This document shows positions 1 to 64,000 of a stretch of DNA of 64,000 nt, one piece after another. The notes under the pieces are model-generated. The model was not told where the DNA came from and did not search any database. It worked only from the letters and a program-made list of their open reading frames with translations. Within the stretch, counting starts at the first letter, position 1. Each line of letters opens with the position of its first letter. Source of the DNA: Sipunculus nudus (taxonomy: Eukaryota; Annelida; Sipuncula; Golfingiida; Sipunculidae); assembly GCA_026874595.1 (NCBI GenBank), contig CM049316.1, positions 59,653,676 through 59,717,675 on the forward strand. The letters run 5' to 3'. The position numbers and the translations under genes were made by a program.

Positions 1-160
1 GGAACGCCTCTCCAGAGAATTCTTAGTTTGAAGTAAATATATTTTTATTGTTTTTGTTACACACGTCCTTCTTATCTATTTGAGTGTAAATCTGCGATTT
101 CGGCAAGCATAATGGTCAGTTCCGTATGTTTGTCTGTTTGTTGTTTGCCGCAAATCTTCG

Positions 161-163
<3 letters not shown>

Positions 164-212
<49 letters not shown>
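164..212. repeat. (TA)n microsatellite
   Basis: Perfect dinucleotide array of about 49 bases. Confidence 0.95.
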
Positions 213-214
<2 letters not shown>

Positions 215-224
215 AAGTATTATA

Positions 225-425
225 ATCAATGTAGAATATTGTTTGTCTGCACTCTACCGGCTATAAGTTTACAGCAATCAATTTGAAACCTACAGGGTTC
301 ATTAAAAAAACAAACTTCCTGTAGGCTTGTTGTTTTTGTCATCATCGTATCAAGGTCAAGTTCATCGAAAACCACAAAATCTTTTTTTTTCACATGTTTG
401 TCAAGAATCATCGTAGCCGCATAAA
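225..425 (+). repeat. CAGCAATCA-type module, direct copy 1
   Basis: TTTACAGCAATCAATTTGAA, CCTACAGGGTTC, GTTGTTTTTGTCAT and CAAGGTCAAGTTCATCGAAA parallel 1420-1520 (TTTGCAGCAATCACTTTGAA, GTTGTTTTTGGTCAATAC, CAAAGTTCAAGGTCATCAAA). Confidence 0.5.
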
Positions 426-539
426 CTATTGCTCATTTCATTTGTTAATACGTGGCCTATTACCTGACGTGTAGCTGTCTTAAATCTGATCTAATCATGG
501 TTACTCATTTTGTAGGAAAATTAATGATATTCGTAAATT

Positions 540-1190
540 TTTGGTCTTAAATTCCTAACTTTGTCAGTTTTAAAGCTAGATAGGGCTAGTTTTCCATATT
601 AGGTCACATTTGGCAAGTTCGACATGATTAAACTCAATTCTCACAAAATCTCGTGATTTTTTAGGACAAACGAGATTAAACGAGATTTAACAGAAATGCT
701 GAAAACTCGGTCACATTTTAAGCTAAAAATGTCTAGTTTTCGGCATTTTGTAGCATTTGCTTATAACTCCGTGACTTTTAAATATAGATATATGTCCAGT
801 GTTCGGCATTTCGTATCATCGGTAAGCTTGACATTACAAAACTGGAAGTATCGCCAGATCACAAATGCTTTTAGCTCTGTCACTTTTAAAGCTAGAAGGG
901 TCAAGTGTTTGGCATATGGCCAGCTTGATATTACAATCTGCCTGGTTCGCCAAACCTAGCACAATTTCTGGTCAAACGAGAAAATGTGAGATTTCACAGA
1001 AATGCATATAACTCTGCTACTTTTAAAGTTACAGAGGTCTAGTTTTATCGGCATGCGGTACATTTGGCCAGCTAGACATGACATCTGCAAATGTTGCACC
1101 GTTTCTTGTCAAACGAGAATAAACGACATTTCACAGAAATTTTATAACTTGGTCACGTTGCACGCTAGAAAGGGTTGCGACTATTCAATA
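540..1190 (+). repeat. Degenerate tandem array, unit about 140 bases
   Basis: The anchor CACTTTTAAAGCTAGAWRGG and variants, followed by TCTAGTTTTCGGCAT-like sequence, recur near 566, 711, 772, 879, 1017 and 1155. Each is linked to ACAAACGAGATTAAACGAGA-like and TTGGCCAGCTAGACATGA-like blocks. No unit is an open gene. Confidence 0.65.
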
Positions 1191-1275
1191 TCAGCATACC
1201 TACATAAACGTATTATTTGTTTCTGCTCCCCCACAACATTGCTTATTCATATGACTGTATCCACATCTTCGATCC

Positions 1276-1401
1276 CTGTCTGTCTGTCTCCCTGCCTGTC
1301 TATCTGTCTGTCTCTCTGTCTGTCTTATTTTAATTTCCAGCGAGCGCTGGAACTATGGTCGTCTAGTCTGTCTGTCTGTCTGTTTGTCTGTCCGTTTGTC
1401 T
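1276..1401 (+). repeat. (TGTC)n-rich simple repeat
   Basis: TCTGTCTGTC runs at 1276-1327 and 1369-1401, interrupted by a unique segment with CCAGCGAGCGCTGGAAC, itself a short palindrome. An open frame across it has no coding look. Confidence 0.7.
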
Positions 1402-1404
1402 GAC

Positions 1405-1970
1405 CTCTACTGACCACAATTTTGCAGCAATCACTTTGAAGTTTATAAAGTCCTGATAGCCTGTTGTTTTTGGTCAATACAGGTCAAAGTTCAAGGTCAT
1501 CAAAACACATCAATATCTTATTTCCCTCATATGCTTGTTCTTGTGCATGACATATAGCATTATGCAGGCCAAGGTTTAGCAGTAACCACTTTGTAAATTA
1601 CACATATTGTATATCGGAACGATTTCTGGACGCTGTATGTGTATTTTTAAACAGGTGTAAGTTCAAGGTCTTCAAAACACATCAAAATCTTATTTCCCTC
1701 ATGACTTTGTCAGTATTGGTCCTATCTTCACAAACTATGGTTCATTTTGTTCCTGTTAGCCTTCCTACGTAGATTTCTAGTTATCTCTCTTCCTCTCTCT
1801 GTCAGTTTGTCAGTATGTCCGTCCGTTTGTCAGCTGTTCTCATTTTCACCTGCTAGCTGGTTCTTGCCTCTGACATAAAGCGTTCTACAGGCCACAATTT
1901 GGCAGGAATCACCTTGTAACATACACGTCGTATATCGGACGATTTCTTGAAGCTGTAAATGTATTTTATG
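1405..1970 (+). repeat. CAGCAATCA-type modules in tandem
   Basis: One module at 1405-1520. A second motif set at 1545-1645 (GCATGACATATAGCATTATG, CATATTGTATATCGGAACGA, TTTCTGGACGCTGTATGTGT) is repeated at 1862-1965 (CTGACATAAAGCGTTCTACA, CGTCGTATATCGGACGATTT, GAAGCTGTAAATGTATTTTA) at roughly 80 % identity by eye. Confidence 0.5.
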
Positions 1971-2039
1971 ATGTGATAACAGTTAAATGAATGACAATGT
2001 CCTATGTCAGAAGAGAAAAGTAATAGTCCAATAATACCC

Positions 2040-2295
2040 AATGCAGAAAACTAGACCATCCTAGCTTAAAAAGTGACAGAATTTGTCCGTGAAAGCACTT
2101 TTGTTCTCGTTTATACGAACATTAGCGAGATTTTGCGAGTTTTATATTTAATGCAAGTCAAGCTAGTCAAATGCTAATGAATGTCATAAACTTGACCTCT
2201 CTGACGTTGAAAGTCCTCGAGATATACTAATTAGCTTTTCTGTGAAATCTCGCTTTTTCCCCGTTTGAAGAGAAACGGTGCAAGAAATGGGCGAA
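2040..2295 (-). repeat. Inverted partner of the 540-1190 array
   Basis: GCAGAAAACTAGACCATCCT, CTAGCTTAAAAAGTGACAG, CTCGTTTATACGAAC, CAAGCTAGTCAAATGC and TGTGAAATCTCGCTTTTTCC are minus-strand versions of the blocks in 540-1190. They enclose 0.85 kb in an inverted-repeat arrangement. Confidence 0.55.
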
Positions 2296-2299
2296 ATTT

Positions 2300-2930
2300 G
2301 CTAATGAGTAACTGAGAACTTATCAGAAGCTACAAGATGACCTTGACCTTGAACTTTTACGTGTGATAGGATCATATGAGTTTACTAACGGACCACTGAC
2401 CTTTTTTATTATAGTTTGAACCAGTGCCCAACTTGACATTTCAGTTTTAAAATCGGCTTTTAGGCAAATTATATCCTTTTATATTTTATAATATTGCTTA
2501 ATTAATGTAAGCAAAACTGTTGCATATAATGCTAAGCCAATTTAATGTAAAAAGCAAAAATAAAAGGAAGGAAAGAAAGAAATCCGTCTGAAACAGTCAA
2601 ACGTCAGTATGAAGAAGCGAATTTGGCAATTATTATTTACATTATCACTTTTAGAAAACCTTGTTTCCGAGGAAGGACTATATTCCTAATGGGAAAAAAG
2701 GTCGCCGAACCACATGCTTGCCAGTCACTCTATCTAATAACAGTGTGATAACAGCTTTCACGCCCTCAATTGACTTACTTTTCGCCCACTCATCGTCATG
2801 TTGCCTTAACACTAGCGTGAAATAAGAACTCGGTGACAAATCTGCTTAATGACATTTCATTTTTGCTATTTTGCATATTGTCCTGTGACGATGGATTGTG
2901 GCAATTTCCGTTGACATTAAATGCCATAAT
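2300..2930. other. No gene seen
   Basis: AT-rich. ATGACCTTGACCTTGAAC at 2337 is a half-site-like string shared with the bivalve-type repeats. Nothing else supportable. Confidence 0.5.
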
Positions 2931-2937
2931 GGTTGAT

Positions 2938-2970
2938 ACAGGCGCAGATCCAGAGAAGCGGAGGGTGGCT
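2938..2970 (+). repeat. Possible left-end fragment of the GGGGCGGATCC family
   Basis: CAGGCGCAGATCCAGAGAAG followed by CGGAGGGTGG resembles the element's left terminus. No matching right end is nearby. Confidence 0.3.
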
Positions 2971-3332
2971 CCTGCCTCTCGGCTACAATTTTATTTTGTC
3001 AACAAACTTGTGTATTATACCAAAATCATTCTGCTCAGAATTCTGTAAAAAGGTAGTACAGGCCCACCATAAGTGCGGACGGATATAATTAGTACTTATA
3101 CAACATGTACCTGCATCCGAATGTATAAGCATACATATACATGCATACATACATATGTTATATAAATATATTTATATATTATATTTTTATACAGATATAT
3201 TTATATTTTATATAAATATATATATATATAATGACTATTTTTTGCCATTTTTTATACCGTACTGATGAAATGACACATATCGCCAAACCGATGTGAGTTG
3301 TACGTATTACAGGCTTCATATTTCATGATTCC

Positions 3333-3534
3333 TTAACCCCTTGGGACTCAGGATTTTGTTACCAACGTGATGGAATTTTTATCATAAAAACGTTTAAAAT
3401 TATGATTACCATTCTAAGCAAAGTAAGTTAGACACTAATAAAAGGAATTATGGCGCTATCATATTTTATTTCAATTCTAAGGGTACTAGAAAATGGTCAA
3501 TATCAGCAAAACAAGCTTAATCTCAAAGGGTTAA
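3333..3534. mobile_element. piggyBac-like MITE with TTAA target duplication
   Basis: TTAACCCCTTGGGACT at the left and AATCTCAAAGGGTTAA at the right are inverted copies with a few mismatches. TTAA at both borders (3333-3336 and 3531-3534) is the target duplication. CCC-T-T ends with TTAA targets are typical of piggyBac-type elements; Kolobok is the alternative. The 194-base interior is AT-rich and non-coding. Confidence 0.78.
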
Positions 3535-4304
3535 AGGCATGAAAGTCGGTACAAATAATTGTGAATATAAGCTGTATCCTGCCCACGGAGAGCAGCTTGG
3601 CGTGTTTCTTCTATAACCAATAGCATCAGGTTTATATCTTTGATTTTCCAACGGAGAAGCGTCGGAGACAGAAAAATCAATAGCTGCCCAGACCATTTAT
3701 CTCTGCTGTTAAGGGCATTACCCATGTCATTTCCGTGAGCTCTCAATATCAGACAAAATGGCTTCGTTTTATCTCCTAATGTTCAGTCTTCGGGACGTAT
3801 ATTAGTGCTAGTTTTTCGCCTCTTAGCGATCTCAGGCTGTGTGGGGAGAGAAGTAACGTCTTCACTCTAGTAAATACCTGTGTCCTTTTGGGATTAACGT
3901 GACAAAGACGCATACCCACCATCGTCTGCTAAATTCTGAACACGCCTGAGGATATAGCGTTGACCTGTAAATGCCAAGCTAACCTCGGAGCGTGCTCTCT
4001 TCTTGTTTTCTGTTTTGCAGCACTTTAATGGACATGTCTTTGAGGTTTCAAACGAGGAGAAAGAAACCGGAAACGCTTAATTTTATCTACTTCAGTTCCT
4101 TCATGATGTCGTACCATACTGATAATATCAGGGGGAAAAACAAGTGCAATACTGTGTTTTGTATACGTAAAAGATATACACCACGAAATGAATTTATATT
4201 TTATGCATGTGATTAGTCTAGATTACGGTTATGCACGTGGCTTTGGATTGAAATGAAGACAATTCAGGAGAAATTATGTTATAACCTTCTGTTAGATTAT
4301 GTTT

Positions 4305-4306
<2 letters not shown>

Positions 4307-4374
<68 letters not shown>
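4307..4374. repeat. (TA)n microsatellite
   Basis: Perfect array of 68 bases. The open frame on the minus strand across it is a Tyr-Ile repeat artefact. Confidence 0.95.
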
Positions 4375-4375
<1 letters not shown>

Positions 4376-5436
4376 CTGGCGGGTTTAGTCTCGCTTTGTA
4401 ATTCATTGTATCTATCGGAAACCATTTTTTTCTGTTTTCGTGAAATGTGGATAAAAAGGTAAGGTCTCAGGACATTATTTCAGCTTTTCATTAATATTTT
4501 ACAAACTACAGGTTAAGGACCTCTTGACGTGTACATATTCTAAACGCTAAGAATGTGCTCTACAGGCTGGTATGTAGAAAGTTTGCGTTTCTGATATAGA
4601 TCATATTATAGACGTACCAATATTTTAATGAATTTCAAATGCTCAACTAAACTAAAAATCATTTATTCCAGCATATCTGTAATATCTACGGAATGTTTCT
4701 TTGCATCATATTATAAATAAAGGGCCTCCCCTGGTTATTTTATTTTATTTCATAAAATTATGGTTGATAGAGTATTTAAGTTTTAAGTGTACAAAATAAA
4801 TATTTTTACGTGTTCAAACATAAAAAGCCCCCCATTAAAGATAGGCAAGAAATAAAAATACGCACTTCAGAACATATGTTAACAACTTCATACAGCGTAA
4901 ATGGAATGTTGATATGTGCTCCGGTGGAAATTAATGTCTGTTTGTCTGTCTGTATACGTCTGTCTTGTTGTCCTATATATCTCAAAATAAATTGTTTAAA
5001 TGCGGTTCTCATTAGATTAGGTATGCACCGTGTTTGCGATCTTTAGACATGTCTGCCATTCTTGCATCATCTAGGTCTCTGCGACAAAAGCATGGTAACT
5101 ATCATGAGGGCCCCTAGGCAGGTCGGTTTTTTCCCTGAGATCGCTAATGAAGGTAGCTGAGAGGTTTTCGTCAGTGCAGAATGGTGAAAGCCGAAAGCCT
5201 ACATTTAATAGTCAACTTGTGATTAAGTGATACAGTGTCTGGCCTGAGGGGCAAGGGTTGTCAAGACAATGGCAGTCCGCTTTGATATATTCCCGCGAGA
5301 TAATAACGACAATATGCCAACTTGTCAAGCAAAGGATTGATGAGGAAAATATAAGAGAGGCAACTGGTGGCGAAGAAAGATATTGAATATGTCAGAGGGA
5401 AATAAATTTGGGCTTCTGGTTGGGGCCAGGACAGTG

Positions 5437-5450
5437 CTGCCCCCTTGTGG
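5437..5450 (-). promoter_or_regulatory. Near match to the CTCF core motif
   Basis: The minus strand reads CCACAAGGGGGCAG, one mismatch from the CTCF core. It sits in a relatively GC-rich, otherwise unexplained stretch (about 5100-5500). Confidence 0.3.
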
Positions 5451-6649
5451 TTGTCAAATGACAGAACCCGGAACCTTGGGAAGTGCTGATGTCAGAGATA
5501 ATATATGAACCGAAAACGTGACACAAGTTTGATAACTAGACACGTATCGTATAACTTATCCAATATAAATGACTTACCGTGTTATGTGACTGGCCATGTA
5601 CTTGATTTTACTGAAAAACACTGACTGAGGAAGGAACGATTGTATCTGGAAAAAGCAATGTACCACGGTCATATTTTTGTTAACAATTTTACGTACGAAG
5701 TACTAAACAGATTTTAATGAGGGTTTTTGCCGAGGGCTATAAGAACACTACAGGAATAACTCGTTACTTTTTGGAGGTAATCTGGATCACCATTATTATT
5801 TTACTCAAATGATTATATATCATTGTGACACTCGGTTATTTCTTTGTCCCATCGAGGCTAGATGCATTCATCGGTATTAGGGACTGCTTTTCTGGTGCAC
5901 CCGTAACCAACGTTGGTCCAGCGTGGCACTCGAAAGAAAAATCCCAGGAGAACTGTATTATGATCCTTTGTGGGGGTATAAATTGTCCTTTACAGTAGTG
6001 TAAGTTCATTAATTGATTATGAATCACATGACCGAGCAATATAAATATGTGGCAAAATAAGTGATAATTTACAGTCAAAGTTACCACTAACAAAGAGGGT
6101 CTAGTGATGCGCGTGTTGTTGGGAGAGGGAAAAGAGGAATGTGCTTTTTTTATACAAAGGTTTATTTTTTCAGGTCTAAAACAACAATTAATCACACTTA
6201 CGGATTTTTTTTTTCCATTTACATCTGACATAATGAAAAAATCCCTCTTTCATTCCCCTTAATGACACTTTTAATGAATTTATAGTTTAGTTGGGTCCAA
6301 AAAAGGCCAAGTAAGGACGTTAAAAATATTATTCTACGGATTCGCCACTCACATTTTTCGTGAATCTCTTTCGTGATTTTTTTTCCAAATGAAGAACAGG
6401 TCCTAGGTAATATTGCATGCTTATTCCTGTTTTGGCACCAAATCCCTAAAACAATTCATAATTTATGGAAAATGGACTAAATTTTGTGTTGATCATGTAC
6501 ACCATTTCAAGACACTAAGTATTTGTTGTAATATGCTTAGCAACTTGACAAAATTCTACGTATTGTGCCTCGACCGGTAAAAAAAAAAAAACTCATTGCC
6601 CGTAGAACAATATTTTTGTGTGGCCTATAACCATCAGTGTTTTCCCAGC

Positions 6650-7182
6650 CAGGGATCGTAATACTTTGAAGTTTTCACCTTTCCAACGGAAAGACATTGA
6701 TACAGGTTTGCCTTTCCGTAGAAAAATCTGCCTTTCCGCTAAAGATGAATCCTACTATCATATAAAACTTTCAGTCACATTTTGCTTAGTGTAAACCTGA
6801 TTCTGTAATATAACATGCCATCATACATGCAGACGTGCATGCAAAAGGAACTGAATGTTTACAATAATAACACTTTTATATCAGAAACACGATGGTGCAA
6901 TGAAAAAAAATCAGGCATATATAGGAAATGACGGCCTAAATGCCGGATAGTATACGAACTTATAGGCCATTTTTATAGGAAAATGTAGGAAATATATGGA
7001 GGCCGCGTTAGACCACCTGTAAAATATTTTGTTTTCGTGTCATATTTGTTATTACTTACTTACTTAATGTGGAAAACATCAGGTGTTAACCTTTGCAACG
7101 GATTGGTACAAAATTAAAAATGCCCTTCCGTGCACGTGGTTGCCTGTCTGAAGCAGGCAGAAAGGTGTTATTACGACCCCTG
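6650..7182. mobile_element. Candidate non-autonomous TIR element (CAGGGRTCGTAATA ends)
   Basis: The left end CAGGGATCGTAATAC and the right end, read on the other strand, CAGGGGTCGTAATAA form a 14-base TIR with one mismatch. CCTTTCCGT/CCTTCCGT motifs recur just inside both ends. No target duplication is evident, so the insertion may be old. The CAGGG start is common in hAT elements, but the family is not established. Confidence 0.55.
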
Positions 7183-7189
7183 ATCATAT

Positions 7190-9190
7190 ACCAAAAGCAC
7201 TTGCACATGATAATCAATCGTCTTCAACCACGTTTGTGAACGAAGCTTACCCAGAGCCCGGCGCCGCCGCCATTTTGCGCCAGCCGAGCTAAGATTAAGC
7301 CGAGCCAGCCGAGTTTTACAGGAGGTGCCGCCAATATTTCATTAAGCCAAAGTCAGCTGATTTTGTGCAGCTCAGTTTTATTGGCTTGAGAAAAATTATT
7401 TACAAATAGATCAATCTTTTACAATTAAAAATGCCCGAAACATATGTTCAGGTTTTGTCTTTAGTTTGTTTCTTGTCGCTGAAAGGAAACGGTGTGATTG
7501 TTGAAGTATGAATATGCTGGCTTTTGAAACAACCAGGATAAACAACCAGGTCTATGACGGGAGTATTATGGAATACCAACGGTCCGTCCGCCCGTCTGTC
7601 CGTCCGTTAACTTTTAGGGTCGCCCGATAACTTACCAGGGCTTTAATGGATTTTCCCGAGGTCACGATGATGACACTTGACAAATATATTATTTGTTAAT
7701 TGGTTTTTCTATTAGCATTTATACAAAAGAAGTGGAAAGGACTGTATGAAATGTTATGCATGGTTCATAAGATTGCAAGTAAGTTTGGATATACTATGTG
7801 TTTGTTTAAAGTGTAATATTTACCAGTTAGATAGGACAATCGAGGCCGTTGTCAGTAAATTTATAAGCAGAAAATAAGCGTAAAATCTCCATAGAAAAAA
7901 AACATTTATTGGAGTAGTATACCACATTGTATAAGTGATATGTTGAAACAAGCAAAACGACAAAAACGAACTTGGCTGCAAATATTGTCCTCGATTTAGT
8001 GTGTGGCACTTAGCTAAGCATCTGATCAATCGGACCAGGTTTAATTTTGTAAACAAGCCTGCTAAATCCACCAAATAGGAAGGACAGTGGCATTACTGTT
8101 TTTCTATCAGACAGCATTAGATCAGCAGCGTACTAAAAAGAAACCAGTGTCAATGCCCTTGTTCCCTAGTGCATTGTGGGAAGAATATAAAGATCAGCTG
8201 TGCGAGTTTTATTCCTGGCGTCCGTTGCACACCTGTCGAACATATGCACATACATGCGAGGCTTACCTGGTGGTAAATATAAACGGGTCATAGGTGACGT
8301 TATACCCACAAGCGTTGCAGCACGTACACACTGAAACAAAGGGGCTACGGAGCCTCTTGCTTGTAGACATGACATCACAGATAAGACTAGTCCGGAGATG
8401 ACTTCATGTGGGAGTCTGGTTTTTATGTAGGTCATTTATGACGTCACACCTAGCAACGTTTCTGCACGTCTACCTCTACAAAGGGTGGAATATCATGCCA
8501 GTATGACGTCATTGGTTTAACGCAGACGACGACTAAATGAGGCTTTATTGTTGTTTTTTACATGCATCAAGATGACGTCCTTTGGAGTTTATTCTACCTT
8601 GATGCTGACGTCATAGTGTAAACGTTTTAGCACGTACAAAGAGTGCGGGGCAAGATTTTAACGTCCAAATTAAGGAAGTACAAGAGATATGTATCTAAAA
8701 TTATCCAACACTCACAATTCCTTTATCTATAAATTCTCCAATAATCTAGCCATCGATCATTTATTTTCAATTAATAAACCCTTCCCATGCCATCATTCAA
8801 GGTCAGCCCACAGTACTACTGACGACTAGATATGTAGTTTGAGCCTACAATTGTGCCTCCGACAGGATCCTTAGATAAAACTATCCTGTGCTACGGCTCA
8901 CCAACAGAGTTCACAGGTGAGCTGTAGAACAAAGGCCCCCACTGATACCAATGAATGACCCATCCCTCTGCCGGGACAAAGAATTTAGCTGATATCACAT
9001 TTGTAAAGAATCTTTCAAATTCAAAGTACATTATGGTGATCATGGTAACCTCTCAAATCTAATGAACTGTTTCTTGCACTGGAACCTGAACCAAGTTAAA
9101 TCAAAATTCGCTCATAAGATTTTGTTGCCAGCGGAACAACCAACCCATTAATGGAAAAAACACAGTATCAGGTATTATGATCTTGCTCGG
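7190..9190. other. No gene seen apart from the TGACGTCA array
   Basis: GCCGCCGCCATTTTGCG at 7262-7278 resembles a YY1-type initiator motif and is followed by CAGCCGAG repeats, but no coding start follows. 8660-9190 shows nothing specific. Confidence 0.4.
8285..8650 (+). repeat. Degenerate tandem units with TGACGTCA palindromes
   Basis: Units start near 8292 (GTGACGTTATACCCACAAGC), 8430 (ATGACGTCACACCTAGCAAC) and 8604 (CTGACGTCATAGTGTAAACG). Each is followed by a GCACGTMY and an ACAAAG block. Additional GACGTC motifs lie at 8504 and 8572. TGACGTCA is the full CRE recognised by CREB/ATF-type factors; whether it acts here is unknown. Confidence 0.55.
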
Positions 9191-9199
9191 ACACGGCAG

Positions 9200-10465
9200 G
9201 GTTTTTAGCTCAGCTGACTGAAAGTAAACCTTGGTAAAGGAATGGCGCTTAGTCCGTCGTCCGTTCGTTATCAGGGCACAAATCTGTCAACCCTAGAAAC
9301 TTGTAATTTAATATCTAGATAGATAAATAAAAATATCCTAAGCAACCTGAACTTAAGTCACTGCGACCTATATCCTATGACCCGAATTATGGGACTCATA
9401 AGAACCCCGCCCCAAGAAAAATTAATAATTTGATACAAAACCTCCAGTATATTGATAATTAATGCATGGATTGCCATGAATATTGCCTTGAATATCGACA
9501 ATGAATAGTTTTGTAAGTTTTGGTGGCACCACCTGTATTTTTTTTAATTTTTATGATTTTTCTTCCCTGTTTTTGAGACCATCAAATGACAGCAATAATG
9601 TCAGTTTCTCAGATGTGGATTCATCAAGTGTCCTGACACTCGGTGTCTTTATTGATTATGATTGGTTTCTTCATTTCCTTAAGACTGATGGCATCACCTG
9701 TATTTTTTTCTATAATTTATGCATTTTCCCCTTTTTTGAGACTGCTTTATTATGGTGATACTATCAGATTCGCAACTCTGGTTTAATCGGTGGCTTGAAA
9801 CCTTGTGTGTATATTAGGGCCCCGCTTGAATAAGCGGATGCCCTATATTAAACACCATGTCGGTCCGTCTGTTCGTCTTTCTGTATGTCTGTCAAATTTG
9901 TTTCCTGATGTTTCCAGTTTGGATTGACATATGCATTTCAAAATTGACTTATATATGGTCAACCTCTAACGCAAGAACTCTTTTGATTTTTGGGTCATGA
10001 GGTCAAAGCTCAAGGTCACTGGGGCCCATCTGTCCACATATGTTTCCGTATGATAACTGATTTGGATTGACATTTGGATTTCAAACTTGACTTGTATATG
10101 GACCACCTCTAACGCAAGAACTCTATTGATATTTGGGTCATGAAGTCAAAGCTCAAGGTCACAGGACTCACCATCAGACATATTGTGGTTGTTTATGCGG
10201 AACTGTTCATCCCCCCCCCCCCCCCCCCCCCCATCTTCCAAATAATGATTACCTGACAATAGCGGAAGAAACATATGGATTTTGGGGTCACAAGGTCAAA
10301 GGTCAAGGTCACCGGGGAGATCTATCCACATATTAGTTTTCCAGATGAAAACTCTAGTTTGGGTAGACAGGTTGGCTTCAAACAGACCACAGTATCCATA
10401 TTTTGAAAAAACATATAAACATATCCTTATAGACAACTTCAGCTGAGCGTGGAGACCCATGGGTC
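9200..10465 (+). repeat. Long dispersed repeat A, copy 1
   Basis: In order: TAGCTCAGCTGACTGAAAGT; CGTCCGTTCGTTATCAGGGC; two GGCACCACCTGTATTTTTTT-like blocks each followed by a TTGAGACC/TTGAGACTG block; GGGCCCCGCTTGAATAAGCG; GTCGGTCCGTCTGTTCGTCT; and then tandem CTTGTATATGGACCACCTCT / GGTCATGARGTCAAAGCTCA modules to about 10330, ending near ACCCATGGGTCCCTCG. The same blocks occur inverted at 27.5-28.5 kb. No coding capacity, clear TIR or poly-A tail. The family is unrecognised. Confidence 0.7.
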
Positions 10466-10561
10466 CCTCGTTCCTGTTAGTTGCTCGGACACTGTGTGTT
10501 ATTCATGGACCACCTCTGTTATGTATCATCCTTAATATATCTTAGTCTCAGGTTTGAAGAC

Positions 10562-10879
10562 TAGGGCTGTATCAATATACCAATATATCGATATTGATAC
10601 ATATCGATACTCCACATCGAAATGGTTATCGATACGCTATGCATGAGGTATTGTCGTATCGATGAAAAACAAGAACTGCTCACAATTACATATACAAATC
10701 ATACAACCCTAAGTAAACTTAAAAACTGAGTTTTTTTCAAGCTTAAGCTGGTGAAATTACGTTAGGAAATGCATAGGAAAATGAAGCGTATAGTCAATAC
10801 GTATCGTGTATCGATTTGACTGTGTATATCATAATAAGTATTGTACCTAAATAGGCTGACCGATACCCATGCAGCCCTT
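10562..10879. mobile_element. hAT-like MITE with perfect 8-bp target duplication
   Basis: 318 bases bounded by TAGGGCTGTAT and, inverted at the other end, AAGGGCTGCAT. It is flanked on both sides by the identical octamer TTGAAGAC (10554-10561 and 10880-10887). The interior is rich in TATCGATA/GTATCGAT motifs, with no coding capacity. The 8-base duplication and short TIR fit the hAT superfamily. A fragment similar to its right portion occurs at about 47034-47101, inside the 2-kb GTGTCG element. Confidence 0.82.
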
Positions 10880-11019
10880 TTGAAGACGTTTGAACAATGG
10901 CGTAAGATAAACTCTTTATCAGCTCCAGTATAATACTGTTATCTGTATTAAACAATACGTAAAAATTGTGTACCTCCGGCCAAAGGTTTGATTTGGCCAT
11001 CATTCAATTCCTTTTTTAC

Positions 11020-11920
11020 AGCTGTGTGTGACACAATATAAACAGAGCGCCATTGTCCATGAGTACGGGACGGCAAACCATACAAGTCACATGACGGTCG
11101 TTTGCTTCTCTTATCCCGACTTTCACGGACAGCAAGAGGGCTGTTTCACCGGGTGATATAGGTTGTGGGATTAGGTACTAAAAGGTCATCCCCACGGTGC
11201 CAAGTACAAGCACCTCATGATCGAAGTGTCGCAAATTCTGGGGTTTGTTGTGGTCGCCAGCTTGTATTCCAATATGCACGGTACCGCCCTTAAGCTGGTG
11301 TTAAAATATGCAGCGACGACACAGAATCGAAATGATCAATAACACCGTCCGTAAAATGTACTTGTCCTGGAAGGAGGAAAGGCGAATGTATTTACTTGTC
11401 ATGGAACCAGGGAAAGCAAATGACTTGGACTTCTGAAGTGATGTATTTTAATGCATGAATCATTTTTTAAGGGACATTCTCTCGGGAAAGAATAATATAT
11501 TGTGATAGTGTCAACGTAAGCGTAAAGAGTTAATTGTTAGTTTATTGAATTTAGATGTAATAGTATATTCCATGATAAAAATACAGAGGGGTGTAACCTT
11601 TGTACACTGCTGATGACAGCCCCCTCTGCCGGGAGAACTCCTCGGCAGGTTGTGCTCGGTGGGTTGTGTGGGTTGTGACTTTCTTGTTTGTTGTGGAAAC
11701 AAGCCAGTGACAGCAGATAAACCCGTGAGCCTGAGCCACCTTTCATTCCACCATTGTTCATTCCGCCACTGTTCATTCCATAACGGTTCAGTTTGTGTGT
11801 GCAGTGAGACTGGACCTACTTGAAATAAAGCAACTTATTTAATGAAGGACTTTTGTTCCTTATACATGCTTTGCCTGGAGTGCGGCCCCTTGTGTTATTG
11901 ATGCCCAGCACCACTACAAT
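11020..11920. other. Unexplained GC-richer region, possible LTR-like remnant
   Basis: Contains a hairpin CTGCCGGGAGA/CTCCTCGGCAG (11627-11649), GGGTTGTGTGGGTTGTGACT, an AATAAA at 11825 and GATGCCCAGCACCACTACAA at 11900, which is faintly like the end of an LTR with a primer-binding region. A minus frame with GMNSGGMNNGGMKGG is also present. No second LTR or pol gene is visible. Confidence 0.2.
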
Positions 11921-12344
11921 ATGATAATAAAAATATGCCAAGACATTTGGATTATTATAAGGTTAATGTTTAATTACAGATAATTTTCCTTAGGTTTTTT
12001 ATACATTAATGTATCCATTTTATAACATTATAAATAGAGGAAGTGGATGTGTATATAAAATATGGGTTACATATTGAATAAGTATAACTGCATGTGTATT
12101 CTCAGGGTGTGTTGATAAGTTTAATCGCCTCAAAATCTGATCCTGGGCCATAACGTAATTCGTGATGTCGTTTATATTACTTTGTAAACAATGCCCAAGA
12201 CTGCTGTATGTAATTTGTATGCGCTATTCCTGATAAAAAAACATGATATAATTGCAAATACAGCTATAATTGAATATACAGCTCTTGAATACTTGTGTCC
12301 AACTGTCAAGGATTTTGTAGAATGACCAGTTTAATAATAATTGC

Positions 12345-12710
12345 TTATTGCTTTTCCGAAAGAGCCTGCTTAAACGAGGAACGCTCTTTAAGACTCTATG
12401 AGCATGCAAATATTTTCGTCATTTTATACAACGCCTCAACGCGGTCACTTGACATAAACCAGACCAACCAATAGTTTTTAGTATAATTTATAACAATACC
12501 TACCATAAGCAAGAAAAAAAATCCGTTTAAACTCAGCATAATGGTAAATCCCTCTGCATGTTTATTGAATTTCTGACCGCATGATTACAAACATGGCTCG
12601 CACATGTTACCATAGAAATGGAGTTTCAATTTGGGTTGTGAGTTCATTTATATTCGTTTGTGTTTATTTATCATTCGTAGCCTGATGTTAGGATTATAAG
12701 TTGTTCCTGG
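12345..12710 (+). repeat. Repeat B, copy 1 (ATGCAAATATTTTCGTCA core)
   Basis: The core at 12404-12421 is followed by CAACGCCTCAACGCGGTCAC, CATAAACCAGACCAACC, GGTAAATCCCTCTGCATG, AACATGGCTCGCACATG, TTACCATAGAAATGGA and TCATTCGTAGCCTGATGTT. Blocks are conserved in order in the other three copies. Non-coding, family unrecognised. Confidence 0.7.
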
Positions 12711-12939
12711 TTAAGGCAAATCCATTCAGACTTGTGAAGGACGATGATGAACGTTCTGGAAAAATTATGTTTAGGCATGTTATTCCTTTTGCGTGAGTAA
12801 ACGGATGTGTTTAGTCTTCTGTTGTTCATTAATATTTAAACAGTTTAGCCAGTGTTCATTACATTAAAACACTATCTGTCGTATTGGTGATGAATCTAAA
12901 CTATTCTTCAAGTGAAAGAAAAAGCTAGAACAAGAATAT

Positions 12940-13420
12940 AGCAGGAGTGCATAATAAGCCCGTCGTTTTCTTGAGACCTTTGACCTAATTAAATATGCAC
13001 AGATTTTCCAGACAATCGAACCAAGAGAAGTTATATTAATGGTTAAACATTCATACTGATTGTCTGCAAAACCCATGAAATTCCGAGTTATCACAGCAAT
13101 ACCAGCAATAGAAGCCTTGTGACCTTTGACCTCATTTAATTTACATGGATTATGCCAGGAATCAAACTTACACTAGATATTATATTGTTTAATATTTCAG
13201 TTGATTTTTATCAATGTTTTTCCCATTCCATGTACGTTAATTTGGTGACACCACAAAGAAGACTGGTGACCTATGACCTCGATCAGTATGCGTGGATTTG
13301 CCTTGCAGTTGAACCGAAATCCACAGGCTGAAAACCTTAGGTCATATATTTCCCAATGACTTGTACGTGGACGGTATAGCATTGACAATGCTATTGCTGT
13401 GGTACATGGTCAGTGAAGGT
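12940..13420 (+). repeat. Triplicated unit of about 147 bases with TGACCTTTGACCT
   Basis: Anchors GAGACCTTTGACCTAATTAA (12975), GTGACCTTTGACCTCATTTA (13120) and GTGACCTATGACCTCGATCA (13268). Each is followed by a TRCAYGGATTWTSCCAGGAA-like block and GAACC. TGACCTTTGACCT is the complement of AGGTCAAAGGTCA. Confidence 0.55.
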
Positions 13421-13499
13421 GATACCCTCTGTATATATAGAGTCTTTCATAACCTTTACCTTAAATGTAGTATAAAATACTAAAATTACTACATTCTGC

Positions 13500-13775
13500 A
13501 CCCAGTAACCCGTGCGAGCCATGCTTGTATTAATGCGGTTAGAAATTAAACAAACATGCGGATGGATTTACCAATCTGCTGAGTTAGAATGGAACTTTTC
13601 TCGTTCATGTTTGGTGTTGTTAGAGAGAAAACTTAAAAATGCAGCGATTGGTCTGGTTTAGGTCAATTGACAGTGTATCTGTATGCCATGAGGCGTTGTC
13701 AGAAATGACGAAAATATTTGCATCCTCATGTGGCCTTATAATGCGTTCCTAAGACCTAGATGTAAAGGCACTCTG
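13500..13775 (-). repeat. Repeat B, copy 2 (inverted)
   Basis: Holds the core on the minus strand (TGACGAAAATATTTGCAT), next to CATGAGGCGTTGTCAGAA, and reaches GTGCGAGCCATGCTTGT at its far end. It forms an inverted pair with 12345-12710, about 0.8 kb apart. Confidence 0.68.
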
Positions 13776-13779
13776 GCAG

Positions 13780-15460
13780 GCCAGTAATCCGGTCGTGATG
13801 TCAGAAGGCCGATATGGCGCTAAAAAACGTGTTGCCACTGACTTCCGTTTCCAGGGGAATGCGTGCTTCAAACAAATCATCCGTGACCTAATGACCTTTT
13901 TTCATGGCTAGCCAAAGTAAACCCGACTGTAAGTGGCTTCCATCTTTCTCCACATGTACCTAATCCATCATACGCCTTGTTCAGCATCTAGAGTGTTTCT
14001 TCAATTGGGATCGTGCACAGTTATGACTTATATCAAACAGCAAACGACGTATAGTGCATTTAATAGTGGTGTCTAATCATTTCGTAATATGATTGTGTTA
14101 AAGTGGAAGAGAACTGAAAATAACTAAAAAAAAGATAGATAAAATACGTAAAGATAGAACGTGCCATAAGCTTGGCGCGAAATCAGATACAATGTTTAAA
14201 CAGTTGTGTGAATCATCATTAATTTTTCTCGACCACTATCACTTTAAGGCCTTTCCTTCACAACCTAATGTGTGAACATTTGGTTTAGGTCCACATGCAT
14301 GCAGTTAAATTGATAATTTAGCGTCATGAGTTTTAAACTACAGGTAATCGAATTTCGAGTCATGCCACTGTTATATAGTGAATTAAGTATTTATTATAAG
14401 TATATTAAAACTATATTTTATTTCTTTGGTAAAGTCAGGAGATATGTTGTAATCACTTTGGCAATAATTATGACGTCTCAAAGGTACCCATGGTATTGAG
14501 GCCAGAATTGAAACCTAAAATAATGATACTCCTACAGACGCCTAGTTTATATGTTCACCTGTACATTATGTTAATAGCGCAGGTACCGCCTTCACCTTCT
14601 CTGCCATTCCTCACCTGTATGTGCGCATCGTTAGTTCCCCGTCCACCCACACAAACACGTGTTAAATCGCTCTCTTTCTCCCTAAAGCAAATTTAGTCTG
14701 AAGGGCCTCGGTTCATAGTTACACATGTTCTTCTCAGAGGGGACCAGTCTGTTAACTCTTTCTCGTTCGCAGCTTCCAGCACTGAGAGCGGCTAAACAAA
14801 CCTCATTTTCAAGTACTCCCCCCCCCCCCCCCCCCCCACCCCCACCCCCACACCAACCGGTAGCGTTAGAATGTTGTCCTAACATAATCACAATATATAT
14901 AATTATTGCAACAATACAAAAAAATAGTCCCAATAATAAACGTTAAAATGATCTAGTTGTCAGATCAGAACCTTAAAGCCGTATATTTATTCTTCACAAA
15001 GTGGAAATTAATGGAAATGGCAACAACAGGAGCAATTAAAAATAGTACCCATTGTATGTTAATGATCTTAAAACAGATCATTAGAAGAAAATGTATGAAT
15101 ATTTTATTTATTTCAGAAGAATAATTAACCAAATTTATACAATGTATTTTATATATATTGTTGGTTCTGTCAGGAACTAGTGAATACTCTGTGTTATAGA
15201 AGAGTGTTCGTTGTTATAGAACCAGAGCCTTACAAGTAACTAGATCTAGAAGAATCAACAAGTTCGGTTAGACGTATTCACTACTACGTATACGTAGTGT
15301 CGTACAAATGGCTGTTGCACTCGCCAGATGAAATTAACTGTCTAATGGCTAAACTGGTGTGGCCAGTGCCCCGGCCAAGAATAACAATAAGCAACACAAA
15401 TGTTCACCGTTACATACCACACCAGGTAAGCCATCAGACAGTTCTGCCTGATAAGTGCAA
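13780..15460. other. No gene seen; poly-C run
   Basis: A poly-C run at 14818-14837 continues into CCCACCCCCACCCCC. The open frames here are proline or glycine artefacts of it. Confidence 0.5.
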
Positions 15461-15497
15461 CAGCTAGTGGATTGTTTATTGTCTTCAAGACCTGTTT

Positions 15498-15562
<65 letters not shown>
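15498..15562. repeat. Compound (AC)n(TA)n microsatellite
   Basis: About 25 bases of AC followed by about 40 of TA, abutting the truncated SINE. Confidence 0.95.
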
Positions 15563-15563
<1 letters not shown>

Positions 15564-15565
15564 GG

Positions 15566-15745
15566 GCCAGGGTTCGATTCTCGGCTTAGCTATGAGAGTG
15601 GGTTGCAGTGCCGGTGGTTTTCTCCGGGTTCTCCGTTTTTCTCAACCCTTTTTCGACATCCGAGCGCCAACATCGAAGCCATGGAGAGTGACTCGTATTA
15701 GTTATTATAACTAGTTGTTCAATCCATGTTGTCCTGTCTGTTTGT
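15566..15745 (+). mobile_element. tRNA-derived SINE, 5'-truncated copy
   Basis: Begins at the B box (AGGGTTCGATTCTCGGC) directly after a (TA)n array. Shares TATGAGAGTGGGTTGCAGTG, GGGTTCTCCG and CCATGGAGAGTGACTCGTAT with the copy at 17.2 kb. The A-box half is missing, probably replaced by the microsatellite. Confidence 0.72.
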
Positions 15746-16107
15746 CCCACTAAACCCGCAGAAACGGGCCATGACAGTGGGCCAGTTTTGCTATCACCGT
15801 CTGTCATGTGCCCTGACTTACAAAATGCAAACTAATTTGTCCCTTCTACTTGCACACAATTGAATTCCCGTCGGCATGATCACAGTTCTGTCGCACAAGG
15901 TCACAACACTCGACATTGCTAACCTTCATCTTGGCCCTTTACCTCAAAGACCTATTTACATTGGTTCTGTATCGACACCAGGCGTCGCTACCTTACGGGT
16001 CTTGGGAGTTCGCGGCAATATACCCTTCCTCCGCAATGGGCCCGTAATATATATATTGTTCATGAAATTGTAATATAAATTTTAATCAGCAATTTTTGGG
16101 ATTTGTA

Positions 16108-16388
16108 GGGCCAAAAAATAAAATATTGTTCTCAGTCACTTTTTTTCATAAATCAATGCGGGCGGACATTTTTTTTTTAACTTTTTTTGTTAGTGATAAA
16201 AATGTAAGATGACCAGGGGAAAGCATGATAATAAAAGAATTCCTTTGCTGAACAGGTAAAAGTACTACATAACAAAGGAAATCTTATCAAAATTGTATCA
16301 TTTTATCTTCTTGAAAGTTTTTGATGCAGGGTATTAAATTGACGCGGGCCTAGCCTGAGAACCATACCTTTTATTTATTTTTTTGGCC
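16108..16388. mobile_element. TIR element, family C copy 1 (GGCCAA ends)
   Basis: Begins AGGGCCAAAAAATAAAATAT and ends TTTTTTTGGCCTA, with GTTCTCAG near the left end and CTGAGAACCATACC near the right. The interior shares GCGGGCGGACATTTTTT, GATCAGGGRAAAGCATG-like and AACAGGTAAAAGYACTA blocks with 30581-31006. Non-coding. The TA next to both ends could be the target duplication. Confidence 0.65.
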
Positions 16389-16894
16389 TAACTGCAGATG
16401 TTTATTTTTGTATCAAAGAGGACATTTCTGGGAGCATCAGCATGATTTTTACTTTGTTTTTGTAGCATGCATTACCAAAAAAAAATTAAAATGTAATGCC
16501 TGGAACCCATACCTGTTAATCTGACACCCTGTATGCCTAATAAGATCTTGTTAACCGATCGTTTGGAATTCAGTGATAAACTGAGTCAAACAGGTGCGCA
16601 GTTTCAAGGAAGGGCGTAAATAGTTTATATCATGGCAGCAAATTACAAACTCTGAGCCAAGGAGTCATTTTAGCTCTTCATGCACGTTTGCCAAGTATAT
16701 ATGTATTATGTATATGATATTATATATTCTTATTGTTTTGCCTTTTCTGGAAATACAACCTGATGTAACCTGATGTTACCAATGTAACATGAGCACATTG
16801 GCAAAATAGCAGAAATGTAAGACACACCAAGTTTGAAAATACCTTCAATAAGCCACTTATAGGGGTTGATAGTGGTTGGCGTGTTTATTTCTAA

Positions 16895-17000
16895 AATAAT
16901 ATCTTGGTAAAAATGTTTTGTAAATAGATTTTCTTAGCACCCCTCCAAAGTGCAAAGGCATTGATTCTTCTTCCTCTTTCTTTCTTTTCTTTCTGCTGTC
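16895..17000 (+). repeat. Direct repeat flanking the 17-kb SINE (left)
   Basis: TTTTCTTAGCACCCCTCCAA, AGTGCAAAGGCATTGATT and a CT-rich tail match 17380-17485 (TTTCTTAGGCCCCCCCCCGA, GGTGCAAAACCATTGATT, CT-rich tail). The pair brackets the minisatellite and SINE, so the SINE may lie within a larger duplicated unit. Confidence 0.45.
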
Positions 17001-17030
17001 AGGATCGTATTTGTTCTATACCAGAAAGTA

Positions 17031-17117
17031 TACCCTTCTGTGAAAAAATACCCTTCTGTGAAAAAATACCCTTCTGTGAAAAAAATACCTTTCTGTGAAA
17101 AAATACCCTCCTGTGAA
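17031..17117 (+). repeat. 18-base minisatellite, five units
   Basis: Unit TACCCTTCTGTGAAAAAA, nearly perfect for three copies and diverging in the last two. It lies 60 bases upstream of the SINE. Confidence 0.9.
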
Positions 17118-17172
17118 TCATCCCCTGTCCTTTAAAGAGCTTGATGAATTTAGTTCTTTGTCAGTATTTTAG

Positions 17173-17398
17173 TCATTTAGGGCTTGACAATCGAGGGGTA
17201 AAACGCTCGACTCTCTCCGCTGGCGACACGGGTTCGATTCCCGGCGTGGCTATGAGATTGGGTTGTAGTGGCCTGTATCGGGGTTCTCCGGTTTCCTACA
17301 CCTCTAGACACTACCGAACATAAACCCATGGAGCGTGCCTTATGATAACTATTTGTATAATCCATGTAAATAAATAGGTTTATAATAAATATTTTTTG
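17173..17398 (+). mobile_element. tRNA-derived SINE, near full length
   Basis: The tRNA-like head contains GGTAAAACGCTCGACT and a canonical pol III B box, GGTTCGATTCCCGGC (17230-17244). The body follows (GGCTATGAGATTGGGTTGTA, GGGGTTCTCCGGTTTCC, CCATGGAGCGTGCCT), then a tail ATCCATGTAAATAAATAGG ending in TTTATAATAAA. Two more copies lie in this window. Propagation would need a partner LINE, none of which is visible here. Confidence 0.8.
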
Positions 17399-17485
17399 TG
17401 GGTTGACTTTCTTAGGCCCCCCCCCGAGGTGCAAAACCATTGATTGCAAATATTAAACCTTCTTTCTCTTTCTTCTACACTATGT

Positions 17486-20070
17486 ATGCGCTAGATCTGA
17501 AAAAAAAACTTTTAAAATTTGACCTTGGGCCATAATATATTGGCCATGTCATTGGTCACAGATTTTTAACCTAATCTTTTAACCTAATTTCCAAGGTGGT
17601 ACACTCCATATCCTATTCCCCGTCATCGCTCCCGGGGGGGGGGGGGGGGTGATCTCTTGACAATTGCAGACATCCAGTTTAAGTTATGAAACCATTTAGT
17701 ATGTAGGCCCCAGAATGATTTCGCTATGCTCTGATATTTACACGTACGTTTTTGCTGAAGGTGAATATATTTTATCAGATATATACAGAGGTATAATGTA
17801 AGTCTTTATATATAGATATTAATAACACTTAGTGCGTGGCTGTTGTCACCTTAGGACACCTGATAACATGATCATATATACATACAGACAGGCTATACCA
17901 ACGCTTATATTTGGTAGGTACTTTTCCCTCGTATATTATACAGTGGTGCCACTGCACGGTGCTTCGCCAACAAATTGCTTTAGAAGAACTATTAAGGTAA
18001 CTTGGCCGTGGTATGGCTAGCCGTATAACCAGTATATTCAATGACTTGGGAGTAAGGCCCCCACCATATATACACAGATATAAACACTCAGGGACGGATT
18101 CCGAAGATTGGGTTTGTGGTATAGTTGACCAGACTGGGGAGAAATCAACCTTTTGCTCAGCCCCTTTTCCTGAATCTTTTCAGACTAAATCCCCTCCACA
18201 TCTTGCATTTGGTATAAACTCCTGAGTCCTGAGTGCAAACGATAAACTAGTAGTAGTGCCTCCCTATGAAATCCCGGATCCGCCCCTGGTATTTACAAAC
18301 AAATACCTCCAGGTATGATGCAATATACGTCCAGGGTCGGTGATGCAATACGGGTGTCTATAATAATTATAGAAAGTCTCTGCGCTTTGGGCTACTAACA
18401 TCATAGATACAGCACAGCTAAATAAATCGCTACATGCAAAAACATGATCACTGTATTTAGCTCTGAAACCTTTTATTAGTATATATTCCTAAAATTTATG
18501 CCACCAAAAGATGTCCACCGGTTGATCGTGGTGAAAGCTTCATGTTTCCTTCTAGCATGGGACCTGTAGACAAATTTGACCACCTCGGTGACGCTTAATG
18601 AAATATCTTTTTAATACGAAACGACTTTCTGGACACTTACTCATGAAGTGTCGTCACAAGATGGCGTCTTTTTAGCTGTCAATGTATCTTACCATATTTA
18701 TGGTTCCAAGCACAGCCAAAATACAGTCAACGTCTGTCACAAGATCAGGTATCAAGGATCTCATCACTTCTGGTAACACAGACCGTTGTCTCAGCTAAAT
18801 AAAAAAAATGAACAAAAATATCTCCAAAAGACAGTGAGCACAGTAAATGCATGTCTCACTTGACCATGATGTTAAAAAAGACAGGTACGAAAACCAAGAT
18901 GTTCAGATATAACTATAAAACAACCAACTACACCGTCAGACTCAGTAAAAGAAGTGGAACACATTTATAAGATGGATTTTTTGTTATTTGGTATAATTTA
19001 TAAAACTCATGGAGTTTATTGATTTTATAGATTCAGTAAAAGTATTTGAGATGAATTTGAATGGGCGTGTCTATAAATAATAAATATTCATGATGTAAAT
19101 TACAATGTCTGTACTTTTTGTATACACGGGTTTCATCTTCATTTTCACACGTGGACTGTTGACCTGGTATCCGGTTAAAAGTTGTCCAAAATTAAAACCT
19201 CAGGGGTGCCCGTTATTTCACGCCATGAGGTCAGGAGCACGCGGCGATCACGCAAACAAGCAGACGACTGCAATCACTAAGTCAGCTAGTACAAAGCTCG
19301 AATTCACGCGGGGTCACGTGGCCAGAAACGTGGCCTTGCTCCAGCTGCGTGAAAACCTGATAAAAGCAACTGTTTTCTGGAAAACCTGGTAAATATATAT
19401 TAGCCACCTGCTTACAGTCTTTTTTTGTTGTACGTGCATAGTTATTTAAAGTCCAGAATGATGCAACGTATCGGAGAATTGAGTGTATGTAGTAGCAACA
19501 GAACCCTATCAAGACATTTATACTGTTTTATTCCCAAAGGGGTATATGCATGCGTAATATCTTTTTTAATATATCAGCGCTGTTTGTAATAAAAAAGAAG
19601 TATTACACCTTAATTTATTTATATAATCGATATACTTGTGTAAAGAATAAAAATGAAGGTTATATCTTGCCTGCTGAAAGCAAACAAAAGTCGCTTGTGA
19701 TCTCAGTCCCTCCCAGTGTCAGATATAACTTACGTGGAGCTGCAAAGAACGCATACCACTGCCAAGATAAAACAATCCTTTGAGGAGCGGTCACTTAATA
19801 GGGAAAAATGTATTAAAATGTATCAGTGGCGTCAATTTTCTTCGAGGGGGGGGGGATTACTCGCAGAGAAACACACGCACGCAGAATTCTAGAAAGCAAG
19901 TATTATCAGATGCACACGGAAAGGGCACTATGGTACGTTCATGATGCACACAAGGCAGAGCCAGCAATGTAAAATGTAGGTAATACTCTGTATGTGTATA
20001 CACGTGAATCGATTAAATATCTCCGACAAGGAGGAGAGGTCCAAGACCTGTTGATGTGTTGTTTATATTA
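17486..20070. other. No gene seen apart from the 18.1-kb element
   Basis: Poly-G at 17635-17649. 19130-19390 is GC-richer, with GGGTCACGTGGCC (19311-19323) and a 95-codon frame of unknown meaning. Confidence 0.45.
18089..18288. mobile_element. GGGGCGGATCC-family element, diverged
   Basis: Left border CAGGGACGGATTCCGAAG; right border ATCCCGGATCCGCCCCTG, the inverse of the family end. 200 bases, non-coding, no clear target duplication. Confidence 0.55.
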
Positions 20071-20078
20071 AATGTGAA

Positions 20079-20349
20079 CAGGGCCGGATTTATGGGGGGG
20101 CAGGGAGGCAGGCCCTCCTTCATTTTTTTCTAAAATATATCAGAAAATAAAAAAAAATACACGTTTAATACCGAAAAGAGCGCCGAAGCTTACCCCATTT
20201 CGCACAACTCAAGCTTATATTTTTAATAGGTTCTAACATCATGGCAGGGATACCCTCTCCCATACCCTCCCCCCTTATACTCGATATTTGAGTATCTCCG
20301 CTCCCCCCCCCCCCCCCCCCCCCATTCTGGAATCTGATATCCGCCCCTG
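20079..20349. mobile_element. GGGGCGGATCC-family element, diverged, with poly-C run
   Basis: Left border CAGGGCCGGATTTATGGGG; right border GGAATCTGATATCCGCCCCT ending in G. The interior includes an approximately 20-base poly-C run. No clean duplication is seen, although TAAATG is found near both ends. Confidence 0.5.
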
Positions 20350-20596
20350 GTAAATGAAGGTAGTCTTGCGATAAGAATGATATGTCATTATTAGTCCTTT
20401 TGAATTTCAGACTTTTACATGCTCCGGATTAGTAGTCCTAACATCCCATTAACACATTTATAGAGCGAATCTCAAATACTTTACAGAGATCGGACAGGGT
20501 CCCAGTGCACGTCTCAACAACCATGGGCCACTAGCACCCCCCCCCCCCCCAGCTGCTCCGCTGCATGAAAAAAATTAAAGCATGTATCATCATCCT

Positions 20597-20598
<2 letters not shown>

Positions 20599-20679
<81 letters not shown>

Positions 20680-20700
20680 ATATGTATATATATATATATA
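20599..20700. repeat. Compound (TA)n(TG)n microsatellite
   Basis: TA arrays with CA and TG interruptions, immediately left of the pogo-like MITE. Confidence 0.95.
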
Positions 20701-20881
20701 CAGTGAAATCTCGTTGTGGCGAAGTCGAAGGGACCCTCAGTAAACTTCGAAACATCCGAGGTTCGACACAAGCGGGTTTTATTTGGTTATAATTTATCTA
20801 GAGTTGTCCGAAATATCGAGTCCGTAACTTTGACATAAGCGGGGTATTCGACTTAAGCGAGTTCGACACAACGAGGTTTCA

Positions 20882-20884
<3 letters not shown>
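20701..20884. mobile_element. pogo/Tigger-like MITE inserted in a (TA)n array
   Basis: 184 bases starting CAGTGAAATCTCGTTGTGGC and ending with the inverted form (GACACAACGAGGTTTCACTG). TA lies directly on both sides. The TIRs match the CAGTGAAACCTCG type of Tc1/mariner-pogo miniature elements. Inner GTTCGACACAAGCG-like blocks are repeated. It separates two (TA)n arrays, so it appears to have inserted into one longer array. Confidence 0.8.

Positions 20885-20949
<65 letters not shown>
20885..20949. repeat. (TA)n microsatellite
   Basis: Perfect 65-base array immediately right of the pogo-like MITE. Confidence 0.95.
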
Positions 20950-20951
<2 letters not shown>

Positions 20952-21975
20952 CTAATTTTGGCTGTTTTGGTGTTTGTTCTAAAATCTCGAAATGCTTAGA
21001 ATTAAAGGAGCAACTAATAAACTGTTGGGGAGATATGGATCTGTATAGAGAGGGTCTTTTTCCAATTGTATGTCCATCTTGAAACAACTTAATGAAGATT
21101 CGGAGACAAGCTGAAAATGACATTTAACGTTTTGGCCTACTGGGGGATTGTTTATGGTGCAGATGTACTTGACTACCGCATTCGTGGCCCCTGGTATATG
21201 CAGTCCCGCAGTGAAAAAAGGCTTGTCCGGAGTTGGTTCTCAGGGTTGCGATGGCGGTAGCGCAGCAAAGAAACCATGTTACAGGTGCTTGACTCCTGTA
21301 ACATTGTGCATACACGTTACTCAGGTACCACCGTCATTATTTAACAAATTTGCCAGGTGTGGTGCATTGGGGGGATGCTAATAAAAGATCACATTTTGGT
21401 GCCATCCAAACCAACAAAACACTGTATAAGTATATTAATATACATACACCACTATTAATTTATTAGTAGGAAATTACCCGCTCTTGCGTTTGGAAAAGCG
21501 AGCACAACTTCAGTCGGGACGGGTTTTCAATGGGCTGAGCTCGAATTTGACCGGATTTTCAGTTGGCCGAGCTGAATACACTGGCGTAATTTACTTCACT
21601 ATATGCTTTATGAGAAATTATTTAAAATGGACCTCCCTATGACACGCTTGACATCGTTCCCGACACTTCCAAGACCAATAACGAACATTTCCGTGGCGTG
21701 ACAACGATTTAATGCCACCACCGTCATTAATAATATACGGATACAATCAGGGCGCCAGATACACTCAATGAAAATATATATGGAACAATAAAGGAAAAAT
21801 ATCTATGATATACTTTGCATCAGTGTCTGTTTTGAGTTAATAGTTGTTAGTAGATTGGTCACTGTGTCCTATAACGTATTCGTATCTTACGAGGATTTTA
21901 CGGCAAGTACGGAAAGAGGGCTGGGAATACGGGAGTTTTAATGCTTAAAAAGCAATTTTCCATCAGCAGATAGGC

Positions 21976-21976
<1 letters not shown>

Positions 21977-22036
<60 letters not shown>
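21977..22036. repeat. (TA)n(TG)n microsatellite
   Basis: Compound array 30 bases left of the CTGTGGTTG TIR element. Confidence 0.95.
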
Positions 22037-22066
22037 CGTATGTACAGTTAACTTGATAAATATATA

Positions 22067-22500
22067 CTGTGGTTGCCTTTTTGTTCGCGAGGGTTTTAAT
22101 TTCGCGATATTCGCGAATTTGAAATAATCGCGAAAATGAAACCCTCGGGAATAATCGGCCAATTGAGAATGTCCTTCTTATTTAGTGTAATCAATACTTG
22201 TATGGTAATAGGTTAAAACAGAGAGAATTTTTTTTTAATAAATTACATCCTTGCAGGTATAGGGAAATGTAAGCCTTAAATTTTAACTAAACCACCTATG
22301 CTGTGTGTGCGGGCCTATCATTATATAAGAAAATGTCACAAACTCATGACTTATTCTAATTTTATAATACACACAGGTATATAGCTTTGCCAAAGATTTG
22401 ATATAGGTTCTTGTGAGATCGCAAAAATAAAACCCTCGCAAAACATTAAAAATGGAAAATTCGCGAAATTTCAGCCTCGCGAATATGAAGCCAACCACAG
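22067..22500. mobile_element. TIR element with CTGTGGTTG ends and CGCGAA-rich arms
   Basis: 434 bases. Left CTGTGGTTGCCTTTTTGTTC and right (inverted) CTGTGGTTGGCTTCATATTC continue into TCGCGAGG and TTCGCGAA blocks, giving imperfect TIRs of about 60 bases. TA follows each end as target duplication. Non-coding; consistent with a Tc1/mariner-type MITE. Confidence 0.75.
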
Positions 22501-23180
22501 TATGTGTGTGTGTGTGTTGCATGTATACGTACCAAGGTAAAAAAGGCGATTTTCACACGTTTGTAAATGTGGCGATTTTAATTATCCTATGAGAAGTCCC
22601 TTTTCATCATATATTCTTCTCTGATTTAATTTTGTTTTAATTCAAACTTTATTTTTTTTTACATTGACTGTACAAATAGTCAGATGGTGTCGTTCGGAAA
22701 TCTTTAAATGCGGAGGAAGCCGGGGGACCCGGGGGAAAACCAGCAATCTGACCAATTTCTTACCTGATTTTACCAATTTATTAATGATAGACTAACCAGT
22801 ATATAGGTAAAGCAGACTTAACCTAGTTATGAGTATGTAACCAATCTAGATTAGTTAAAAATTCAACCAAAAAAAGATTGGTTCCTATGACCAAGAGATT
22901 GTTTTGACACATATCTACCAACTCGTAAAATTACCAATATATTGGTAATTTCAACCAATCTGTTTTTAGAGTGTATGTAAAACAATTTTAGTTAATCGTA
23001 GATTTTGAGAGAAACCACAGCGTGTTACTATAGACGTAATTTGAATATAGGATATCGCAGCAATTCAAGCCAATTCGCAGGGTTCGTTAATGTTCGTAAT
23101 TGTTGACGTGCCCTGTTAGAACATAAAAAAGAGACACTATGTCTAGCATTAAATCACAGCGTAGACAGGGTAGACATGGG

Positions 23181-23965
23181 GTGATTACTTTTTACATATA
23201 TAATCAATTACGATTACGCATATGATTATGGTTACAATTACCAAAATAAGTCCATGTAATCGATTATGATAACGATTACTTTAAAATCACTTCAAAAAGT
23301 TATCATGATTACAGCTACGATTACAATCCTTAAGATGGTCTAAAGGCAACACAGGAATTGCTGTGTTGTGTGCTCGTATACTCATGAGGATGAGGAGATA
23401 ACTGGCAGGTGAATAATACCTGGCTCACTATACCTGCTCTTTTTTTTGCAATACCATTGCCCAGGTGTATCAGTATATAGCTAAGAGCTGTTATAGTAAG
23501 CACTTCACCATGGTCTTAAAATAAAGTTATGATCAACATTCTAAACATGATAAAATTTAGATTTAAAACACTTGTTTTATTTATTCCTCTATTATTTCGT
23601 CTCAACATGCTCACACACACAATCCGGCTAGTACCATCAGATACGTCTACTTCATAAGTATGATTTGATGGCTGTCAGAAGTCACAACAGTTGAATGATT
23701 CAGTGTTATTGATGTTTTACTTCACTAGTGAACGTGGAAGATAAGTTTTCAAAGAAACATTAAATGTAGCCGTTTAAAATTGGAAAACATAAAAGTCACC
23801 ATTGTAAACATATCTTATTAGCATGATAAGGATTAAATATGGGAGAGTAGTCAATTACGATTACAATTACTTTGCTTTAAAAATACGTGAAATCTTTAAC
23901 GATTACGATCATTAAAACAAATGTAATCGATTGTAATTGATTGCGTTTACTTATTACGATTAACC
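23181..23965. mobile_element. Candidate non-autonomous element with ATTACGATTAC/GTAATCG arms
   Basis: Both flanks (23181-23330 and 23845-23965) are dense in GATTACGATTAC-like and GTAATCGATTA-like motifs in both orientations. The 500-base centre lacks them. This arm structure is typical of hAT-type miniatures with subterminal repeats. Exact termini and target duplication could not be fixed. Confidence 0.5.
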
Positions 23966-23969
23966 AATG

Positions 23970-25230
23970 TTTGATGTATGGTATAGTGGAAGAAAATCCA
24001 AGACAATCACAAGCGTTCCTACCTGTTGTGTCCAAGGCCAATTGCATTGTCCAATATTTTTGTATCAGGGTTTTAAAATTCGGCCGGTCGAGTCTGAAAC
24101 ACCTTAGTACCTTTTCAATGGTCACATGCATGGTTTCTATTTAACCGGCCTATACACCTAGCAACTAACAAGCTAGGTGTGTTTAAATTCGGCTCATCAG
24201 GCCCTCAGAAAATCGGTCAAGGTCGGACATAGTCAGGTTTGTGTTGGTCCGAATTTCGTAGTAATCAATTCAATAAAATAATCGGGGAGTGGGACCATGC
24301 ACGGCATTATTTGGGAGCTGCTTAAATCCAGCGATAGCGCCCGAGGATGTATGATAAGATTAAACAAAATGGTTTCACTCAAAGTTAAATCTCTGAAATT
24401 GGAATAGCATCACGTGACCCTCAGTGACGGCTTGTTGGGACTGTCCTTGCACATGACGTTTATATAACACGTAGATTTATCTGTAAACTTTTTAGTTGTT
24501 ATTCGACATTGGGACAACCCCAGGCATTCACTGTGCATGCGCTGCCCAGGTTGTTTCCAAAGCGTCTGAGGTCGTTGTTCTGTGAGTCAACTTGCCGACT
24601 ATATCAATCATCAAAATGCATGACGCGGAGCCAATGTTACAGTCAAGGACTTTATGTGATGCATATCACATGAACGTATCATGTACAATCTGAAAAGCTT
24701 TTTCTTACCCTTAGGAGTAGCTTACTTTCGGCGTTATTTAGATATTGTCATGTATATATAAGGGGCCGTCAAATGCCACGATTTACTGTGATTGTTTAAC
24801 TATTTTGAAACAATAGTGTAGGGATCGTATGAAAAAAAAAAACACTGCAAGCATACTTACATTCTCATATAACGTTGCCTATCACGCATGTACGCGCACA
24901 CGCACACAAGTTTAAAGTGGCCTGTCTCGACATCTGATGTAGATTGACCAAAAATGAGCCCTTAATTTATTTGAACCTTTCATAAAACCAAGCCAAAACA
25001 CACCGATCCCGCTGCACACAGGCAGTTTGTTTTGTTTATATTCACATGTTATAACATGTGGGGGGGTTAAAAAAAATCTAAATACATTCATCAAGGACAT
25101 CTGGTGGCAAGTCAAGCAAACCTGAGTTTTGCAAAGCGCGTTTGCAACAAGTGACCTTTGAAATTCAGCATACAGGAATCTAGAACCATTTTGACCCTCT
25201 GACATTAGAGAGTCTACGACCAGCGTTTAA
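23970..25230. other. No gene seen
   Basis: A 9-base hairpin ACACCTAGC/GCTAGGTGT lies at 24155-24181. The remaining sequence shows only short frames. Confidence 0.45.
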
Positions 25231-25234
25231 GCGT

Positions 25235-25765
25235 CAAAGTGCCTTAACATCATGCAACAAGAACCGCATATTAATTCTCTATGAGGATGCAAATATTTTC
25301 GTCATTTTTGACAACGCCTCATGGCCTACAAGTATATGCTGTCACTTGAAATAAACCAGACTAAACATTAGCTTTTTTAGTATACATTCTAGCGAGAAAA
25401 TTTGTGATTTAACCCGACATATTGGATACCCCTCTACGTGTTTGTTGATTTTTTTTACCGCATAAATACAAGCATGGCTCACATGGGTTACAGGCCGACA
25501 GCCACCTCGTACACGATAAAGGAAATGACTAGTTACCATAGAGACGGATTTAAAGTTTGGTTTGTTAGGTCACATGTATTCTTTTGTGTTAATTCATCAT
25601 TGGTAGCCTAATGTTTAAATAATGGGTTGTTTACCACGATATCAATGCAACAGGATTGGTGGCCGTTCCAGTATATTCCCCCACATGGCTTGTATCACGA
25701 CTAAAGTTAGCTAGGAACCAGCCCAAATATAAATGCCTAATGAATCGTGTATTCACGGCTAATAT
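25235..25765 (+). repeat. Repeat B, copy 3 (longest)
   Basis: Runs from CAAAGTGCCTTAACATC through the core at 25286-25303, CAACGCCTCATGGCCTACAA, GAAATAAACCAGACTAAAC, CAAGCATGGCTCACATGG and CATTGGTAGCCTAATGTT, to AATATAAATGCCTAATGAAT. The last block matches 35515-35535, extending the repeat beyond 500 bases. Confidence 0.68.
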
Positions 25766-25769
25766 GCAA

Positions 25770-26210
25770 CCAACTACCTTAGGTTACATGGCGCATGTAC
25801 TGGCACGTAAACTGTGTTTAATTTAGGTAAATGTAACATCACGTGGGTTTGATGTTGTGTTTGTTATGTGCACGGTAGATTTCATCCAGAACAGAGACTG
25901 GGCCCTGATTTGAATGGCTGGCACAAAGAGTGACGTCACAGGCAAAATTAGGAAATGCTATCAAAACATGTCGTTTTTATTCTTCTCTGAAAATTTGGAG
26001 CTGACAGTGTCAGAAATACTAAGCTTTTGATGAGATCTAGAATTTTAGTCACAGGGGATTTCCCTGTGTGTGACATCACTGCCGAGTTTGACAGTGCTCA
26101 TAGATGTGACAATAGTATTTGAACAAATTACATACCCTGTCCTCATTTTTTTTTGTGGAAAAAAATAGAAAAATGTTTATCCTGCAGGCATTGGGTTCAT
26201 TTTATATATA

Positions 26211-26246
<36 letters not shown>

Positions 26247-26697
26247 GTATATATGTATTTGAGGTTCCTTTACCTTCAGTGTATCAAATTTTCATGATTT
26301 ATTCTGACCTTAAACAAATATTTATTACCTTTTTTCCATCTATTGCGTTGTGTATTTCAGCTCGAACTGTGTTTTCCGCGATTCACTTATAGTAAATTTC
26401 AATTCATTGTTTACATTTTTACAGTCGTATATCGCTCAATGGCACTTTACACATTCAGAAGAAGACACTTGGTGTCATAAACAAGCTCAAGCTTTACATG
26501 TATTGGGCATGGTCACGTTAATTAACATCAATTACAATTAAATCTGATCGTCAAACACAAGGTGTGGTACAAGGAGAGACGGATGCAGTTTTCCTGAACA
26601 TCATTGAGAAATTAGAATCAATTTAGAAATTATGTTAGAAAAATAGTTTTAGTGTCAAGAAATAAGAGGGGTCGAGAGATTTGTTACGGTAATGTAC

Positions 26698-26738
<41 letters not shown>

Positions 26739-27310
26739 GACAGAGAGAGAATGAGAGAGAGAGAGAATGAGAGAGAGATGTAGAGACAGTTTGCATTTAA
26801 AATATCATGGATTTTGGAAATGTGGGTGGCAGGGTGTTTGTGGGTATGTATATGTAACAGGTTTAATTAAAGTTGGAGTGGTTTCTGACAGGATTTAACG
26901 GGAATGGGGGGTGGGGGTGGGGGGGGGGGGGGGTTACAACCCTCGACTCAATACCCCCTTTAAATATTGACCTGATTATAGTTAGAAGAACCTGCATGTG
27001 ATCGTTCGGGGAATGCGGTCACAAAAACATTGTTGAACTAAATGACACTGTGGGAACATTAAACTAGTGTTTGCGGTAGTTTATTGTAATCCGGTTTCTC
27101 GAGAATGGAATATGTCTATACTTTTGGCAAACTGTAATTTTTTTTCTAACCATTGATGATCAGTCGTATAACTATTGTGATAACTATATGTGAGTATGTT
27201 ATCAGGAAGCGTCAACAATGGTCTGTGTTTTATAACATTTATAGAGGTCAGATAATAGTAAGGACAGACATTTTTTTTAGTTTTACGAACATTTTGTGGA
27301 GAAGGGTATT
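25770..27310. other. No gene seen; simple repeats
   Basis: TA array near 26203-26256, the GA/GACA array, and a G-rich run at 26905-26934. Nothing coding. Confidence 0.5.
26695..26781. repeat. (GA)n/(GACA)n microsatellite
   Basis: AGAGAGAG, then ACAGACAGACAGACAG, then AGAGAG interrupted by AATG. Confidence 0.95.
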
Positions 27311-27319
27311 AAAAGTCGA

Positions 27320-27475
27320 AATCTGCTTTCTAAGAAATGTAAGCCTCCTCCATGTGTTTGTATTCACCCAATTCGGCCAATATCCTCAGGTTGACTCATG
27401 CATAAGTGACTCTACATTTGTGAATATTTCTGAATGACGTTCCTGGATCCGGATCATGTGCCGAATCCACACCAA
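27320..27475 (+). repeat. Repeat D, copy 1
   Basis: TCTAAGAAATGTAAGCC, TTTGTATTCACCCAATTCGG, CATAAGTGACTCTACATTTG and GAATGACGTTCCTGGATCC, then GGATCATGTGCCGAATCCAC, match the minus strand of 31843-32022 in order. A 30-base stretch is missing relative to the other copy. Non-coding as far as visible. Confidence 0.6.
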
Positions 27476-27489
27476 CATGTAATGTCCAC

Positions 27490-28484
27490 TCAAACATGGG
27501 TTAGTTTGTAATCAGGAAACAAATACTAGTATGTGGACAGATGGCTCCTTGACTTTTGACCATGCAACCCAGAATAATTAAGGTTCTTTCCCTATTGGCA
27601 GGTCAGATTTATGTGCAAGATGGAAGGGTTTGGCTTAAAATGCATCCACAATCTTTCTGAAATGGTGGGTCCCTTGACCTTTGGTCTCATGACACCTACA
27701 TCTTACATTACTGGTGGGTCATATATAAGTCAAGATTGAAACCAATATATCAATCGAAACTAAAGTTGCCATCCGCAAAAAAATTTGACGGACATACAGA
27801 AAGACGAACAGACGAACGGACGGATGGACAGGGTGATTAAAATAGGGCATCTGCTAATTCAAGCAGTGCCCTAATAAACACACAAGGTTTCAGGACACAA
27901 ATGAAACGACAGTTGCGAATCTGATAGTATCAATATAATTTGGCAGTCTCAAAATAAAGGGAAAAATGCATCAAATAGAAAAAAAATACAGGTGGCGCTC
28001 CCAGTCTTCAGGACCTGAAGAATTCAATTATAATAAAAAAATTCACTGGGATTCAGTACAATGGGCGAAACTACAGCTGAGAAACTAACATAACTACAGT
28101 CTTTTGATGGTCTCAAATCAGAAAAAAAATCGTAACAATTACGAAAAAATACAGGTGGCGCCACGAGTTTTCGGGAACTGACAAAACTTGTCATGGTCAA
28201 TATTCAAGGCAAGATTCATGGCAATCCATGCATTAATTATCAGGATACCGGAGGTTATGTATCAATTTTTTAATTATTCTTGGGGTACTTACAAGCCCTA
28301 TAGCTCGGAGGATATAGGTCGCAGTGACCAGTGGGATTTATTATTAACCTACATGGCCATGCAGCAACAAGTTTCTAGGGTTAGCGGTTAAGATTTGTGC
28401 CCTGCTAACGGACAACCGGACGGACGACAGAAAAAGCGCCATTCCTATACCTCAGTTGACTTTCAGTCAGCTGAGCTAAAAACC
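27490..28484 (-). repeat. Long dispersed repeat A, copy 2 (inverted)
   Basis: Carries in reverse order the blocks of 9200-10465: GTATGTGGACAGATGGC, TTTGACGGACATACAGAAAG, TAGGGCATCTGCTAATTCAA, two ATACAGGTGGCGCYMC blocks, CCATGCATTAATTATCAGGA, GGACGGACGACAGAAAAAGC and TCAGTCAGCTGAGCTAAAAA. Colinearity over nearly 1 kb shows a single mobile or duplicated unit. Confidence 0.7.
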
Positions 28485-29375
28485 TCAAGATGACTAGACA
28501 ACATATGACCAACGGGTCGCCGTTTGAGAGTACGGCACACTGTCGTTCTATGATAAAACTAAGGAAGAAAGAAATGAATAACTCTTACCGTAGCGAGTAG
28601 AAAATTTCACTGGCTTGAGGTCAGTGGTCGAAGGTGAAAGGCATCGGCTGAAGTGCAGAAAGACAACATGTGCCGCTTCACGTCTTTGATTCTGTCCGGA
28701 TGTTAATTGTGCCAAAGTCAAGGTAATTAAGTTTTAAATCGTAACTTTCCCAAATGTCTGACTGCAATAAATAAGTCATTTGCACTAATATCCATAGCCT
28801 GTGAGCGAATTTGGCTCTCTCTATTGACACATGGGCTATGAGAGGTTTGCGCAACTATTTGACTGCTCTTAAGAAGACACACTGCTACCGACTCCTTGTG
28901 GAAGAATATGGTACTGTTAAGACAGATGGGTTTAGAGTCAAGGAAAATTAATTTGGCAAGTGAACTGACTAAATACCTGACTTTCTCTTTACCTCCGGCG
29001 CTGTATAAACGAATTTATCATTTGAGTGCTGTAAAGGGTACATTATTTCCTTAATTCAATTAGTGGGAATTATAAACAAAACTTCGATCATTAACCTTGA
29101 AATTTTGCTAATTATTTTTTACCAGTAGAAAAATGTATATGAATAGTATATCAAGAGAAGCTTTGAATGATGACAGAGATGATGATATACACATATTGTT
29201 TCCTTTTTATATTGTCAACATGGTGATGTATGGGACCAATAGGAATAAAAGCGGTTCCGTAATATAACCATTTTATAAAATAAATTGTTTACTCTACAGG
29301 AACAGAAAAGAAGTTGTAACTGTTCAGGGATACCTGAGTTATTCAAAGCTGACATTTTACGGTGCTTTGAAACTT

Positions 29376-29402
29376 CTGCTGCTGCTGCTGCTGCTGCTGC
29401 TG
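29376..29402. repeat. (CTG)9 trinucleotide repeat
   Basis: Nine uninterrupted CTG units. On the minus strand they read as poly-Ala in a 76-codon frame with no other coding features. Confidence 0.95.
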
Positions 29403-29514
29403 AAAGCATCTGGTACAATCTGTCAATCATTTTGTTACCTATCACCGCTACTTAGTTCAGGAGAGGGTGTCTGACAAAGTTAAACAACCTTCTTTCTTCC
29501 TTTTTTTCTGCCTG

Positions 29515-29537
29515 TCTGTCTGTCTGTCTGTCTGTCA

Positions 29538-29596
<59 letters not shown>

Positions 29597-29597
29597 C
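29515..29597. repeat. (TGTC)n(TC)n microsatellite
   Basis: TGTCTGTCTGTC followed by a long TC run. GGGTGTCTGAMAAAGTTAAACAAC occurs on both sides (29465 and 29600), written here with its degenerate positions split as GGGTGTCTGA and AAAGTTAAACAAC. Confidence 0.9.
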
Positions 29598-29640
29598 GTG
29601 GGTGTCTGAAAAGTTAAACAACATTCTTTTTTCTTAAGCA

Positions 29641-29712
29641 TGAAGAGTGCCGCGATTAGTTACATTAACTATTTTTACAATCCGTGTAAAATAAATAAGT
29701 TTATATTTATAT
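29641..29712 (+). mobile_element. SINE 3' end fragment
   Basis: GAAGAGTGCCGCGATTAGTT through ATCCGTGTAAAATAAATAAG matches the 3' body and tail of the SINE copies at 15.6 and 17.2 kb. Confidence 0.6.
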
Positions 29713-30580
29713 AATGGGGCCCAAACGTTGGCTTCTTGATAACAGCCATGAATGAAACCTCACCAAGTCCTATGGAGAACAATCGTCCTTGTCAGGGTCA
29801 CTAATATCCAATGTTGATTTATCTGTAGTTGCAGCTGATTTTAGACATCAACAGGTCGGGAATGCCACAGAGGGTATCATCACAGACGTCCAATGCACCT
29901 CCGCTGTTCAGGTTGTTCCCCCAAACGTCAAAGGCCAATGCACTGGCCGTGCATGTATTTCCATCACAAATAAAGCAAACAGTGTATTCGTGATGTTTAT
30001 CCCTAAATCCCAGCGGGCGTTAACATATAGAGGACGGAGTAAACAGAAACTCTTTTTTTTTCATAATCTGTGTAACAACAAAGAATCGTTTCTTCGGGTC
30101 TGCTCATGTAAATCTGATACAAACAAGGAAGCAACCCAACGTTTTTGCACTGATACTTTAATGCATTTTAAATATGAATTTTGAATAAATAAAGTACATA
30201 AATTATAAATATAAATGTTATAGTTCACTTGCAATGAAGAAACATATGTCCTAACAATTTAAATGCTGATTCCAGCCAAATTTAAGGATCAGCATTTGTC
30301 TGTACATTTATAAGTTAAATTGAGATTTTGTTTAAAATACTGTATCATACATGAAACAGATGGTTGCAGTTAGATACCACATTTTGCATAGATAACAGCT
30401 CTCTAAAAACTGTAGTAGTTGTAGTTGTAGTATTTTTTTTTCGGATGAACACTTTTACATCAGTGAAAGCAATAACGTACATAGTGTTGGTCTTATTGTA
30501 TGGTTGCCATTGTCGGAGCTGGTGTCTGAGTCTTGTCATTGCGAAAGAGAAATCAAACATATATAGTAAAATGTTCATTT

Positions 30581-31006
30581 AGGCAAAAAAAATAAGGTTT
30601 GGTTCTCAGGTACTCTCAGAAACCATTGCGGGCGGGCGATTTTTTTTTAAACTTTTTTTTGTATGTTTCGATAAAAATGTCATATGATCAGGGAAAAGAA
30701 TGATTATAAGGCCAAAATAAAAAAAAAGGTATGGTTCTCAGGCACTTTATTTCAGAAATCAGTGCGGGCGGGCGGTATTTTATTGTTTACCTTTTTTGTA
30801 TGTTTCGATAAGAATGTCACATGATCAGGGAAAAGCATGAAAATAACAGATTTTTTTTTGGTTAAACAGGTAAAAGCACTATATAAATTGTACTATTTTA
30901 ACTTCTTGAAAGATAAAAATCAAAATAAAAACATTTGATGGGGGGGGGGGGGTTAAATTTGACGCGGGCGGTGCCTGTGAACCATACCTTTTATTTTTAT
31001 TGGCCT
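30581..31006. mobile_element. TIR element, family C copy 2 with duplicated left arm
   Basis: Same family as 16108-16388. The complete unit runs from AGGCCAAAATAA at 30709 to TTGGCCTA at 31006. Upstream, 30581-30708 is a second copy of the left arm (AGGCAAAA, GGTTTGGTTCTCAGG, GCGGGCGGGCGA, ATGTTTCGATAA, GATCAGGGAAAAG). The TIR is AGGTATGGTTCTCAGGCAC against GTGCCTGTGAACCATACC. Confidence 0.68.
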
Positions 31007-31842
31007 AATTAAATTAATTTATATATATATATTTGTAAATATAGTATATATTAGTACAGTTTTTTTTTCAAAGATAGTGTTAAGGTGTAAGATTCCCTTA
31101 AAGTGCACGGTTGATAGGGCATTTGGTTGTTTAATAAAAATTATTATGAATCTCTCCAGCTGGTTATGCCTACACATACTAGTATACATTGGTCTCAGCC
31201 CATCCTTAATATCCCGGGACCCGCTCAAGGCATGCATCATGGCCACACAAATCAAAGCGGTTAATTACATTATAAAAAATAAGAAGAACCGTAATACACC
31301 TGTTGACTATAAAAAAATGACCTATATAGTCGTCACGGTATGTGACCTGATCTTGACTAGACCATGCAGTCACTGACTCAGCGTGTTTACACTTAGACGT
31401 GAGGTGAATGCCCCCTTATCTATAAAAAATGTGCCGCTGTAGATGAAAAGAGGTGAGATGATCAGTGACACATGCATACCACGGGCCAGGGCTCATGTAG
31501 AAAACATTATATGGGGTGAATGGACTATTTATTGTTTCAACGTGTGGGTGAATGATCATGTTTTTATATTTAGTAACGTGCCCACGTGCGAGTTTTCCTG
31601 TCTTGTGTCACGTAGCCAAAAGTATTAACTACATGCATGTACTCTTAAATTTATAATTTGATAAGTCCTTACGATTACATGACTTCTTTAATGCATTCCT
31701 CAGGAGAGTGTGCGTTCATGTCCGTGTGTGTGTGTGTGTTGTGTGTGATTGTTCACAACATAACTCACGCAATCATGAACGGAATATCATGACATTTTTA
31801 GTGCATTTCGGGAACAGGCCAAGAAAGAATCGGTTAGAATTT

Positions 31843-32022
31843 TGTGTAGATCCGCACATGATCCGGGTTCCGGAACGTCATCAAGCAATATTCACAAATG
31901 TAAAATCACTTATACACGAAACCAGAGAATATAGTCCGAATAAGTGAATGCAAACGCGGGTTGGGGAGCATCCCACAATAGGGACAACCACAAGGCCGGG
32001 GCTCGCATTCCTTAGAATGGAG
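31843..32022 (-). repeat. Repeat D, copy 2 (inverted)
   Basis: Minus-strand order: TCTAAGGAATGCGAGCC, TTTGCATTCACTTATTCGG, ATAAGTGATTTTACATTTG, GATGACGTTCCGGAACCCGG. Inverted partner of 27320-27475. Confidence 0.6.
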
Positions 32023-32029
32023 TTGGCCA

Positions 32030-34277
32030 TACTTCTCAGTATTATGAGGAAAACATTTTTGCTAGACCATATATATATGGCCATATTAGTTATAACAGGA
32101 GGAGCACAATACAAATGTAAACGCATTGACTTGAGCATGTTTATACATTAGCATGGTAACTTTACCTTCATGACCCAGAACACCCTTGCATACTGTTCCC
32201 CTTTTCAGAATCTTGTTATATTTTTCGGGTTTACTCTTAGGGACGAACGCTCTTTACACAGCCTTTACCTATAGAAGCGTAAAATTGCCGCTGCCTCGGG
32301 AGTGTAACACAGACGCTAAGGCCTGTTTTCTGAAAACTGTTGCGTCGCCGGCTCCCAGCGAATTTGATATGGGGTTTTAACGAAACGATCTGCATTAGTA
32401 GTTTTCGTGTTTGAAGGCCTAATATACAAATGTTTACATTACATTTTATGTTGAAAGGGCTATACATTAAACTGATCATTCTTGAAAGCATGAAGCGCCC
32501 CAAACTCAATTATTGGTTGTTTGGTTCAGGAATACCAAATTAAAAATATACATCGGAACACCCATGTTGACATTGTTGTAATAGGGCGCGCCACCATGTG
32601 TCTATGGTATAAGAGCCTATATTGGACATTCTCCACACAGAGGGGTTATCTGAGTATATTGTCAAGAACTACCAATATATCTTGACTGCGTGGAGGTTGG
32701 TGTAAAGGAACCAGCACCACCCATACATGTTTAATGTATAAGGTCTCTGTACTCTTGCGTTCATACTTCCATTATTTGGGTGTAAAATAGAGCAGTGACC
32801 ATTTTTTATGGTAAACATTTACCACACTTGCATTTACTATACGTTTATCAATGGAAACGTTGTCAAATCTTACAGTGGTGCATCCGGTTTTATAATTATA
32901 TGTAACCACACGGGAAGTCCATGGACTCCACATTGCGCCACTCGCTATAATAACAGAAATGAAGAGTCCATTCTCATGGGTTATGAGAGATACAGAACAG
33001 ACGATAAATATATTGCGGTCGATTTTTTTATTTGCTGTATCTGGTGTCTATAGACAAACTGCTTCCATATACATTCATACTGTTAGGCAAGAAATCTACG
33101 TTGTGTTAACCAAATTTGCTGTCTGAGCCGTAGAATTTGAGCAGGGAACAAATCAACCATAGAGTTTTATTTTCTACTTACACTCAAAGGTCAGAAAGAA
33201 AACAATAAAGGGCCAATTAACTTCAAATGCACCCAATCTCTTAACGATTTGTGAAACATAAAGACACCATTAAACAAGGGTGGAGATTTAATGCTTTTGT
33301 GTTGCATAAATCTCCGCTCAAATATATTGTTATTTAAACACTGATAAAGATCTTAAAAGATCTTGCAGTATAACCTATCGTGCTTTAAAACTGATATATA
33401 TGTTGCGACAACTTAAAGGGGCATGTTAATATGCCAGGTATGTTAAACATACAAGAAGTATAATGTTTTCTCCTTGAAATATCATGGTGTCTATCAATAT
33501 TTCGTGCTGAAACAGTTAGTTACTGCTTACTCTTGTGCACACGTGAAAATGAACTTCTCCCAGGCGCGATCATTGGCACGAAACCTGGTAGCCGGCGTTT
33601 CTCCTGAGTTTCGTCTTTTATGTTTCTTCCGATTGTTTTGGGTTGTTGCGCATGCTCAATGTCGGGCCTTTTGTTATAGTAAACAGACACACTGAGAAGG
33701 AAAATTAGGATGAGGTCCTGTACTTCCAGGATAGTGACTTTCCCGCAGTTATGCATACTTTGGTTATAAATTCCGTTTTTATTTTGCAGTCCCGTGGTAA
33801 CTAACAGCTTACCAAATCCATATTTTTTTTTAATGTACACCAATATCATAAGTAGAATATGAATGGCATTTCAGTATCATTATCAACATATCAGAGAACA
33901 ATATATAGCAGAAAGATGCTGGATGCCCCTTTATTGCACAACGTCTATTGAACTGATGTTGACAAAGCAGAATTAGTAAGGAATTAAGCATTCTATCTCT
34001 ATCCGGACGAGCGAAATTAGAGTAAAAATATGGGAAAAGACCAATTCGAAATAATGAACGTTATGATCTGATAAGATTAGCAAAAATTGTGCAGAGTTAC
34101 ACTGACAGAATAACATACGTCATTTGATCATTGACATTTATGTTAATATCATGTGCGTAAGTATATGAATACATCTGGTATATTGAAATGTGTAATGTTA
34201 AACTGTAACAAGTACACTGTGTATTGAAATGTAACATTGACGATGGACTGTTATATGTACCAGTGACTTTGAACTAC

Positions 34278-34338
<61 letters not shown>

Positions 34339-35060
34339 TATATTATGTGTGTCTGTATATAATATGATTTCCTGTAACATTGTTTACAGAAACAACAATT
34401 TTAAATATTAATTTGAAGAGGTAAAATTGTCTGATATTTACTGTAAAGCCTTCATTCGATCTTCTTCTAGCATTGCAGTTGGCCCTATAAATATTTCCAA
34501 ACGGCAGATGCGTGTGGCGGCTCCAAGCCATATATTGAAACCATATCAATCGAAACGCTGGTCCGGGCCAGGAAAGTGGAACCCTTTTCTTGATCCCTGC
34601 TTATTTGGTGAACATCCTTCTTTTTGATACTGGATATTTAAACCAAATAACATCCTTAATGGTGTTTGGGTTTGCTCAGTATACATTTCTTCACTAGGTT
34701 TACTATAACATTGATACTTGATGTACGCTGTGAATATTAGCGGTTTGTATGCGTGTGATAACTGAATAAATTGCCTAAGTTTTAAGGTTTTTTATAAATG
34801 TGATTACATAAGAAATATATATGAGCCAGTGATTCAGTATATTCTCCTCTTTTATTCATCTCGACTTAATGCAATTTGTTTAATGAATGATTACAATATC
34901 ACAAATTATCACACATTTTCATCTTTGTTTTAAACATTTGTGCAAATAAGTTTTACATCTGATATTCGCATGTAATAGGCCTATAAGAATCAATCATATT
35001 CTTTATAAGTATGGATGTTAATCTGCACTGCAGTTCGTCGTCTAACCCGAAATAAATATC
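32030..35060. other. No gene seen
   Basis: 32186-32380 contains a hydrophobic N-terminus-like frame, but it begins with TTG and has no domain. 33540-33670 is GC-richer, unexplained. Confidence 0.45.
34281..34332. repeat. (TA)n microsatellite
   Basis: Perfect array of about 52 bases. Confidence 0.95.
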
Positions 35061-35067
35061 GAGATGT

Positions 35068-35545
35068 CAGAGTGCCATGCTCAGTTATAACGAGAACCGC
35101 TAAGTATGCAAATATTTTCGTCAATTTTGACCACACCTCATGGCCTAAAAAAAGACTTAATTGATACTGAAATAAACTAGATCAATCGTTAGATATGAAT
35201 GTATACTTTCTAAAAACACCTACATTAACCTGTAACTCATGCAGCTTATTGGTAAATCCCCCTGCATGTTTAATGCATCACAAGGATGTCTCACGCGGAT
35301 TACTGGACCATATATGTATATATATAGGCAACTTGTAGTCAATACAGGAAATGACTTCTCACTAGAGAAGGTTTTACACGTTGGTTTGTGTGTAATCTTT
35401 TGTATTTATGCATCTCTACTATTAATATTACATGTTTACAACGTTATCGTTGGCCGTTGCATTGCAATTTCCCGTATTACTTGTGTCAAGACTCAGTAAG
35501 GCTTACTAGTCCAATATAAATGCCTACTGAGTCGTGTTCTAATGT
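35068..35545 (+). repeat. Repeat B, copy 4
   Basis: CAGAGTGCCATGC, the core (35106-35123), CACACCTCATGGCCTAAAAA, GGTAAATCCCCCTGCATGTT, GGAAATGACTTCTCACTAG and AATATAAATGCCTACTGAGT follow in the same order as in the copy at 25.2 kb. Confidence 0.66.
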
Positions 35546-35635
35546 GACTTCATGGTTGATTTGGGTTCATGAGTAAAAAAGCAGACTTTTATAGCATTAA
35601 ACCCTAATTTGAATAAAGGCGTTGTCCCCGGGAGG

Positions 35636-35637
<2 letters not shown>

Positions 35638-35694
<57 letters not shown>
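35638..35694. repeat. (TA)n microsatellite
   Basis: Perfect array of about 57 bases, 90 bases after repeat B copy 4. Confidence 0.95.
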
Positions 35695-35699
<5 letters not shown>

Positions 35700-36800
35700 A
35701 TAACTACTTTTGAGATTGAGAAATGAAATTTTTTATGTGATGGTCTAATTTGTCTTATTATTAACTTGATCAAATTCCGGCCACGCTTGATTGTGACACG
35801 CCTTGCTATATATATATGAATACAGTCAGACAGTTAACAAATGAAAATAAGGATAGGTCAATAAAGAGAAAATAAAATACCATTTAATTAAAGCAGAAGA
35901 AGTGACGTCATCAACCTCATGTTTAATGAATTAAAAGCAATTATGTGGTTCACCTTTTAAAGAATATCACTGTTTATTAATGAAATATTTCGAAGTGATT
36001 TTATGTGAGGTTAAGTATATCATAAAGTATGAGCACATGAACCAAATCGTACATACAACCAATGACAGAATTAGTAACATACAAGATTGTTTTTAGCAAG
36101 TGATATATTTTGTTACAAAAGATTAATCCCTTTACCATTACCGCCCAGGACGGTCAGCCATGCGGGGAGGCTAATTAATTAAGTAGCACCATTGCCAAGT
36201 CTGATCTTTCGTTTTTGGCGGCAGTGACACGGCGCAGCCACTGACACATGACAATGTTAAGTGATGCTTTATGTGACTACATTAACCTTCAGGTCTGGTT
36301 TTGTGTTGGTACGTCTGAATTCAGAGCTAGTCTTAATTAAAGGGACCTAATCACGAACAAAGCATGTTGAATTAACACAAAAATAGTGTCTTCTCTTTGA
36401 AATAAAATAGTACCTGCCAAAGTAATGTACTGAAACCGTTGGCTTACTCCTGTACACGAGTGTTGAAAAAGTGGAACATAAACATAGCGCGAACGCCACC
36501 TGCGTTTTCCGTCTTCTTTTCATGCGCAAAATCGGGCCTCCCGTCAAGCGGTAATGTTTGGTATGCCGTGCCATAACAAGGTTTCAAGCATCTGAAGGGG
36601 ATGTACTGAGACCGTATGCTGAGATGGTTTTGCTGGGAGCCATTTATCTTTGAAGAAAAAACCCTAAAGTATTCTGGACTTAGAAAAAGTGTTCTTGATT
36701 GTGCAACGGCCACACTTATCGGGTGGTCCCAAGGTGAGGTTCCACTTAGTAAGCAAGGTGGTTTCTTTGGAAGGAACTAGTGGCGTTTAAACTTTTTTTA
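35700..36800. other. No gene seen
   Basis: Overlapping minus frames at 36347-36713 in a GC-richer patch have no recognisable domain. Confidence 0.45.
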
Positions 36801-36805
36801 TATAT

Positions 36806-36960
36806 AGTAAAACTCATGTAGTAAGACAACCTATGCCACTGACCAGTGTGGTCTTAATTCACAGCTGGTCTTATTAGACTGGTCAGTTATAACCATGCTA
36901 TGTACTTACTTTCGGTTTACTAATGGGTGATCTCTATAGACAGGAGGACTTTTAGACAGG

Positions 36961-36963
<3 letters not shown>
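36806..36963. mobile_element. Possible diverged TA-targeting MITE
   Basis: The left border (TATAGTAAAACTCATGTAG) and the inverted right border (ATGAACCTGTCTAAAAGTC) look like degraded forms of the AGTAAAACCTGTCTA ends of pogo-type miniatures. The interior has several GACTGGTC/GACCAG blocks. A (TA)n array follows immediately. Confidence 0.4.

Positions 36964-36964
<1 letters not shown>

Positions 36965-37001
<37 letters not shown>
36965..37001. repeat. (TA)n microsatellite
   Basis: Perfect array adjoining the possible MITE at 36.8-36.96 kb. Confidence 0.95.
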
Positions 37002-37004
<3 letters not shown>

Positions 37005-37195
37005 GATTAAACCGGGATGGCTGACCTACGGTGCTACCTGCTATATATATATAAGGTTGGCACCTTGTTGCCGGTGCCCCGATAAAACATACCGGTGATG
37101 GGGAGCATGAAAAAAATGCTTGTTAATTTTATAAAAATAATGTGTAGTAGTATGAAAAAGGGAAATGTTGGCCACGACAAATAATCGGGATTGGG

Positions 37196-37543
37196 ATGAT
37201 TGGCACATATATACACCCATGCATCGGTATTGATGTCATTGTAAAGTCGTCATTACCTGGCTTTGAGTGCAGGTGGGTGTATCTAAATGCCAAGATCATG
37301 GTGGAATTAATAAACCAGAATATCGAAAGCACATTTGCAGGCAGCGGGGATCAGGCAATTAATTTGATCACACATCTGTTAATGCCACGGAATGACGGGG
37401 GTTACAACTTGTTGAGGCAGTACAGGCGGATATCATTCTCTACCATGAATGATAACAATTGTCATATAGAAACATACTACTCCGGAATATTACTTGCAAT
37501 GCTTAAGGAACGTTTAAAAAGAGAAGGGTGTTCTGTGCTTTGA
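37196..37543 (+). other. Longest unexplained ATG-initiated frame away from repeats (115 codons)
   Basis: Starts with ATG and is somewhat richer in GC than its surroundings. The product has mixed composition (IHPCIGIDVIVKSSLPGFEC near the start, LLAMLKERLKREGCSVL at the end) and no motif I recognise. It might be a terminal exon or gene remnant, or chance. No strong splice acceptor or poly-A signal is evident next to it. Confidence 0.2.
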
Positions 37544-37663
37544 AATTGATTTTCCGTTCCTTTTGATTATTTATGTAAAATTATATTTGTAATTTTTAAA
37601 GGTCTTATGTACCAATTTACAATTGAAATAAGCATTAATTGTTGATACAACGTTTGTCTCTCT

Positions 37664-37668
<5 letters not shown>

Positions 37669-37757
<89 letters not shown>
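37669..37757. repeat. (TA)n microsatellite with CA interruptions
   Basis: About 89 bases, interrupted once by ACATATACACA. Confidence 0.95.
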
Positions 37758-37760
<3 letters not shown>

Positions 37761-38554
37761 CGGGGGGTTGGGCTTGGGATTTGTATCTGAAGTTAGAAAG
37801 AGTAGAACGCCGAAGAACACGGTTTAAGTTTTTAGAGTGTACACACTCCTTGCAATGATGTTAGTTTCAGTAAACTCATAAAGTCTTGTCTATACATCCA
37901 TGTTATAATTGACGGTGTCACACAACTCCTATGTACCCGACCTCGGAAATGTCCACATTTCGTCGGGAACGATGCCATATGTGCCCTAAGAGGTCCTTTT
38001 GCATATTTTCCAATAAACCCTGAGGAATTTTAGTCAATTTGACAAATTCCCGGTATAGGATCTATCGGAGCGCCAAAAATCAGAAACTTAACGCCATGCA
38101 GTATATGCACTTGGTAACAAATTGGGCAGACCTGCCCCAAATCATGCACGAGTAATATACTAGTTTATAAATTAGTTTTATTCAGTGATATTTCAATAAT
38201 ACATTCAATTCTAAATATATATCCTGTTCATTTATTTGTCATTTACTTCTGCATATCTGCAAAAAAATATGAATATAATATTGTATCTATAAAATAATTC
38301 TGAATATAATTAAATAATTGTGGAATTGTGAAATGATACTACCCTTATCAGGCCAGGGAGTTTAGTTTCGTATTGTATTAAATCAGGATTTTGGACCTGC
38401 AAAAATGTGCAAGAAAAAGAAACCGGTAACGTTACTTTCTATGTATAAGTGGAAACAGGAGCGTCTGTTTGTCTGAAACGTTCGTATCTATTTTCGTAAC
38501 AAAAGGGGAATTCCGATTAGCCTCACATAACTGCGTAAACAATCCAACACGTGA

Positions 38555-39212
38555 AAATACAGACACTTGGAGAGATAAGTGGCCTAAACAATATACACAA
38601 GTGACGTCACGTCGCCTAGGTCAGTGACTTAAAGCTTGAGACCAAATCATCGGCATAAAACATATATAAAGAAACTGCATATGTAATAAGTGCATGACAT
38701 TACTATGATAGGGGCGCAGGTTACAAGAAGCAGCACGACCAAAACCTATATATAAAACATCTCTTAATCCATCCGAGTCCAAGTCCAGGCCACTCGAGTC
38801 CAAGTGTATCCTTTCCTAGTCCGAGTCATTGAAACCTGAGTCCAAGTTAGAGTCCAATCGTAGCTCCTTACTTAAAGAAATTTAAAATGGAAATTTGAGA
38901 TTTTATCTAGTTTTTTATGTTAGTTTATACACATGGTTTTTACTTGAGTGTTTATTAATATTTTGCTCCCGCCACAAAGCTATATGTTCCCAGATTTTCC
39001 TTTTTTTGTAATATTCTGTTTTGTAGTTCGTACATGCATATAAATCTTTTTAGTAAGTAACTTCCTTTCCACTGGACACGAGATGGAGTCGCCCTGATTT
39101 CTTGAGTACTTACCGCCGGGTCCGAGTACAAGTCCGAGTCCAGGACCCTCGAGTCCAAATCCAAGTCCTTAAAACAGTTTACCCGATTCCGGACTCGAAC
39201 CCTACATCACTG
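38555..39212. mobile_element. hAT-like element remnant with GAGTCC-rich arms
   Basis: Clusters of GAGTCCAAGTCC/CCGAGTCCA at 38768-38865 and 39118-39200. The right border, read inverted, is CAGTGATGTAGGGTTCGAGT then CCGG, a plausible hAT-like terminus. 38555-38650 (ACAGACACTTGG, CACAAGTGACGTCACGTCGC, GAGACCAAATCATCG) is shared with 54758-54845. No matching left terminus found. Confidence 0.5.
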
Positions 39213-39597
39213 GACACAGGCTTGATATGAGATGTACAAACTTTATAACAGGGACCATCATTTATATTTTACAGCCTTCTGATTATTCTGCAGCCAAATG
39301 TAATGGGTTGCTAACCATACTTTGCCATAGTTACATACTTATAATACATATAATACACTAAACGACCAAACAGCTTCTTTTAAATGTATCTGTTTTCACA
39401 TTTGACCTGAAAACTTGAGCTCTATTAACAACATTTATAAAATAAAATTCTGTCTAAAATACTAATTTTATTCCTTTATAATAATATCTGCTATGTAAGG
39501 GTTTTGGTTTCATTCTGATATATTTATACTTATTACGCAAATGCATCATTCCTTCATTATAGCTTGATTATTGGCATCCCTCTGCAAGTTTATAAAA

Positions 39598-39831
39598 CCA
39601 TTTAAAAAGCGATCGGAGGGAGGGGGAGGATATAAATGGTCCGGATCCTCCCCCCCCCCCCTTTTTTTTTTTTTTTTTTTAGCCGCCGGGACCTTTTTTA
39701 AGGGTTTCAGACCAATTTTTGCCGCCTGGACCCCCCCCCTTTTCTGGACCTGCATGTTTATCTATTTTAAGACTTTGTCATTGGAACCCCCCCCCCCCCC
39801 TCCTTTTTCCTAAATCATGGATCCGCCCTTG
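39598..39831. mobile_element. GGGGCGGATCC-family remnant with several poly-C/poly-T runs
   Basis: Ends ATCATGGATCCGCCCTTG, the family's right terminus. An internal GGTCCGGATCCTCCCC and repeated GCCGCCKGGACC blocks suggest a compound or internally duplicated copy. The left terminus is not certain. Confidence 0.4.
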
Positions 39832-40467
39832 TTTTTTTCCAAATTGCAAGGGGCACCCTTGATGGAACATGGCCCCAATCCCGTCATCAAAACAGTCTTG
39901 AAACAAGCCGGGGGGCCTTGGCCCTTATATAGCACTTACATGTGACCGGAAAAGTGGGCCTAAAGCTAACGGCATCTGCTAAACCACTATACGGGTGGTT
40001 TCTGTAGAAAACATAGTCCATGTGGGTATACCAGGTTGATATTGTCTGTAAAGAGAACCATATCATGTGGCGTCACCAGTAATATATCTAATTGATTTTC
40101 ATGCTTACATGTCAAAATGCTGTTGTGAGTAACTGGAAAACTTTTTTGTATTCTTCCATCCAGTGACCTTGACCTTTTTGAACACACTCAGTGACCTCCC
40201 CGGTTGAGGGCGCTGCGCCTTTCGATTATGTACCCCATCTTTAATTCCGCAGTCATTCACTGATACACTCATATTTGCACATGTTGCTCTGCAGGGGGGG
40301 GGGGCATTGTCATATTTTTTCAAACATTCGCACAATTGTCAGCTGACTGAATCTAAGCAAAATAATATATTTATTTAATTTCTTTTTACGTATACACTAG
40401 TAGTCCCTATAGTCGGTGATCCCTCAGGCAGTAAGTTAATTGTATTGGGTCCTTATGTAATTGTATT

Positions 40468-40470
<3 letters not shown>

Positions 40471-40511
<41 letters not shown>
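40471..40511. repeat. (TA)n microsatellite
   Basis: Perfect array of about 41 bases. Confidence 0.95.
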
Positions 40512-40512
<1 letters not shown>

Positions 40513-41410
40513 AGGGGTGCTATATGTGTATTCAATATATATTATATGTTATTTGGACAATGCCGTAATTAATATAATTATTCCATGAACTCATTGCGTG
40601 TAGGCTAACAGAAGGGGAAAAGTTCGTGTGCATGGAGAAGGACAGGTACCGGGTGTCCATGCGTGCGTGTATGCTTGTGCGTTGGTCTTGTATATAGATT
40701 GCAAAGACTTGTTCTCACATGTATGGTATATGATTCGGATGGAGTAACGCAAAAAAGATACTGGTATTATATAACAAGTACCAAAAATTAATGTATCATA
40801 CTCATGACAGTTGAAAAACATGCACTGAACGATCCGATGATATTGGATAAGCCAAGCGAGCATGCATGCACTGTATGCACGTCAAAGCCATCAAGTATGT
40901 ATTTGAACAATTATAAGCCGCACCACCTCATCAAAACAGCAGCTTTCAATGGTCATGTGACACTCCTGGCAGTCTTGGCCCTTAACCCCGAAATTCAATT
41001 TAATGTTAAAGGGATATCCAGCAGGAAAAACACGAAAGCTTACTCTTAATTGCTGCCAAAATAATTTCTTTCAGAAATAAACACCGTCTTATTAACAGCA
41101 CCAAAAATATACAAAGTCATGCTGACTTTATTTTCTCAAAAGGAATTTTTTTTCATAAGGTAAGATAGATGAACAAACAGAAAGAGTATTCAACGTAGTA
41201 GTTTTAAATTTGGTCCCGGAATTTGTAATTCAATAAATAGTGAATGTCAGACGTGAATTTTATATCGAACCGAGTTCTGACTTTAGAACCGGTTCACTAC
41301 TTAGAATCAAGCTTAACAAAATTAATACAGCCGCTCATGACCAGGTTTGGGAGCATTAAACTTTAAATACACTAAAAAAATGACAGTTATTTATAAAGAT
41401 TTTTCTTTAC

Positions 41411-41567
41411 CTTGGGACTTTTTTTCTGTAAGTTTTTCTTTAGTCCGCCTGCGTTGGACCCCCCCCCCCCCCTCCCCTGCGTTGGACTTTTTTTCTGTAA
41501 GTTTTTCTTTAGTCCGCCTGCGTTGGACCCCCCCCCCACCTTTTCCTAAATCATGGATCCGTCTCTG
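41411..41567. repeat. 69-base tandem duplication next to a GGGGCGGATCC-type right end
   Basis: The block GGACTTTTTTTCTGTAAG, then TTTTTCTTTAGTCCGCCTGC, then GTTGGACCCC occurs at 41415 and again at 41484, nearly identical. It ends in TCATGGATCCGTCTCTG, a diverged family terminus. The high identity points to a recent duplication. Confidence 0.7.
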
Positions 41568-42473
41568 ATAATGTGGATCATCTTGTATAATTATGCATGG
41601 AACTTTACAGTATAAATATCAGGCTCCTAGTCAGTCCATCTGTCTGTAACTCTGTATAGCTGTGCATGCTGTTCATTTATGATGAGAGATAATTTTGCCG
41701 GACAATGGTTACGACAAAAGATGAATCTACATGTTGAATAAAATATATTGCCCATAGTATTGACCTGTCAACCGGGAGCCTGTATCATGAATAGGCAAAA
41801 GTCCTGCTTTTCTTGAAGCAGTGCAGTGCGGTTACGGCATAGGGATAAATAATAGTTCTTTAAGATAATCAATAATTCATACTTTGGTCTCAATGTCAAT
41901 GAAAGTTCTGTTTCCACTGGTGCAATGTAATATCATAGTACAAGCAACAGAGCCCTAACTGTACAGAGGTCTTATTATATAGGACGGTCGAAAACAGAGA
42001 TGTCTTGGTACCTATAGTATGGTATACATTTTATATATGAGCTTCCGACTGCCACGAGAACAGGTGCCCTTGAATTGAATACGTTTGTATTGGATCTATA
42101 CACAGTTGTTTCAAGCGTACAGAATCCGAGGTGAATACACCACCAAACGAGCTTTGATCTTTTTTAATCCCAGGTGTATCACGTGTATTTGTATAAACAC
42201 TGCAACCCTCTATAATATATTGTATTGATTGTTTCTCCATGTTTCTGTTCCTTCCGTTTTTCCTTTGTCTGTTTCTGGAGCCAGAAGCACTTTAGGGACT
42301 GAATAATGCCCCAACGTGTGTATAACAATGAGAGTAAAATATATGTTTACACAGCCAGCAAATGCACGACACATAGATTGTTCTAAGGGGAGGGGGAGGT
42401 TGTGCAATTTTATGGTTTCCTTGCGATAAATTACACTATTATTTATCCTTAGTTTGGCTCAAATAAGGTCAAG

Positions 42474-42476
<3 letters not shown>

Positions 42477-42529
<53 letters not shown>
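42477..42529. repeat. (TA)n microsatellite
   Basis: Perfect array of about 52 bases. Confidence 0.95.
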
Positions 42530-42531
<2 letters not shown>

Positions 42532-43576
42532 ATTTTTATGCGTTCATTTCCGTTCATTTTTGTGTTTGTGTGTGTGTTTGTTCACAACATTAAATATAGT
42601 TCTGTGCTAGAAGAAACTTAAACAGCAACAATGTTAAATGAGAAATATCTTTCCTTCGACAAATTACACAACACTGACTTTAATCAATTGCTGGCATGTG
42701 CATAGGAAATAAATAAAGGAATATTTATAAAATATGAATAAAACAAGAACAGTTGTTTTGACAATTGGCAGTCTTGAAGTGTAATAAAGAGGTTTTTAAT
42801 TGAAACTGAGGGTTTTCCTTGATTTCTCGAAGGAAAGAAGTGGAAGAGGCGAAGTTTTTGGTTTGGTTTGAAACTAAAGAACAACTGTATATGTTGAATT
42901 TTAACAGACGTCTGGATGGGCGACGTTTAAATGACCATCACTATATACACATCTCATATGCTTGCAGTCAGCTGAGCTAAACATCAGTCTTATCGTTTAG
43001 GTGTATTGTGTGTGGGAAGTTCTCTTAACCCAAATCCCTCTTTTCATGGAACATTCACCCAAACAGACGCTGTCGATCCCACTGATGCAGTCACGCAAAC
43101 ACATGCCAATCAACACAACACCTCAACAAATTACACATCTCTTTTATTCACATTACACACCTTTGGTAAATGACCTCAAGGAATTGTAGTTTCAGCCTTG
43201 TATAAGAATATACCATAACAAAATAGCATCCAACTATGTAATATGAGTTGTGTGGACAAATCTATGTCATGGACTCTTCCCTACCCCATATTTTGAGAGC
43301 AACATCACTTCCGTTTTTCATCCTCATCTTAATACCAAGGCAACGCAGCAAATTACCTTTAGAACGACAGTTCTGTGTTCTGGTTAGAAGGATGTCATCT
43401 ATTTCATGAACCAAGCCGAGTTTCCATGTGCGCATATATCTCAAATATGATTTAGTAACGGTGGAGTTTCCATGTGTCAGTGTATATGAATATGTATATA
43501 AGATCTAAGGGATATCCGGGAAAATGACGTCACTGAAATATCTATTTTGGGAAGGCTTGCTAGCCCCACTGAACCA

Positions 43577-43579
<3 letters not shown>

Positions 43580-43637
<58 letters not shown>
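43580..43637. repeat. (TA)n microsatellite
   Basis: Perfect array of about 57 bases. Confidence 0.95.
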
Positions 43638-43638
<1 letters not shown>

Positions 43639-44998
43639 GCTGAACGCGCACAGGGAAACACAATCAGCTAGGTCGTTAAAACGATGGAAAACAAAAAGCA
43701 CCCTTCAAAACCGATCAGCTGTTATTTATCACATCTCGTAATACACGAGGTGTTTTAATAGTCTAGCCAATATCATATTTTAGTTAATGCATTTTTACTG
43801 TGAACACGGCCATGAGCTATACATGTTTTCTTTCGCTGACTCCTTAAACTGCCTATACCTTTTAAAAAAGAATTTATGGGATATCTGGTTTACTCTGTGC
43901 ATATATTAATGATCTAAAAGTATAGTTCTGGTTATGAAAAGTTTTTATTACGTGTCCGTGAAAGATGTTTGAACTTGTTTATCAACAACGTGTTTGTACA
44001 CACAGCAATGTTGGCAAAGGAGCTAACTATGTTACCTAAGGTGGTAGAGTGCATCTATGCGTAGGTAGAAAGGTCCATGTGCTAAATGCCTTTTGAAACG
44101 CACTGGCTTATCTGACATGCCGCAAGATGTCCTAGTTGATTTTTTTTTATTTTGGCGGGCCCCCACATATTATAAACATGTTGATATAAACAAAACAAGC
44201 AGCCTGTGTGCGGTGATATCCACGTCTTCTGGCCCTTTTTCATAAAAGCTCCAGGGGATATCATTTAGTTTATAAAGTTCAGATAGGTGATTAGGCCCCT
44301 TTAATTAAGTTGGCTTTAATGGGTCGCTTTGTATAGGCGCTGCGTCATCTGCAAAAGGATGTGCAAATCAATAAATAGATGACTTCGGTGTTTCTGAATC
44401 AAACGCTGTCGCTCTAAAAGATATCAGTAAGCCTTGGGGTGATATTAACCGGGTCTAAACGTCCAGAGTGCTTAAAAATGCTACACACTGCAATATCAGT
44501 CATATGGACAAACAAAACTAAATCATAAAAACATTAAGCAACATTTACCTCCTGCAGCCGAGGTCGGGGGGGGGGGGGGGTGTTAATAATCGATTCCTTA
44601 AAATTACCTATAAACTTATGTTAGCTATCTATATTTATACCTATAAGGTATGGACAGCTGTTTTTCTATATTTTCCTGATATATCCGTGAACCAATATAT
44701 AGTACGGCAAGTAATATGGATATAGTTATTAAAGACAAATATTATTTACATATATACGTTCATGGTGTAATGGTTTTATCCCTGATGCTACTGGTGTAAA
44801 AAATATCACATTTACGAAAGACATGAGCAAATAATCGTAAATAATTCGGAAATAACTTCATGCGCGTATACATTCCCAATTTACAACCGTATTTATGAAG
44901 ACAAAGAGCACAGAAATAAGTCTGACAAATAAGATTCAATGATCTCTGAATATGTTCTTTCTCGCACTAATTGATCCACTATTACACAACATGCATGT

Positions 44999-45061
44999 GT
45001 CACGTGACCATTAAAGCTACCTCACGTGATCACCCACATGATCAGTTCAGTGACTGAGTCA
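44999..45061. promoter_or_regulatory. Cluster of two CACGTG E-boxes and an AP-1/MARE-like site
   Basis: GTCACGTGAC (44999-45008), TCACGTGA (45022-45029) and TGACTGAGTCA (45051-45061) lie within 63 bases. The first fits the CLEAR/MiT-type palindrome and the last resembles an AP-1/Maf site. No gene start is visible nearby, so this is motif evidence only. Confidence 0.3.
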
Positions 45062-45482
45062 TTGCCTATATATATAAATTTCAACTTACTTGCAGAATTT
45101 ATTGTTTATTGCTTGTTTGTACATAAATGGATCACATACACACGTGAGTCTTTATATACCAATCACCTAGGATTTTTACAATTTGGAGTTAGGAGACCCA
45201 AATTCTTTACATATTGATTGGACGATATAACTGAATTTATCTAACCCAGAGCGTTTTATGGCAGAGTCGCCTGTTATAACCAGGACCTAGACTGGTACCC
45301 TGAGCTATTATAAAGTTGCCAACGCTTGACTTTAAAGCTTGAACTGAAAGAAAGCTCGAGGATAAATCATGAGTCCGTTTTCTTTTTCAATAGCTGGTGT
45401 TTATTTTTTAGTCGGTGTGACCGAAATAGCGCAGGGTACCAGTCTAGCGAAACTTAATCATGTATGTACGTGGAGTATTAAG

Positions 45483-47514
45483 GGGTGAACCCACCAAGGC
45501 CGACACGGATCTCGACACAGCGCGACGCAGGCCGACACAGAAATCAGGCGACACACACCGACACTTGGTTGTGTCGGTTTGTGTCGCCTAGCGTGTCGTG
45601 AAGTGTGTCGTGCAGCCAAAATAACAAACCAATTGAACGACACACCCGCGACACACATTGGGGTTCATGACACGGAGATTATCGCGTGTTGGCCGAAAGT
45701 TGACCGTTTTAGATTATCTGTTGCAAGTGTTTAGCAATAAAGCTATAGCCACTTATATTTTATATTTTGAATTTTAAGACATAAACAAGACAAAGGCTCT
45801 GATGACAATCGGGCGCGTTTGAGCGATACTCACATGAGCCCTGTTTTTCAGGAAATATGAGGGGGGCAATCCACCGAGTTGGGGCAAAAGCCCCGTTCAT
45901 GATAATGAGGACAGTATAGCCACCAGCCAGAATATAAAAAAACTTTCTCAATATCATTTTCCAACACATAATACGGTAAGTATAATTTGAGAATAAAAGT
46001 TATTTTTGCTTAGTTTTCATTAATTGTTTGAACATTCACGATATCATAAATTTCTTGTTATGAGATGCGCAATTGAAAGAGAATTGATATAAATATTAAG
46101 AAAAAAGAAACTGAAAATATGATCTCGAAATCGTTTAGTACAAAAGTACGCGTTTTATTCCCCTAAAAAGAGAAGGGGACACATGAAACTTTGTCCCCGT
46201 TATACTTTGTCCATTTCCCTATAAAGGGAGGGGGACATGCTGCCGCCACCCTAAACCCACCCCCACCCCCACCACGACCACGAGGCCCATGATTACTGAC
46301 GTTGCTCACGTCGATGACATCGATACTTTATATTAAATGTTGCTATCATTAAATTAAATATTTATTTATTTTTTAATTTTGTGATCACAGTAGGGCATGT
46401 ATATGGGTTAATAATTTTACCATTTTACCTTTACTTGAATCAAGTGTTAGCACAACAATTTCCCCAGGTGCTTATATACCGGCCAAAGCTCCGTTTGACT
46501 AATATTCTTTGAATGATCAATGCCTTAAGGGAGGGGTAAATGTTCAACAACTGAATACTATCATGACATGGAAAAAGCGTATGATTTTCCTGAACGAATA
46601 TAAATTAATGGTGGGAAAGGGGGAGTGCAAAGGGCTTAAACAAGATCGTTGTTTTAATTTTCAGTAGGCTTTACAGTAAATGAGGTTAAGGCAACGGGGT
46701 CTGGAAAAGTTTGTACTCCACATATAGCGTATTTCAAGCCTTCTATCAAACGACAAACATGGCTCATCCCGTGGTATGAGATTATATCCACCCTAAAGAG
46801 GAAGAGCAGCCCCTGCGGTTTTGCTCAGGTTTGTGTTTTGTTTTAAAGGACCTGCTTTAAAGGACCTGACACATAAAATAAAGCTTTTTTATCATTTTTT
46901 TTTAACTGATTTGGTGTTTTTTATTTATTCAATATCAAGTATAAATGCAGAATATAGTGAACATGCTGTTTATTAAAAAATAAGAAACATTATATATTCA
47001 GAATTTTTATGCAGAATTGATATACAAAGAAAAATGGAGCGTATCGTCAATACATATCGGATATCGAATTGAGTGTGCCTAAATAGGCAGACCGATACCC
47101 GGTCCAAGGCAGGACGGATGCAAGATAACAGAAAACTGTCTCCTGATTGGCTGGAAGTGATCTTGACATTGACCCACTCACTCCACGTAGTGCTGCGTGT
47201 CGGTATGTGCTGTGAAAAGTGCGTCGCACGACCAGTTCCACTGCACGATCCGTGTCGAGTTGTGTCGAGAAGAAACCGACGCAACCCGACACGCGTTTTC
47301 ATCGCACGACAAATCGAACATGTTCGATCGTGTCGCAAGGCCCGTGATGCAATGCCGACACGCTTCTTGTGTCGTGTGCTTCTCCACGATGTGTCGTGTG
47401 AGCTGGTCCACTGCCACGACACAGGCGGACGTCGCGACACACTGGACGTCATCTGTGTCGTAAAGCGTGTCGAGAGACGTGTCGGGACGCGTGTCGGCTT
47501 TGGTGGGTTCACCC
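45483..47514. mobile_element. 2.03-kb non-autonomous TIR DNA transposon with GTGTCG-rich subterminal arms
   Basis: The left end reads GGGTGAACCCACCAAGGCCG and the right end is its inverted complement with one mismatch over 24 bases. The flanks carry GAGTATTAA (45473-45481) and GAGTATGAA (47515-47523), a near-perfect 9-base target duplication. The left arm (about 170 bases) holds about 11 copies of GTGTCG/CGACAC, in both orientations. The right arm (about 330 bases) holds about 14. Such arrays usually are transposase-binding subterminal repeats. No transposase is visible in the interior; the open frames in the arms arise from the hexamer periodicity. The duplication length fits Mutator-like or Merlin-like elements, with hAT/KDZ also possible, but the superfamily is not assigned. 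Confidence 0.75.
47034..47101 (+). repeat. Fragment related to the right portion of the 10.6-kb hAT-like MITE
   Basis: Shares blocks with 10783-10868, including GCGTATMGTCAATACRTATC and CCTAAATAGGCWGACCGATA in the same order, with a 20-base gap between them. It lies just inside the right arm of the GTGTCG element, so it is either a nested remnant or a common module. Confidence 0.55.
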
Positions 47515-47529
47515 GAGTATGAAATGCTT

Positions 47530-49080
47530 CAGAGTACAGAGCATACAAGTCAGTTGATCACACAGCATATAAGCACATACAAATGCATGGATGCAAAACA
47601 CAGTAAAACGATACACATCTTAACAAATATTTAATCTACGAACAATCACTACAACAAATCCGTACACGCCTCTTTATGATATTCAACTGATATACATTTT
47701 CGCTAATTTGGTTGGATTTATCAGCAATGTACATATCATGAAATGTCTCTGTGATAATGAATGTGCATGTACATGGCGCGTTAGCAATATATGGACATGC
47801 GATGTTGTCAATGTTCTTGTTGGTATTCAGGCCTAAATATAATACACATCTCACTGCAAAAGATGATTTCCTAAAAATATTTTCACAAGTATGAAATTGC
47901 AAACATTCTTCAAACAGTATTTACAACAACAACAATGAATATATGTATACGTGTGTGTGTTTATCTCCACAGATCACAATATGTATATTGTTAATTACAA
48001 TGAGATGTGACACTAACGCGTGATGAATAATATATTACAAATGGATGATCTATAACTTATTTTTATATACACGTTTTACAGACTACAATTATGGCTACAA
48101 TGTATAACATTGTGCGACTACAAGGAACTAAGAGAATATACAAAACAAGCTGAATTCAAATCGATTGTCGCCACATGTCTGCTGCAATTACTCTAGAACC
48201 ATCAAACTTATCTATCAATACAAACATTTACAGATATATCCGAGAGAGAAGAATATGCTTATTTAAAACAATGGACATATGGGATGATTAAATTATGAGC
48301 AAAAAGAATACAGAAGAATTAAAGAGGAAAATAAGAAAAATAAAGAAGAATATGCGAACAAATCAAGACTACTCCATGGATTTATATTCACTGTCGAAAA
48401 TTTCCTTCATCTTTCAGAGTGTAGTCTTTCGTCTATATAAGCAGTTAACTAGTTGAACAAAACCACCGGAGTCAAACAGCATACTAGTATATAAGCACCA
48501 AGCCAAATTTCCATACTGGACGTTCAGCCAAAAACTATGGATAAATATATACACAAAGCATTTTCTCTCTCTTAATACTCTCTGATCAGTATAAGTGTCG
48601 CCACCTAGCGCACAACAGCAGCGGCACCTGTACGTCATACTTCGATTTAACCTGCAACAGCGCCACCTGGTGGTAAAATATAGGATATCTTCATCTACCG
48701 TTCGAACCTACACAATTCTTTTAAATATTTTTAAAATTTTACTCTGAAAAATTACACTCCGATTCAAGATCAATAGATTGTCACCGAGTAAAATTCCTCC
48801 ACCGTCAGATGAAATTTTCAAAACAAAGGATTTGTGCTATGCATGTACTTAATTTTTTTATCACGTGACCGACTGGCAAGAGAGATGCATTGAACTGAGT
48901 ATCTCTAGACTTTTGTGCAAGATTATATAACACTTTTGTATGATTAATATCAACACATCAAGCGCTGTTGCCTAAACCACAACGCATAATCACCACTTTA
49001 CTGACTCCGCACTGATCTGTGTCTGTGTCTACAAACAGTCACAATGAAAGACATTGTAAGTGGCTACACTAGCTAGCCTA
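47530..49080. other. No gene seen apart from the CTCF-like site
   Basis: AT-rich, short frames only. Confidence 0.5.
48658..48673 (-). promoter_or_regulatory. Strong match to the CTCF core motif
   Basis: The minus strand reads CCACCAGGTGGCGCTG, which satisfies every position of the conserved animal CTCF core CCASYAGRKGGCRS. A weaker partial CGCCACCTAGCGCAC lies 60 bases upstream. Bivalves have CTCF; occupancy cannot be seen. Confidence 0.4.
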
Positions 49081-49106
49081 CATTATACAATACATGCACA
49101 ATAATA

Positions 49107-49118
49107 TATATATATATA

Positions 49119-49160
<42 letters not shown>
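49107..49160. repeat. (TA)n microsatellite
   Basis: TA array with one TAGTATA interruption, 70 bases left of the CGACCACC MITE. A (GTAT)n run at 49431-49458 follows on the other side. Confidence 0.95.
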
Positions 49161-49161
<1 letters not shown>

Positions 49162-49226
49162 AAACAAGAATAAGGTCACTCAGATTATTAAAATACATAT
49201 ATATATATAATATATTTATACATTAT

Positions 49227-49401
49227 GAAGTTAAACCTGGCCTAACGACCACCTATATTAAGCGACCACCTCAATATAACAAACACTTTTGTTACGGTGC
49301 CTATTTTTTCTCTCTATTTCAGACCTCACTTAGACGACCACCTAGTAATTGCGATCATTGTATCGAGGTCTGTTGGTGGTCGTAATTTCGAGATTTCACT
49401 G
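49227..49401. mobile_element. pogo/Tigger-like MITE with CGACCACC arms
   Basis: The right end, read inverted, is CAGTGAAATCTCGAAATTAC followed by GACCACC. The left end, GAAGTTAAACCTGGCC then TAACGACCACC, is a diverged partner. Further GACGACCACC blocks lie inside. It sits between (TA)n and (TG)n arrays, as expected of a TA-targeting element. Confidence 0.6.
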
Positions 49402-49425
49402 TGTGTGTGTGTATATATATACATG

Positions 49426-49461
<36 letters not shown>

Positions 49462-50126
49462 ATCATGACATGAAGTTTGCACAAAAATGAAAGCGTGGAA
49501 GCATAGTGACTTTATAACCGGGCGTGCAAGTGAATATATATCAGTCATATTCATCAAATTTATTGTTGATATTTGTGCCATATATGATGTGTGTGTGTGC
49601 TTATATAAGCTCTGTTTATTAGTTCACGAATATAATAAGGTAACAGACTGTCAGAGGACAGCAAACTGTCATAGGTGCAGTTCATAACCCATCTATACAA
49701 CAATAGCGAATTCATTACACAATAAATACCACAAACAGGCGTGTTTAACACACGTAACCGGTAAACAAACGCTGGGTTGCAGTGAACAAAAATCATAACA
49801 ACCCAACCAACTCGGTACAATAAAATTATATCCTTCATACTGTTGAACACCACACCAGTACACAAAATAAATACATGTTATTAAACGACAAAGTGACTGT
49901 TGACAGGGTCTGACCCACATACCTCGCAAGGAAACATTCTAATCATTGCTATACTTGTATACTGTTATGAACGGACACGAGCCTTAACAGTCGCTGCGGG
50001 AGAACCGTTCGAGCAATATACAGTTCCTATGTTCGATCAATATAATAAAGCCAGCTTGCAAGGTATCACACTGAAAATTTGAGACGAACATATTTATTGT
50101 TTGGCCAAATGCTTGGTACATAGTGC

Positions 50127-50128
<2 letters not shown>

Positions 50129-50182
<54 letters not shown>

Positions 50183-50268
50183 TATATATATATGCATATA
50201 TATAATTAAATATATATGCATATGTATAATTAAAGATTTGGATTTATATATATATATATATATATATG
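50129..50268. repeat. Clustered (TA)n microsatellites
   Basis: Arrays at 50129-50178 and 50245-50268, joined by duplicated TATATATGCATATATATAAT-like sequence. Confidence 0.9.
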
Positions 50269-51031
50269 TGCGTGTGTGTGTATACTTGATATATTGAGAT
50301 TAAGAATGTGTCAATTATCCGTTGTTTCCTAACTAATATAAATTTAGATATAATTAATATTAAGAATATAGTAAGTATTCATGTGTATAGATTAGTATGA
50401 AGACGATTACTATAAAAGTGTACCTCTGAAATCTTCAGTTCATTTTTATTAAAACAGTAACCAGTGAATATATAGTCACCTAATAGGCAAAACACTAAGG
50501 TACATGTATATAACTATAAACGGTACCAGGTTATGTATGCGTAATAGGTACCTGAGGAGATCATTAGTCTTCGAGAAGCAATAAAAAGTGCATATCACCA
50601 CAGGAGGTCTCGTTGACAGACGCTCCTTGTGTACATGTACAGGTTTTATAAAGAATATACACGTATACGCGGTCTGATTAGTATATAAAACCTACACAGA
50701 GTCATATTCCATACGCAGGACGCCAAAGCATACATTACACGCTTCGGTACAGCGCTTGTGATACGATTCAAGGAATTATAACTAATACTTTTCTTCACAC
50801 ATTTCCTTGTACGATTTAATTGCATGGTGTTTGGTTCAAAATGCTCATTATAAATAATCTCTTTTTAGTTTTAATTTTTTATTTTTATTTTTATTTTATC
50901 TCTTAATACCAAAGTCATGAACGAATGCTACTCTGAGACTAAAATCTAGGAATGCCCTTTTTTTTATGTAATTTTGGTTAACACTGAACGCTGCATATAT
51001 GCATGTGATTATGATATTATAAATTCTGTGG

Positions 51032-51064
<33 letters not shown>

Positions 51065-52436
51065 ATTACTATCAGAAACGAGCAGACATATACTCTATCC
51101 TGTTTTACATGCATGGTCTGTTAGGTCTATGACGTATTGGAAATACATGTACAGTGATAATATGTAGTAATAACTATCTAATAACTAATCTCGTGATACC
51201 ACCATACAGCACTGAATGATGGTACGAGGGATATACTGACACCCTGCCCCTTTGGAAATATACTTCGGAATAAGTATTTTTGTGGAGAGTTTATTTTCGC
51301 GTAAAAAGCCGATGAGCAACACTATATGCACAGGAACACACAGCTACACGTAGAGATTTCCTCAAAACGACCCTTCATAATGTCAAGGCGAGCTCTTCAG
51401 CTCTTCCTTGATTCAAACAGTGCACGCTCAAAATCATAGATTATGAATTAGGTTATTTTTTGCTGATTTTTATTTACTTGAAAATGCGAGAATAACAAAA
51501 GACTGTAACAAAGTGTTGCTTAATTTACATCTGTATTGACAAAGGCGTATAAAGGGAACAAAAGAAAAGCGCACAATATGCACGGTGATAATACATAATT
51601 CATGACAAGATGATACTTGCACTGCTTGATAAAAATAAAAGTGAAAAAAAAAAACAGTCGGGGGCATGGCCTTGCTGTTGTAAAGGAGCAATATGTATAC
51701 TTTTTTGCAATACATAATTTTTTATAACAAGAAGTTCAAAAGCGAACATAACGTTTTTTCAAACTTTCAGATGTGCTGTGTACAGATATAATAAGACAGT
51801 GAAAGACAATGAAATATTTGGTCAGATCTATCTGCCTGTGTTTCAATATGCCCTATTAATGTATTAAATCTAGGAAATATGAAATTTCTCACCTTTTATA
51901 CATTAGTGTATTTAATGGACCACATAAAAGGAAGATGACTCGTCATAGGAGGTATAAAGAAAATGAGAATATATCATATCACACCATGTTTTGATAGATG
52001 TAATCGGGGTTTATGGCCAAGTGTATTATACGTATTATGTATATACACCTTATCTGAGATTTATGCAACTTTGGTCATGTCAAGCCCTAACCCTGTAAAT
52101 CCAACAAGGAAGATCGCGATTCTTACATATCACCAACTCTATATATATATATATATACAAATTATGACCTGTTTAAATCCACGCATAAACTTAATTTTAA
52201 ACTTTTAACCAATTTTATGGAAAATCATCCAGGATGATTAAACTGATTCTATCGTTTTTCCCCCAAATAGTTAATCTTGTAAATGATATTTATTAATGAC
52301 GTAATAAAAAGATTAATATTGAAATTCTATTTACTGAAGCACCTTGTCAATTGACTAATGCCAAAAGTAATGAATAGCTTACAGTCATTTCATGGAGAAA
52401 ATTTGATTAATTTTGAAAAGTGCTACGGCGACATCC

Positions 52437-52493
52437 ATGAGTGACACTGGCATCGAGAAACCAAGTGGATCAGGTGAAATTGATCACTGGCAG
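52437..52493 (+). other. Possible short first coding exon
   Basis: ATG followed by 18 codons (MSDTGIEKPSGSGEIDHWQ) up to a good donor (CAG|GTAATG). It lies in a GC-richer patch (52430-52720). No downstream exon is identified, so this is weak. Confidence 0.15.
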
Positions 52494-53534
52494 GTAATGT
52501 GACGTCAGCAATCTGACCACAGCATCAGGTAAGGGCTGTCCTTGACCTTGAATATTAAGTACACATCGTTGAGTCTGAGAGCACGAAGTACTCACATGGC
52601 AGCCGTCCCCGTTATCAGACGTCTGACCTATCTGCACTGGGCAATGCAAGGTGGCGAGGGTTGTAAAAGCACTTCTACACGTGCAGACCCGAGATCGATG
52701 CATTTGTCCTCCATCCAGTATCTGCCAAATCGAAATTTGAGCAGTTTCAGTAAAATATCAAAAGATATAACGACAGCATCGATCCAGAGAAATAAATATT
52801 ATAAAAGGAGGATTATAGTTGCTCAATTAGCTTTAACATAAAATGTGAACTTTACTTAAATATGCAACTGGTTAAATTGATTTGGACTTTTAGTAATTCC
52901 TGCAAGTTGAGGGCATGCATGGCAGATCCGTGCGTAGGCGCAACACACCGGAAAAAATAAATATTACATTCACAAAGGTCTACCTACTTTGCGACATTTT
53001 AATATATAAAATACTATAATCAAGATAAATGTTTTCATTGAATTTGTTAAAATAATTTTGAGATTAAGGAGAAAACATAATAATGTTCATTTATATCGGG
53101 TAGGTTATACAGAAGATGGCGGCAATCCTAATTCCTGTCTTGCAACTGTATTAAATGAATGATCTAATTAATATAACAATAAACGATTTATCTGGAAGAG
53201 TTTGAGTTAAAACTTAGTGCAAGGTATATGCATATGAAACAAATAAAAAAACCTAGATAAGTACAACTTTATTATTTGTGTCTTTAATAAACTGCTATAA
53301 CATACATTGCCAAAAGTTTTGTAAGCTCTGAAATACATTGAATGTCAGGGTATATGAATGATGATCAAATCATTTACACGGCCAAAAATGCTGACATGGA
53401 AATAAGAATATAATAAATGTTGTAAAGTGAGGTATTTCAGGTCCATAGTTATGTTATACAATTGATTGTGTATTCATCAGCCTTTTCTGCACAGCAAAAT
53501 ATTTTTGGTGATTTCAGTAAAGAGATGTAAGGTA

Positions 53535-53537
<3 letters not shown>

Positions 53538-53618
<81 letters not shown>
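53538..53618. repeat. (TA)n microsatellite
   Basis: One of the longest perfect arrays, 81 bases. Confidence 0.95.
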
Positions 53619-53620
<2 letters not shown>

Positions 53621-54379
53621 ACAAAATAAAGTCTTTATCATTCCATAGAGTCCCTGTAAAAATTATCTTCTTTATGTGAAAGAGCAGTTGTTGGACATGA
53701 CCAGTAATTTCTAATGGCGGGGAGGGGGGGGGGGCGGTTCAAATACCACTTGTCATGGGAAGATCATCAATATTTACTTTCTATTCGTATAAAGAGACAG
53801 CACTTATAATTCAACAGACACGTGTGCACTCTCTCAACTTGAAACCAACTGCTCGGCGAGATCATAGTAAATAACGTCTTAATGTGAGTGGATATCTTCT
53901 CATGAAAGAAATGTAATGCTCTGCTCTGCTGTGCTGTTTGATATTGACTTATGTAGGAGCTACAGTGTGGGCTACAGTACAGCCCACGCGGCTGCCAGTT
54001 GATCAAAACTGCTGGAACCAAAATAAATGTCAAGGCGAGCCAGGATTGCTAAAATAAGATATTGCTGCCAAAAGCCTACCGACAGAAGGAGGGAGATCCG
54101 CTTGCAAAAAAAATGAGAGCTCCTCACCAAATCGCTCGATTGCTGTCGTAAATGCTAAATAATATATAATATTTTATAAACGGTAAACTCTAGAATGATG
54201 ACTAACCTTGAAACACCACAACTTTGCTGGTGTTGAGGGTATAACTAAGTGTATAAATATGTGTGTGTGAAGACATTTACATTGTAAATAAATATATGCA
54301 ATTATTAATCTGTAATCATATATAATAAAACTATATGTGTGCGTGTAATGCTGTTTCTTTCATATGAATTGTGTGGACT

Positions 54380-54850
54380 AATTAAGGACTTAAGAAGTAC
54401 TCGGACTAGGACTCGAGTAGCCTTGACTCGACTACTTCAATGATAAATAGGCCTACTACATTGTAGTTAAGGGCCTATTTTTACCTAAATTTAATATCAA
54501 CTTAATTTGTATCATATCAACACTAAAACACAATAAAAGCATGCGACTATATTACACTAACTGACCACATTTTATTTATAACTGCACTGAAAGTTTAGTG
54601 TGACGATCTATACTCTTTGGACACGTGTGTGCCAGACTTTATTTTCAAACCCTGGGAAGGTCGCAGGTTACGTGAGTAAACACAAGTGAAGCAGAGCGAC
54701 AGAGCTCCATCATATTTATAGCAACGTATAAAAAAAGATGTATAAACAAGCCTTGAAATTACAGACACTTCGCCAGGTCAATGTCCTACATGATATACAT
54801 AAGTGACGTCACCTAGGCCAGTGACGATGTTTGAGACCAAATAATTGACT
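54380..54850. repeat. Second copy related to the GAGTCC-rich element
   Basis: 54395-54435 has ACTCGGACTAGGACTCGAGT. 54758-54845 repeats the ACAGACACTTCG, AAGTGACGTCACCTAGGCC and GAGACCAAATAATTG blocks of 38.6 kb. The intervening part is not clearly alignable by eye. Confidence 0.45.
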
Positions 54851-54987
54851 CTCTCTTTGTGGTGTGCGATAAAACCGAGCGTATATTATTATTAATGTAG
54901 CTTCATATCACTATGATCTCAGGGCAGTTTATGGCGAGTACAGCATGCATGACTCAAACCTCCCATTAGACACAGACACCGTGTTAT

Positions 54988-54989
<2 letters not shown>

Positions 54990-55047
<58 letters not shown>

Positions 55048-55211
55048 CATCCCACTGGCCAAATTCCTTTCCCCTCTGAAAAATTTCGTGTTTTTACATG
55101 AAAGTTTCCCTTCATCACTTAAAATTCCACCAAAACCTATTAAACAGTAAAAAGAAAGTAGATACCCTTTCAAGCAAAAAGGGCGCCAAGTCTTGAAATA
55201 AAAACAGTTCC

Positions 55212-55258
<47 letters not shown>
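54990..55258. repeat. Two (TA)n arrays
   Basis: 54990-55043 and 55215-55256, separated by 170 bases of unique sequence. The 128-codon minus frame spanning both is an artefact of the arrays. Confidence 0.9.
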
Positions 55259-55259
<1 letters not shown>

Positions 55260-55260
<1 letters not shown>

Positions 55261-57050
55261 ATAATTTATATATAGATATTTATATATATTAAAATACTGC
55301 TTCATCTTATGTCATAAACACCTTTCAATAATTATAACCGTGTAAAGCAGATATATATACAAAAACAAAAGGGTCTAATGTATAAATGATTAAAATAATA
55401 TTTTCTGTGATACGTGATGGGTAAGCTCGATACCCGTCATTACAGGATTGTATATCATTGAGCCCTATCTTGCCTTATATGTAGGTCTAACTACCAATGT
55501 GTGAAATGTTAAATAAACATAAATATTAAAGTCATAATTTAAACAAGATATTAAACTATTTAACCTATCTCTATCAACCAAGCAACAAGGGTAAAGACTT
55601 CAATAGTAACAAAGCTAAATAAGATTTCTCTTTTCTGTCATTTTTTACACGCCATAAATAACTGTGAGGTTATACCCCGTGTATGTAAGCATGTGTTATG
55701 CAAATTAGTTGCCCTTTGGGTCACGTGAAGGTGGGATGAAAACAAAAACAAAAAGGTCTAACAAAGCAATATGTAAACATATAAAAGCTCTATAATATAT
55801 GGGGTTCTGCAGGAATCTACGGCACCACGTGCACAAATACTCATTAATATTCAAGTCACCATATGCATGCTAAATTTATAATATATATGAAATTAAACAT
55901 ATGATAATAATAATAATATTCATTTTCACAGCACCGTTTTGCACAGGGATATCGGTTTAAATATTCAAACATGTTTTTCAGCGATTATGGCTCACCTATA
56001 AGACTGGAAGCCTGAGTCGTCCAAGCTTTTGTGTTCTCATTTCGATTTTTCCCATGCCCAATACACAGCATCTCCGTTCTAAATCTGGGCCTGTGGAGCC
56101 AAGAGGCAGGGATGCGTCGATCAATCAGCATGACCATCCGCATCAGCTGATTTCTGGAGTAATATCACAGGGCCCTCACCTTGCTGGGAGTCACCTTGCT
56201 GCGGCTCAGTGCTAAAAGGGCACCACACCAGCCAGTGCTCAGGCACACTATTTGGCAACCAATAAGTTACTTCAGGAACTGCATCCAGTGTAACTTCTGT
56301 ATCCTTCACGTTTCTTCACTGATGGCAAGATGCGACTTTATCACCATCCCAAACTTCAAAATCATAATCCTGTCGAAGTTGTATTTTTTACGAAATCCCA
56401 GCTCTCACAACCAAAAGGGCTATGCAATTTGCGTCTTGAAAATTCAATATATTTTCTGCTATTTTTACGACGTAGAATCTGGATCGAAGTCTGTACCCAG
56501 TTAATTGCTGATTATATCCTTGAGCACTTTCACTGATTAATTCTGTAGCTTTATACACGCAGTGTTGTTGGGTACATATGTTTCAATACTGTGAACAGGT
56601 GGCTGTTATATAATATACATTTTCTTCACGCGAAGCAGTGAGATTTACAAAAAGTTTTAACATGACGTTCACAGCAGATATACTCACATTTCGGCGAGCG
56701 ATTTATTCACTGTACCTCAGAACTGCGATTACCATCAAGTCACAATGATTGCTTAAATATCACATGGCGTAGACAATCTATCCAAAACATGTATAGGCCT
56801 ACACAGGGGACAGGCGGTAACAATAGAATGTATCACAGTACGCTGCAGTGTCCCCGCCATGGCTGGATGCTACGCCCCACTGCTGCTCACTAACAATCAT
56901 CATTCAATAACCATAACCGTTAAAACGTAACCACACTTACAATGCGATATCACATGAAACTTCCGGCGATACGTTATTCCTTCACGGAATGTGGATCGAA
57001 GCTCCATCACTGATAGTATATATGATAATCAGCTGCTTCCCTTTTTATAT
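55260..57050. other. No secure gene; see the exon-like block at 56.0-56.3 kb
   Basis: The rest is AT-rich with TCACGTGA at 55721-55728 and short frames. Confidence 0.4.
56000..56310 (-). other. GC-richer block with possible exon-like frames
   Basis: The minus strand has a 60-codon frame with EVTYWLPNSVPEHWLVWCPF and PVILLQKSADADGHAD. Then comes a plausible acceptor (GGCTCCACAG) and a second open piece (RFRTEMLCIGHGKNRNEN, KAWTTQ) ending at a donor-like CTTATAGGTGAGC. Composition looks protein-like, but I recognise no family. The first frame begins at GTG, not ATG. It may be part of an unidentified gene or a decayed element. Confidence 0.25.
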
Positions 57051-57094
57051 TTTATTAATTGTAATAAACGTAAATTTGTTCAGTCAGTTTTATT
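57051..57094 (-). terminator. Candidate polyadenylation signals of the PPP1R3 gene
   Basis: Two AATAAA hexamers on the minus strand (57094-57089 and 57056-57051) lie about 320 and 355 bases after the PPP1R3 stop codon. They would give a 3' UTR of roughly 340-380 bases. No other gene is visible between the stop and these signals. Cleavage position cannot be seen from sequence alone. Confidence 0.4.
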
Positions 57095-57411
57095 TGCTTT
57101 GGCTCTTATTTTAGCTGCATGCCGGATTTTATGTGTATAAAGAACAATACTGAATCTGATCCAATCGGTTTAACACACCATTGATTGCGATCTCACCTGT
57201 TGTACCCGACGTCTATGTGGAGACCATGCATCATCAACGCTAAAAACTGTTCACGTGTGCCTGCATGGATTATTATGTAGACCACTTGCTTGAACGAGTC
57301 CCAGCTTTTCGTCAAATGACTGAGATTTCCTATACTATGGTCATTACCAATGGCTAATGTAACTTTTTTCCTCAAAACTAAATGGATCCACAAATGTTAC
57401 AGACTTTTGTC

Positions 57412-58755
57412 TCAGAGAAAATGGATCCATTCGGTATCGGAATCGCGTGTGGGAACTGAGCGTGCATAACATTCTATTGTATAATTCTTGCCTCTGTTAT
57501 TGTCCCAGTACTCCTGACCGCTCACTGCAAATCTTATTGCTAATTCCAGCTTATTGCCGACACCAAAATACTTAGGTATGCCCAGCTGGAAGGAAAACCT
57601 GTCCGTTGCACCATCATTTGAATTGAGTACGTAACTAGCGCAAATATCTCTCGTGTTCATCCAGTTATCAGTTGTGTACCGTACAGTTACGTATTTGTGG
57701 AAGGCCACATTAGCAACACGTATTGTACCGGTAACAGTTAAAGATTTATCATCAATCATGCAGTTTTCTAGGCATACATACTCGGCCAAAACCCTCTTGA
57801 TAAAGTCAGGTTCAGCCCCGGGCTGCATGAAACTTGCAGTGAGGTACCTGTTACCTTCAGTGGCTTTAAACTCCTGAACCCCGGATTTTAGATCTTTAAC
57901 GGCAGAAGCGGGGATTTCTGGTGGGGCATCAAGATTGAGAATATGTCTAACAGATTCTAGGTCTAGTCCAAGGGCATCCGCGAATCGCACAGCTTTTTTC
58001 CTCCGCGGTGTTCCTGGTGGGGTTTTATAGGTTTTCAGAGATGAGCTCCGCCTGACCGGCTCTGCATGTAAATATTCAAACTCAGCGTCTTCAAAACCAC
58101 CACTTCCATATTTCTTAGGTTCGAGGTCCGGGCTGTTGGGCTGCGGGGGCCGCCCAGCAAATGTTTCTGGGGACAGTGCATCGATATTGGTAAGGGTGAG
58201 CATGACTGGGCTTTTCACTGGCTCCGAAGACTGTGACAGCTCAACGTCCGTTTGTTCATCATCGTCATACGTTTGTAAACTATTGCAGTCAATCGAACCG
58301 TCCAAATCACTGCATATTGAGCCAGTAGGGGTATTCACATCAGAATCGAATTGCTCACTAACTGTAGAAACCGAGGTATCTGTCATACGAGTGTAATCTT
58401 CAGAATAATTAGTGTCAGAATCGGATACTATACTCATCTGTCGCATCGCCTCGCATTCTGCCCGAGATGGTACGAAAGTGCTGTGAGAGTTCCTTTCAAC
58501 ACTTTCTGCGGTTCCATTACTTGCCCGTGCTGTCTGCATCCCGCCCCGTTTGCAGGTACACTTACAGGTAAGCCTGCTGGCTGTGGAAGCCCCAGTCCTG
58601 CTGGTGATGCTACAACAAGCACTGTTTTCTCTTCCTGGGCGCCTGCGCAAAAAAGCCTCCTGTAACTTGGCACAGTGTAATGCCGACGGGAAGTTACCAC
58701 AGTAGCTTAGATTTCGAGGCAGATACCTTACAATGTCGCCCTCTAGCTCCACCAT
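57412..58755 (-). CDS. PPP1R3: Protein phosphatase 1 regulatory subunit 3 family (glycogen-targeting subunit, CBM21)
   Basis: Role (known for the family): tethers the PP1 catalytic subunit to glycogen so that it dephosphorylates glycogen synthase and phosphorylase, favouring glycogen synthesis; acts at cytosolic glycogen particles. Seen: 447 residues uninterrupted in one exon. A Ser/Asp-rich, probably disordered stretch covers about residues 100-185. A basic, phosphorylatable stretch (RRSSS 235-239, TPPGTP 245-250) leads into the PP1-docking RVxF motif KKAVRF (253-258), followed by ADALGLDLESVRHIL. A CBM21 domain covers about 325-430: GTIRVANVAFHKYV starts at 343, TTDNW ends it near 365, and the substrate-binding motif WDNNRGKNYTI is at 417-427. 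Start: the frame stays open four more codons upstream through two TTG codons to a TAA at 58774-58776, but 58755 is the first ATG and has A at -3 and G at +4. Stop is TGA at 57412. Closest kin appear to be PPP1R3B/C/D and insect glycogen-binding subunits; the exact orthologue is unresolved. An upstream non-coding exon is possible. Confidence 0.95.
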   Translation of the reverse strand: MVELEGDIVRYLPRNLSYCGNFPSALHCAKLQEAFLRRRPGRENSACCSITSRTGASTASRLTCKCTCKRGGMQTARASNGTAESVERNSHSTFVPSRAECEAMRQMSIVSDSDTNYSEDYTRMTDTSVSTVSEQFDSDVNTPTGSICSDLDGSIDCNSLQTYDDDEQTDVELSQSSEPVKSPVMLTLTNIDALSPETFAGRPPQPNSPDLEPKKYGSGGFEDAEFEYLHAEPVRRSSSLKTYKTPPGTPRRKKAVRFADALGLDLESVRHILNLDAPPEIPASAVKDLKSGVQEFKATEGNRYLTASFMQPGAEPDFIKRVLAEYVCLENCMIDDKSLTVTGTIRVANVAFHKYVTVRYTTDNWMNTRDICASYVLNSNDGATDRFSFQLGIPKYFGVGNKLELAIRFAVSGQEYWDNNRGKNYTIECYARSVPTRDSDTEWIHFL

Positions 58756-58803
58756 GTTCAACAAATGTTCTGCTTAAATGACTGAGTTCACTATCCCTAC
58801 CCA

Positions 58804-58811
58804 TATTTATA
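58804..58811 (-). promoter_or_regulatory. TATA-like box upstream of PPP1R3
   Basis: TATAAATA on the minus strand, about 49 bases before the PPP1R3 start codon. If used, the 5' UTR would be very short (about 20 bases), so it could equally be a chance match in AT-rich DNA. A long (TA)n array lies a further 180 bases upstream, within the presumed promoter region. Confidence 0.2.
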
Positions 58812-58986
58812 TCACATGTGCTCACGGATGTAAGTAAACAAGTGCGGACCGTCCATGCCAGTCCAGTCGTAGGCCGGTGCACAGATATCAGAGGTAACCC
58901 TTTTCAAGGTCGTTGTGTCCCTGGTAAGAAAAAACTTAAGTTGATAGCGGAAACGAAATTTATTCTCAGCTGTCAAACAACGGTTT

Positions 58987-58989
<3 letters not shown>

Positions 58990-59071
<82 letters not shown>

Positions 59072-59080
59072 TATATATAC
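58990..59080. repeat. (TA)n microsatellite upstream of PPP1R3
   Basis: About 90 bases, 235-325 bases upstream of the PPP1R3 start codon. Length changes here could alter promoter spacing. Confidence 0.95.
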
Positions 59081-59089
59081 ACACACATA

Positions 59090-60360
59090 TATACATACAT
59101 ATATAAATAAAATACTGCTTTTATTTTTTTAGTTGAAAGGCCTATTTGGTCGTATATGGGATCAACCTCGTTTAGTTCTTATAGGCACTCAACAGATATA
59201 TTAAGTATAACTGTAAATGATAATTATATGTTATATCAATTTGCTAAATTATGATTAAGGTAGTTATAATAGTAACTTCTCTGCTCTTATTTTTACCGTC
59301 AGTAATATATACATGTATAGTAAAATATGGATGCTTCATTAACAGCACGGTTAATGGTTTAATTGCTTGTTCGGTCAGAATTTACTTGACATTTAAATAC
59401 AACTGTAATTGGGTAAATACAGTATTTATAAAAATGAATTTCCTATTACCTTTTAATGACCACAATTTTATTTTATTATATATATCACGTTTTAGATTTA
59501 TAATGCAGTAATGAACCATAATTAATAAATGAATAATTGGGTTTCATTCGTTTTAATATAGGAAATATTAAAACATATAAAAACATATACAAAAAAACAT
59601 TATTATGTCCAGGCTGTACAGTCAAGTAAACACATCCCCTTTCCTTGACCCCCTTATACTGTGTTTCTTGCTCCTGTTCACACGCTTGTGGAGCGGCGTT
59701 AAATATCTCGTTGTCAATACAGCGTTTGTGTTTTACCTACTTCGGAATAATAATGAGGAGGGCGGGCATAAGCTCATGTTAATTCACGAATTTTCTCGAC
59801 GCCTTGACATTCTAGCCACTCAGAGGACAAAATATGCGATCGAAGGTTGAATACATTAGGGCCTCCACGTGGTGTGTGTATTGTGAAAACAAACCATATA
59901 AAGCCTGATGACGACAACGGGCTCATCCCGTACTGACCAGAAACTACCGGCATGGTTTTTTACTGGATCATTACAGTTTGTCTGCATAATTGTGTCACTC
60001 GGTGCACGCAAGGCAGATTTGTGACTGAAAACATTAAAACATTATTTTCTTATCTATGGTGCAGAAATTCTTCACTGCAAGCAAATTTTCCCTGCCTCCA
60101 ACGTTTCGCAGTGAGCGTATTGCCATCTTGTGGAGACAAGTAACATTAACTGAAGAGTCCTATGTACATGTATACGTGTTGTATCTGAATCCGGTATTTA
60201 ATTTGAAAATTAACAAGAAGTGAAATTTATATGCTATTATATCATTAATTTTTATTCTTCTCAAGGCAAGGTGTGACATTAGCTAAGGTGATAAGAAAAA
60301 AATTCCAATGGTTAAGTATACATATGTTTAATTTGGCCACTCTCTCTCTCTCTCTCTCTC
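59090..60360. other. No gene seen upstream of PPP1R3
   Basis: An 81-codon ATG frame at 59605-59850 with a hydrophobic stretch (LILCFLLLFTRLW) is unrecognised and unsupported. Confidence 0.45.
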
Positions 60361-60364
60361 ATAT

Positions 60365-60580
60365 CAGGGGCGGATCCAGGAATTTTGGAAAGGGGAGGGT
60401 CACGCCCAGGAAGACTGAAAGAAAACCTAAAAAAATCATTTAGTCCGGGGGGTAGGGGGTCAAGGTCGCCAAATTTGGGTTTTAAATGTTTTAAAAAAAA
60501 AAGAATTCTTGGCTCCAAAGGGGGGGGGGGGGTTCGGAACCCCCTTAAACCCCCCCCCCCCCCTCTTGGATCCGCCGCTG
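60365..60580. mobile_element. GGGGCGGATCC-family TIR element (hAT-like)
   Basis: Begins CAGGGGCGGATCCAGG and ends TTGGATCCGCCGCTG. The interior has poly-A, poly-G and poly-C runs. CTCATAT precedes and CTCATAC follows, a possible 7-8 base duplication, but the left copy overlaps a (TC)n run and is weak. Partial relatives lie at 18.1, 20.1, 39.6-39.8 and 41.4-41.6 kb. Confidence 0.65.
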
Positions 60581-60629
60581 CTCATACACCAATCACGTAA
60601 CACATATATGTGACATATATATGAAACTA

Positions 60630-60631
<2 letters not shown>

Positions 60632-60677
<46 letters not shown>
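60632..60677. repeat. (TA)n microsatellite
   Basis: Array with one TATTATA interruption, 50 bases after the GGGGCGGATCC element. Confidence 0.9.
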
Positions 60678-60682
<5 letters not shown>

Positions 60683-60689
60683 CAAACAC

Positions 60690-62130
60690 ATGCACAGACA
60701 TGCCTGCATACACAAACCTGTCGTGGGACCTGTAGTGTGTACATGTGTTCTATAACACATCATGTACAATCATTCATGTACATAAAACTGAAGCAAAGAT
60801 TTTTTAAAATTATGTACCGATCTTAATTTTTCATCTTAATCACTCTATATACAAGTTTCAAAAAAGGCTTATCGCACACACCTTCCGTACGTTGTGGGAG
60901 GCTATAATGCGCGACTTATTACATAAAAAAACATGATAAATAGCGGATTATACGGTTTGTGCAAACATGCCACCGGATGTCTGTAATCACTGACAGACCC
61001 AATTTGACAAAACATGTCAGAGTCATACACAAAAAAACACCTGCAGGAAGTACGATTAGTATAAGTATATGAAATGTATGTATTTGATATTATTTTTAAA
61101 TATATAGTACTTCATAATTCCAAACTAAAAAAAATAAATATATTTTATTTTTTTACACATTTTTTAATTGACTGCGCAGTAATTTGTTGAATGTATGAAA
61201 TGGGAATAATACTTCATCCGCATTTCCACACAAAAAGATATTTAATTTATGGTATCAAACTAAAAGTATTCAAAACACAATGTACAAGTCTGTGCCGAAT
61301 CCCGTAAAATCAATCAAATTGATTTGATGGGGACGGCTAACTGCAATTACATTAAATGAAGTCTACAATCGCCGGGCGATCACAACATACCTGAACGTTT
61401 TGAAAATCTGGTGTGTCCATTTACAAATACAGTACATATAAGTCACTGACTACTGGCCCCCTGTGCACGTTTGCAAACAAACGGTACAAGTGCCCAAGAG
61501 GTACATGCCCAAAGGCCACTGTCCTGTACTACATGGTGTGGGTACATGCCTGCCAAAGGTATTTAGTGAAACAAGCATTTAGAATTAAGGCGGTCACGGT
61601 AACCTCCACCAAAAAAGGGTTAAAAATAAGGAACGTGTCTCATATACTACATGAATATATATAGCTCTTAATTGTTGATAAGGCCTGATGGCATGTTCAA
61701 CTTTTCATGCTAGACGCTTGCACACGAAAAATAATGACGTGTTGCATTAATGTTCTAACTGGAATCTAATAACAAAATGTAGTAACACTAGACCTCCAAA
61801 TTATATGTGAAAAAAAATAATTAGCGTCATTTAAAGAAAATCTTTAAGAAATACCCTTCTTTTTTAGAGAGTGATTCTGTCGGCCTTGTTGACTCCCACT
61901 AAGCCACCATTACGCAATCACATTCCCGGTTATTAACAAGTGACCCATGGGTCATGATGCTCAGCCGACTGACATGTTGACAATATGTCCTTGCACAGGC
62001 AACTAATTAAGAAAATGTAGGTGGCATAATCGTTCATGCATATATGATTAAGTTCATAAAGACCCACAAGCACTCCAAAGTCGATGACAATCCAACCAGC
62101 CTTTCCAGAGGAATCTAGAAATTTGTGTGT
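60690..62130. other. No gene seen
   Basis: AT-rich, short frames only. Confidence 0.5.
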
Positions 62131-62134
62131 ATTT

Positions 62135-62915
62135 TGCTTTATTTCTGGGGTGCTCAAACATACCCAGAAACTGAGAATATAGGTCACAGTGACCCAATTT
62201 CAGGTTTCTGTGGAGAACATTTGAGGAATTCTCAGGATGTCAAGTTAGAAGATTCTGGGTCCAATGGTTATGACTTGTGCCCTATTTTGGTATCATTTTC
62301 TCAATTATTCTATAAGCCCGATAGCATGGTGAATATGGGAAACAGAGATCTAATTTCAGGTGTCTGAAGAAAAATGTTTTGAGGAACTCCCAAGTTAAAA
62401 GATTCTAGGTCCAATGATTATGATTTGCGCCCTGCTTTTGATCAATTTTTTTTTATCAAAATAATTCTGGGGGTATTTATAAGCCCAAAAGCTCGGAGAA
62501 TATGGTTAACAGAGACCTAATTAAAGGTTTCCAAGGAGATTTTTCATGGAACTCCCTTGATGTCAAGTTAGAGTATTCCAGGTCCAATGGTTACAATTTG
62601 TGCCCTGTTAATAGACAACCACATCTTTGAAGGTATTAAAAAAAAAATAGAGAGAAAATGCGTACTAGAGCTTTTGTATCAAATTTTTAGTTATATTGGG
62701 GGTTCTTCTGAGCCCAGTAGCTCGCAGAATATGGGTAACAGAGACCTAATTTTAGGTTTCCAAGGAGTTTTTCCATAAACCTCCTAGCATGTCAAGTACG
62801 AAGATTCCGGGTCCAGCGGTTACGATTTGTGCCTAGTTAAAGTACAGACGGACGGACGCCGGGAAAAGAGTGATCGCTATAGCTCAGCTATAGTCAGCTG
62901 AGCTATAAATGGAAC
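62135..62915 (+). repeat. Four-fold tandem expansion of a repeat A end module
   Basis: About four units of 150-165 bases, each with AGCYCGVAGAATATGGGTAA-like, CAGAGACCTAATTTYAGGTT-like, CTCYYDGGATGTCAAGTTAG-like and GGTCCAATGGTTAYGATTTG-like blocks. They end in GACGGACGGACGCCGGG and TAGTCAGCTGAGCTATAAA. The single unit in repeat A copy 2 is at 28265-28410. Degenerate and non-coding. Confidence 0.65.
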
Positions 62916-62919
62916 AAAT

Positions 62920-64000
62920 ATATGAAAATTTAGGGAAAAAATAAAACATGTAAATCCGAATAAAATATACACGAACAACAATATTGGCAAGTGGGTTGCT
63001 GCAGAATTCGCTGCAAAACAGCCGCACATTTGCAGCGACTGTTAGCTGTAACACTGCAAAACAAGCTTCGCCTACGTTTACAGTAAAACCAAGCAGAAAG
63101 ACACGTGTTTTACTGGCACCAGTGCCCTGGCGTGCTTTCAGTTCTAATACATTTAATTACGCCCACAAAGAAACCTCATTTTACGGCTGTAGGACTGATT
63201 AATCTATAAAACCCAACGCATGATATAATGATTTACACGCTCCCCTTTCATGACTTGAATGTTTCTTATGTCTTCGACAGAGCTGTATTTCTCTGGTGGT
63301 CCCGCTTCTAGGTTAACCTGAGCTAAACGAATAACCAATCCAATTATCCCTGATCTGAATACGGTATGGTGTATACGTGAGTCAGACACGAATGGTCAGG
63401 TCAAATTATTAGCCTCCATATCAAAAGATTTATAATAATTACCAGCGACACCCGATGGTATCTACAGGCAGACACGCTTGATATTGCAGATAATATATAT
63501 ATAAAAAAGATTGACCATCCATTGGTTTCGGCAGATTTGATAGAATAAAATAGGCATACATAATCATTATTCTTTCTCCGCAAGTTGGCGCGCGAGATGT
63601 TTTATACGTCACCCCCGGTTTGTTTGTCAGCAAATTTGCACTAAGTTCTTTACAGTTTTTGCTGAAATTTTGTGGAGAGTTTGGAAATCATCCACGAAAT
63701 AATCCTTTAAAATTTGGAGGTAATCTGGTTCACAATAACAGAACTTTTAATTCAAATGATCCTGTCCCATTTTTACGGCTATTTCATCATAATAGAGCTA
63801 TTGATCCATATTAGTAGGTGGCTTTGTATTGGAAGTGACCTGGGATTGGGGTGTTGAACCGTGACAAAGTTTCATGAGGACCAACCTGGCGCGGGTTTAT
63901 TATTTTGACTATGTTGCTAATAATTATATAATTATATATTGTTAAATCACAGTAAGATCAATTACCAAAAATCTTCTAATTAAGATGCGCATATATACAT
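62920..64000. other. No gene seen
   Basis: 63660-63870 includes a short dispersed block (TTGGAGGTAATCTGGTTCAC, TCAAATGAT) shared with 5.77 kb. Confidence 0.45.

Follow-up and report, generated by a model that had tools for sequence, protein, structure and literature searches.

The element of about 2.03 kb that we describe here, found in a 64,000-nt stretch of the Sipunculus nudus genome (assembly GCA_026874595.1, contig CM049316.1, positions 59,653,676 to 59,717,675 of the forward strand; this whole stretch is hereafter the window), is very probably a non-autonomous member of a PIF/Harbinger family. The superfamily itself, which the first-pass annotation had left unassigned, is almost certainly PIF/Harbinger, since the copies of the family are flanked by a 3-bp TWA and longer elements with the same ends encode a DDE_Tnp_4 transposase.

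Results

Ends and anatomy of the window copy

The left terminal inverted repeat (TIR), AGGGGTGAACCCACCAA, occupies positions 45481 to 45497 of the plus strand, and the right one, at positions 47500 to 47514 on the minus strand, matches it perfectly over 15 bases. The first-pass annotation had claimed 24-base TIRs starting at 45483. The pair is present where it was placed, with the segments 45483–45518 and 47479–47514 complementary at 32 of 36 positions and perfect over the outer 15 nt, but the true start is 45481, two bases further out. The TTA at 45478–45480 is the left copy of the target duplication, according to the rule obtained from 42 copies and an empty site (see below). At the right end of the window copy, GA is found where the outer CT is expected; CCC is followed directly by GAGTATG, and no matching right TTA was seen. 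The gapless score of the TIR pair was 52, compared with a best value of 37 in 20 dinucleotide shuffles; within the actual window sequence, higher scores were reached by five other inverted pairs. In the family as a whole the TIR comprises 17 nt, starts with AGGGGTGAACCC and runs on into the arm, being short, as in PIF/Harbinger; the end sequence shared among the copies is AGGGGTGAACCCACCAAR.

The left arm (45498–45654) contains 11 exact CGACAC/GTGTCG hexamers, mostly 10–12 bases apart, and the right arm (47197–47496) contains 14, of which the outermost four are exactly 12 bases apart. The earlier count of about 25 hexamers confined to the arms was therefore accurate: the element has exactly 25, with none in the AT-richer 1.5-kb core (45655–47196), which is common to the full-length family copies. 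The other 14 of the 39 hexamers in the window lie outside the element. From the end to the innermost hexamer, the left arm measures ~172 bases and the right arm ~318. As had been described, the arms are GC-rich (0.56 and 0.58, versus 0.37 in the core and 0.32–0.36 in the flanks). The outer 130 bases of the left arm fold better than shuffled sequences (z −4.6); those of the right arm do not (z −1.0).

The element is touched by 32 frames of 40 aa or more, and the 13 that were tested, nine of them in the core and four touching the right arm, gave no Pfam match over the cut-off; the weak matches below it include one to zf-CCCH with 17.6 bits and one to 7tm_2 with 13.7 bits. Rfam gave nothing at gathering scores. 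The earlier description as a mobile unit without a transposase holds as to its mobility and, for the frames tested, as to the lack of a recognisable transposase.

Within the core, positions 47019–47100 (plus strand) match part (window 10766–10868) of a separate hAT-like short repeat. By eye, this repeat is an element of ~315 bp at 10564–10877, with a TIR beginning TAGGGCTG and flanked on either side by the 8-bp sequence TTGAAGAC; part of it is likewise present in the core of at least one other copy of the family (L112). Directly upstream of the 2-kb element, a perfect 16-base inverted repeat (CTAGACTGGTACCCTG; 45287–45302 and 45432–45447, 161 bases end to end) is perhaps a second short TIR element, as judged by eye. 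A 452-aa open frame on the minus strand (57412–58770) carries a CBM_21 domain (E 1.8e-31) and likely encodes a glycogen-targeting phosphatase 1 regulatory subunit (PPP1R3), which fits an animal host. Ten other window frames gave no Pfam match over the cut-off.

Copies of the element in the genome

In the 1.43-Gb assembly, the TIR with at most one mismatch occurs 98 + 97 times (195), compared with 17 + 32 (49) for the reversed control. Among 100 of the 195 places that were listed, all of them exact, there are 32 +/− pairs, and 36 places stand alone; 24 of the 32 pairs span 1.9–2.2 kb and the rest 0.6–7.3 kb. All of the first 30 listed ends (L077–L106) are followed by one or more hexamers in the next 400 bases inward. 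The best 40 of 908 candidates scored include at least 31 full-length copies, counting the window copy, that cover at least 2,000 of 2,032 bases with 89–100% identity. A consensus was built from 34 copies, that is, the window copy and 33 of the 40 fetched loci; L107–L110 and L112–L114 were excluded for their odd length or structure. The individual copies depart by 2.0–6.4% from the majority sequence, which holds 24 hexamers. The first-pass annotation had named a lack of other copies, or similarity continuing past the ends, as evidence against a mobile family; there are many copies, and their similarity stops at the ends.

Some copies are rearranged or shortened. In L112 (401–1472) the right end is duplicated in inverted orientation, giving a palindrome of 1,072 bp, and L111 (401–959) is a 559-bp MITE-like derivative composed of the two arms. 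In L085 the left arm is followed by unrelated DNA, the longest frame of which has 83 aa. A diverged member of ~550 bp (L087, ~1501–2055), 74–80% identical to the arms and flanked by TTA-AG and CT-TTA, perhaps represents an older subfamily. Phage records gave no match, and 76 viral contigs with the TIR 15-mer were discarded as chance occurrences, as in none of them do the 200 bases inward contain more than one hexamer.

Target site duplication

The target duplication of the family is TWA, 3 bp. The near-perfect 9-base duplication reported earlier for the window copy exists as letters, GAGTATTAA(G) on the left and GAGTATGAA on the right (8/9 with one extra left base; chance 0.0004–0.0013), but not as a target duplication. 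In 42 copies, comparisons at lengths 8–10 and offsets 0–2 gave z <1, and a 3-bp TWA signal was found instead. The combinations with z >3 (offset 2, length 3, z 3.8; offset 1, length 5, z 3.5; offset 0, length 7, z 3.6) all correspond to a single register, TWA on TWA. The outer bases are AG/CT in 36 of the 42 copies, the window copy being among the six without them. Read towards the element from either side, the three bases next to AG/CT are T (40 of the 42 on the left and 39 on the right), A or T (39 on the left, with C in three, and all 42 on the right) and A (40 and 41, respectively). Identical 3-mers are present on both sides in 22 of the 36 AG/CT copies (14 TAA, 7 TTA, 1 TAC; permutation p 0.002). 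Given that TWA outside AG/CT is the sole positive register, we place the start of the TIR at AGGGGTGAACCC. In these comparisons an inner TIR served as the partner end of L109, and a neighbouring TIR as that of L113; L109 does not belong to the 36, and L113 agrees (TTA/TTA) under either pairing.

An empty site gives the same length. When the flanks of L109, which sits in a palindromic host repeat, were joined without the element and one TTA, the resulting sequence was found exactly (28/28) in L129, L091, L092 and L108, and with 3–4 mismatches in L155 and the window. The empty site has one TTA and the filled L109 site has two; these empty sites are other copies of the host repeat rather than the same locus lacking the element.

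The middle base differs in 8 of the 29 TWA/TWA pairs (TAA versus TTA in L114, L115, L119, L126, L157, L158, L160 and L165), more than expected at a divergence of 2–6%; one idea is gene conversion up to the last shared base. As for the window copy, its right junction reads CCC followed by GAGTATGAA (47515–47523) in place of CCC followed by CT-TWA, and resembles the left flank (45473–45482, GAGTATTAAG) at 8/9. Because the chance of such a match is only ~0.001, this junction may be the product of a repair that used the left flank. Evidence from many copies overrules a plausible-looking 9-bp duplication in a single one.

Longer elements with the same ends

Two longer elements, C3 (5,393 bp) and C12 (6,095 bp), have the TIRs and arms of the window copy, so the longer transposase-coding relatives that the first-pass annotation proposed to look for do exist. 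C3 was found from L101, where the right arm is followed by gene-like DNA. It has both TIRs, the far one with one mismatch; its arms hold eight hexamers each and its interior another three. Its flanks (TTA-AG and CT-TAA) represent a discordant duplication. Its right arm is 95% identical to that of the window copy over 205 bp and its left arm 79% over 257 bp. C12, which was read in four stretches, has an exact right TIR, a left TIR with two mismatches and flanks TAA-AG and CT-TAA; its right and left arms are 94.8% (349 bases) and 87.3% (259 bases) identical to those of the window copy, and its interior is 91% identical to that of C3 over 1.1 kb.

A 218-aa open piece in C3 matches DDE_Tnp_4 (83.9 bits, E 1.2e-23, cut-off 24.8), and a wider reading of this transposase (PF13359) reaches 95.7 bits with one stop inside the match. 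In C12 the corresponding piece is 89% identical. Used as a query, the C3 transposase gave two close matches among the best 150 of 312 candidates scored, namely itself and C12; within the same set, the next matches by score have 43% identity, with no more than 43% down to the 20th row and up to 53% in short lower pieces. A PDB search with the transposase piece gave no match. The best 150 of 701 PF13359 candidates, which do not include the C12 transposase, contain a single match at 10 kb or less from any of the 109 listed element places, with 0.23 expected.

Near the right arm of C3, an 88-aa piece matches positions 40–84 of MADF_DNA_bdg with 20.9 bits, under the cut-off of 22; this MADF gene lacks its first half and adjoins a truncated right arm. 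C12 contains two MADF pieces (PF10545), at model positions 12–37 (14.5 bits) and 41–77 (16.0 bits), both under the cut-off of 22. They lie in order on one strand in separate frames, ~190 bases apart, with a stop directly before the first; the gap is an intron or damage. No intact and certainly active partner was identified, C12 having been read in four stretches.

The core of the 2-kb family has no similarity to the interior of C3, and its similarity to the parts of C12 that were read is limited to 63 bases beside the right arm. As far as these elements were read, the family is therefore not a simple internal deletion of either.

Other long copies were discarded as partners. Several open frames of L107 (7.3 kb), by eye, are pieces of a LINE reverse transcriptase, and L108, L109 and L110 (5.6, 5.2 and 3.5 kb) contain insertions; no transposase frame was seen by eye in any of the four. 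The insertions of L109 and L110 consist of ~340-bp tandem units, and that of L108 is similar over its first 66 bases only. These units belong to a dispersed repeat with a palindromic end, GCTCAGCTGACT (L109 1202–4850, L110 1749–3289, and window 9200–9976, 27701–28484 and 62173–62909), which occurs as an insertion within copies of the 2-kb family and has also served that family as a target.

A heptamer motif in the arms

The hexamers occur in both orientations, as stated in the first-pass annotation; this holds for each arm of the window copy and also for those of C3 and C12. When all of them are read in one orientation, CGACAC is followed by a purine in 24 of the 25 sites of the window copy, which extends the motif to CGACACR; over 34 copies the seventh base is a purine in 711 of 743 motifs, counts that are not independent. 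The motif is exact and the bases between sites are nearly random. Motifs with one mismatch are close to background: per 100 bases, the two arms have 0.56 and 0.87 of them, the core has 0.73 and a 10-kb control has 0.56. In 32 of the 34 copies, positions 300–1650 have no hexamers.

The spacing of the sites in the left arm is significantly phased (0.2% of random placements did as well), with a best period of ~11.4 bases; in the right arm phasing was not significant (25%). The four mismatches of the window TIR pair all fall between motifs: none affects the 27 terminal-base or hexamer positions and four affect the other nine (p 0.002, for a split chosen after viewing the sequence). In the 34 copies, hexamer bases outside CpG depart from the consensus in 1.4% of cells, compared with 2.5% for arm spacers and 3.2% for the core, and the values at CpG positions are 3.4%, 4.7% and 6.7%, respectively; these differences are modest and the copies share history, so no p-value is given. 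The terminal 15 bases vary least (1.3%), yet the copies were picked by those same bases.

The first-pass annotation had explained the unequal arms by array expansion in the window copy. Both the inequality and 24 hexamers are already present in the consensus of the 34 copies, indicating that they are inherited family traits.

Discussion

The 2-kb copies are likely to have been mobilised in trans by the transposase lineage of C3 and C12. The first-pass annotation had argued that a partner elsewhere must recognise the hexamer; longer elements with the same arms and a transposase exist, and recognition of the hexamer is predicted from analogy. The CGACACR arrays would most simply be sites for the partner MADF protein, because of the analogy to the Myb-like protein of Harbinger3_DR, and to this prediction we assign an even chance; the lower variability of the hexamers among the 34 copies lends it some support. 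The MADF protein of the longer elements would bind CGACACR repeatedly in each arm and, once bound, would load the transposase and pair the two ends; the transposase would then cut beside AG/CT and insert the element at TWA. Non-coding 2-kb copies, having kept both arms and TIRs, would spread in trans. More tentatively, the arms may constitute a landing platform with multiple sites, in which MADF reads CGACACR in both orientations, at about one site per helical turn in the left arm, and some 24 sites allow a cooperative recognition of the ends that replaces long unique TIRs; the non-coding family would have acquired a foreign core between two such arms and would be mobilised through the arms alone. 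We consider this extended proposal possible, and somewhat less probable than not.

Other readings of the arms leave the superfamily in place. The hexamer arrays could be a functionless tandem expansion, like the growth of a microsatellite, in a PIF/Harbinger element. Subterminal tandem arrays of Harbinger elements can differ greatly in number, for instance in Medicago MtPH-A6-4 (PMC2213677), and the four right-arm sites spaced at exactly 12 bases would fit such growth; against it, the seventh base is almost always a purine among nearly random inter-site bases, the hexamers vary less than the arm spacers, and each arm of the window copy, of C3 and of C12 retains sites in either orientation. This makes expansion unlikely, though it deserves more weight than a role of the arrays in regulation rather than in end pairing, which we find improbable. 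According to the latter, a host or element factor would use the arrays as an enhancer, promoter or anti-silencing site, much as VANC proteins bind short arrayed motifs in the non-coding DNA of transposable elements and counter silencing (PMC5735166). The sites of the present family, however, lie in the two terminal arms and adjoin the TIRs on their inner side, persist in copies that have no recognised genes and are missing from positions 300–1650 in nearly all copies.

The anatomy of the window copy also resembles that of a non-autonomous MULE of the Phantom/Foldback kind, such as Muta1 of mosquito. Muta1 ends in an imperfect palindrome of 10 bp in which bases 5 and 6 do not pair, carries subterminal repeats of 12 bp and makes 8–9-bp duplications (PMC5225508). 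The window copy has GGGTGAACCC, a 12-base spacing in places and the 9-base near-match, and the genome contains PF10551 transposases (131 matches among the best 150 of 252 candidates scored). Nevertheless, a 4+2+4 palindrome is found at 2.2% of window positions, and the 109 listed element places (100 of the 195 ends were listed) have none of the 131 matches at a distance of 40 kb or less. The flanks of the 42 copies, the 3-bp empty site and the DDE_Tnp_4 of the longer elements with the same arms rule out MULE as the superfamily, so that a likeness in anatomy is all that stands and the probability of this reading is very small. Smaller still, and close to nil, is that of chance inverted repeats in simple-sequence DNA: the window is indeed rich in simple and dispersed repeats, but dispersed copies share the same ends, arms and core, and there is an empty site and a duplication. 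Apart from this question, 34 of the 131 MULE matches share a score of 47.6 bits and a 607-aa open frame, which has the appearance of a recent expansion of an intact MULE family unrelated to the 2-kb element.

We therefore maintain the assignment to PIF/Harbinger. Among the papers listed on Harbinger subterminal and MADF systems, no title or abstract opening describes this S. nudus family (the repeat databases Repbase and Dfam lie outside that search), and a literature search for CGACAC-type subterminal motifs found none. As far as the literature shows, this is a new family, as had been suspected, and it belongs to a known superfamily; the density and mixed orientation of its 7-bp site are somewhat unusual. 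A single animal genome thus offers a motif-rich Harbinger family with a non-coding user and two transposase-bearing relatives, in which it can be tested directly whether the MADF protein reads the motif and whether site number matters. Seen more broadly, the family extends the diversity of PIF/Harbinger in an ordinary way.

Comparison with known systems

PIF/Harbinger elements are characterised by TTA/TAA duplications, TIRs of 14–25 bp and subterminal repeat arrays (PMC2213677), and need two genes, one for the transposase and another for a Myb/SANT/MADF protein (PMC9710019, PMC9179366). The Myb-like protein of zebrafish Harbinger3_DR reportedly recognises a subterminal motif of 9 bp (PMC9710019). 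The present family resembles that element in the 3-bp TWA, the short TIR and the presence of DDE_Tnp_4 and MADF-like pieces (the latter below the cut-off) in longer elements with the same ends, and differs in its 7-bp motif, which is present some 24 times and in both orientations, in its GC-rich arms of ~170 and ~320 bases and in a TIR that begins AGGGGTGAACCC. A Harbinger-derived MADF protein of fish was detected by ChIP on its own TIR-containing promoter, but EMSA showed no binding to the candidate motif in that promoter (PMC11893794), a result that counts against an easy reading of MADF on the heptamer. The arrays of MtPH-A6-4 are also different, consisting of 60-bp units with a triplicated AAACNNCTTATT (PMC2213677), whereas here there are heptamers with free spacers and mixed orientation. 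The Spy elements, Harbinger relatives without a duplication as defined in the title of a paper, are not matched, since the empty site shows 3 bp.

mPing is non-coding, flanked by TWA and a few hundred bases long. Tourist-type MITEs such as mPing rely for their movement on a system of two proteins acting in trans (PMC2836001); the present element differs from them in its 2.0 kb, its long arrayed arms and a core that, as far as was read, does not come from the longer elements.

The TnpA motif of En/Spm, CCGACACTCTTA, contains CGACAC. Maize En/Spm (CACTA) has subterminal arrays of a 12-bp site recognised by TNPA, of which the TCTTA part is shown in the source (PMC2613891). Here the TIR is not CACTA and the partner encodes DDE_Tnp_4, so the shared letters are probably a coincidence. 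Muta1 and the Phantom/Foldback MULEs are alike in their terminal 10-bp palindrome and 12-bp subterminal repeats (PMC5225508) and differ in duplication length and transposase, which makes this a likeness of build and not of membership. Composite repeat TIRs are known from Tm1, Muta1 and Tetris (PMC3169594, PMC5225508, PMC4079207), and Galileo has multiple transposase sites in long repetitive TIRs (PMC3688188). If the arms do act as a landing platform, they would represent a Harbinger counterpart, reached independently, of the solutions of Foldback/Galileo and En/Spm.
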